Assembly: GCA_022562795.1 (NCBI GenBank)
Contig: JADFOP010000001.1
Coordinates: forward strand, 84,691-128,070
Source: Nitrospinota bacterium
GTDB lineage: Bacteria; JADFOP01
Length of the DNA stretch: 43,380 nucleotides
Direction of reading: 5' to 3'
This document shows, piece after piece, positions 1 through 43,380 of this stretch. The position numbers and the translations under genes are program-made. A model generated the notes under the pieces. The model did no database searches. It saw nothing but the letters and a program-made list of their open reading frames with translations, and was not told the origin of the DNA. Each line of letters begins with the position of its first letter. The first letter of the stretch is position 1.

Positions 1-251
1 AAGCGGTTGAGAGCCTCCAGGTGCACGAGTGAATACCGCTTCTTGAAGATATTGGTGAAGCCCCTCTTGGGCACCCGTCGCTGGAGGGGCATCTGGCCGC
101 CCTCGAACCAGGGCGGGATGCTGGCGCCGCTGCGGGACTTTTGGCCTTTAGTGCCGCGCCCGCAGGTTTTGCCCTTGCCGCTGCCCGGCCCCCGGCCGAC
201 CCTCATCGGGGAGCGCTTCGCGCCAGGAGGGGGCTTCAGACGACCCAGCAT
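1..251 (-). CDS. rplO: 50S ribosomal protein L15, N-terminal part (cut by window edge)
   Basis: L15 is a large-subunit protein that binds 23S rRNA late in 50S assembly. The visible 83 residues start [15 protein letters not shown] and contain the family's glycine/lysine-rich stretch ([15 protein letters not shown], then GQKSRSG) followed by [11 protein letters not shown] and PKRGF, all typical of L15. The ATG overlaps the rpmD stop by one base (TGATG), so the two are probably translationally coupled. The C-terminal half lies beyond position 1. The placement after rpmD is the standard spc operon order. Confidence 0.95.
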
Positions 252-457
252 CACTCCATCACCTCGACGTCAACCATGTGAATGACCTTGTTTACCATGC
301 CACGAATCTCACGAGTATCGCCCCGAATGACGGTTTGGTGGAGCTTCTTCAACCCAAGGCCCCGGAGCACCTTCTCTTGCTTCTCCGGCCGCCCGATGGG
401 GCTTCGCCGCAATGTAATTTTGAGCCGTCCCAAAGCCACAGCCCTCGATTGCCTCAC
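251..457 (-). CDS. rpmD: 50S ribosomal protein L30
   Basis: Small L30-type protein of the large subunit (68 aa from the chosen start; the family is usually about 60). The core [11 protein letters not shown], then [10 protein letters not shown] and the end [15 protein letters not shown] match the family. The chosen start is a GTG one base after the rpsE stop. A second in-frame GTG six codons later would give a length closer to the family norm, and neither has a strong ribosome binding site, so the start is uncertain. The gene is coupled to rplO downstream. Confidence 0.93.
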
Positions 458-458
458 G

Positions 459-968
459 CTACGAGCGTAGCCGCTCGATGGGTATGCCCCGTTCGGCGGC
501 GACGGTCTCAGCGTTTCGCATCGACTGCAGACCCTGCATGGTCGCCTTGACCATGTTGTTGGGATTGTTGGAACCCAAGCTCTTGGTCAAGATATCCCGG
601 ACCCCCAGACAGTCGAGAACCGCCCGCACGGGACCGCCCGCGATGACCCCCGTACCCTTGGAGGCTGGCTTCAGCAGAACCTGGCCTGCCGAGAACCTAC
701 CTATCACGGCGTGGGGGATGGTCCCGCCTACCAGCGGAATCTCCACAATAGACCTCTTGGCCTTCTCAATCCCCTTCCGGATGGCTTCTGGCACTTCATT
801 GGCCTTGCCCATGGCCACGCCCACCCGGCCTGCCTGGTCGCCAACAGCCACGAGGGCGGTGAAGCGAAAGCGTCTGCCACCCTTGACGACCTTGGCCACC
901 CGATTGATGTAGATTATCTTATCGATCAGCTCTGCGTGTTCGGCCTCGGACTTACGGTTGCGCGCCAT
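459..968 (-). CDS. rpsE: 30S ribosomal protein S5
   Basis: S5 lies near the decoding centre and contributes to fidelity and mRNA unwinding. The 169-aa protein has the double-stranded-RNA-binding-like N-terminal domain ([20 protein letters not shown]) and the C-terminal domain with [11 protein letters not shown]. The ATG at 968 is preceded by a clear GGGAGGTGG binding site. The frame stays open upstream, but that part overlaps rplR and does not resemble S5, so it is excluded. The gene lies 11 bases after rplR. Confidence 0.97.
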
Positions 969-979
969 AACCACCCTCC

Positions 980-1354
980 CTAGAAGGTGAGGCCCTTCTC
1001 GCGGGCCGCATCGGCTAATGCCTTGACCCTGCCATGGTATAGAAAACCGTTGCGGTCGAAAACGACGGTCGTGATTCCCTGGGCGGCGGCCTTCTCCGCG
1101 ATTATGCGCCCGACGGTCTTGGCTGCAGCAACGTTTCCGCCCCAAGTCTGCTCAGCCCGGAAGGCCTCTTCCCTGGAGGAGGCCGCAGCGAGGGTCCTGC
1201 CGGCGTTGTCGTCGATGAGCTGAGCGTAAATGTTCTTTGCGCTACGAAATACGGTCAGCCGTGGGCGTTCCGAAGTGCCGCGCACCTTCTTGCCGACCCT
1301 TTTGGCGCGGGCGAGTCTGGCCTCGCGTTTGGCTTTCGCACGATCATACGCCAC
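980..1354 (-). CDS. rplR: 50S ribosomal protein L18
   Basis: L18 binds 5S rRNA with L5 and helps dock the central protuberance. The protein is 124 aa, normal for the family. It has the basic N-terminus followed by [20 protein letters not shown] and the C-terminal [26 protein letters not shown], both L18 signatures. The start codon is GTG. It lies between rplF and rpsE as in the usual spc order. Confidence 0.97.
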
Positions 1355-1372
1355 GGCGTCTACCTCATCTCC

Positions 1373-1909
1373 CTAGACGGCGGTCTTGCCCACCTTCCGC
1401 CGGAGGATCTCGCCCACGTACCGGATCCCCTTGCCCTTGTATGGTTCCGGCTTCCGGAAGGCCCGAATCTCCGCCGCCACCTGACCCACCATTTGCTTGT
1501 CGATGCCCCGGACGATAATGATATCACGCCCCGAGAGCTCAAACTCGATGGTATCTGGGGCCTCATAAACAATCGGATGGGAATAGCCCAGATGCAGGGT
1601 AAGGGTCGTCTCCTCGAGCATCGCCCGGTAGCCCATGCCATGAATCTCAAGCCGCTTCTCAAAGCCCTTCGTCACGCCTTCGACCATGTTCGCCACCAGG
1701 CTGCGGGTCAGGCCGTGGAGGGCTCGGTGGGTCCGCTCGTCGGAGGGCCGCTCGACCCTAAGGACACTGTCATCGCGGGCAATACGAATATCGCGGTGAA
1801 TGGCTTGGTTGAGAGTGCCCTTGGGACCTTTCACGGTGACGCTCCCAGGCTCAAGGGAAACCTCTACCCCTTCGGGAATCTCGATGGGCCGCAATCCTAC
1901 GCGGGACAT
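1373..1909 (-). CDS. rplF: 50S ribosomal protein L6
   Basis: L6 binds 23S rRNA near the factor-binding site, next to the sarcin-ricin loop. The 178-aa length is typical. It begins [17 protein letters not shown] and ends with the family signature [14 protein letters not shown] followed by a lysine-rich tail. The ATG lies 15 bases after rpsH. Confidence 0.97.
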
Positions 1910-1924
1910 TCCGGGCTCCTTCCC

Positions 1925-2329
1925 TTACCAGATCTCGCACATCACCTCGCCACCGATCCGCTGGCGGCGACACTCGCGGTCGGCCATGAGGCCGCGGGAG
2001 GTGGTGAGGATAGCAGTTCCCAAGCCGTTTAGGACCCGGGGTACCTCATCGGCCTTGACGTATCTGCGCCTGCCGGGTTTGCTGATGCGCTTGATGCCGC
2101 GGATGACGTTTTGCCCCCCACCCTCGTCGATGTACTTGAACTCTATGTGCAACATATCGTGCTTGTCCCCCTGGATGGCCTTGAAATCCTTGATGTAGCC
2201 CTCATCCTTTAGAATTTCGGCGACGCGCATCTTGAGCTTACTCTTAGGGATGGCCACATAGGTGTGCTTGGCCATAATGGCGTTTCGGATTCGAGTGAGC
2301 ATATCCGCAATGGGGTCGGTCATAACCAT
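1925..2329 (-). CDS. rpsH: 30S ribosomal protein S8
   Basis: S8 is a primary 16S rRNA-binding protein and, in enteric bacteria, the translational repressor of the spc operon. The 134 residues include [13 protein letters not shown] at the N-terminus and a C-terminal [12 protein letters not shown] with the conserved S8 G-x-M region. Two ATGs lie two codons apart (2329 and 2323). AGAGGA is about 10 bases before the first and 16 before the second, so the first is preferred. Confidence 0.97.
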
Positions 2330-2359
2330 TCGCCGGCAGTCCTCTCTAGATAAGTCGCC

Positions 2360-2545
2360 TTACCAGCTCGCCTTGATCACGCCAGGGATCTCGCCCCGAA
2401 GGGCCCTCATTCGAAAGCATATGCGACACATCTGGAATTTCCTAAGAAAAGCCCTCGCCCTCCCGCACAGGGGACATCGGTTGTAGCGGCGGACCTTGAA
2501 CTTGGGTTCCCGCCTGGCCTTGGCAATTAGCGATTTCTTTGCCAC
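2360..2545 (-). CDS. rpsN: 30S ribosomal protein S14, zinc-binding type
   Basis: The short, zinc-binding (type Z) form of S14, which sits in the 30S head. Read from GTG at 2545 it is 61 aa, exactly the usual length, beginning [11 protein letters not shown]. The Cys pairs CPLC and CRIC form the zinc site. An ATG one codon upstream (2548) is also possible, but the AGGAG binding site is only 3 bases from it and an ideal 6 bases from the GTG. It ends GVIKASW as in the family. Confidence 0.96.
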
Positions 2546-2565
2546 CATTTTCTCCTGCGGAGAGC

Positions 2566-3105
2566 TCAGGTGCGGAACGGCATCCCCATGAGTGCCAGCA
2601 GGGCCTCGCCCTCCTCGTCGGTTTCCGCAGTGGTCACGATTGTGATGCCCAGCCCGTGAAACTGGGCAATTTTGTCGTACTCGATCTCGGGGAAGATAAT
2701 CTGCTCCTTGATTCCCAGGCAGTAATTACCCCGGCCATCGAACCCGCGGGTGTTGACGCCTCGGAAGTCCCGCACACGGGGGAGGGAGGCGTTGATCAGT
2801 CGGTCCAAAAACTCATACATCCGCACCTGCCGGAGGGTCACTTTACACCCTATAGGCATCCCCGTACGGAGTTTGAAATTGGCGATGGACTTCTTGGCCC
2901 GGGTGAGGACTGGTTGCTGACCGGTGATGGCCGCCAGCTCCTCCACGACGGTATCGAGGAGCTTGACATCTTGGATGGCCTCGCCCACTCCCACATTGAC
3001 AACGACCTTGTCCACTTTCGGCACTTGCATGAGATTTCGGTACCCGAACCGACGAACAAGTTCGGGGACGACCTCATTTTGATAGCGCTCTTTAAGTCGG
3101 GCCAT
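2566..3105 (-). CDS. rplE: 50S ribosomal protein L5
   Basis: L5 binds 5S rRNA and contacts the P-site tRNA from the central protuberance. The chosen ATG at 3105 gives 179 aa beginning [17 protein letters not shown], the standard L5 start, with an AGGGGAT element upstream. The reading frame is open 16 codons further back, but that part would overlap rplX and has no L5 similarity. Internal motifs [13 protein letters not shown] and the C-terminal [16 protein letters not shown] are characteristic. Confidence 0.97.
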
Positions 3106-3118
3106 TGCTGCCGATCCC

Positions 3119-3436
3119 CTATTCAAGTGCCTCGCCGCATCGGGCGCACGCACGTACTCGCCTACCCCCCTCGAGGGTCTTGGTTTTCATACGCACGGGT
3201 CGGTCGCAGCTGGAACAGATCACCCCTACGTTAGAGCTATTGATGGTCCCCTCTATTTCCAGAATACCCCCTTGCTGGGAGTGCTGGCCGGGCTTCGTGT
3301 GGCGCTTGACCATCATGAGTTTCTCGACCATAACCCGGTTCTTGCCCTTCACAAGCCTTAGCACCTTGCCGCGCTTGCCTTTCTCTTTGCCCGTCAGAAC
3401 CTCAACGAGGTCGTCCTTCTTAACCATCCACGCCAT
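3119..3436 (-). CDS. rplX: 50S ribosomal protein L24
   Basis: L24 is an early assembly initiator of the 50S subunit and lies near the exit tunnel. The 105 aa contain the KOW motif ([18 protein letters not shown]) at the N-terminus and two Cys pairs (CSSC and CARC) in the C-terminal part. Such Cys pairs occur in many L24 proteins and could bind zinc. The ATG at 3436 has AGAGGT 8 bases upstream. It is one base away from the rplN stop. Confidence 0.97.
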
Positions 3437-3437
3437 C

Positions 3438-3806
3438 TCATAGCACCTCTGGGGCCAGAGAGATTATCTTCATGAACTTTTTGGCTCGCAGCTCTCTAGC
3501 TATGGGGCCAAATATGCGGGTGCCTAGGGGCTCGCCAACATCATTGATAAGCACGGCGGCATTGTCATCGAACCTGATGTACGAGCCGTCGGGCCGGCCC
3601 ACCTCCTTGGCGGTCCTCACGATCACTGCCCTTTTCACCTCTCCCTTGGAGACGGCGCTATTTGGTACGGCTTCCTTCACGGTCACTACGATGACGTCAC
3701 CCACCCGCGCATACCGCTTCCGGGTGCCTCCAAGAACTCGAATGCACAAGGCTCGTCTGGCCCCGGAGTTGTCCGCAATGTCTACAACCGACTCTTGCTG
3801 AATCAC
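3438..3806 (-). CDS. rplN: 50S ribosomal protein L14
   Basis: L14 forms intersubunit bridge B8 with 16S rRNA and is the site of RsfS silencing in other bacteria. The 122-aa length matches the family exactly. It starts [17 protein letters not shown] and contains [16 protein letters not shown] and [13 protein letters not shown]. The start codon is GTG. It is the first gene of the spc group in the E. coli operon definition, but here only 12 bases separate it from rpsQ, so it is probably co-transcribed with the S10 genes. Confidence 0.97.
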
Positions 3807-3818
3807 AGATCCAGCTCC

Positions 3819-4121
3819 TCATTCAACGGTATCCTCTTCGGGGGGTGCTTCAGCGACGGGGGCAGTCTCTCTCTTACCTAGAATTTCCACAACCCTCCAG
3901 CGCTTTCGCTTCGATAGCGGCCGCGTCTCCTGGATGCGCACACGGTCGCCCGGACGACAGGAATTGACCTCATCGTGGGCCAGGTACTTCTTGGAGCGCC
4001 GGATCACCCTCTCATAGACGGGATGGCGGAACCTCCGCTCCACGGAAACTACGACCGTTTTGTCCATCTGGTCGCTTACAACCCGACCGATCAGTCTTTT
4101 GCGTTTTGGCTGCAAGGTCAT
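3819..4121 (-). CDS. rpsQ: 30S ribosomal protein S17
   Basis: S17 is a primary 16S rRNA binder with an OB fold. From ATG at 4121 it is 100 aa, starting [21 protein letters not shown], with the core [20 protein letters not shown] and [14 protein letters not shown]. It ends in an acidic, proline-containing tail of roughly 15 residues beyond the usual family end. The frame is open 9 codons further upstream, but that would overlap rpmC, which ends 4 bases before this ATG. Confidence 0.95.
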
Positions 4122-4125
4122 GTCC

Positions 4126-4326
4126 TTATTGCCCGTCCGCAAGCTCACGCTCGCGGAGGAGCGTCTGGATCCGGGCGATGGTGCGGCGAGCCCCCTTCGC
4201 CAGCATTTTATTCTCCAGCTGACCAGTCACCATCTGTAGCCGTAGGTTGAAAACCTCTTCCTCCAGTTCGCGAAGGTTGGTCTTCAGCTCCTCGTCTGTC
4301 CGCTCTCGAAGCTCCGAAGCTTTCAT
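4126..4326 (-). CDS. rpmC: 50S ribosomal protein L29
   Basis: L29 sits at the polypeptide exit site next to L23 and helps bind trigger factor and SRP. The 66-residue protein is two helices: [14 protein letters not shown], then [19 protein letters not shown], and the basic [14 protein letters not shown]. Length and content are normal. It lies in the invariant rplP-rpmC-rpsQ order. Confidence 0.96.
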
Positions 4327-4339
4327 ACGAACTTCCGCT

Positions 4340-4747
4340 CTAACGTAAAGTGACGAACTGCGTCTTGACCGGCAACTTGTGGCCCGCCAGACGCATGGCC
4401 TCTCTGGCTACCGGCTCAGGAACCCCCTCCATCTCGTAGAGGATCCGGCCCGGCTTTACCACTGCGACCCACGTCTCCGGTGAGCCCTTGCCTTTACCCA
4501 TACGGGTCTCGGCGGGCTTCTTGGTGACGGGCTTATCAGGGAAAATCCGCAGCCAGATTTTCCCGCCCCTCTTTACGTGGCGCGTCATCGCCACTCGAGC
4601 CGCCTCAATCTGACGGTTGGTCACCCAACCAGGGCTCACAGCCTTCATGCCATACGAGCCGAAGTTCAGTTCCGTTCCGCCCTTTGCCCGGCCCCTGAGG
4701 CGACCCTTTTGGCGTTTGCGGTACTTAACCTTCCTTGGGCTCAGCAC
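4340..4747 (-). CDS. rplP: 50S ribosomal protein L16
   Basis: L16 contacts the A-site tRNA elbow and completes the peptidyl transferase centre environment. The 135 aa begin [21 protein letters not shown] and include [27 protein letters not shown]-type sequence and the C-terminal [11 protein letters not shown], all diagnostic. The start codon is GTG, 12 bases after rpsC. Confidence 0.97.
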
Positions 4748-4759
4748 GGCGCTCGCTCC

Positions 4760-5410
4760 TTACTCCACTCGCTGCGATGACTTGAGCGGAAGTGCTTCTC
4801 CCTTAAATATCCAGACCTTTACGCCGATTGCCCCATATAAGGTCTTGGCCTCGGCGAACCCGTAGTCGATGTCGGCCCCGAGAGTGTGCAGAGGGACACG
4901 GCCCTCCCGGTACCACTCGCGCCTGGCCATTTCAGTGCCGCCGAGCCGCCCTGCGCAGGCGATGCGAATGCCCTTCGCCCCAAGGCGCATTGCCTGGGTC
5001 ACGGCCCGCTTCATCGCCCGGCGGAAGGCCACCCGCCGCACCAGCTGCATTGCGACATTCTCCGCCACAAGCTGAGCATCGACCTCAGCTTTCCGAATCT
5101 CCTGAATGTTAATGGTTATCTGGCTATCGGTCAGCTTCGCAATGTCCTTCTTAAGCCGATCAACCTCGGCGCCCCTCTTGCCAATAATGATCCCCGGCCG
5201 AGCCGTGTAGATGTTGACTCGGATCTTGTCGCTCGTCCTCTCAATTTCTACGCGGGAGATCCCCCCGTGGGAGAGCTCCTCCTTAATGAAATTCCTTATT
5301 TTGATGTCCTCGTGGAGGAGCTCAGCGTAGTTCTTCTTGGCGAACCAGTTGGACGACCACGTCTTCGTAATCCCCAACCGAAACCCGATGGGATGAACCT
5401 TTTGACCCAC
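4760..5410 (-). CDS. rpsC: 30S ribosomal protein S3
   Basis: S3 lines the mRNA entry tunnel and takes part in the ribosomal helicase activity with S4 and S5. The 216 aa start [16 protein letters not shown]. They contain a type-II KH domain with the loop [17 protein letters not shown] and end with the C-terminal domain ([26 protein letters not shown]-type, then [10 protein letters not shown]). The start codon is GTG. The C-terminal tail is short. Confidence 0.97.
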
Positions 5411-5422
5411 GTTCGCCTCCTC

Positions 5423-5761
5423 TTACTCCTCAGGGCGGAGCACCACCGTGATGTGGGAGGTTCGTTTGCGGATACGGGTTGTCCGGCCGCGTGCCCGAGG
5501 GCGCCAGCGCTTCGCGATCGGCCCCCCGTTGACGAAGGCCTCTGTAATCCGCAGGTTGTCCACATCCACGTCGTCGTCGCGATGCCGGGCATTGGCCACC
5601 GCGCTCTTGATGAGCTTCTCCAGAAACCGGGCCGGCTTCTTGGGTGCGTGGCCCAGAATGATCAATGCCTCGTTTACGGTCTTGCCCCGAATCAGGTCGA
5701 TGACCTGACGGGTCTTTTGCGGTGAGGACCGTACGTAATTGAGCGAAGCCTTTGCTTCCAT
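5423..5761 (-). CDS. rplV: 50S ribosomal protein L22
   Basis: L22 lines the exit tunnel; its beta-hairpin forms part of the constriction where macrolides and arrest peptides act. The 112-aa protein begins MEAKASLNYVRSSPQKTRQV and contains the hairpin region GPIAKRWRPRARGRTTRIRKR followed by SHITVVL, as in the family. Twelve bases separate it from rpsC. Confidence 0.97.
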   Translation of the reverse strand: MEAKASLNYVRSSPQKTRQVIDLIRGKTVNEALIILGHAPKKPARFLEKLIKSAVANARHRDDDVDVDNLRITEAFVNGGPIAKRWRPRARGRTTRIRKRTSHITVVLRPEE

Positions 5762-5776
5762 AGATTATCCCAGCCG

Positions 5777-6061
5777 CTACTTGAGCGATACGGTCCGCCT
5801 GGTATGGCCGGAGTGGCCGCGAAAGGTGCGGGTTGGGCTGAATTCGCCCAGTTTGTGCCCCACCATGTTCTCCGTCACGTAGACCGGTATGAATTTATTG
5901 CCGTTATGGACGGCGATCGTGTGGCCGACAAAGTCCGGCACTATGGTACTCCGACGCGACCAGGTTCTAATGATTTTTTTCTCCCCCGTAGCGTTCATAC
6001 GCTGGAGGCGCTTCAGAAGGCGCTCATCGACGAAGGGCCCTTTTTTAACGGATCGAGGCAT
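5777..6061 (-). CDS. rpsS: 30S ribosomal protein S19
   Basis: S19 is in the 30S head and bridges to L5 of the large subunit. The 94 aa begin [18 protein letters not shown] and contain [19 protein letters not shown] and the conserved [16 protein letters not shown]. Length is normal. It lies between rplB and rplV in the standard S10 order. Confidence 0.97.
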
Positions 6062-6075
6062 TACACACCGCTCCT

Positions 6076-6903
6076 CTATCTGGCCCGGCGGCGTCGGATG
6101 ATGTACCGATCACTGGGCTTCTGACGCCTGGTCTTGTAGCCCTTGGTAGGCTTGCCCCACGGTGTGGAGGGGTGACGTCCGCCGGAACTCTTGCCCTCGC
6201 CTCCGCCGTGGGGGTGGTCCACAGGGTTCATGGCCACGCCTCGCACACGAGGGCGCCGGCCCAACCATCGTGATCGGCCGGCTTTTCCAAGGGAAATGTT
6301 CTCGTGATCGGGGTTCCCCACTTGGCCGACAGTCGCCCTGCAGTCTAGGTGGATCATCCGGACCTCACCGGAGCTTAGCCTAAGCTGGGCGTAGTTCCCC
6401 TCTTTGGCCATGAGCTGAGCGCCCGTGCCGGCACCCCGTATGAGCTGGCCGCCTCGGCCTTTGGTCAACTCGACGTTGTGCACGATGGTCCCCAAGGGGA
6501 TGAAGCGCAGCGGCATAGCATTGCCCGGCTTGATGTCGGCCGACGGCCCGCTGAGCACCTCGTCGCCCACTTTTAGGTTCAACGGGGCGATGATGTAGCG
6601 CTTCTCCCCGTCTGCGTAATGAAGCAGGGCGATTCGGGCAGACCGGTTGGGGTCGTATTCCAACGCGGCTACCCGCGCGGGCACATCCGTCTTGTCCCGC
6701 TTGAAGTCGATCATCCGGTACACGCGCTTGTGCCCGCCACCGCGGTGGCGGGACGTAATGCGTCCAGCGTTGTTGCGCCCGCCCCGCTTGCGCAACCCCT
6801 TGGTGAGGCGTTTTTCCGGCTTTTTCCGAGTTAGGTCATCCGTCGTCAGGACCGACATAAATCGCCGGCCGGGGCTCGTTGGCTTGAAATGCTTAATCCC
6901 CAT
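6076..6903 (-). CDS. rplB: 50S ribosomal protein L2
   Basis: L2 is the most conserved large-subunit protein, needed for subunit association and peptidyl transferase activity. The 275-aa protein starts [18 protein letters not shown]. It has the OB/SH3 core ([23 protein letters not shown]-type) and the C-terminal signature [17 protein letters not shown] with the essential histidine. Length and spacing are normal. Confidence 0.98.
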
Positions 6904-6912
6904 GCTTCACCC

Positions 6913-7203
6913 CTAGACGCCTTCGAAGAACTCAATCTTATCGCCGGATTTCAGGCTCACCACCGCCTTTTTCCAATCGGGCCGCTTGCCCACCTTCATC
7001 CTCATCCGTCGTTTTTTGCCCTGCATGTTGCTCGTGTGAACATCGAGCACCGTGACGTTGAAGATATTCTGCACGGCCTCTTTAATCTGCCGCTTGGTCG
7101 CCCCCGGTGCAACTTTGAAGGCCACCTTGTTGAGGGTCTCCTTCTGGTTGGTCGTCTTCTCCGTCAAAATCGGGTTGCGAATGATGCGGTATAGCTTATC
7201 CAA
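6913..7203 (-). CDS. rplW: 50S ribosomal protein L23
   Basis: L23 surrounds the peptide exit and is the docking site of trigger factor and SRP. The 96 aa include RIIRNPILTEKTTNQKE and the C-terminal GKRPDWKKAVVSLKSGDKIEFFEGV. The start is TTG at 7203, inside the end of rplD (8-base overlap). An in-frame stop lies two codons before this TTG, and no other start precedes the conserved ILTEK region. A GAGGAG element sits about 10 bases upstream. Confidence 0.96.
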   Translation of the reverse strand: MDKLYRIIRNPILTEKTTNQKETLNKVAFKVAPGATKRQIKEAVQNIFNVTVLDVHTSNMQGKKRRMRMKVGKRPDWKKAVVSLKSGDKIEFFEGV

Positions 7204-7825
7204 GGCTTAAGCGCTCCTCAACCCTGGCCACGGCGTCCTCGCCCACAAGCAGGAGCCGCTCGTGCCTCAAGATGTCGTAGACATTCAGTCCCTCCACCCG
7301 CACGGCCGAGACATTTGGAAGGTTGCGGGCCGAGCGCTCTAAAATGAGGTTTGCCTCGGCCAGGACCACCAAAACGGACCCCTCGATGCCCAGTTTCTCA
7401 AGGACAGCGGCAAAGGCTTTCGTCTTAGGCTCCTCCATCTCGATGGCATCAACCACGACAATAGCGCCCTCGCTGAGGCGGAGGCTCAGGGCTCCGCGCA
7501 GGGCCGCCCGGCGAACCTTCTTTGGCACGCGCTGGCTGAACGAACGGGGTTTGGGTGGAAAGATGACCCCACCGCCCCGCCAGAGGGGCGTTCGACGGGT
7601 TCCCACCCTGGCCCGGCCTAAGCCTTTCTGACGCCAAGGCTTAGCCGAGGTGCCTGAAACCTCGCCACGGCTCTTCGCCGATGCGGTCCCCCGGCGACGG
7701 GCGGCCAGCTGAGCCACGACGACCTCGTGGAGAAGATGCTCCTTGACGGGAGCTCCAAAAACCTCCTCCATTACGGCTCGGCGCCCCACCACCTCGTTGT
7801 CCACGTTTCTAAGCTCCAACTCCAC
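7196..7825 (-). CDS. rplD: 50S ribosomal protein L4
   Basis: L4 reaches the exit-tunnel constriction with L22 and, in E. coli, represses its own S10 operon. The 209 aa contain the extended loop AKSRGEVSGTSAKPWRQKGLGRAR-type sequence and GGGVIFPPKPRSFSQRVPKKVRRAAL-type sequence that define L4. The C-terminal Rossmann-like part includes NVYDILRHERLLL. The start codon is GTG. Its end overlaps rplW, suggesting translational coupling. Confidence 0.97.
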   Translation of the reverse strand: MELELRNVDNEVVGRRAVMEEVFGAPVKEHLLHEVVVAQLAARRRGTASAKSRGEVSGTSAKPWRQKGLGRARVGTRRTPLWRGGGVIFPPKPRSFSQRVPKKVRRAALRGALSLRLSEGAIVVVDAIEMEEPKTKAFAAVLEKLGIEGSVLVVLAEANLILERSARNLPNVSAVRVEGLNVYDILRHERLLLVGEDAVARVEERLSLG

Positions 7826-7848
7826 AGTGAACCCCTTGTCCCAGCCTC

Positions 7849-8697
7849 TTAAACTTTGGCCTTGGCCCGCCGGGTCGCCTTGAGGCTCTTGCGGACCATA
7901 ACGTAACCACCATTGGGACCGGGCACGGCCCCACGGACCATCAGTAGGTTTTTCTCCGGGACGACCCGCACCACCTTAAGATTCTGGACAGTCACGCGGG
8001 AGTTGCCCATCTGGCCCGGCATCTTAGTGCCTTTGAAGACCCGCGATGGATCGGAAGCCGCACCGATTGAGCCTCCGTGGCGAAAGTGCTCATGGGTCCC
8101 GTGGGTGGCCTTTGCCCCTTTGAATCCGTGCCGTTTCATCACCCCGGAGAAGCCTTTACCCTTGGAAATACCGATGACATCAACCAGTTCGTCAGCATCA
8201 AAAGCCTCACAGGTTACGATGCCACCCGGGGCGGCATCCGGCAGAGGCTCCTCCAGACGTATCTCGCGAAGCAGGCGGGTGGGCTCGACGCCGTGAGCGG
8301 TGAAGTGGCCCTTTCTGGGCATGGAAACCAGCTTTGGTCGAACGTCCCCAAAGCCCAACTGGAGGGCGTCGTAGCCGTCCCGCTCGCGGGTCTTTACCTG
8401 GACCACCACGCAAGGGCCGGCCTCAATAATGGTCACCGGCAACCGGTTGCCGTCGGCGGAAAAAATCTGGGTCATCCCCACCTTCCTGCCCAGAATTCCC
8501 GGGGCGGCCACGAAAGCATCCTCCGGCTCAGCGGGGGGCGGCTCGTCTTCGGGGACTTCCACCTCCTCTTCGGCATCGGCCTTCACTTCGGTTTCAGCTT
8601 CGGCATCGGCCTTCACTTCGGTTTCAGCTTCGGCATCGGCCTTCGCCTCGGTTTCAGCTTCGGCCTCGGGGGCCTCTTGACCCTTCTCTTCGCTCAC
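7849..8697 (-). CDS. rplC: 50S ribosomal protein L3 with acidic repeat extension
   Basis: L3 is an early assembly protein that reaches the peptidyl transferase centre. From residue about 67 the protein is a normal L3 (PGILGRKVGMTQIF, GKGFSGVMKRHGFKG, ATHGTHEHFRHGGSIGA, then the GTKMPGQMGN loop). It is preceded by about 66 residues made almost only of Ala, Glu, Asp, Thr, Val and Pro, including repeats of ADAEAETEVK, giving 282 aa against the usual 205-220. The GTG at 8697 has AAGGA 8 bases upstream and lies 11 bases after rpsJ. A second GTG at 8511, with GGAGG 8 bases upstream, would give a normal-length 220-aa L3. The core identity is certain; which start is used is not. Confidence 0.95.
   Translation of the reverse strand: MSEEKGQEAPEAEAETEAKADAEAETEVKADAEAETEVKADAEEEVEVPEDEPPPAEPEDAFVAAPGILGRKVGMTQIFSADGNRLPVTIIEAGPCVVVQVKTRERDGYDALQLGFGDVRPKLVSMPRKGHFTAHGVEPTRLLREIRLEEPLPDAAPGGIVTCEAFDADELVDVIGISKGKGFSGVMKRHGFKGAKATHGTHEHFRHGGSIGAASDPSRVFKGTKMPGQMGNSRVTVQNLKVVRVVPEKNLLMVRGAVPGPNGGYVMVRKSLKATRRAKAKV
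8581..8670 (-). repeat. 30-bp tandem repeat inside rplC
   Basis: Two perfect 30-base copies lie at 8581-8610 and 8611-8640. A third, diverged copy lies at 8641-8670, and the last 20 bases of a unit precede them at 8561-8580. The unit is ten codons, so the repeats stay in frame and encode ADAEAETEVK-type acidic decapeptides in the L3 extension. Perfect identity suggests recent slippage or unequal exchange. Confidence 0.95.
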
Positions 8698-8708
8698 AGC
8701 CTTTTTCC

Positions 8709-9014
8709 TTATAGCCGAATCTCGATATCGACTCCTGCGGATAGGTCGAGCTGCATCAGGGCGTCAATCGTTTGGGGTGTGGGGTTGAGGATGTCGAGCA
8801 TCCGCTTGTAGGTCCGCACCTCGAACTGCTCACGGCTCTTCTTGTCCACGTGGGGTGAGCGCAGCACGGTAAATCGGTTCTTCACCGTGGGCAACGGGAT
8901 TGGCCCTACGACTTTCGCCCCGGTCCGCTTAGCCGTATCAACTATCTCCCCCACAGACTGATCCAGAACCCGGTGGTCGTAGGCCTTCAGCCGTATGCGG
9001 ATTTTCTGGTTCAC
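8709..9014 (-). CDS. rpsJ: 30S ribosomal protein S10 (NusE)
   Basis: S10 is both a 30S head protein and, as NusE, the partner of NusB and NusG in antitermination and transcription-translation coupling. The 101 aa contain [36 protein letters not shown] and [15 protein letters not shown], diagnostic of the family. The start codon is GTG. It follows tuf copy 1 by 33 bases, so the S10 genes appear fused to the str group. Confidence 0.97.
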
Positions 9015-9038
9015 GACTTTTCGTCCTCCCTCCCCCGT

Positions 9039-10259
9039 CCCGGTTTTTTACTCTAGGATTTTGGATATGACGCCGGCGCCGACGGTCCGGCCGCCCTCTC
9101 GGATGGCGAACCTCAGGCCCTCCTCCATGGCGATGGGCGTTATCAGCTCACCCACCACAGAGACGTTGTCGCCCGGCATCACCATCTCGACACCCTCGGG
9201 CAACTTAACAATGCCCGTTACGTCGGTCGTTCGAAAGTAAAACTGCGGGCGGTACCCGCTGAAGAAAGGCGTGTGACGCCCCCCCTCCTCCTTCGTCAAG
9301 ACGTAGATCTCGCCGGAGAAATGCGTGTGGGGTTTGATCGAGCCGGGAGCGCTCACGACCTGGCCGCGCTCCACATCCTCGCGCTTAAGCCCGCGCAGCA
9401 ATACACCGATGTTGTCTCCCGCCTCGCCGCGGTCGAGAAGCTTGCGGAACATCTCGACACCCGTGGCCACGGTCTTGACCGTCTCTTTGAGACCAACGAT
9501 CTCCACCTCATCGCCGACGGTCACCACGCCGCGGTCCACACGACCCGTCGCAACCGTCCCGCGCCCGGAGATAGAGAAGACATCCTCGACGGGCATCAAA
9601 AACGGCTTGTCCACGTCCCGCTCCGGAACGGGAATGTAGGTGTCGATCGCATCGAGCAGCTCAAAGATGCTCGCACAGTCCGGGTCCTCCGGGTCTCCGC
9701 TCTCAAGAGCCTTCAGCGCGCTGCCCGGGATCACCGGTATATCGTCGCCAGGAAAATCATACTGGCTCAACAGCTCGCGGATCTCGAGCTCCACCAACTC
9801 CACCAACTCCGGGTCGTCAACCTGGTCGACCTTGTTCAGGTAGACCACCAACGACGGCACCCCAACCTGGCGGGCCAAAAGAATGTGCTCGCGTGTCTGA
9901 GGCATCGGCCCGTCAGAGGCGCTCACCACGACGACCGCACCATCCATCTGAGCCGCCCCCGTAATCATGTTCTTTACGTAGTCGGCGTGACCAGGACAAT
10001 CCACATGGGCGTAGTGGCGAGTCTCGGTCTCATACTCCACGTGGGCCGTCGCAATCGTGATGCCACGCTCGCGCTCCTCGGGAGCCTTATCAATCTCGTC
10101 GAACGAAACGTAGGAGGCCAGACCCTTCTTCTCAAGCAACAGCGTAATGGCCGCCGTCAACGTCGTCTTGCCGTGGTCGACGTGCCCAATGGTCCCCACG
10201 TTCACGTGGGGCTTCGTCCTTACAAACTTCTCCTTCGCCATTCGACGACCTCCTCAGCG
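9039..10259 (-). repeat. Long direct repeat, tuf copy 1
   Basis: This segment is collinear, with no gaps, with 25416-26636 (offset 16377). It includes the whole tuf gene, 9 bases past its stop and the shared ribosome binding site before its start; beyond these points the flanks are unrelated. By eye there are about 25 mismatches in the coding region. All but one lie in 9048-9728, leaving a nearly identical block over 9729-10241. Confidence 0.95.
9048..10241 (-). CDS. tuf: Elongation factor Tu, copy 1
   Basis: EF-Tu delivers aminoacyl-tRNA to the ribosome as a GTP complex. The 397 aa show GHVDHGKT (19-26), RGITI (59-63), DCPGH (81-85) and NKVD (136-139), then domains 2 and 3 ending [13 protein letters not shown]. 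The SD GAGGAGGT is 6 bases before the ATG. Compared with copy 2 there are five amino-acid differences: here Pro172, Thr201, Ile312, Val363 and Ser393. Most EF-Tu proteins have a basic residue at the Pro172 position, so this copy looks the more diverged. It occupies the str operon position after fusA. Confidence 0.98.
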
Positions 10260-10315
10260 ACGACCGCTAACGTGTTCTGAGCGTGGGGCCCTTCCCCCCC
10301 AGAAAACACGGACTA

Positions 10316-12406
10316 TCACGCAACTGTCCTCTTTGTATCTAACCCGACCAACTCGGAAATGGGATCGGGGACTTCATCGTATAAAGCAAACTGCATGGTG
10401 TGAGTCGCCCTGCCTTGGGAGGCTGAGCGCAACACCGTGGCGTAGCCAAACATCTCCGCCAGGGGGACCTTGGCCTTCACAACCTTGGCACCCGCCCTAC
10501 TGTCCGTGCCCGTAATCTTGCCACGGCGGGCGCTGAGATCTCCCAGGACTTCGCCCAAGAATTCCTCGGGGACAACGACCTCCACGTCCATGATGGGCTC
10601 GAGAAGGATGGCGCCAGCCCGGTTAGCACCATCCTTAAACGCCGCAGAGGCGGCGATCTTGAAGGCCAGCTCTGAGGAATCCACCTCGTGGTAGGAACCG
10701 TCAACCACGCGGACCAGTACGTCGGTTACTGGGAAACCTGCGATCACACCGGACTCCGTGGCTTCCTTGATACCCGTCTTGACGGCACGGACATATTCCC
10801 GCGGGATAGCTCCACCTACCGTGGCGTCTTCGAAAATGAATCCCTCGCCCCGGCCTAGCGGCTCCAGCTCGATTAGTACGTGACCGTATTGGCCCCGCCC
10901 TCCTGTCTGACGGACGTATCGGCCCTCGCCACGGGCCGCTTTTGAGATGGTCTCACGATATGCGACCTGGGGCCGAGATACACTGGCCGAGACGTTGAAT
11001 TCGCGCAGCAGCCGTTCCACGAGAATTTCCAGGTGGAGTTCTCCCATACCCGCTATAATGACCTGGTTAGTTTCGTCATCGACCCGCGAGATGAAGGTTG
11101 GGTCCTCTCTGGTCAGCTTGGCGAGACTCGAAGCGAGCCGGTCGTGGTCCGCCTTGGTCTTAGGCTCTATGGCGAGCTGCACTACAGGCTCGGGGAAATC
11201 CATAGCCTCTAGTGCGATAGGGTGTTTCTTCTCACAGAGGGTCTCGCCCGTGGTGGTGTTCTTGAGCCCAATGGCCGCAGCTATATCCCCTGCACGCACC
11301 ACCTCAATTTCCTCTCTCCGGTTTGCGTGCATCCGCAACAGCCTTCCGACGCGCTCACTCCGAGCCCGGGTTGGGTTGTAGACGCTCTGGCCGACACCCA
11401 GCTCGCCCGAATAGACCCGTATGAAAGAAAGCTGACCCACGTAGGGGTCGGTCATGATTTTGAATACAAGACCGCTGAAGGGGGCATCGTCCTCAGCCGA
11501 GCGGCTTTCCTCTGCACCCGTCTCTGGATTGATGCCTTGGACGGGGGGCACATCAAGGGGTGAGGGGAGGTAGCGCACCACGGCATCCAAGAGCGGCTGG
11601 ATACCCTTGTTTTTGAAGGCTGCTCCGCAAATAACCGGATGGGTTTTAAGCTCCAGGGTGGCTTGGCGCACAGCCGCCTCAATGGCTTCCGCCCCTAGAG
11701 TCCCGGTTTCAAGGTACTGTTCCATGAGCGTTTCGTCGAGGTCGGCCACCTGCTCCACAAGCCGCTCGCGCCACGCTTCGGCCTCGGCGATGGCTTCCTT
11801 CGGGATCGGCTCGGTGTGAAAGGTCGCCCCGAGGGTCTCGTCGTCCCAGAGCAATGCTTCCATGCGGACTAAATCAATGATGCCCTGGAAGCTCTCCTCG
11901 CTGCCGAGGGGCAGCTGCAAGAGAACCGGGTTTGCGTCGAGGCGATCACGCATCTGCTCAATGCACCTGAAGAGATCGGCCCCCACTCGGTCTAGCTTGT
12001 TGACGAAGGTGATGAGCGGCACGTGGTACTTGGTCGCCTGGCGCCAAACCGTCTCGCTTTGGGGCTCCACCCCGCCGACGGCGCAGAAGATGCCAATCGC
12101 CCCATCGAGGATGCGGAGGCTGCGCTCTACCTCTGCTGTGAAGTCTACGTGGCCAGGGGTGTCAATGATGTTGATCTGGTGGTCCCGCCAGAAACAGGTG
12201 GTGGCGGCAGCGGCAATGGTGATACCACGCTCCTGCTCTTGCTCCATCCAATCCATGACGGTTGAGCCGTCGTGGACCTCGCCCATTTTGTGGGACACAC
12301 CGGTATAGTAAAGGATTCGCTCAGACGTGGTGGTTTTCCCAGCGTCGATATGGGCGATAATCCCGATATTGCGCGTTCGTCCCAATGGGTATTGCCGTGG
12401 TGCCAT
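10316..12406 (-). CDS. fusA: Elongation factor G
   Basis: EF-G is the GTPase that drives translocation and, with RRF, ribosome recycling. The 696-aa protein has the G1 loop AHIDAGKT (18-25), RGITI (60-64), DTPGH (82-86) and NKLD (136-139), followed by domains II-V (for example [11 protein letters not shown] and the C-terminal [18 protein letters not shown]). The length matches canonical FusA. It lies between rpsG and tuf in classical str order. Confidence 0.98.
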
Positions 12407-12439
12407 TTTTCGTCACGCTTCCTTAGGCGTTGGCGCATC

Positions 12440-12910
12440 TCACCAGCGGTAATGGGCAAAGGCCTTGTTGGCCTCGGCCATTTTGTGGGTATCCTCGCGC
12501 TTCTTCCAACTCAAGCCTGTCCGATTGGAGGCGTCGAGGAGCTCGGCCGCCAATCGGTCCTGCATAGTTCTCTCGCCGCGTTCACGGGCGTGCAGAATTA
12601 TCCACCGGATCGCGAGGGTCATTCGGCGCGAAGGCCGCACCTCCACCGGTATTTGGTAAGTGGAGCCTCCCACCCGTCGGCTCTTGACCTCTAGGGAGGG
12701 CTTGATGTTTTCTACCGCCCGCTTGAAGACGGGCAACGGGTCTTCGCCCGTGCGGCCCCGGATAAGTTCAAACGAGCCGTAAAGGATCCGCTCGGCGAGG
12801 CTCTTTTTACCCTTCCGCATAAGGCTGTTGATGAACTCCGTCACAAGGGTGTCACGGTAGATAGGATCGGGCAAAACGGGCCGTTTTGGCACCCCGCGTC
12901 GACGCGGCAT
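12440..12910 (-). CDS. rpsG: 30S ribosomal protein S7
   Basis: S7 nucleates the 30S head and touches the E-site tRNA; in E. coli it represses the str operon. The 156 aa begin [16 protein letters not shown] and contain KFxxxLMRKGKK-like [15 protein letters not shown], the hairpin [16 protein letters not shown] and the C-terminal [15 protein letters not shown]. Length is standard. It lies 35 bases after rpsL. Confidence 0.97.
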
Positions 12911-12945
12911 AACTTACGCTCCACAGCCACCTTGGGAATGGCGGC

Positions 12946-13320
12946 TTAATTTTTCGGTTTCTTCGTCCCGTATTTGGACCGCCCCTGGCGGCGCCCCTCT
13001 ACACCCATCGTGTCGAGCGAGCCGCGGATGACGTGATATCGCACCCCCGGCAAATCCTTCACACGACCGCCCCGTATAAGGACAATGGCGTGCTCTTGTA
13101 GGTTGTGTCCCACCCCAGGGATGTAGGTGGTTACCTCCATCCCGTTGGTCAACCTCACACGAGCAACCTTGCGAAGAGCGGAATTGGGCTTCTTGGGGGT
13201 CGAGGTGTAGACACGGGTACAGACGGCCCGCCGTTGCGGGCACCGCTGCAACGCAGGAGTGTTTGTCTTGCGGCGGGCTTTACGCCGACCTTTACGGACC
13301 AACTGGCTTATAGTTGGCAT
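12946..13320 (-). CDS. rpsL: 30S ribosomal protein S12
   Basis: S12 is at the decoding centre and sets accuracy. The 124 aa begin [16 protein letters not shown] and contain [17 protein letters not shown], the site [28 protein letters not shown] and the end [10 protein letters not shown]. The lysines in TPKKPNS and RVKDLPG at the usual streptomycin-resistance positions are the unaltered residues. It is the first gene after a promoter-bearing gap, so it probably heads the str transcript. Confidence 0.98.
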
Positions 13321-13418
13321 ACAATCCTCACCGTCCCCAAGTAGAACTAAAGCCTTTAATTTAAAGCCTCAATTGGACGCCGACGGAATTCAGCCCGAAG
13401 ACGAGTCAAAACTTTCCA

Positions 13419-13447
13419 AATCTATCAACCGGTTGCGAGCGTGTCAA
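13419..13447 (-). promoter_or_regulatory. Predicted sigma70 promoter for the str/S10/spc genes
   Basis: On the minus strand TTGACA (13442-13447) is followed after 17 bases by TAGATT (13419-13424, four of six consensus positions). It lies in the 146-base gap between the rpoC stop and rpsL, the longest gap inside the cluster. No rho-independent terminator is visible after rpoC, so readthrough from rpoBC is also likely. Confidence 0.65.
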
Positions 13448-13466
13448 GCCCTTTTTCCCACAATGA

Positions 13467-17627
<4,161 letters not shown>

Positions 17628-17689
17628 GGTGCTTCCTCCTTTGGCCTGATTTAAGGAAGACTGGTCTTGCCCTCCTTATATGGAAGGCG

Positions 17690-20600
17690 TTACGGGGACC
17701 CATCTCCAGAGGCCCCGTCTCCATCGTCTGGGGGGCTCCCTATAACTATAAGCTCTACATCGAGAGCAAGGCTCTGGAGCTCCTTAACGAGGACGTTGAA
17801 TGACTCCGGCAAGCTGGCTTCCAGCGAACATTCACCTTTTACGATGGACTCATACATTCGGGTTCGACCGACAACGTCGTCGGACTTCACCGTAATCATT
17901 TCCTGGAGAGTCTTGGCCGCCCCGTACGCCTCGAGGGCCCAAACCTCCATCTCCCCCAACCTCTGGCCGCCGAACTGCGCTTTGCCGCCCAGGGGTTGCT
18001 GGGTCACAAGGGAGTACGGCCCCGTGGAGCGGGCATGAATCTTGTCGTCCACTAAGTGGTGGAGCTTCATCATGTAGATGTAGCCCACGACGACCTGTTG
18101 GTCGAAAGCATCTCCGGTGCGCCCGTCGTAGAGCACCGTTCGACCGCTTTCGGGAAGTTCAGCCTTGTTCAGCAACTCCCGGATGTCAGCCTCTCTCGAC
18201 CCATCGAAGACGGGGGTTGCGAAATGGAGCCCCAGCGAGCGGGCCGCCCAGCCTAGGTGGGTTTCAAGAATCTGGCCCACGTTCATCCGAGAGGGCACCC
18301 CTAGAGGGTTTAAGAGTATCTCAATCGGTGTGCCGTCAGGGAGGTAAGGCATGTCCTCATCGGGAACGATGTAGCTTATCACGCCTTTGTTGCCGTGTCG
18401 GCCAGCCACTTTGTCGCCAACCGAGAGCTTGCGCTTCATCGCCACATAGACCTTGATGAGCTTGATTACCCCAGGAGGCAATTCGTCGCCCCGCTGTAGC
18501 TTCACAATTTTTTCGTTCATCATCGTCTCTAGCAGGTGGACCTGATCCCTGGGACCCTCAATGATCTCGGCAATCTGCTCGTTGATGGCCTCGTCCTTCA
18601 TTGGAGGGTGGTCGAGAAGCCATTCGGTGTCCATGGCCTCAAGCATCTCCTCGGTAATCTTTGAGTTCTTGGAAACGATGGTTTCACCCGTGGTCGGATG
18701 GAGCACCTTCACCTCAGCCTTGCGGCCGACCAGCACCTCCCCGATACGCTTATCCCGCTCTTCATTGACGATGCGAATCTCGTCGGAGAAGTCCTTCCGA
18801 ACCTTGGCGATCTCCTCTTCTTCTATGAATGTGGTTCTGGGATCCTTCTCAACGCCCTTGCGGCTGAAGACCCTGACGTCGACGACGAACCCCTCCACCC
18901 CAGGTGGAACGGTGAGGGAAGAGTCTCGGACATCACCGGCCTTTTCTCCGAAGATGGCTTTCAGCAATTTCTCCTCGGGCGAAAGCATGGTCTCGCCCTT
19001 GGGAGTAACCTTGCCCACGAGAACGTCGCCCGCCCGCACATGTGCACCGATCCGTATGATGCCGCTTTCATCGAGATTCAGGAGCATCTCTTCGCTGACG
19101 TTAGGAATGTCTCGGGTAATCTCCTCCTTGCCCTGCTTTGTATCCCGAGCCTCGACATCAAACTCCTCGATGTGGATCGAGGTGAAGAGGTCCTCTCGGA
19201 CGAGCCTCTCGGAGACGACGATGGCATCCTCGAAGTTGTACCCAGCCCAAGGCATGAAGGCCACCAAGATGTTACGGCCCAGGGCTAGCTCGCCGTGGTC
19301 GGTGGCAGATCCGTCGGCCAGCACGTCGCCGCGAGCTACCCTCTTGCCCTCCGCCACCACGGGCTTCTGGTTAACGCACGTGTTCTGATTCGATCGTTGG
19401 AACTTGGTCAGGTTGTAGATGTCCACCCGGGGGTCTGTTCCATCACTGGCCTTCTCATCAACCCGGACGACGACGCGGGTGGCGTCAACGCTGAGAACCC
19501 TCCCTGGATTTCGAGCCAGTACCAGTGCGCCGGAGTCCCTGGCGGCAATGAACTCCATGCCAGTGCCCACCAAGGGCGCCTCGGTCTTGAGCAGAGGCAC
19601 GGCTTGGCGCTGCATGTTGCTTCCCATAAGGGCACGGTTGGCGTCGTCGTTTTCCAGGAAGGGGATCAGGCTTGCTGCGACGCTCACGAGTTGCATCGGT
19701 GAAACGTCCATGAATTTGACCTGTTCGCGCGGCACAAAGACGAAATCCCCGCTTCGGCGGGCGCTTACCAAGTCGCGCTTGAAGCGGCCTCGCTCGTCGA
19801 TCTCGGCGTTCGCCTGAGCGATTACGTGGTCACCCTCTTCTAAAGCTGTTAGGAAGGCCACCTCGTTAGTGACCCGGCCCCCCTCGACACGGCGGTAGGG
19901 CGACTCGATAAACCCGAACTCATTGACTCGAGCGTAGGTCGAGAGGCTGGCGATGAGACCGATGTTCGGCCCCTCGGGGGTCTCGATGGGGCAGATCCGC
20001 CCGTAGTGGGTCGGGTGGACGTCGCGCACCTCGAAACCGGCCCGCTCCCGTGTAAGCCCGCCTGGGCCAAGAGCGCTTAGGCGACGCTTGTGGGTAATTT
20101 CGCTCAACGGGTTGGTTTGGTCCATAAACTGAGAGAGTTGGCTGGAGCCAAAGAACTCCTTAATTGCCGCCGTTACGGGCTTGGAGTTGATGAGGTCGTG
20201 TGGCATGGTGGCCTCGAGGTCCTGGATGCTCATCCGCTCTCGAATAGCCCGCTCCATGCGGACAAGGCCTATACGGAACTGGTTCTCGATGAGCTCGCCC
20301 ACCGACCGGACACGCCGGTTTCCGAGGTGGTCGATGTCATCAATCTCGCCCTGGCCCATTCGCAGGCCTAGGAGGTAGCGAATCGTCTCAACTACATCCT
20401 CACGACGCAGCTGCCGCTCCTCCAGGGGGAAATCTAGCCCCAGCTTCGAGTTGAGCTTCAAGCGCCCAATCTTCGAGAGGTCATACCGCTTGGGGTTCAT
20501 AAAGAGGTTGTCGAAGAGGTTCTTTGCTGTATCACGCGTGGGAGGGTCACCCGGCCGGAGGCGCTTGTAGATTTCTAACAAAGCCTCCTCCTGGGTGGAG

Positions 20601-21784
20601 GTCTTATCAGTCGCCAGGGAGTCGCGCAAAGAGCGGTCATCCCGCTCAGGGTGGATGTGGAGGATGGAAAAGGCGCGAATTTTCCGATCCCGGACGACCT
20701 CGAGAGTCTCGCCAGTTACCTCTGTGTTGACCTCCAAGAAAATCTCCCCCGTCTCTTCATCGATGACGTCACGAGCGATCGTTTGGCCAATTAGCACTTC
20801 TTCGTGAAGGGGGATATCCCTTGTGCGGGCGGCCCTAAGCTTCTTTAGAGCTACACGGGTTATACGGCGGCCTGCCTTAACAATGACCTCACCATCTTTA
20901 TCAACTATATCCTGCCCAGCTTTTACACCTACGAGAAGGTCGCTGACCTTGATGGTGAACTCATCTTTTATCGATTTGTAAGTAATCTCATCAAATTCAT
21001 AGAATATCTCCATGAGCTCATCGGTGGAGTAGCCCATGGCTCGAAGCAGAGTCGTGGCCGGGAGTTTCCTGCGCCGATCGATGCGGACGTAAATATGGTT
21101 CTTGGCATCCAGCTCAAAGTCTAGCCAACTGCCACGGTACGGAATGACCCGGGCCGAGTACACTACTTTGCCGGTGGTGGTACTCTTGCCTTTGTCGTGG
21201 GCGAAGAAGACCCCCGGCGACCGGTGCATTTGGCTTACGATTACCCGCTCAGTCCCGTTGATGATGAACGTCCCGTTCTCGGTTATAATGGGGATTTCGC
21301 CAAGGTAGACTTTTTGCTCTTTCACGTCCCGAAGACGCAGCTCACCCGTATCCTCTTCCTTCTCGTAGACCACGAGACGCACCATAATCTTCATCGGGTC
21401 GCCGTAGGTCATCCCTCGCTGGCGGCATTCGTCCACCTCATATTTCGGCTTATAAATGAGAGGTTTACCGCACACCTCACACTTCATACGCGGCCCGCCT
21501 AGGCCCTTGTACTCTCCGCATTCGCATTCCCACAAGCCGATTTCGTAGCCCACATACTCCAGGAAGGCGGTCTCGTTGAAATCGCTAATGGGAAAGACGC
21601 TCCGGAAGACCTCATCCAGCCCCCCCAGGGTTCTTTCGCCTTGGGCCCTGTCGTGTTGGAGGAACCGTTGATAGGAGCGCTGCTGGATTTCGATAAGGTT
21701 GGGGACGTCGATTATGGTTGGGATGCGGGCGAAGTTATGCCTCTTGCGCAATCCCGTGTGATGGGTCCTCGTCTTTGTTGCCAT
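17690..21784 (-). CDS. rpoB: RNA polymerase subunit beta with inserted zinc-ribbon-like motif
   Basis: Beta forms one side of the RNA polymerase cleft and the rifampicin pocket. The 1364-aa protein contains the rif region from about residue 546 ([20 protein letters not shown], then [20 protein letters not shown]) with the unmutated residues expected of a sensitive enzyme, and RHGNKGVIS and related catalytic motifs later. Between EYVGYEIG (76-83) and [15 protein letters not shown], where E. coli has only a few residues, lies an extra segment with Cys87, 89, 102 and 105. That is the same CxC-x12-CxxC spacing as the RpoC zinc finger. The ATG lies 60 bases after rplL. Confidence 0.98.
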
Positions 21785-21844
21785 GCACCCTCACCTCAAT
21801 CTAACAAAATATAAATGTCGTAAAAGATGGAATGCAGAGAGACG

Positions 21845-22228
21845 TCATTTAATCTCTGCACCCGCTCCGGCCTCTTCGAGCTTGGCCTTCACCTGTTCGG
21901 CTTCTTCCATAGAAATCTTTTCCTTTACTGGTTTGGGCGCCTCATCAACCAACGCCTTCGCCTCCTTCAAGGAGAGGTTCGTCAGGGCTCGAACTTCTTT
22001 GATGACCGCAATTTTCTTGTCTCCTATCGAAGTTAAGACAACGTTGAACTCCGTCTGCTCGACCTCCTCTTCGACGGTGACACCCGCCGGGGCTCCTGCC
22101 ACGGCCGCGACAGGCGCGGCTGCCGTTACCCCCCACTTGTCTTGGAGCTCCTGGACAAAATCGTTCATCTCCAGGATGCTCATTTTCTCAAGGAATTCGA
22201 TAACACCATCTTTTGTGATTTGGGCCAT
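21845..22228 (-). CDS. rplL: 50S ribosomal protein L7/L12
   Basis: L7/L12 forms the flexible stalk that recruits the translational GTPases. The 127 aa have the N-terminal dimerisation helices (MNDFVQELQDKWGV), an Ala/Pro/Gly/Val-rich hinge near residues 35-50 and the C-terminal domain (EKTEF-like EQTEFNVVL, then KIAVIKEVRALTNLSLKEAK). Length is normal. It lies 63 bases after rplJ. Confidence 0.97.
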   Translation of the reverse strand: MAQITKDGVIEFLEKMSILEMNDFVQELQDKWGVTAAAPVAAVAGAPAGVTVEEEVEQTEFNVVLTSIGDKKIAVIKEVRALTNLSLKEAKALVDEAPKPVKEKISMEEAEQVKAKLEEAGAGAEIK

Positions 22229-22291
22229 TTTTGCCTCCTGACGCCCCCAATGGGCATTGCCTTCCCTCTTGCGAAGGCCAAAGACTTACAA

Positions 22292-22807
22292 TTATTCCGC
22301 CTGCTCGGCGTATGCACTTAGTGTGTCCAGGAAACTTCGTTCCACACCCTGGAGGACCCCAAGAAACTGGACCCCGCCCCCCTGGAGAACGCTCAAGAGT
22401 TGAGCCTGGATAGCCTCAAGGGGAGGCAGCTCAGCCAGGCGTCGGACCGACTCCACATCCAAGGGCCTCCCCTCCAGCAGCCCTCCTTTGATTTCAATTG
22501 TCTTTCGCTCTTTGGCGTATGCCGTAAGGATCTTGGCTGGGGCCACTAAGTTATCGTAGGATAGGGCCACCGACGTTGGCCCTTCAAACAAGTCGGTTGC
22601 TTCCGCCAGGGGAGTATCGACCGCGGCCCGCCGAGCCAGTCTGTTCTTGATTACCCGAAACTCCACCTGCTCGGCCCTCAGCCGGTTGCGGAGTTCGTTC
22701 ATCTGTGCAACGGAGGAGCCTCGGAAATCCACGAATACGGCGGCCTTGGCCCGGTCGAATTTCTCTCTGAGCTCCTCGACGGCTTCTATTTTCGCCGGAT
22801 CAACCAC
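22292..22807 (-). CDS. rplJ: 50S ribosomal protein L10
   Basis: L10 anchors the L7/L12 stalk to 23S rRNA. The 171-aa protein shows KFDRAKAAVFVDFRGSSVAQMNELRN-like N-terminal sequence, EFRVIKNRLARRA, EGPTSVALSYDN and a C-terminal helix that would hold L7/L12 dimers. The chosen start is GTG at 22807. The gene order rplJ-rplL is universal. Confidence 0.96.
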   Translation of the reverse strand: MVDPAKIEAVEELREKFDRAKAAVFVDFRGSSVAQMNELRNRLRAEQVEFRVIKNRLARRAAVDTPLAEATDLFEGPTSVALSYDNLVAPAKILTAYAKERKTIEIKGGLLEGRPLDVESVRRLAELPPLEAIQAQLLSVLQGGGVQFLGVLQGVERSFLDTLSAYAEQAE

Positions 22808-22851
22808 GGTCTTGCTCCAATCGGAGGGCGGCTTACGTTCTCCGGATCCAC

Positions 22852-23559
22852 CTAGGCCTGAAAGAGATTCATCACCGCGACGGGATCGAGCCGAAGGCCC
22901 GGCCCCATAGTCGATGAAACGTAAATGCTCCTAAAGTATACACCCTTGGCCGAGGCTGGCTTGAGCCTTAGGAGTGTTTCAAATACAGCCTTGGCATTCT
23001 CCAGCAGCGTCTCTACATCGAAGGAGCGCCGCCCGATAGTTACGTGGACGATGCCCACTTTATCGACGCGGAACTCCACCTTTCCGGCCTTGAGCTCCTT
23101 GACGGCCCGGCCCACATCGAAGGTAACAGAGCCTGCCTTGGGGTTGGGCATCAAGCCCCTGGGACCGAGAATCTTTCCGAGCCGGCCCACCTGACTCATC
23201 AGATCCGGGGTCGCCACCGCCCGATCAAACTCCAGCCATCCGTCTTGGATCTTCTTTATATATTCCTCGGAGCCGACGTAGTCTGCTCCCGCCTCTTCGG
23301 CCTCTTTCATTTTTTCACCTTGTGCGAATGCAAGTACCGTGACGTTCTTTCCCACGCCGCCAGGCAACGCAACACTACCGCGAACCATCTGGTCGGCGTG
23401 GCGAGGATTGACGCCGAGGCGAACAGCCAGGTCTACAGACTCATCGAACTTGGCGTAGCCCAAATCTTTGACGAGGATAAGAGCCTCCTCGAGCTCGTAA
23501 CGGCGGTCTCTTTCTACCTCCGCGAGAGCCGCCTGCATGTGTTTACCTCGTCGAGCCAC
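22852..23559 (-). CDS. rplA: 50S ribosomal protein L1
   Basis: L1 forms the mobile stalk that releases E-site tRNA and often represses the rplKA transcript. The 235 aa include [58 protein letters not shown] and [11 protein letters not shown], which are all L1 signatures. The start is GTG (MARRGKH). It lies 12 bases after rplK. Confidence 0.97.
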
Positions 23560-23571
23560 GGTTACTCTACC

Positions 23572-23997
23572 TCAGTCGGTAACATCGATACCGATGCTCC
23601 TGGCCGTGCCAGCGATAATACGTTTGGCGGCTTCTATATCGGTTGTGTTGAGGTCCTGCTCCTTCATTCGGGCAATATTCTCCACCTGAGACCAAGAGAC
23701 CGTTCCCACCTTCTCCCGCTTGGGATCCTCCGAGCCCTTGGCGATCCCTGCCGCCTGCTTGAGCAACACGCTGGCCGGAGGGCTTTTAAGGATAAAGGTG
23801 AAGGACTGGTCGGTGTAGATGGTGACAACGACGGGGATGATGAGGCCCTCGCGATCCTGGGTCTGGGAATTGAAGGCCGTGCAGAACTCCATGATGTTCA
23901 CCCCATGTTGGCCCAATGCAGGCCCCACGGGCGGCGACGGGTTTGCCTGGCCCGCCGGAACCTGAAGTTTCACCAGAGCTTTGACTTTTCGTGCCAC
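23572..23997 (-). CDS. rplK: 50S ribosomal protein L11
   Basis: L11 binds the GTPase-associated region of 23S rRNA and is required for RelA activation and thiostrepton action in other bacteria. The 141 aa contain [34 protein letters not shown] and the C-terminal [12 protein letters not shown]. Length matches the family. The start is GTG, 15 bases after nusG. Confidence 0.97.
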
Positions 23998-24012
23998 CGT
24001 ACGCTCCTCGCC

Positions 24013-24867
24013 TCAGACCTTCTCCACCTGGAGGAACTCCATCTCGACCGGTGTGGCCCTCCCAAAGATGGTCACCATGACCCGTAGCTTGGCTCGAACG
24101 TCGTCCACCTCCTCGATCATCCCCGTAAAGTTGGTAAATGGCCCATCTACTATACGGACGTTCTCTCCTCGCTCGAACAACACCTTGAGCTTAGGTTTTT
24201 CGGCCTCGCCCCGCATCTGCTCGACGATGAACCTGATCTCATCGGTGGCCAGCGGCGTGGGATTCCGCCCTCCTCCAAGAATGCCGGTTACCTTGGGGGT
24301 GTTTTTTATTAGGTACCAGGTGTCGTCGGATAGCTCCATTTCCACCAAGACATAGCCGGGGAAGAACTTCCGGTCGCTAATACGCTTCTTGCCTCCCTTC
24401 ATCTCCACAACCGGCTCTGAAGGCACTATAATTTGAGGAATCCATTCTCTCAGGCCAAGGGCGTTGATCCGCTCTTCCATGCTCGCTTTGACCTTGGCCT
24501 CGTAGCCAGAGTAGGTATGAACAACATACCAGTCTTTGCCTGGGCCCGATGAGAGTACGGGTCCGCCGAGGGTGACCTCCGCTTCTTCCAAAGCTTCCTC
24601 TTGGTCCTCCTCCACCGGGGCTTCTACCGCTTCTTCCAAAGCTTCCTCTTGGTCCATCTCAGCCGAGACTTCTAGCGCCTCTTCCACGGCTTCCTCTTGG
24701 TCCTCCTCAACCTGAGCTACTACGGCAACCTCCTCGAGGTGGGAGTCTTCAGGAGCAAGCTCGTGAGGCGTGTCGGAGGCGACCTCCTCCGCCCAATCCT
24801 TGGAGTCGTCTTCCGCCTCGCCCTCTCGGTCGGCCTCGTCCGTCAAGCTGATCTCTTTCTCACTCAC
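24013..24867 (-). CDS. nusG: Transcription factor NusG with long acidic N-terminal extension
   Basis: NusG binds RNA polymerase through its NGN domain and contacts S10 or Rho through its KOW domain. The NGN domain starts near residue 111 (KDWYVVHTYSGYEAKVKASM) and includes RKFFPGYVLVEME. The KOW domain is GENVRIVDGPFTNFTGMIEE, and the protein ends VEMEFLQVEKV. It is preceded by about 110 residues rich in Glu, Asp, Ala and Val, so the total is 284 aa against about 175-185 usually. Part of this extension is three 16-residue repeats. The start is GTG in a GTGA overlap with the secE stop, which supports translation from there. Confidence 0.96.
   Translation of the reverse strand: MSEKEISLTDEADREGEAEDDSKDWAEEVASDTPHELAPEDSHLEEVAVVAQVEEDQEEAVEEALEVSAEMDQEEALEEAVEAPVEEDQEEALEEAEVTLGGPVLSSGPGKDWYVVHTYSGYEAKVKASMEERINALGLREWIPQIIVPSEPVVEMKGGKKRISDRKFFPGYVLVEMELSDDTWYLIKNTPKVTGILGGGRNPTPLATDEIRFIVEQMRGEAEKPKLKVLFERGENVRIVDGPFTNFTGMIEEVDDVRAKLRVMVTIFGRATPVEMEFLQVEKV
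24581..24724 (-). repeat. 48-bp tandem repeat inside nusG
   Basis: Three consecutive 48-base units (24581-24628, 24629-24676, 24677-24724) keep the reading frame and each encode 16 acidic residues containing DQEEALEEA or DQEEAVEEA. The first two share a long identical left half; the third is more diverged. They form the central and distal part of the NusG N-terminal extension. Confidence 0.92.
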
Positions 24868-25058
24868 CGTAGAACATTTCCTATAATCCGTTGAAGACCC
24901 GCATCAACCACACCTAGGAAGATCGCCACGAGAATAACAGTTAGGATCACCAAGGCGGTATGGGCGATGGTCTCTTTCCGGGTTGGCCATGTAACCTTCT
25001 TGACCTCTACAAGTACCTCGTTGAGAAACTGGCGAGCGCGCCTCACCCACTCGTTCAT
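24864..25058 (-). CDS. secE: Preprotein translocase subunit SecE
   Basis: SecE is the essential clamp of the SecYEG channel in the inner membrane. This is the short, single-span form: 64 aa with the conserved amphipathic segment FLNEVLVEVKKVTWPTRKET followed by one hydrophobic helix (about residues 34-54). It overlaps the nusG start by 4 bases. The secE-nusG-rplK order is near universal. Confidence 0.96.
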   Translation of the reverse strand: MNEWVRRARQFLNEVLVEVKKVTWPTRKETIAHTALVILTVILVAIFLGVVDAGLQRIIGNVLR

Positions 25059-25108
25059 GGCTCAATTCACCGCCTCCCTGCGGCTGATAGCGGGCGGCTC
25101 AAAGGAAG

Positions 25109-25184
25109 TGGCAGGCCAGGAGGGATTCGAACCCCCAACCCCCGGATTTGGAGTCCGGTGCTCTACCGTTCGAGCTACTGGCCT
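25109..25184 (-). tRNA. tRNA-Trp (anticodon CCA)
   Basis: The minus strand folds as a 76-base cloverleaf. The acceptor pairs AGGCCAG with CTGGCCT, the anticodon loop is CTCCAAA-like with CCA at the centre, and there is a GGTTCGAATCC T arm and a G discriminator base. The 3' CCA is encoded (25109-25111). It lies about 50 bases upstream of secE. Confidence 0.95.
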
Positions 25185-25255
25185 CCTCTCAAGGCGAATG
25201 CGCTACGGAGATACAGAGCGGGGCGGTCCGCCCGCCCGTTGCCTGCCCGGCAGCA

Positions 25256-25405
25256 TCACTTAATCTCTCGGTGAATGACGTGCTGACGACACCACCGACA
25301 ATATTTCTTAAACTCCAGACGATCAGGCGTACTTTGTTTGTTCTTCGTCGTTGAATAGTTTCTCTGCTTGCACTCGGTGCACGCCAACGTAATAATCTCT
25401 CGCAT
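25256..25405 (-). CDS. rpmG: 50S ribosomal protein L33, zinc-binding type
   Basis: A 49-aa protein starting [20 protein letters not shown] and ending [14 protein letters not shown]. This is the L33 family, here with all four zinc ligands (Cys9, 12, 36, 39). The ATG at 25405 lies 19 bases after the tuf copy 2 stop. Only a weak GGGCGG-type element precedes it, so translation may depend on coupling. The rpmG-secE-nusG neighbourhood is common in bacteria; here a tRNA-Trp gene intervenes. Confidence 0.95.
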
Positions 25406-25415
25406 AGCCGCCCGC

Positions 25416-26636
25416 CCCGGTTTTTTACTCTAGGATTTTGGCTATGACGCCGGCGCCGACGGTCCGGCCGCCCTCTCGGATGGCGAACCTCAGGCCCTCT
25501 TCCATGGCGATGGGCGTTATCAGCTCGCCCTCCACAGAGACGTTGTCGCCCGGCATCACCATCTCAACACCCTCTGGCAACTTAACGATACCCGTTACGT
25601 CGGTCGTTCGAAAATAGAACTGCGGGCGATACCCGCTGAAGAAAGGCGTGTGACGCCCCCCCTCCTCCTTCGTCAAGACGTAGACCTCGCCGGAGAAATG
25701 CGTGTGGGGCTTGATCGAGCCGGGAGCGCTCACGACCTGGCCGCGCTCCACATCCTCGCGCTTAAGCCCGCGCAGCAATACACCGATGTTGTCTCCGGCC
25801 TCGCCGCGGTCGAGAAGCTTGCGGAACATCTCGACACCCGTGGCCACAGTCTTGACCGTCTCTTTGAGACCCACGATCTCCACCTCATCGCCGACGGTCA
25901 CCACGCCACGGTCCACACGACCCGTCGCAACCGTCCCGCGACCAGAGATAGAGAAGACATCCTCGACGGGCATCAAAAACGGCTTGTCCACGTCCCGCTC
26001 CGGCACGGGAATGTAGCTGTCGATCGCATCGAGCAGCTCAAAGATGCTCGCACAGTCCGGGTCCTCCGGATCTCCGCTCTCAAGAGCCTTCAGCGCGCTG
26101 CCCTTGATCACCGGTATATCGTCGCCAGGAAAATCATACTGGCTCAACAGCTCGCGGATCTCGAGCTCCACCAACTCCACCAACTCCGGGTCGTCAACCT
26201 GGTCGACCTTGTTCAGGTAGACCACCAACGACGGCACCCCAACCTGGCGGGCCAAAAGAATGTGCTCGCGTGTCTGAGGCATCGGCCCGTCAGAGGCGCT
26301 CACCACGACGACCGCACCATCCATCTGAGCCGCCCCCGTAATCATGTTCTTTACGTAGTCGGCGTGACCAGGACAATCCACATGGGCGTAGTGGCGAGTC
26401 TCGGTCTCATACTCCACGTGGGCCGTCGCAATCGTGATGCCACGCTCGCGCTCCTCGGGGGCCTTATCAATCTCGTCGAACGAAACGTAGGAGGCCAGAC
26501 CCTTCTTCTCAAGCAACAGCGTAATGGCCGCCGTCAACGTCGTCTTGCCGTGGTCGACGTGCCCAATGGTCCCCACGTTCACGTGGGGCTTCGTCCTTAC
26601 AAACTTCTCCTTCGCCATACGACGACCTCCTCAGCG
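25416..26636 (-). repeat. Long direct repeat, tuf copy 2
   Basis: This is the partner of 9039-10259 in the same orientation, about 1.22 kb long, with the copies starting 16.4 kb apart. The unit is exactly the tuf gene plus 17-18 bases at the start side and 9 at the stop side. There are no terminal inverted repeats or target duplications, so this is a gene duplication kept alike by conversion and not a mobile element. Confidence 0.95.
25425..26618 (-). CDS. tuf: Elongation factor Tu, copy 2
   Basis: Second EF-Tu gene, 397 aa, with the same GTP-binding motifs as copy 1. It carries Lys172, Ser201, Val312, Glu363 and Ala393, of which Lys172, Ser201, Val312 and Ala393 look closer to the family consensus. 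It sits immediately downstream of four tRNA genes, the position of tufB in E. coli, and upstream of rpmG. The start has the same GAGGAGGT binding site as copy 1. Co-transcription with the tRNAs from the promoter at 27243-27271 is likely. Confidence 0.98.
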
Positions 26637-26762
26637 TAATATCGTTACAAACGCAACAAATGGCCCGACGGGGCTCACGGCCAATGACAACCTCAGTCTT
26701 GCCCTTTCCTCCTCCCCACCAGGACGATACAGGAGCCTATGCCAGATGAGGGTCTACAAACC

Positions 26763-26837
26763 TGGAGCCCATGACCGGGATTGAACCGGTGGCCTCTTCC
26801 TTACCAAGGAAGCGCTCTACCACTGAGCTACATGGGC
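26763..26837 (-). tRNA. tRNA-Thr (anticodon GGT)
   Basis: A 75-base cloverleaf. The acceptor pairs GCCCATG with CATGGGC, the anticodon stem CTTCC/GGAAG encloses the loop TTGGTAA, and the T arm holds GGTTCAATCCC. The discriminator is U and the 3' CCA is encoded. It is the last of four tRNAs before tuf copy 2, in the place of E. coli thrT. Confidence 0.95.
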
Positions 26838-26900
26838 GCGGAAATGTACATGACTTGATGGCCCCGAGATGAAATGAGTCCGCCTCTGCCAGGAAGGGAA

Positions 26901-26975
26901 TGGAGCGGGAAACGGGATTCGAACCCGCGACCCTCAGCTTGGAAGGCTGATGCTCTCCCCCTGAGCTATTCCCGC
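26901..26975 (-). tRNA. tRNA-Gly (anticodon TCC)
   Basis: A 75-base cloverleaf. The acceptor pairs GCGGGAA with TTCCCGC, the anticodon stem TCAGC/GCTGA encloses the loop CTTCCAA, and the T arm holds GGGTTCGAATCCC. The 3' CCA is encoded. It corresponds to glyT of the E. coli tRNA-tufB operon. Confidence 0.95.
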
Positions 26976-27021
26976 TCCAACCAAGGACATTCGAGTGTTC
27001 AGCCTTACCGAACTTCAACCC

Positions 27022-27106
<85 letters not shown>

Positions 27107-27150
27107 CCGACACCTCTAAGCAGTAATAAACCGCCGGTTCTGCACACACC

Positions 27151-27226
27151 TGGAGCTGGCGAAGGGACTCGAACCCCCGACCTGCTGATTACAAATCAGC
27201 TGCTCTACCAACTGAGCTACGCCAGC
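27151..27226 (-). tRNA. tRNA-Thr (anticodon TGT)
   Basis: A 76-base cloverleaf. The acceptor pairs GCTGGCG with CGCCAGC, the anticodon stem GCTGA/TCAGC encloses the loop TTTGTAA, and the T arm holds GGGTTCGAGTCCC. The discriminator is U and the CCA is encoded. It is the first gene of the tRNA-tuf transcript, 16 bases after the promoter -10 element. Confidence 0.95.
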
Positions 27227-27242
27227 GGCAGAATAATCCATT

Positions 27243-27271
27243 ACCATACACCTCGATAATATAATTGTCAA
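27243..27271 (-). promoter_or_regulatory. Predicted sigma70 promoter of the tRNA-tuf-rpmG-secE operon
   Basis: On the minus strand a perfect TTGACA (27266-27271) is followed after 17 bases of mostly A/T by TATGGT (27243-27248). Transcription would start about 10 bases before tRNA-Thr(TGT). The lack of any other promoter of this quality up to secE suggests one long transcript. Confidence 0.75.
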
Positions 27272-27280
27272 GGCGATTTT

Positions 27281-28033
27281 TCAACCTTTCTCTCGTCTCT
27301 GCCGGCAGACCTCATGGCAGACGATAGCCGCCACAGAGGCGACGTTTAGGGCACCTATCGGTCCGGGTAAAGGCACCGATACGGTCTCATCACACGTGGC
27401 GGTCACCAGAGGCCTCATTCCCTTTCCCTCGCTTCCCAGCACGACCACCACCGCCCTCCTCCAATCAAAGGCATCAACGGCTACGGATGCTTCGGGTGCC
27501 GTACCGACCACCCAGAAGCCTGCTTTTTTCAACTCTTCCAGCGCCCGGACCAGATTGACAACCCTGGCTATGGCGACATGTTCCAAGGCCCCAGCTGCGG
27601 CCTTGGCAACCGCGGGTGTTAGCCCGACGGCCCGGTCTCGTGGGAGCACGACTCCCCCGACCCCGAACGCGCCGGCCACCCTCAGAACCGCCCCGAGGTT
27701 CATCGGGTCGACCACGCCATCAAGAGCAATGAGCCAGGCCAGGCCGGTATCTTCGGGGGCCCGCGCCGCTAGCTCGGAAAGATCACTGTAGCGGTATGGA
27801 GCCACTACAGCGACCACCCCCTGGTGGGAGCCAGGGCAAAGGCGGTCGAGGTGGGCGCGGTCAGAATACTCAACCGGTATTCGCCGCCTCTCGGCCCGAC
27901 GTAAAAGCCCCCCCAGTCCACGGCGGCCCTTGGCGACCACCAGCTTGAAAACTTCACGGTGGCCGCCGGCGATGGCCTCCTCCACCGGGCGAATGCCGCC
28001 CACGACCTCTGAGGCTACGTCCGCACCTTCCAT
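27281..28033 (-). CDS. rlmB: 23S rRNA 2'-O-ribose methyltransferase, RlmB/TrmH family
   Basis: A SPOUT-class methyltransferase that, in the RlmB family, methylates G2251 in the 23S rRNA P loop. The 250-aa protein has the substrate-binding N-terminal domain (GGIRPVEEAI, GSHQGVVAVVAPY) and the three SPOUT motifs: DGVVDPMNLGAVLRVAGAFG, VVLGSEGKGMRP and SVPLPGPIGALNVASVAAI. The ATG lies within the last 19 bases of cysS, so the two are coupled. TrmH-family enzymes on tRNA are possible, but the N-terminal domain favours RlmB. Confidence 0.9.
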   Translation of the reverse strand: MEGADVASEVVGGIRPVEEAIAGGHREVFKLVVAKGRRGLGGLLRRAERRRIPVEYSDRAHLDRLCPGSHQGVVAVVAPYRYSDLSELAARAPEDTGLAWLIALDGVVDPMNLGAVLRVAGAFGVGGVVLPRDRAVGLTPAVAKAAAGALEHVAIARVVNLVRALEELKKAGFWVVGTAPEASVAVDAFDWRRAVVVVLGSEGKGMRPLVTATCDETVSVPLPGPIGALNVASVAAIVCHEVCRQRREKG

Positions 28034-29478
28034 ACCGTAGTCCCATCGGGCCTGTCTTCGAGAATTACTCCGCGTTGGGCGAGGTCGTCTCGGATGCCGT
28101 CGGCCCGGGCCCAGTCTTCGGCCTGCCGGGCGGTGTAGCGTTCGGAAATTCGAGCCTCGATGGCCTCGGCGTCTAGGCCTTCGACGCCAATTCGGAAATA
28201 GGCGGAAGGGGCATCGCCGAGAATGCCCAACACCTCTCCCACGCTCTGGATCTGTGTGAGGAATGTTTCGGCGAGCGCCGCCTTCTCATCCTCATCGGCC
28301 GCTGAGTCGAGGAAGGTGTTCAGGGCACCTGTGGCGCGGAAGAGGTTGGCCAGGGCCAGGGCCGAGTTGAAATCGTCGTCCATTGCATCCCGGAAGGCTG
28401 CCTCCATGCCGGCGACCTCCTCCCATTCCGGGTGCTCATCGGCCGGTCGGGCCTCGGCGCGACGGCCTCCCGCATCCCCATGGGCCGCCAAGAGCTCTTC
28501 GCATCGCTCCCGAGAAGTGTAAAAGTAGTCAAGATTCTTCTTGGCGTCGGAGAGGGCTTGCTCGGTGTAGTCGATGGGGCTTCGGTAGTGGTGGGAGAGC
28601 AAGAAGAGCCAGACCACCTCGGGGTGGTGGGACTTAAGGATGTCCTCAATATTCAGGATATTGCCCAACGATTTGCTCATCTTGGCCTTATCGATGTTGA
28701 TGAATCCGTTGTGAATCCAATATCGAACGAAGGGCTTGCCTGTGGCGGCTTCGGACTGGGCAATCTCGTTGTCGTGGTGAGGGAACTGGAGGTCACGACC
28801 CCCTCCGTGGATGTCGAAGGTCTCGCCCAAGTAGTGGCTGCTCATGACTGAGCACTCGATGTGCCAGCCGGGCCGGCCTTCGCCCCAGGGGCTCGGCCAT
28901 GAGGGCTCTCCCGGCTTAGATGCCTTCCAGAGGGCGAAGTCCAGCGGCTCTCTCTTTGCTTGGTGGACCTTCACCCGCGCCCCGGCCACCAACTCCTCTA
29001 TCCGCTTGCCGGAGAGCCGTCCGTAATCGGGGAATTTGGCTACGGAGTAAAAGACGTTATCTTCGGCCACGTAAGCGTAACCCCGCTCGATGAGGCGGCC
29101 GATCATCTCGACCATGCCATCGATGTAATCGCTGGCTTTGGGCTCGGCGTCGGGCCTGAGGAGCCCCAGCCGGTCGAAGTCGCGATGGAAAGCCTCTGTG
29201 TATCGGTCGGCGATGAGGCGGTACGAAACACCTTCTTTCTGCGCCCGCTCGATAATCTTGTCGTCCACGTCGGTAATGTTACGCACATAGGTGACGTCGT
29301 AGCCGATGTAGCGCAGGTACCGGTTAATCATGTCGAAGACGACCAAGGCCCGAGCGTGGCCGATGTGGCAGAGGTCATAGACGGTGACCCCGCAGACATA
29401 CATCCGGACGCGCCCAGGCTCCAGGGGCTCGAATAGTTCCTTGCGCCTCTCCAGAGTGTTGTAGATGGCCAAAGCCAT
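28015..29478 (-). CDS. cysS: Cysteinyl-tRNA synthetase
   Basis: Charges tRNA-Cys with cysteine in the cytosol. The 487-aa class I synthetase has CxxTVYDLCHIGHAR-type signature with HIGH at 38-41 and KMSKS at 266-270. The zinc ligands Cys29, Cys209, His234 and Glu238 are at the expected spacing. The C-terminal part contains the helical DALR region and an anticodon-binding tail. It lies 9 bases after ispF and overlaps rlmB. Confidence 0.97.
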   Translation of the reverse strand: MALAIYNTLERRKELFEPLEPGRVRMYVCGVTVYDLCHIGHARALVVFDMINRYLRYIGYDVTYVRNITDVDDKIIERAQKEGVSYRLIADRYTEAFHRDFDRLGLLRPDAEPKASDYIDGMVEMIGRLIERGYAYVAEDNVFYSVAKFPDYGRLSGKRIEELVAGARVKVHQAKREPLDFALWKASKPGEPSWPSPWGEGRPGWHIECSVMSSHYLGETFDIHGGGRDLQFPHHDNEIAQSEAATGKPFVRYWIHNGFINIDKAKMSKSLGNILNIEDILKSHHPEVVWLFLLSHHYRSPIDYTEQALSDAKKNLDYFYTSRERCEELLAAHGDAGGRRAEARPADEHPEWEEVAGMEAAFRDAMDDDFNSALALANLFRATGALNTFLDSAADEDEKAALAETFLTQIQSVGEVLGILGDAPSAYFRIGVEGLDAEAIEARISERYTARQAEDWARADGIRDDLAQRGVILEDRPDGTTVWKVRT

Positions 29479-29487
29479 GAGGTGGGC

Positions 29488-30003
29488 CTACCTTTTTTTA
29501 CCGGTTGGTGAAGATTCCTTGGATGGTACGGCGGCGAGGGTGGCTGCGGCGTAAGCGGCAATTCCTTCGCCGTGGCCCACGAAGCCGAGGCCCTCTGTAG
29601 TAGTCGCTTTGATGTTGACGAGCGTCGGGTCGATGGCCAGGGTTTCGGCGATATTGGTCTCCATTTCGGGGATAAACTCTTTGATCTTGGGTTCTTGGAG
29701 CACGATGGTCGCATCGACGTTCAGGGGGCGGAGGTTCCGGCGTGCCACAATTTCCCTCACCTCTCGAAGCAGCACCAAGCTGCTCACTCCAGAATAGGAT
29801 GGGTCGTTGTCAGGGAAGTGCCGGCCGATGTCTCCCGCGCCGCAAGCACCCAGCAGGGCATCGCAAATGGCGTGGACGACAACATCGGCGTCTGAATGCC
29901 CCTCAAGACCGAGGTCCGAGGAGATGGCGACTCCCCCCAAGACCAAGGGGCGGCCCCGTGCTAACCGGTGGACGTCGTAGCCCATCCCTACCCGTACGCT
30001 CAT
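29488..30003 (-). CDS. ispF: 2-C-methyl-D-erythritol 2,4-cyclodiphosphate synthase
   Basis: Fifth step of the MEP isoprenoid pathway, forming the cyclic diphosphate with loss of CMP. The 171 aa show GYDVHRL with the zinc ligands Asp10 and His12, the third ligand His44 in EGHSDADVVVHAICDALLGA-type sequence, and the C-terminal ATTTEGLGFVGHGEGIAA. It ends with a short basic tail. It lies 2 bases after ispD, so the two MEP enzymes are tightly coupled. Confidence 0.97.
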   Translation of the reverse strand: MSVRVGMGYDVHRLARGRPLVLGGVAISSDLGLEGHSDADVVVHAICDALLGACGAGDIGRHFPDNDPSYSGVSSLVLLREVREIVARRNLRPLNVDATIVLQEPKIKEFIPEMETNIAETLAIDPTLVNIKATTTEGLGFVGHGEGIAAYAAATLAAVPSKESSPTGKKR

Positions 30004-30005
30004 AC

Positions 30006-30728
30006 TCAGGCGCCCTCCGCTGAGGTCTCTGAGGCTGACTCCGAGCGCTCCAGGGACTTCAATATTTCCTCGGCGAGAGACCAGTCTTCCACTGTGGTCA
30101 CCTTGAGATTGAACTCAGCCCCAGCCACCACCCGCACCGGAAGCCCAAGCCGCTCGACGAGCGTCGAGTCGTCGGTGGCGACAACGCCGTCGCTCCGCGC
30201 GCGCCCGATGGCCTCGACCAGCACTTCACGCCGGAAGGCCTGGGGGGTCTGGAGCCGAAAGAGCCCGTCTCGGGAAATCGTTTCCACGACAGCTCCATCA
30301 GCCACCCGCTTTACGGTGTCGGCTACAGGGATGGCCGCTGCCGCCGCTCCCACGGACCGGGCGGCCTCTACCACGGCGGCCACCATCGCTTGCGTCACGA
30401 ACGGGCGCACACCGTCGTGGACGACAACAAGCTCGGCCTCGGACGGCAGGGACTCAAGCCCCGCTGCCACCGAGTCTTGACGTTCGCCACCTCCTGCCAC
30501 GATGGCCCCGACCTTGGCCAAACCGTAAGGTTCAACGAGCTCGGCCCGTACCTTGGCCACCCAGTCGGCCGGAACGACGACTACCACGGTCTCTAGGAGG
30601 GGTGAGGCAGAAAGCCGCTCGAGGGTGTGGACAAGTAGAGGCCGTCCGCCCAACGGCAGGAACTGCTTGGGCTGAGCCGCCTCCATACGCACCCCCGCCC
30701 CGGCGGCGGGAACAATTGCGGCAATCAT
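30006..30728 (-). CDS. ispD: 2-C-methyl-D-erythritol 4-phosphate cytidylyltransferase
   Basis: Third step of the MEP pathway, joining CTP to methylerythritol phosphate. The 240-aa protein has the nucleotide-binding loop IVPAAGAGVRM with Arg14, PKQFLPLGGRPLL with Lys21, VVVHDGVRPFV near 101-111 and TPQAFRREVL. All are family hallmarks. The C-terminus is slightly longer than usual and rich in Glu and Ser. Confidence 0.96.
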   Translation of the reverse strand: MIAAIVPAAGAGVRMEAAQPKQFLPLGGRPLLVHTLERLSASPLLETVVVVVPADWVAKVRAELVEPYGLAKVGAIVAGGGERQDSVAAGLESLPSEAELVVVHDGVRPFVTQAMVAAVVEAARSVGAAAAAIPVADTVKRVADGAVVETISRDGLFRLQTPQAFRREVLVEAIGRARSDGVVATDDSTLVERLGLPVRVVAGAEFNLKVTTVEDWSLAEEILKSLERSESASETSAEGA

Positions 30729-30753
30729 GGGTTTGCCCTTGCAAGCAGACGCG

Positions 30754-31764
30754 TTAGACCGCCTCCCGCTCGACCTCCTCCTTAGGACGGGTGAAAATCA
30801 TTCGGCCAGCGGTGGTCTGGAGTACGCTGGTGACCAAGACATCGAGGGATTTTCCGATTAAACGGCGAGCGTTGTCGACCACGACCATTGTGCCGTCGTC
30901 CAGGTAGGCGACCCCCTGGCCGGCCTCCTTGCCTTCCTTGAGGATGTAGACGTTCATCATCTCGCCGGGCAGGACAACGGGCTTGACAGCGTTGGCCAGC
31001 TGGTTGATGTTGAGAACACCAACGCCCTGGAGCTCAGCGACCTTATTGAGGTTAAAATCGTTGGTCAAGACCTTGGCGTCGAGATCCTTGCCCAAGGCCA
31101 CGAGCTTGGCATCCACCTCTTTAATTTTCGGGAAATCTTGGTCGAGGAACTGGATGTCGATCTCCATGTTCTTTTGCATTCGCTGAAGAATGTCCAACCC
31201 CCGTCGGCCTCGGTTGCGCTTCAAGCTATCGGGCGAATCCGCAATCTGCTGGAGCTCTTTCAGGACGAACTGGGGGATGATAAGAGGGCCTTCCAAAAAC
31301 CCCGCCTCGGAGATGTCGGCGACCCTCCCGTCGATGATGACACTGGTATCCAGGATTTTCGTGTTCTTGGAACCGGAGTCCTCAACTATTCGGTCAAGGC
31401 CGGGAATTTCAATCTCGCGGCTCTTGATAACCCCCAGCATGAGTCCCAGGTAGCCTCCTATGAAGAAGACCAGGCTACGGACCAGAAACTGGGCCAGAGG
31501 GTCTTGGCCGGGCCAGCTAGAGAAGGCCATAAGCACCAGGCGAGCCGTGATCAACCCAAGGATGAGGCCTACGAACCCCCCGACAAGCCTGCGGGGCTGA
31601 ACCTGGCTGAGAGTACGCTCCAGGACGCAAATGAGCAACCCAGCGAAGAAGCCCACACCGATGCCGGTAATGATCCCCTCGTAGCCCAGGTACTGTGTGC
31701 CTATGTAGTAGCCCAGCAACGTTGTGCCCACGACTAGGGAAAACCGTAATCCGTATAGTCCCAT
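30754..31764 (-). CDS. Membrane-anchored PIN/TRAM domain protein (YacL-like)
   Basis: Putative membrane-bound RNase. From ATG at 31764 (GGGGGA 7 bases upstream) it is 336 aa. Four hydrophobic helices occupy about residues 5-125. A PIN domain follows, with ILDTSVIIDGRVADI, IPQFVLKELQQIAD and LTNDFNLNKVAELQG giving the acidic metal site, and then a TRAM domain (VYILKEGKEAGQGVAYLDDG). The target is unknown in most bacteria. An in-frame GTG-type start 16 codons upstream is less likely. The carD-PIN/TRAM-ispD order is seen in many deltaproteobacteria. Confidence 0.92.
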   Translation of the reverse strand: MGLYGLRFSLVVGTTLLGYYIGTQYLGYEGIITGIGVGFFAGLLICVLERTLSQVQPRRLVGGFVGLILGLITARLVLMAFSSWPGQDPLAQFLVRSLVFFIGGYLGLMLGVIKSREIEIPGLDRIVEDSGSKNTKILDTSVIIDGRVADISEAGFLEGPLIIPQFVLKELQQIADSPDSLKRNRGRRGLDILQRMQKNMEIDIQFLDQDFPKIKEVDAKLVALGKDLDAKVLTNDFNLNKVAELQGVGVLNINQLANAVKPVVLPGEMMNVYILKEGKEAGQGVAYLDDGTMVVVDNARRLIGKSLDVLVTSVLQTTAGRMIFTRPKEEVEREAV

Positions 31765-31830
31765 GGGTCTATCCCCCTTTGTGGTCGTGGACGGCAAGGT
31801 TCTCGGAGGCATGGCGCCTTCCGAGACAGC

Positions 31831-32310
31831 TTATTTAGCGACGAGGTTGTCCAGAAGGGTGACGACCGAATCCTTGGATATGCCCCGCACTTGGGAAATC
31901 TCTTCGGAGATGAGTTCGCGCACGTTATCGAGAACCCGTTTCTCGCCGAAAGAGAGGGTCTTGCGGGTCTTGAGTCTGGTCAGGTCGCGGTAAATCTTTG
32001 CGATTTCGAAGACACAGCCGGTCTTAATTGTCTCCATATATTGCTTGGAGCGCCGGTTCCAAGCCTCGGTGCTCCTCGACTCGCGCTGTTTGAGGACTTC
32101 CATCACCTTTTTAACATCGGCTTCTCGAATGACTTCCCGCAGCCCCACCTTGCGGCTGTTGGCTGTCGGCACCATGATGGTCATACCACGTTCGTACATA
32201 TGCAAGATATAGAATGATTCCTCGGTGCCCGACATTTCACGGTTTTGGATGTCCCCAACGACCCCGACACCATGCGACGGATAGACTACCTTGTCGCCCA
32301 CTTTAAACAT
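31831..32310 (-). CDS. CarD/CdnL family transcription factor
   Basis: CarD-type proteins bind the RNA polymerase beta subunit and stabilise open promoter complexes, often at rRNA promoters. The 159-aa protein has the Tudor-like RNA polymerase-interacting domain (MFKVGDKVVYPSHGVGVVGD) and the helical DNA-binding domain with the conserved Trp in STEAWNRRSKQYMETI. No C-terminal HMG-like tail is present, so CdnL-type is the best fit. AGGAAGG precedes the ATG. It has its own near-consensus promoter. Confidence 0.93.
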   Translation of the reverse strand: MFKVGDKVVYPSHGVGVVGDIQNREMSGTEESFYILHMYERGMTIMVPTANSRKVGLREVIREADVKKVMEVLKQRESRSTEAWNRRSKQYMETIKTGCVFEIAKIYRDLTRLKTRKTLSFGEKRVLDNVRELISEEISQVRGISKDSVVTLLDNLVAK

Positions 32311-32340
32311 TTTTCCACCCTTCCTACCTCAAAATATCTT

Positions 32341-32369
32341 ACTATAGCAGATAACTATATGAATGTCAA
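32341..32369 (-). promoter_or_regulatory. Predicted strong sigma70 promoter of carD
   Basis: On the minus strand TTGACA (32364-32369), 17 bases, then TATAGT (32341-32346, five of six consensus positions). This is the best promoter match in the window. It lies about 30 bases before the carD ATG and would also serve the PIN/TRAM-ispD-ispF-cysS-rlmB genes downstream. Confidence 0.8.
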
Positions 32370-32394
32370 AGATTCTTTCTCTGTAATGTGATAT

Positions 32395-32411
32395 GAGGTG
32401 GTCGACCCCTC
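32395..32411. repeat. Small palindrome upstream of the carD promoter
   Basis: The segment holds the palindrome GGTCGACC with GAGG and CCTC arms, one arm offset by a single base. It sits 26 bases upstream of the carD -35 element, between radA and carD. No T-run follows it on either strand, so a terminator is unlikely; a protein-binding site is possible but unproven. Confidence 0.4.
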
Positions 32412-32441
32412 AAGAGTTGTCATCATAAAGGGTTTGGCTCT

Positions 32442-33806
32442 TTAGCTTTTATCGAAGAGAACGGCAAAGGCATCTTCTAGTGTGGCCACCTCGACAGCCT
32501 TTAGAGCCAGGCCGGGCTGGTCGGAGCCGGTGCGAGGAGGGATGATAGCCTGCTTAAAGCCGAGGGAGGCGGCCTCTTTACATCGAGCTTCCAGCTGGGG
32601 AACCGTCCGCACCTCCCCGGTGAGGCCCACCTCGCCTAGGCATACCGCCTCGAAGGGAACGGGGCGGCTGCGGAAGCTAGAAATGATGGCGCACGCAACC
32701 CCAAGGTCGCTTGCCGGCTCCACGATGCGCACTCCGCCAGCCACGTTGAGATAGATGTCTTGGTCGTGCAACGCAAAGCCTGCCCGCTTCTCGAGGATGG
32801 CCGCCAGGAGTGCGAGCCGATTAGGGTCGAGCCCGGTTGCCATCCGCCTTGGGAGGGCCAGGGAGGAGGGACTAACCAGGGCTTGGACCTCCAGTAGGAT
32901 AGGTCGAGTACCCTCCATGGCCACCACCACCACGCTGCCGGGCTGGTCAACTGGGCGCTGGGCGAGAAACGTCGCCGATGGGTTGAGGACCTCGCGGAGA
33001 CCATCGCCACCCATCTCGAAGACCCCGATCTCGTGGGTCGAGCCGAATCGGTTCTTCGCCCCGCGGAGAATCCGGTAAGGGCTCGCCCCTTCGCCTTCGA
33101 AGGCCAACACCACATCAACCATGTGCTCCAGGACTCGGGGGCCGGCCACGGCGCCGTCCTTGGTCACATGGCCGACGAGGGCCAAAGGCACGCCCAGGCG
33201 CTTGGCGGCGGCGATGAGTTGGGCGGCCACCTCACGGACCTGCCCCACGCTTCCAGGGGCCGAGGTCAGGGTTGAGGTGTAGCAGGTCTGGATGGAGTCT
33301 ATAACGCAGAGGGCGGGCCGGGTGGCCTCCAAGTGGCCCAGGATAGCTTCGACGTTGGTCTCAGCCAAAACCAGGAGATCTTTTTCCATAACCCCCAGCC
33401 GGCGGGCCCTTAGGCTAATCTGTCCCGGGCTCTCTTCGCCCGATACATAGAGGACCGGGGCGCCGCCTGCAGCCAGGCGGCCTGCGGCCTGGAGCAGGAG
33501 GGTCGATTTTCCGACCCCCGGGTCGCCCGCCACGAGAACCACTGAGCCGGCCACGAGACCCCCGCCCAGGACGCGGTCGAACTCGCTGATGCCTGTGCGC
33601 TGGCGAGGCTCCTCGCCTGCGGCCACCGAGTCGATTGGCACGGGCGAAGCGGCGGTAAGGCTCAGGCGCGGACGGACGTCTCGGCCTGAGGCTTCCACCT
33701 CCTCGGCCATGGTGTTCCAGCCGCCGCAATCGGGGCACCGGCCGAGCCACTTGGGCGAGGAGTAGCCGCAGGCTTGACAAACGAACGAGCTTTTTGGTCG
33801 CGCCAT
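32442..33806 (-). CDS. radA: DNA repair protein RadA
   Basis: RadA is a hexameric branch-migration helicase of homologous recombination. The 454-aa protein has the N-terminal zinc finger (Cys10, 13, 24, 27), the Walker A loop GDPGVGKST (94-102), the family-specific KNRFG at 251-255 and the C-terminal Lon-protease-like domain (LNVAGGVRIVEPASDLGVA), which lacks a protease role in RadA. Length is typical. The ATG is at 33806; no clear promoter is seen upstream. Confidence 0.97.
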   Translation of the reverse strand: MARPKSSFVCQACGYSSPKWLGRCPDCGGWNTMAEEVEASGRDVRPRLSLTAASPVPIDSVAAGEEPRQRTGISEFDRVLGGGLVAGSVVLVAGDPGVGKSTLLLQAAGRLAAGGAPVLYVSGEESPGQISLRARRLGVMEKDLLVLAETNVEAILGHLEATRPALCVIDSIQTCYTSTLTSAPGSVGQVREVAAQLIAAAKRLGVPLALVGHVTKDGAVAGPRVLEHMVDVVLAFEGEGASPYRILRGAKNRFGSTHEIGVFEMGGDGLREVLNPSATFLAQRPVDQPGSVVVVAMEGTRPILLEVQALVSPSSLALPRRMATGLDPNRLALLAAILEKRAGFALHDQDIYLNVAGGVRIVEPASDLGVACAIISSFRSRPVPFEAVCLGEVGLTGEVRTVPQLEARCKEAASLGFKQAIIPPRTGSDQPGLALKAVEVATLEDAFAVLFDKS

Positions 33807-33888
33807 AGATCAAAAGGTGGCCTGGGCCATCGTAAAGGGGCCTCGGGCATTGGCAGTACGTTGGGTGGCCTTATCTAAGTAGCTGAGG

Positions 33889-33915
33889 ATTATGAGGTTA
33901 TCCTTCCTACATAAT
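33889..33915. repeat. AT-rich inverted repeat between the aldehyde dehydrogenase and radA
   Basis: The arms ATTATG(A)GG and CCTACATAAT pair over nine bases with one bulged base around a loop of about eight bases. It lies just past the end of the aldehyde dehydrogenase gene and could be a weak transcript end or a binding site. There is no T-run, so the role is open. Confidence 0.35.
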
Positions 33916-33923
33916 TCGGGAAG

Positions 33924-35351
33924 CTATGGGGTGAGGTTCAAGACCATCAGGCGAATCTCCGTCATTTCCTCAATGGCGTACTTTAGTCCCTCTCGGCCGA
34001 AGCCCGACTCTTTAACACCCCCGTAAGGCATGTGGTCGACTCGGTATGTGGGGACGTCGTTGACTATGATACCCCCAACCTCCAGGGTCTCGTATGCCCG
34101 GTGGACCGCCGTGAGGTCGTTGGTGAAGATGCCCGCCTGAAGCCCGTAGATTGAGTCGTTGACGGCTCCGACGGCCTCCATGAAATCGCTGTAGGGCTCG
34201 ACGGTTACTACTGGCCCGAAGGCCTCGAGGCAGCTCACCCGCATGTCGGGCTTGACACCTTCGAGGACCGTGGGCTCCATCATAGTGCCCTGGCGCTTGC
34301 CGCCGGTCACGACTGATGCCCCGCCATCGACGGCCTCGTCCACCCACTCCTCGATACGGGCCGCGGCCTGGAGATCGATCAGGGGCCCCACCTCTGTACT
34401 TTCTTCCATGGGGTCGCCGACGACGATTTGGGCAACTTCATTGAGGAAGACGTTCATAAATTCGTCGTAGATGGGCTCGTGGATGAACATGCGCTGGACG
34501 GAGATGCAGATTTGTCCCCCATAGGCGAAGGAGCCCAGCCGGCAGCGCTTGGCCACGAAGGGGATGTCGATGTCGGAGTGGGCGACGACCCCCGCATTAC
34601 CGCCCAGCTCCAGGGTGACCCGCTTCTTAGGCACGAGGCCTTTCAAGTGCCAGCCGACCTCAGGGCTGCCGGTGAACGTAAGCTTCTTGATTCGCTCGTC
34701 TTGGAGGATGCCCTCCGCCACAGGTCCTGAGCAAGGCAGCACGCTGAAAGCCTCCGGCGGCCAGCCCGCCTCGAGGACGATCTCGCCGAGCTTGAGCGAA
34801 GAGAGCGGGGTCTGAGTCGCCGGCTTCATGATCAAGGGGGCGCCCACAGCGATGGCCGGGGCCACCTTGTGGGCCACCAAGTTGAGGGGGAAATTGAAGG
34901 GTGATATCCCCAGCATGGGCCCTACGGGGAAGCGGCGCACCAAGCCGATCCGGTTTTCGTGGCCCTCAACCCAATCGAGGCTCATCAGTTCCCCATCGAT
35001 GCGCTTGGCCTCCTCCATAGCGACCCAGAAAGTGTTGGCGGCCCGGCCGACCTCGCCTCTGGCCTGCTTGATGGGTTTACCCGCCTCAAGCGCGATGGTG
35101 CGGGAGAGCTCCTCGTGACGGGCCTTTATCCCCTCGGAGATGGCCTGGAGAATCTCGGCCCGCTTCCAGCTCGGCAGGGCCCGTGTTGCCGGAAAGGCCC
35201 GGTGGGCTCGCTCCACGGCTTCGAGGGCTTCGTCGCCGCCAGGCCGAGAGACGATTCCTATGGTCTCTTGGTTGTACGGGTTTTTAAGCTCGTAGGTCTC
35301 ACTCGTAGAGCGCCATTCACCCCCTATGAGGCTTGGATACTCCTTTACCAT
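33924..35351 (-). CDS. NAD(P)-dependent aldehyde dehydrogenase
   Basis: Oxidises an aldehyde to the acid (or acyl product) with NAD(P). From ATG at 35351 it is 475 aa; a GTG two codons upstream is equally spaced from the duplicated GAGGA binding sites. Numbered from that GTG, it shows the Asn in SPFNFPLNL (155), Lys178, FTGSPEVG, the catalytic base Glu250 in LELGGNAG and the nucleophile Cys284 in GGQICISVQR. The late motif FGPVVTVEPY is also present. The substrate is not clear; the sequence resembles the lactaldehyde/glyceraldehyde-3-phosphate (non-phosphorylating) side of the superfamily. Confidence 0.92.
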   Translation of the reverse strand: MVKEYPSLIGGEWRSTSETYELKNPYNQETIGIVSRPGGDEALEAVERAHRAFPATRALPSWKRAEILQAISEGIKARHEELSRTIALEAGKPIKQARGEVGRAANTFWVAMEEAKRIDGELMSLDWVEGHENRIGLVRRFPVGPMLGISPFNFPLNLVAHKVAPAIAVGAPLIMKPATQTPLSSLKLGEIVLEAGWPPEAFSVLPCSGPVAEGILQDERIKKLTFTGSPEVGWHLKGLVPKKRVTLELGGNAGVVAHSDIDIPFVAKRCRLGSFAYGGQICISVQRMFIHEPIYDEFMNVFLNEVAQIVVGDPMEESTEVGPLIDLQAAARIEEWVDEAVDGGASVVTGGKRQGTMMEPTVLEGVKPDMRVSCLEAFGPVVTVEPYSDFMEAVGAVNDSIYGLQAGIFTNDLTAVHRAYETLEVGGIIVNDVPTYRVDHMPYGGVKESGFGREGLKYAIEEMTEIRLMVLNLTP

Positions 35352-35526
35352 GGGCACTCCTCTCCTCGGGCTCCATCTATCGGGCCAAGCCGAAAAGCGA
35401 GGGCGATGGCAAGCCCGGGATAGAATAAAACGGTCTGCTGGGCGATGAGGTCTGATAGCTCTTTGACGGACTCAATTTACATCAGCGGGCAAGAAAAATC
35501 CAGGGCCAAACGCCCCCCCTTGGGGC

Positions 35527-36150
35527 CTACTCAACCCACTGGAAGCCGAGCTCCGGGTGGTAGGACTTGAGCCGGGAGGTGTTAATATCATAGAGCCAGC
35601 CGTGGAGCTCCACACGTTGGGCTTCGAGCGCCTCGGCCACCACGGGGTAGCTCAGGAGGTGTTCCCGCTGGAGAACGACATTGAGCTCCACCAGCCGGTC
35701 CCACCGCTCCTCGACGGTCGGTAAGCCCCCTTCCTCGTCCAGGCGTCGCCGGGCCTCCTGGGCGAGGCTCACCCACTGGCGCAACTTAGGCTCCGCCTCG
35801 AGGGCGTCGGTCCCCTCCAGAAGCGCCTTGACTCCACCACAGCCGTAGTGGCCCCAGACAATCACGTGCTTAAGGTCCGGCAGGTGGCCCAGCGCGTACT
35901 CTATAGCCGCCCCGGCGCTGGAGTCGGCCGAGCCCATTGGTGGAACGATGTTGGCGACGTTGCGCACCATGAAGATATCTCCCGGCCGGGCGTCTACTAT
36001 CAGCTCGGGCACGACTCGGGAATCAGAGCAAGCCACAACAAGGGCACGGCATGGCTGGTCGGAAGCCTCGGCCAGGCCCCGAAAGAGCGCCTTCTCCCTC
36101 TCGAAGTACCCGGCCATAAATCGCCGGTGACCGCTCAGCATCCGCTCCAT
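35527..36150 (-). CDS. Beta-class carbonic anhydrase
   Basis: Interconverts CO2 and bicarbonate in the cytosol. From ATG at 36150 it is 207 aa with the zinc ligands Cys41, His101 and Cys104, the catalytic pair Asp43-Arg45 in CSDSR, and GHYGCGGVKA. A GAGGAAGG element sits 6 bases before this ATG. An ATG 12 codons upstream is spaced too close to its GAGG and lies almost on the predicted transcription start, so it was not chosen. It lies next to the aldehyde dehydrogenase with a gap of about 175 bases. Confidence 0.95.
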   Translation of the reverse strand: MERMLSGHRRFMAGYFEREKALFRGLAEASDQPCRALVVACSDSRVVPELIVDARPGDIFMVRNVANIVPPMGSADSSAGAAIEYALGHLPDLKHVIVWGHYGCGGVKALLEGTDALEAEPKLRQWVSLAQEARRRLDEEGGLPTVEERWDRLVELNVVLQREHLLSYPVVAEALEAQRVELHGWLYDINTSRLKSYHPELGFQWVE

Positions 36151-36196
36151 AATGGGCCTTCCTCTCGTCCAGGGGTCCGCCTCCATACCTCACCCG

Positions 36197-36228
36197 ATAA
36201 TACTGGACTCGGCCCGGCCCCATGTCAA
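36197..36228 (-). promoter_or_regulatory. Possible promoter of the carbonic anhydrase gene
   Basis: On the minus strand TTGACA (36223-36228) is followed by TATTAT (36197-36202), but with a spacer of 20 bases, longer than the usual 16-18. The placement fits a start near 36190 and a leader of about 40 bases. Weak evidence. Confidence 0.35.
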
Positions 36229-36256
36229 GAAGGGCGGTCGGGCCGCACTATAGGGG

Positions 36257-36285
36257 TTGCCTTCTTTCGGAGTGTGACGTATACT
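36257..36285 (+). promoter_or_regulatory. Predicted sigma70 promoter of the transketolase genes
   Basis: TTGCCT (36257-36262), 17 bases, then TATACT (36280-36285, five of six consensus positions). Transcription would start near 36292, leaving a leader of about 130 bases before the first transketolase gene. The region 36151-36420 is divergent and otherwise holds only this promoter, a possible minus-strand promoter and short leader ORFs. Confidence 0.6.
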
Positions 36286-36303
36286 TGCTTACCCAGGGTG
36301 AGG

Positions 36304-36374
36304 ATGGAAATAAACGGGATAGGATGACGCCCGACGCCACCTTGCCTATTCTGCCTACAGTACGAATCAAATAA
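36304..36374 (+). other. Two short overlapping leader ORFs in the transketolase 5' region
   Basis: ATG at 36304 opens a 7-codon frame (MEINGIG) ending in TGA that overlaps, as ATGA, a second ATG at 36324. The second encodes MTPDATLPILPTVRIK and ends at 36374. GTGAGG and GGGATAGG lie immediately before the two ATGs, rather close. They could be leader peptides or chance; no attenuator hairpin is evident. Confidence 0.25.
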
Positions 36375-36420
36375 CCATACCTTTTTTGGACCCTCGTTTG
36401 AGCAAAGAGGACCCGCCCCC

Positions 36421-37287
36421 ATGACCACTGGCATGTCGCTCGAAGTGCGAATCAAGGAGCTCGAGGCCATAGCCCGCACCTGCCGGGTGGACGTCATCCG
36501 GATGGTGGCCGAGGCCGGAAGCGGCCACCCGGGCGGGTCGCTTTCGGCCATTGACGTTATCGTGGCGCTCTTCTTTCACAAGATGCGCCACGACCCGGCT
36601 CGGCCCGACGACCCAGGGCGCGACCGGTTCGTCCTCTCAAAGGGCCACGGCGTCTCCGCCCTATACGCCGCACTAGCCCATGCCGGCTACTTCCCCAAGG
36701 AGCAGCTCCTCACCTACCGAAAGCTGGGCTCGCCTCTGCAAGGCCACCCCGACCGGCTCCGATTCTCCCTCATGGAGGGCTCCACGGGGAGCCTGGGCCA
36801 GGGCCTCTCCATCGCCCAGGGGCTCGCCCTTGCCAGCAAACTCGACGGCGACCGGTTCCAGGTCTACTGCATGATAGGCGACGGCGAGAGCCAGGCCGGC
36901 CAGATATGGGAGGCGGCCTTGAGCGCCCCCAAGTTCGACCTCGACACCCTATGTGTCATATGCGACTACAACAAGGTCCAGCTAGACGGGTCCGTCTGGG
37001 AGATAATGGACCTCGAGCCGTTGGCAGACAAATGGCGCGCCTTCAACTGGCACGTCATTGAGATCGACGGACACAGCTTCGAGGAGATTATTCCCGCCCT
37101 GGACGAAGCCGAGGCAACCAAGGGACGTCCCACGATGATTATCGCCCACACGGTTAAGGGCAAGGGGGTCTCCTTCATGGAGGGCCTCAGCGCCTGGCAC
37201 GGAAAGGCCCCAAACCCCGAGCAGGCCGAGGAGGCGATAGCCGAGCTTTTGGGAGAGGCCGAAGGAGGCCGTCATGACGGAGCGTAA
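36421..37287 (+). CDS. Transketolase, N-terminal (TPP pyrophosphate-binding) subunit
   Basis: First half of a split transketolase, which moves two-carbon units in the pentose phosphate pathway. The 288 aa have AGSGHPGGSLSAIDV near 32-45, SKGHG near 73, and the thiamine diphosphate motif GDGESQAG (153-160) with Asn184 and a GKGVSF segment near the end. AGAGGA precedes the ATG by about 9 bases. Its end overlaps the next gene by 14 bases, so the two subunits are co-translated. Split transketolases are common in bacteria and archaea. Confidence 0.93.
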   Translation: MTTGMSLEVRIKELEAIARTCRVDVIRMVAEAGSGHPGGSLSAIDVIVALFFHKMRHDPARPDDPGRDRFVLSKGHGVSALYAALAHAGYFPKEQLLTYRKLGSPLQGHPDRLRFSLMEGSTGSLGQGLSIAQGLALASKLDGDRFQVYCMIGDGESQAGQIWEAALSAPKFDLDTLCVICDYNKVQLDGSVWEIMDLEPLADKWRAFNWHVIEIDGHSFEEIIPALDEAEATKGRPTMIIAHTVKGKGVSFMEGLSAWHGKAPNPEQAEEAIAELLGEAEGGRHDGA

Positions 37288-38227
37288 CGAGCGGGCCCCC
37301 AAGGCCACCCGCCTCGCGTTCGGCGAAGCCCTTCTCGAGCTAGGCTCCCGGGACCCCGATGTGGTCGTTCTGGACGCCGACCTCTCGGTCTCCACCCAGA
37401 GCCACTTCTTCGCCAAGGCCCACCCGGAGCGGTTCTTCCAGATGGGGATAGCCGAGTGCAACATGATAGGGACGGGGGCAGGAATGGCCCTGGCGGGAAA
37501 GAAAACCTTCATCTGCACCTTCGCATGTTTTCTCTCAAACCGCTTCGAACAGGTGCGGATGTCCATCGCCTTCACCGGGGCTCCGGTCACGATGGTGGGA
37601 ACCCACGCGGGGGTGGCGATCGGCGAGGACGGCTACAGCCAGATGGGGCAGGAGGATATGGCTCACCTTAGAAGCCTGCCCAACGTCGCCATTGTCCAGC
37701 CCGTGGACGACGTGGAGACCCGCGGGGCGGTCTTTTTCGCTGCAGAGCACGACGGGCCACTCTATCTGCGTCTGACTCGACAGAAGGTCGAGCCGCTGAA
37801 CCCCGACGACTACACGTTCAGCTTCGGCAAGGGTGTTGTTTTGAGGGAGGGTGGCGACGTCACATTGATGGCCTCGGGCGGGGTCGTGGCCAACACTATT
37901 CGGGCCGCCGAGCAGATGGAAGCCGACGGGGTAGCGAGCGCCCGGGTCGTCAACATCCACACAATCAAGCCGCTCGATGAAGAGCTTGTTATGACCTGCG
38001 CGGCCGAGACGGGCCGCATCGTCACCGTAGAGGACCACTCCTTAACGGGCGGGCTTGGAAGCGCCGTATGTGAAGCCCTGAGCGAAACACCCGGGGTGGT
38101 CGTCCACAGGATCGGCCTTGAGGACTACGGCCAGAGCGGCGGCGGCGAAGAGCTCTACACCGCTTACGGCCTCTCGGCCGAGTCTATAGCATCGAGGACG
38201 CAAGCCTTCCTAGAGCGCTCCTCCTGA
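37274..38227 (+). CDS. Transketolase, C-terminal (pyrimidine-binding) subunit
   Basis: Second half of the split transketolase. The 317-aa protein holds the pyrimidine-binding domain with the conserved Glu in MGIAECNMIGTGAGMAL, the loop THAGVAIGEDGYSQMGQEDM, and a C-terminal transketolase domain (VNIHTIKPLDEELV, TVEDHSLTGGLGSAV). It would form the active enzyme with the preceding gene product. A family alternative is a DXS- or pyruvate-dehydrogenase-like enzyme, but the paired N-terminal subunit argues for transketolase. Confidence 0.93.
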   Translation: MTERNERAPKATRLAFGEALLELGSRDPDVVVLDADLSVSTQSHFFAKAHPERFFQMGIAECNMIGTGAGMALAGKKTFICTFACFLSNRFEQVRMSIAFTGAPVTMVGTHAGVAIGEDGYSQMGQEDMAHLRSLPNVAIVQPVDDVETRGAVFFAAEHDGPLYLRLTRQKVEPLNPDDYTFSFGKGVVLREGGDVTLMASGGVVANTIRAAEQMEADGVASARVVNIHTIKPLDEELVMTCAAETGRIVTVEDHSLTGGLGSAVCEALSETPGVVVHRIGLEDYGQSGGGEELYTAYGLSAESIASRTQAFLERSS

Positions 38228-38238
38228 TTAGCGCTCGT

Positions 38239-38275
38239 AGGGGGTGAAAAAGTAACTTTCCCCCTTCTTTCTTTT
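38239..38275 (+). terminator. Probable rho-independent terminator after the transketolase genes
   Basis: AGGGGG (38239-38244) pairs with CCCCCT (38260-38265), with weak pairing continuing into the loop, and is followed by a T-rich run TTCTTTCTTTT. It lies 11 bases after the stop codon. Confidence 0.6.
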
Positions 38276-38369
38276 CCCAAGCTGTGGTATTGTTGGATTA
38301 TAAACCCTACGCAAAGAAGACCGCTGGGAAGAGTGGGGACTTTTTCCCACTTGAAGGAGGAGGTGTCTC

Positions 38370-38735
38370 ATGCGTAACGCCATGTACCTTTACCTGGCTC
38401 TATCGTTTGCGGCCGTCTTCGCCCTGGCCTCAGGGCCCGCGCTTGCCCAGGAGAGCAAAAGCTACGGCGAGAAGGTCCACGACCAGGCGACCCGTGGCGC
38501 CGCCAATGTTGTCACCGGATGGATGGATGCTCCAAAGAAGCTCGTCGAAGAGAGCAAGGACGCCGGGACCAATCCCCTCTGGCCGGTGACGGGGGCTGTA
38601 AAAGGAGCGGCCGCAGCCATCGGGCGGACGGCCATCGGTGGAGCTGAGGTCCTGACCGCCCCGGTCCCTCACAATAAGCAAATACTCAATCCCGAAGTCT
38701 TCGATCCAGAGGACGAAGTCACCAAAGCGAAGTAA
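38370..38735 (+). CDS. Small exported protein, TIGR04073-like (exosortase-associated family)
   Basis: A 121-aa secreted or periplasmic protein of unknown function. Residues 1-26 form a signal peptide (short basic start, hydrophobic core, ALA-Q cleavage site). The mature part has TRGAANVVTGWMDAPKKLVEE, then AVKGAAAAIGRTAIGGAEVL and a proline-rich end with LNPEVFDPED. This matches the pattern I recall for TIGR04073 proteins (RG-x-ANxxTGWxExPK, then G-rich helix, then EVxTxPxP). A strong AGGAGG lies about 6-8 bases before the ATG. The gene stands alone between two terminators, so it is probably a single transcript; TATAAA at 38299-38304 may be its -10. No exosortase gene is in the window. Confidence 0.75.
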   Translation: MRNAMYLYLALSFAAVFALASGPALAQESKSYGEKVHDQATRGAANVVTGWMDAPKKLVEESKDAGTNPLWPVTGAVKGAAAAIGRTAIGGAEVLTAPVPHNKQILNPEVFDPEDEVTKAK

Positions 38736-38771
38736 CCAGAGACTCACCGGCTCGGTAGCGATTAGGCGAAT

Positions 38772-38807
38772 CCCCGGAGGGTAATACTATCCCTCCGGGG
38801 TTTTTTT
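38772..38807 (+). terminator. Strong rho-independent terminator
   Basis: A perfect 10-bp GC-rich stem, CCCCGGAGGG (38772-38781) with CCCTCCGGGG (38791-38800), a 9-base loop and seven T residues. It closes the TIGR04073-like gene, 36 bases after its stop. This is the clearest terminator in the window. Confidence 0.95.
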
Positions 38808-38918
38808 GTCTGTGGATGGGCTCGCGTCTACCTTGATGGTCCCTTGAGGTCATAGGGCGAAGGAAATGAAAACCTTTTTCCATAACCAAGTCTGTCGATC
38901 GAGAGATCCATCCCCGCG

Positions 38919-38947
38919 TTGCCGTTGCCTGTAAAGCGTGGTAGCAT
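38919..38947 (+). promoter_or_regulatory. Possible promoter of pdxA
   Basis: TTGCCG (38919-38924), 17 bases, then TAGCAT (38942-38947), each four of six consensus positions. It lies after the strong terminator and about 45 bases before the chosen pdxA start. The rest of the 257-base gap between the two genes shows nothing else. Confidence 0.4.
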
Positions 38948-38992
38948 GGGTAGATAGCCTCCATTTAGACGTTGCCGAAGGAGTCTTTTTCC

Positions 38993-40009
38993 GTGGTCGA
39001 AAGCGCCCGGCCCCTGCTGGCCATCACCATGGGCGATGCTGCGGGCATCGGCCCCGAGATCATCATCAAGGCCCTTACCGAGCGCCGACCGGCCATGGAT
39101 AGCGTAGGCCGGGCGGTGGTTGTGGGGGACCCCGGAGCCCTGGTGCGGGCCGCCCACGTCTGCCGCCGGGTGGTCACTATGAGGCCCGTCGAGCCTCCCT
39201 TCCCATCCTCGTCGGGCCCGGAGACCCTTGACATCCACGCCGTAGGGGCCCTTGACCTCTTGGCCATCCCCTTCGGGCAGGTGAGCCCCGAGGCCGGGAA
39301 GGCGGCGGTCGAGTATCTTGAGCGGGCCATTGACTTGGCCAAGGCAGGGGCTGTCGACGGCATCGTCACAGCGCCGATCAGCAAAGAGGCCATCCACCGT
39401 GCGGGGGTGGACTTTCCCGGCCACACCGAGATTCTCGCCGAGCGGACCGGAACGGAGCTCTTCGGCCTCACCCTTGTCTCCGGCGACCTCACCGTTATCC
39501 ACCTATCGACCCACCTGCCCCTTGCTGAGGCCATCGGGCTCGTCACCAAGGAGCGAGTATACCGCTTCATCGGCCTCGCCCAAGCAACGGGTCGCCAGCT
39601 AGGCTACGAGCGGCCCCGTATTGCCGTTGCGGGCCTCAACCCCCACGCCGGCGAGGGGGGCCTTTTTGGCACGGAAGAGGGGGAGATCATCGCCCCGGCG
39701 GTGGCCGAGGCCCGCGGGATGGGAATTGATGTCGTGGGGCCCATATCGCCCGACGTCGTCTTCCTCCAGGCCCGACGAGGGGTTTACGATATGGTGCTTG
39801 CCATGTACCACGACCAGGGCCACGTGGCCGTCAAGACTCAGGGTTTTGAGGGGGGTGTCAACATGACGGCGGGCCTGCCGATAGTTCGGACCAGTGTCGA
39901 CCACGGCACGGCCTTCGACATAGCCGGGACCGGCCGGGCCGACCCGATGAGCCTCATACAAGCCTTCACCCTGGCGGCCCAAATTTCCCGCCGCAAGTTG
40001 TCTGGTTAA
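38993..40009 (+). CDS. pdxA: 4-hydroxythreonine-4-phosphate dehydrogenase
   Basis: PdxA oxidises 4-phosphohydroxythreonine in de novo pyridoxal phosphate synthesis. From GTG at 38993 (AAGGAG 9 bases upstream) it is 338 aa; a TTG seven codons earlier lacks a binding site. It shows the start LLAITMGDAAGIGPEI, and the three metal-binding histidines in FPGHTEILAERTG, GLNPHAGEGGLFG and MYHDQGHVAVK. It has no pyridoxal-pathway neighbours here, so a PdxA2-like role in another pathway cannot be ruled out. Confidence 0.92.
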   Translation: MVESARPLLAITMGDAAGIGPEIIIKALTERRPAMDSVGRAVVVGDPGALVRAAHVCRRVVTMRPVEPPFPSSSGPETLDIHAVGALDLLAIPFGQVSPEAGKAAVEYLERAIDLAKAGAVDGIVTAPISKEAIHRAGVDFPGHTEILAERTGTELFGLTLVSGDLTVIHLSTHLPLAEAIGLVTKERVYRFIGLAQATGRQLGYERPRIAVAGLNPHAGEGGLFGTEEGEIIAPAVAEARGMGIDVVGPISPDVVFLQARRGVYDMVLAMYHDQGHVAVKTQGFEGGVNMTAGLPIVRTSVDHGTAFDIAGTGRADPMSLIQAFTLAAQISRRKLSG

Positions 40010-40110
40010 GCCTGACCGCCTCCCAGAGAATACTACAGCCTCGCTCCTACCTTCATACCCTTTCAGAACGTAGATTGTGATGGGGTAGCGCTGGTTGGGA
40101 GCATAGAATA

Positions 40111-41430
40111 CTAGTCGGTTGATTCGGTCAGCGCCTTGGCCCGCTTGCGAATCTCGAGGCCTCGGGCCACGGCGTTCTCGCGCTCGAAGGTCTCCCAGCG
40201 GGGGATGACGGTGATCTGGTGGGCCTCGTCGTAGAAAAAGCGCTCGTCGTCCCAGGTCGGGTCGATACCGACCTTCGTACCCGCCGGCACTTGGACGTTT
40301 TTGTCAATGATGGCCCGGCGAATCTGGCAGCCTCGGCCGATATCGACGTTATCGAAGATGACGCTCTCCTCGATCGAGGCGTAGCTGTGGACGAAGACGT
40401 TGCGGCCGAGCACGCTCCCGGTGACTCGAGAGCCCGAAAGGATGCAGCCCTCCGAGACGATGGAGTTGACAGCATGGCCGCGGCGACCTTCCTCGTCGAA
40501 GACGAACTTGGCCGGGGGATCGTTGTAGTTGGCCGTCCGAAGCGGCCATTGGCGGTTGTAGAGGTTAAAGACCGGATCAGGGGTGCAGAGGTCCATGTTG
40601 GCCTGCCAGTAGGCGAATATGGTCCCGACGTCACGCCAGTAGCCGACCTCCTCGCCCTTTATCCGTCCAGGCACCTGGTTGGACCGGAAGTCGTATGCGT
40701 AAATCGGTCGCTCGGGGTGTATCTTGGGCAGGATGGTGTTGCCAAAGTCGTGGTCGCTCTCGGGGTCCTCGGCATCAGCAGCTAGCTCATCCAGCAGTGC
40801 GCCGGTGTTGAACAGATAGTTGCCCATGGAGGAGAGAATCATCTCCGGCTGGTTTGGAATGGGGACGGCCTCCTCCGGGGATGGTTTTTCCTGGAAGCCG
40901 GTGATTCGCCAGTCCTCATCCACCTGGATGACTCCGAAGAGCGAGGACTGGTCTCGAGGCACCTGCATGGCCGCCACAGTCGCATCGGCGCCTTTGTCGC
41001 GGTGAAACTCTACCATATGGCGTACGTCAATCCGATAAATGTGGTCGGCGCCGAAGACGGCCACGAACTCGGGCTGGTGGCGTTCGATGAAGACGACGTT
41101 TTGCCAGACGGCGTCGGCCGTTCCCCGGTACCACTCCTCACCTATGCGCATCTGGGCCGGCACGGGGATGATGAAGTGGTCCTCCAGCAGGGTGCCGAAC
41201 TGCCAGCCGTCGCGCAGGTGGTTCAGCAGCGACTGGGCCTTGAATTGGGTCAGGACGTAGATGGCGGTGATGTTGGAGTTGACGAAGTTGGACAGGACGA
41301 AGTCGATGATGCGGTACTTGCCGCCGAAGGGGACGGCTGGCTTCGCCCGCTCTTTGGTTAGAGGATGAAGCCGTTCGCCCTTGCCACCGGCCATGATCAT
41401 GGCGACGATGGATGGCTGGGCCACGAGCAC
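40111..41430 (-). CDS. glgC: Glucose-1-phosphate adenylyltransferase
   Basis: Makes ADP-glucose for glycogen. The 439-aa protein has the nucleotidyltransferase start MIMAGGKGERLHPLTKERAK followed by PAVPFGGKYRIIDFVLSN. It also has the substrate motif GTADAVWQN, VFGADHIYRID, SMGNYLFNT, and a C-terminal left-handed beta-helix (SEGCILSGSRVTGSVLGRNV). The length fits proteobacterial GlgC. It is convergent with pdxA; the 101-base gap between them shows no clear terminator. Confidence 0.95.
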   Translation of the reverse strand: MLVAQPSIVAMIMAGGKGERLHPLTKERAKPAVPFGGKYRIIDFVLSNFVNSNITAIYVLTQFKAQSLLNHLRDGWQFGTLLEDHFIIPVPAQMRIGEEWYRGTADAVWQNVVFIERHQPEFVAVFGADHIYRIDVRHMVEFHRDKGADATVAAMQVPRDQSSLFGVIQVDEDWRITGFQEKPSPEEAVPIPNQPEMILSSMGNYLFNTGALLDELAADAEDPESDHDFGNTILPKIHPERPIYAYDFRSNQVPGRIKGEEVGYWRDVGTIFAYWQANMDLCTPDPVFNLYNRQWPLRTANYNDPPAKFVFDEEGRRGHAVNSIVSEGCILSGSRVTGSVLGRNVFVHSYASIEESVIFDNVDIGRGCQIRRAIIDKNVQVPAGTKVGIDPTWDDERFFYDEAHQITVIPRWETFERENAVARGLEIRKRAKALTESTD

Positions 41431-41469
41431 GCTCCTCCAGGGACGACGGGTCAGCGAGTACTGTACCCT

Positions 41470-41497
41470 ACGATATCACAGAGGAGAGATTAGTCAA
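41470..41497 (-). promoter_or_regulatory. Possible promoter of glgC
   Basis: On the minus strand TTGACT (41492-41497), 16 bases, then TATCGT (41470-41475). It lies in the 77-base gap between the P-type ATPase stop and the glgC start. Moderate match only. Confidence 0.45.
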
Positions 41498-41507
41498 GGA
41501 TCAGCCG

Positions 41508-43380
41508 CTACGTGGCTTCGAAGCGACGGAGCCTGAGGGCGTTGCTCACCACGGTGACGCTCGATAGCCCCATGGCGGCAGCGGCGAAGACGGGGTTTAG
41601 GAGCAGCCCAAAGAAGGGGTAAAGAAGCCCGGCCGCGATGGGGATGAGGGCCGTGTTGTAAGCGAACGCCCAGAATAGGTTCTGGCGGATGTTGCGCATG
41701 GTGGCCTTGGATAGCCGAACGGCGGTCGCGACCCCCCGCACGTCGCCGCTGATGAGGGTCACATCGGATGCCTCCATGGCCACGTCGGTCCCCGTGCCGA
41801 TGGCTATACCAAGGTCGGCCTGGGCGAGGGCGGGGGCGTCGTTGATGCCGTCTCCCACCATTGCGACCACCTTGCCCTGGGATTGAAGCTCGGAGATGAC
41901 GGCGGACTTCTCGTGGGGGAGAACCTCGGCGAACACCTCTTCGATGCCCGCTTGGCGAGCGATGGCCTCTGCGGTAGCGCGGTTGTCGCCAGTGAGCATG
42001 AGGACTTCGAGGCCGAGGCCGTGGAGGGCTGAGACGGCCTCGGGGGCGTGGTCCTTGAGTGTATCTGCTACTGCGATGAGCCCCGCCTGGGCTCGGTCCA
42101 TGGCTACGTACATGGGGGTCTTGCCCTCGGCCGCAAGGGAGTCGGCGCGTTTGGTGAGCCCGTCGAGAGCAATCCCCTCGGCCTCCATGAAGGCGAGGTT
42201 GCCGATCAACAGCCTCCGGCCCTCTACGTTTGCGCGCACACCGAGGCCTGAGACGGCCTCAAAGGACTCAGCCTCGATGAGCTCAAGCCCCTCTTCGTGC
42301 GCCGCCCGCACGATGGCCTCTCCGAGCGGATGCTCGCTTCCCTGCTCGGCGCTCGCCGCCAGGCGGAGCAGCTCCTCGCGGCTCGTCCCTTCGGGCGGCT
42401 CCACGTCGGTCACCGAGGGCTCGCCTACGGTAAGGGTGCCCGTCTTATCTAGGACCACGGCGTTGAGCTTGTAGGCGGTCTCCAGGGCCTCTGCGCCCCG
42501 GATTAGGATTCCGAGCTCGGCGCCCTTGCCCGTGCCCACCATAATGGAAGTCGGGGTGGCGAGCCCAAGGGCGCAGGGGCAGGCGATGATGAGGACCGCC
42601 ACGAACGTCATGAGGGCGTAGTTCAAGGCCGGCTCCGGCCCGAAGGCGTACCAGACGAGGAACGTCAAGGCGGCAAGTACAATGACCGCCTGGACGAAGT
42701 AGCCGGCCACGGTATCGACGAGCCTTTGTATGGGCGGCTTGGAGCCTTGAGCCTCCTCCACCAGCTGTACGATCTGGGCCAGCATCGTCTCACGGCCGAC
42801 TTTGGTCGCCTCGAACTGGAAGGTGCCGACCCTGTTGATGGTCGCCCCGATGACCTCGTCTCCCGGGCCCTTCTCCACGGGGATCGACTCGCCTGTCAAC
42901 ATCGACTCATCCACGGTGGACTGGCCGCTCTTAACGATCCCGTCAACGGGCACCTTCTCTCCGGGGCGGACCTCGACGATGTCGCCCGCACGGAGCTCTT
43001 CGATGGGTATGTCGACCCGCTCGCCGTCACGCACCACGCGGGCGGTCTTGGGGGCGAGGCCCATGAGCCGCTGGATGGCCTCGGAGGCCCGGCCCTTGGC
43101 CCGAACCTCCAGCCACCGGCCGATTAAGACGAGCGTGATGATGGCGGCCGCCGTATCGAAGTAGAGGTCGGGGGCGGCCCCGGTCTGGGAGAAGAAGCCG
43201 GGGGCGAGGATTGCGGCGACGCTGTAGCCATAGGCGGCCGTGGTGCCGGTGGCGATGAGGGTGTTCATATCGGCAGAGAGGTGGCGGAGCCCCTTAAACG
43301 TCCCCGCGTAGAAGGACCAGCCCGACCAGAACTGGACCGGCGTGGCCAGGGCCCAAAGGAGGATGGGATGGCCGAGCCAG
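41508..43380 (-). CDS. copA: Copper-type heavy-metal P1B ATPase (5' end beyond the window)
   Basis: An inner-membrane ATPase that exports Cu(I). The reading frame runs to the window edge; the part before the internal ATG at 43268 is clearly coding ([18 protein letters not shown] and following), so the true start and any N-terminal metal-binding domains are outside. Visible elements are the TGES actuator loop ([12 protein letters not shown]), the CPC motif in [11 protein letters not shown] near 42575, DKTGTLT near 42440, [25 protein letters not shown] and the last helices with YN and [18 protein letters not shown] with YN and MxxSS is the copper-type (P1B-1) set. Confidence 0.94.

Follow-up and report, generated by a model that had tools for sequence, protein, structure and literature searches.

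An acidic N-terminal arm predicted on the NusG of a Nitrospinota bacterium, and acidic tails on other expression proteins of its genus

The NusG encoded by a Nitrospinota bacterium (assembly GCA_022562795.1, here G000) is of the ordinary kind except for an acidic arm specific to the lineage, and it belongs to a genus in which other proteins of gene expression also carry acidic tails. The gene was analysed within a window of 43,380 nucleotides (contig JADFOP010000001.1, positions 84,691 to 128,070), which comprises a bacterial cluster of ribosomal-protein and RNA polymerase genes. The arm lies in an open frame, is highly charged, contains repeats, is paralleled by tails on other proteins and is absent from the class-mate G002. 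The reading that we favour, tentatively and with slightly less than even confidence, is that the arm is translated, that it constitutes a disordered polyanion, and that it represents one case of genus-level acidic tails with an electrostatic role.

The nusG locus and its acidic arm

Gene names were assigned by sequence and, in the case of secE, also by place. The nusG gene (24013-24867, minus strand; 284 codons and a stop) opens with a GTG, its frame running from 24867 down to 24013, and the minus-strand order secE (24864-25058), nusG, L11 (23572-23997), L1, L10 and onward to rpoB/rpoC places it after secE and before L11, as is the case for canonical bacterial NusG. The window additionally carries two nearly identical tuf genes (9048-10241 and 25425-26618, both on the minus strand). 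The encoded protein shares with canonical NusG the Pfam NusG and KOW matches as well as the gene place, and differs from it by the 110-residue acidic arm (residues 1-110; 24538-24867, minus strand), which lies directly before the NGN domain.

A preliminary description of this DNA had proposed that 110 acidic residues precede NGN, that they include three 16-residue repeats derived from 48-bp units, and that the secE stop overlaps the first nusG start, and all three points were borne out. The NGN domain starts at residue 111 (residues 111-213; 24229-24537, minus strand; PF02357, 102 bits), while residues 1-108 contain 42 D/E (32 Glu and 10 Asp) and three K/R, giving a net charge of -39 and a calculated pI of 4.05; the protein outside the arm has a net charge of -1. 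The repeats are imperfect and occupy 24579-24723 on the minus strand (TRF: period 48, 3.0 copies, 80% matches), the copies reading VVAQVEEDQEEAVEEA, LEVSAEMDQEEALEEA and VEAPVEEDQEEALEEA. The best 96-nt self-match of the arm is 81%, a value reached by none of 2000 codon shuffles (maximum 64%). The secE/nusG overlap is GTGA, in which the TGA ends secE and the GTG starts nusG.

With respect to the start of translation, the nusG frame is open throughout the arm, while stops interrupt the two alternative frames on that strand six and four times, and the third-position GC content of the arm (0.67) is close to that of the core (0.69). Further in-frame ATG, GTG or TTG codons occur within the arm at codons 8, 61, 71, 77, 85 and 93; those inside the repeat region are GTG or TTG at 61, 77, 85 and 93 and ATG at 71. 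The Shine-Dalgarno-like duplex is stronger before codons 61 and 93 (-9.8) than before the first GTG (-4.2), a consequence of the Glu codons of the arm reading GAGGA. Because the frame is open, the third-position GC content is core-like and the secE stop overlaps the upstream GTG, translation from the first GTG is favoured, and nusG is likely to be translated from position 24867 with the full arm included.

The arm is predicted to be disordered: in an AlphaFold model based on an alignment of 14 NusGs, block pLDDT values are 40-60 in the arm and mostly 79-95 in the body, and the sole helix predicted in the arm is short (residues 58-66). The NGN domain is predicted with high confidence, and a single KOW match follows it (residues 234-264; 24076-24168, minus strand; PF00467, 30 bits). 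The only strongly basic stretch of the body is KGGKKRISDRK (residues 157-167; 24367-24399, minus strand), which is a possible inner partner of the arm. The best Foldseek matches of the predicted structure are NusG, RfaH and Spt5 structures, and several solved NusG chains in the list are 47-49% identical to this protein. The NusG of Mycobacterium tuberculosis (8e74, 8eos) is likewise long, with 238 residues, but has a shorter leader: residues 84-284 of the present protein align to its residues 20-238, and the structural chains hold 122-124 residues, the rest being probably unresolved. The insert found inside NGN in Aquifex-type NusG is not present here, and the distance from the NGN tryptophan to the C-terminus (172 residues) is that of most NusGs read.

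Acidic tails on L3 and other expression proteins

A sister case is provided by ribosomal protein L3 in the same window (rplC; 7849-8697, minus strand), which has its own acidic N-terminal arm (residues 1-66; 8500-8697, minus strand) containing 30-bp tandem repeats (8568-8669, minus strand; 3.4 copies, 95% matches). In the genus-mate G001 the L3 arm is encoded from the same GTG start, this codon being of the same kind, located just after the preceding gene and preceded by purine-rich sequence. The G001 leader is 84 residues long with a net charge of -30 and is alignable to the L3 arm of the window, without the 30-bp repeats, and the gaps within that alignment (27, 24 and 3 bases) are all multiples of three. 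Furthermore, beyond codon 47 the G001 gene has no further start codon before the core, which follows residue 84. On these comparisons the L3 arm is better proved than the NusG arm. Acidic L3 arms were found in two of the 34 genomes read, both of the window's genus; the arm is absent from the class-mate G002, from G033 and from all 30 further genomes (32/32).

The extent of such charge across the genome was assessed over 1,871,470 bases (87%) of the window's genome, from which 1756 ORFs of at least 90 residues were chosen by length, with little overlap. NusG leads the list (-23) and L3 comes third (-20) when the ORFs are ranked by their most acidic 50-residue window; ranking by the charge of the first 70 residues puts NusG first and L3 second. 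Thirteen of the ORFs contain a 50-residue window of -16 or lower, and seven of these are NusG, L3, NusA, L25, RpoC, S2 and S1; the remaining six are sigma-54, a TPR protein, a DUF1844 protein, a response-regulator protein and two ORFs without a Pfam match. The enrichment of the expression machinery (7/13) gives a P of about 1e-7 on the assumption of 64 ribosomal or polymerase-related proteins among the 1756, for a class that was picked after the list had been seen. Acidic tails of L25, sigma-54 and NusA occur in other bacteria. The RpoC tail (13470-13610, minus strand; gene named by sequence and by its place beside rpoB) is C-terminal and has a 50-residue window of -17.

Comparison with other genomes indicated that strong acidity of NusA and S2 is common to both members of the genus, is weaker in G002, and is in between in G232. 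The most acidic 50-residue window of NusA is -19 in G000 and -16 in G001, compared with -5 in G002, -10 in G033, -7 in G139 and -12 in G232, the corresponding values for S2 being -17, -20, -9, -8, -6 and -13. As G232, which lacks a NusG arm, has fairly acidic stretches in S2 (-13) and S1 (-14), acidic tails are not confined to the window's genus. In G001 no complete S1 could be found.

Several other unusual ORFs were observed in these genomes. The L7/L12 gene of G002 (L097:2462-2950) appears to encode, ahead of the normal N-terminus, an extended leader of about 35 residues rich in Lys and Glu. Two related-looking ORFs of the window's genome (G000:C18:32230-33123 and G000:C11:25269-26222), the first of which is without a Pfam match, contain acidic segments that recur along the sequence, as well as a signal-like stretch close to the N-terminus. 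A 729-residue ORF (G000:C4:23837-26026, L157:3837-6026, plus strand) combines a response-regulator receiver, a sigma-54 activator domain and an LpxC domain and, if it is not an assembly error, would be an NtrC-like regulator fused to a lipid A enzyme.

NusG arms among relatives and across bacteria

The NusG of the class-mate G002 is a 182-residue frame that starts just after secE and lacks the arm, and that of G033 has 176 residues. Among the matches listed, the NusGs of G232 and G096, whose cores are 64-65% identical to that of the window, start four residues before the NGN tryptophan. No nusG match was obtained in the genus-mate G001, the assembly of which is 85% complete, and for this reason the NusG arm itself is seen in one genome. 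The nearest named NusGs are mostly from Acidobacteriota (up to 60% identical), and the window's class is represented in the searched sets by just two further genomes.

A wider survey of N-terminal lengths was performed on 118 of 120 NusG loci, comprising 30 from the best matches, 50 named loci and 40 picked for long frames, and a leader was scored as an acidic arm when it had at least 45 residues from the start codon to the NGN tryptophan, a net charge of -8 or lower and 22% D/E. Acidic arms were present in 20 of the 118 loci, the window's own included, with 40 loci picked for long frames; as the survey was drawn among the matches listed, it shows recurrence and not frequency. In the less selected sets an arm was present in three of the 29 loci read among the 30 best (the window's own included) and in two of the 49 read among the 50 named. 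Among the 20 scored arms, that of L219 looks like an ordinary short domain and is not of low complexity, and that of L223 was measured from an over-long start. Many long leader frames (e.g. L212, L220 and L230) were rejected as arms, being readthrough of unrelated sequence that is not acidic.

A quick maximum-likelihood tree of 117 different NusG cores required at least 13 changes of arm state, with many weak inner branches and some long-branched arm rows. Families f26 and f100 carry an acidic arm in all three members sampled of each, and named examples include two Acidobacteriota contigs (L050 and L052). The arms of L050, L052, f26 and f100 resemble that of the window in being acidic, of low complexity and directly before NGN (59-189 residues as scored), while showing by eye no sequence kinship to it and being scattered on the NusG tree; equally, no conserved motif was seen by eye across the bacterial arms read. 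The cores of arm-bearing NusGs are slightly more basic than those of armless ones (median charge 0 versus -2; P 0.015, for rows that are not independent). These comparisons indicate that acidic arms before NGN are recurrent across several bacterial lineages. The expectation of the preliminary description that NGN lies near the start of NusG holds for most loci, but given this recurrence the present arm is not a lone oddity, and a novelty restricted to NusG was rejected since acidic arms are also found on other NusGs and on L3. A general link between NusG and L3 arms was likewise rejected, as none of the 30 further genomes has an acidic L3 arm; 15 of these had been chosen as arm-bearing, on the basis of a long NusG leader, and the other half as lacking one, and one of the 15, G070 (49 residues, net -6), later failed the arm rule.

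Streptomyces NusG, at about 300 residues with an acidic leader, would be an already known instance of such an arm. Among the open-licence papers listed, none was recognised as treating acidic arms of bacterial NusG, and the portions available of PMC3382729, PMC10990936 and PMC7593976 contain nothing on them. A second NusG-family domain occurs elsewhere in the window's genome, where a 349-residue ORF (G000:C20, L128:10322-11371, minus strand) that adjoins a miaA-like gene (named by sequence) combines a shikimate kinase (Pfam SKI) with such a domain. The fusion is also open in G002 (C26:16704-17723, 49% identity over query residues 1-348), while in G033 the matches to the two parts are at separate places.

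Possible origin and role of the arm

According to the reading that we favour, translation from the GTG at 24867 would place a disordered polyanion of 110 residues before an ordinary NGN-KOW body, the arm having grown in part by in-frame 48-bp duplication, within a tendency of the genus to carry acidic tails on proteins of transcription and translation (L3, NusA and S2, perhaps RpoC and S1). The action of the arm may depend on charge and length and not on sequence, which would be the simplest functional reading since it is charge and place, not sequence, that are kept between lineages. On free NusG it could transiently cover a basic surface such as residues 157-167 and compete with stray nucleic acid; on RNA polymerase it might be displaced, extend beside the upstream DNA and keep the factor soluble and selective. 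The preliminary description had suggested that the arm tunes contacts with RNA polymerase, Rho or S10, or mimics nucleic acid. The former idea is weakened because the tails of L3, NusA and S2 are also strongly acidic, suggesting a cause that is not limited to NusG; for the latter, the acidic C-terminus of Hfq is a precedent from bacteria, its tip masking the protein's own basic surface and competing with nucleic acid in E. coli (PMC5606850, as excerpted). The C-terminal domain of Hfq is similarly a disordered acidic tail on a protein of the bacterial RNA machinery, but it is C-terminal, is acidic only at its tip and belongs to a core with basic residues to which the tip binds (same excerpt). 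Additionally, DNA-binding proteins that carry D/E repeats can find their targets faster in the presence of decoys, according to the accessible part of PMC10250230. A point against masking is that the NusG core is not basic (net -1), so that there is little for the arm to mask.

A serious rival, in our estimation less probable, is neutral or nearly neutral growth, whereby slippage lengthens GAG/GAA-rich repeats at protein ends that tolerate it and the translated arm is invisible to selection. Such growth would fit the presence of repeats in both the NusG and the L3 arm, the absence of the NusG arm from G002 and from the nearest other NusGs, and the high share of replacements among the codon differences between NusG repeat copies (7/9, 5/5 and 3/7 in the three pairs); moreover, the 30-bp L3 repeats as such are missing from G001, from which it follows that repeat detail turns over fast. 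It accords less well with the persistence of acidity and rough length of the L3 arm in G001 despite sequence divergence, with the acidic tails on several machine proteins of the one genus, and with the consistent NusG arms of f26 and f100. Translation from an internal start at codon 85 or 93, which would leave the upstream open frame as an untranslated or rarely translated leader, is in our view very unlikely, even though the NGN tryptophan follows 28 codons after GTG85 and 20 after TTG93, a GAGGA stands at a suitable distance before TTG93, and NusG is short in G002 and G033. Some 250-280 bases between secE and nusG would then have to stay open in exactly the nusG frame, with coding-like third-position GC and a secE stop overlapping the upstream GTG, and the parallel L3 arm of G001 would not be accounted for. 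The preliminary description had named an internal start and the absence of the arm from relatives as the observations that would overturn its account; of these two, it is the absence that was observed, for G002 and the nearest other NusGs.

Eukaryotic Spt5 offers a further comparison, since Spt5N is acidic, largely unstructured and immediately before NGN, as is the arm described here; Spt5 is described as unique in this acidic tail, which binds histones H3-H4, and it differs from the present protein in the conserved H3-H4-binding motif of Spt5N and in its several KOW domains, NusG here having one (PMC8886531, in the sections available). A review likewise gives the acidic region for eukaryotic Spt5 only (PMC7819879, in part). 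By analogy, the NGN-tethered arm near the upstream DNA might hold a putative basic partner, for instance an HU-like protein of the nucleoid or one of the ribosome, at the elongating polymerase. The shared place and the shared acidic, predicted disordered character are consistent with such a binding arm (PMC8886531, same sections), and the genome does encode an HU-like protein (L128:12468-12848, identified from its sequence alone). However, the lack of a motif conserved across the bacterial arms, as judged by eye, and the acidic tails on L3, NusA and S2, which misfit a polymerase-only role, make this improbable. A broader version, in which the tails of NusG, NusA, L3 and S2 would form an electrostatic coat of a coupled transcription-translation machine, with the NusG arm as a repeatedly evolved bacterial counterpart of Spt5N that handles basic nucleoid or ribosomal proteins near the moving polymerase, is regarded as slightly more doubtful again.

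The bacterial examples indicate that the layout of Spt5N, though not its motif, can arise without histones, and the recurrence of such arms in bacterial NusG thus provides a way of testing whether Spt5N started out as a general device of charge. The tails of L3, NusA and S2 in a single genus constitute a natural case for asking what the expression machine gains from polyanionic tails. Should the growth of the arm prove to be neutral, it would instead illustrate cleanly how slippage can lengthen the ends of essential proteins.
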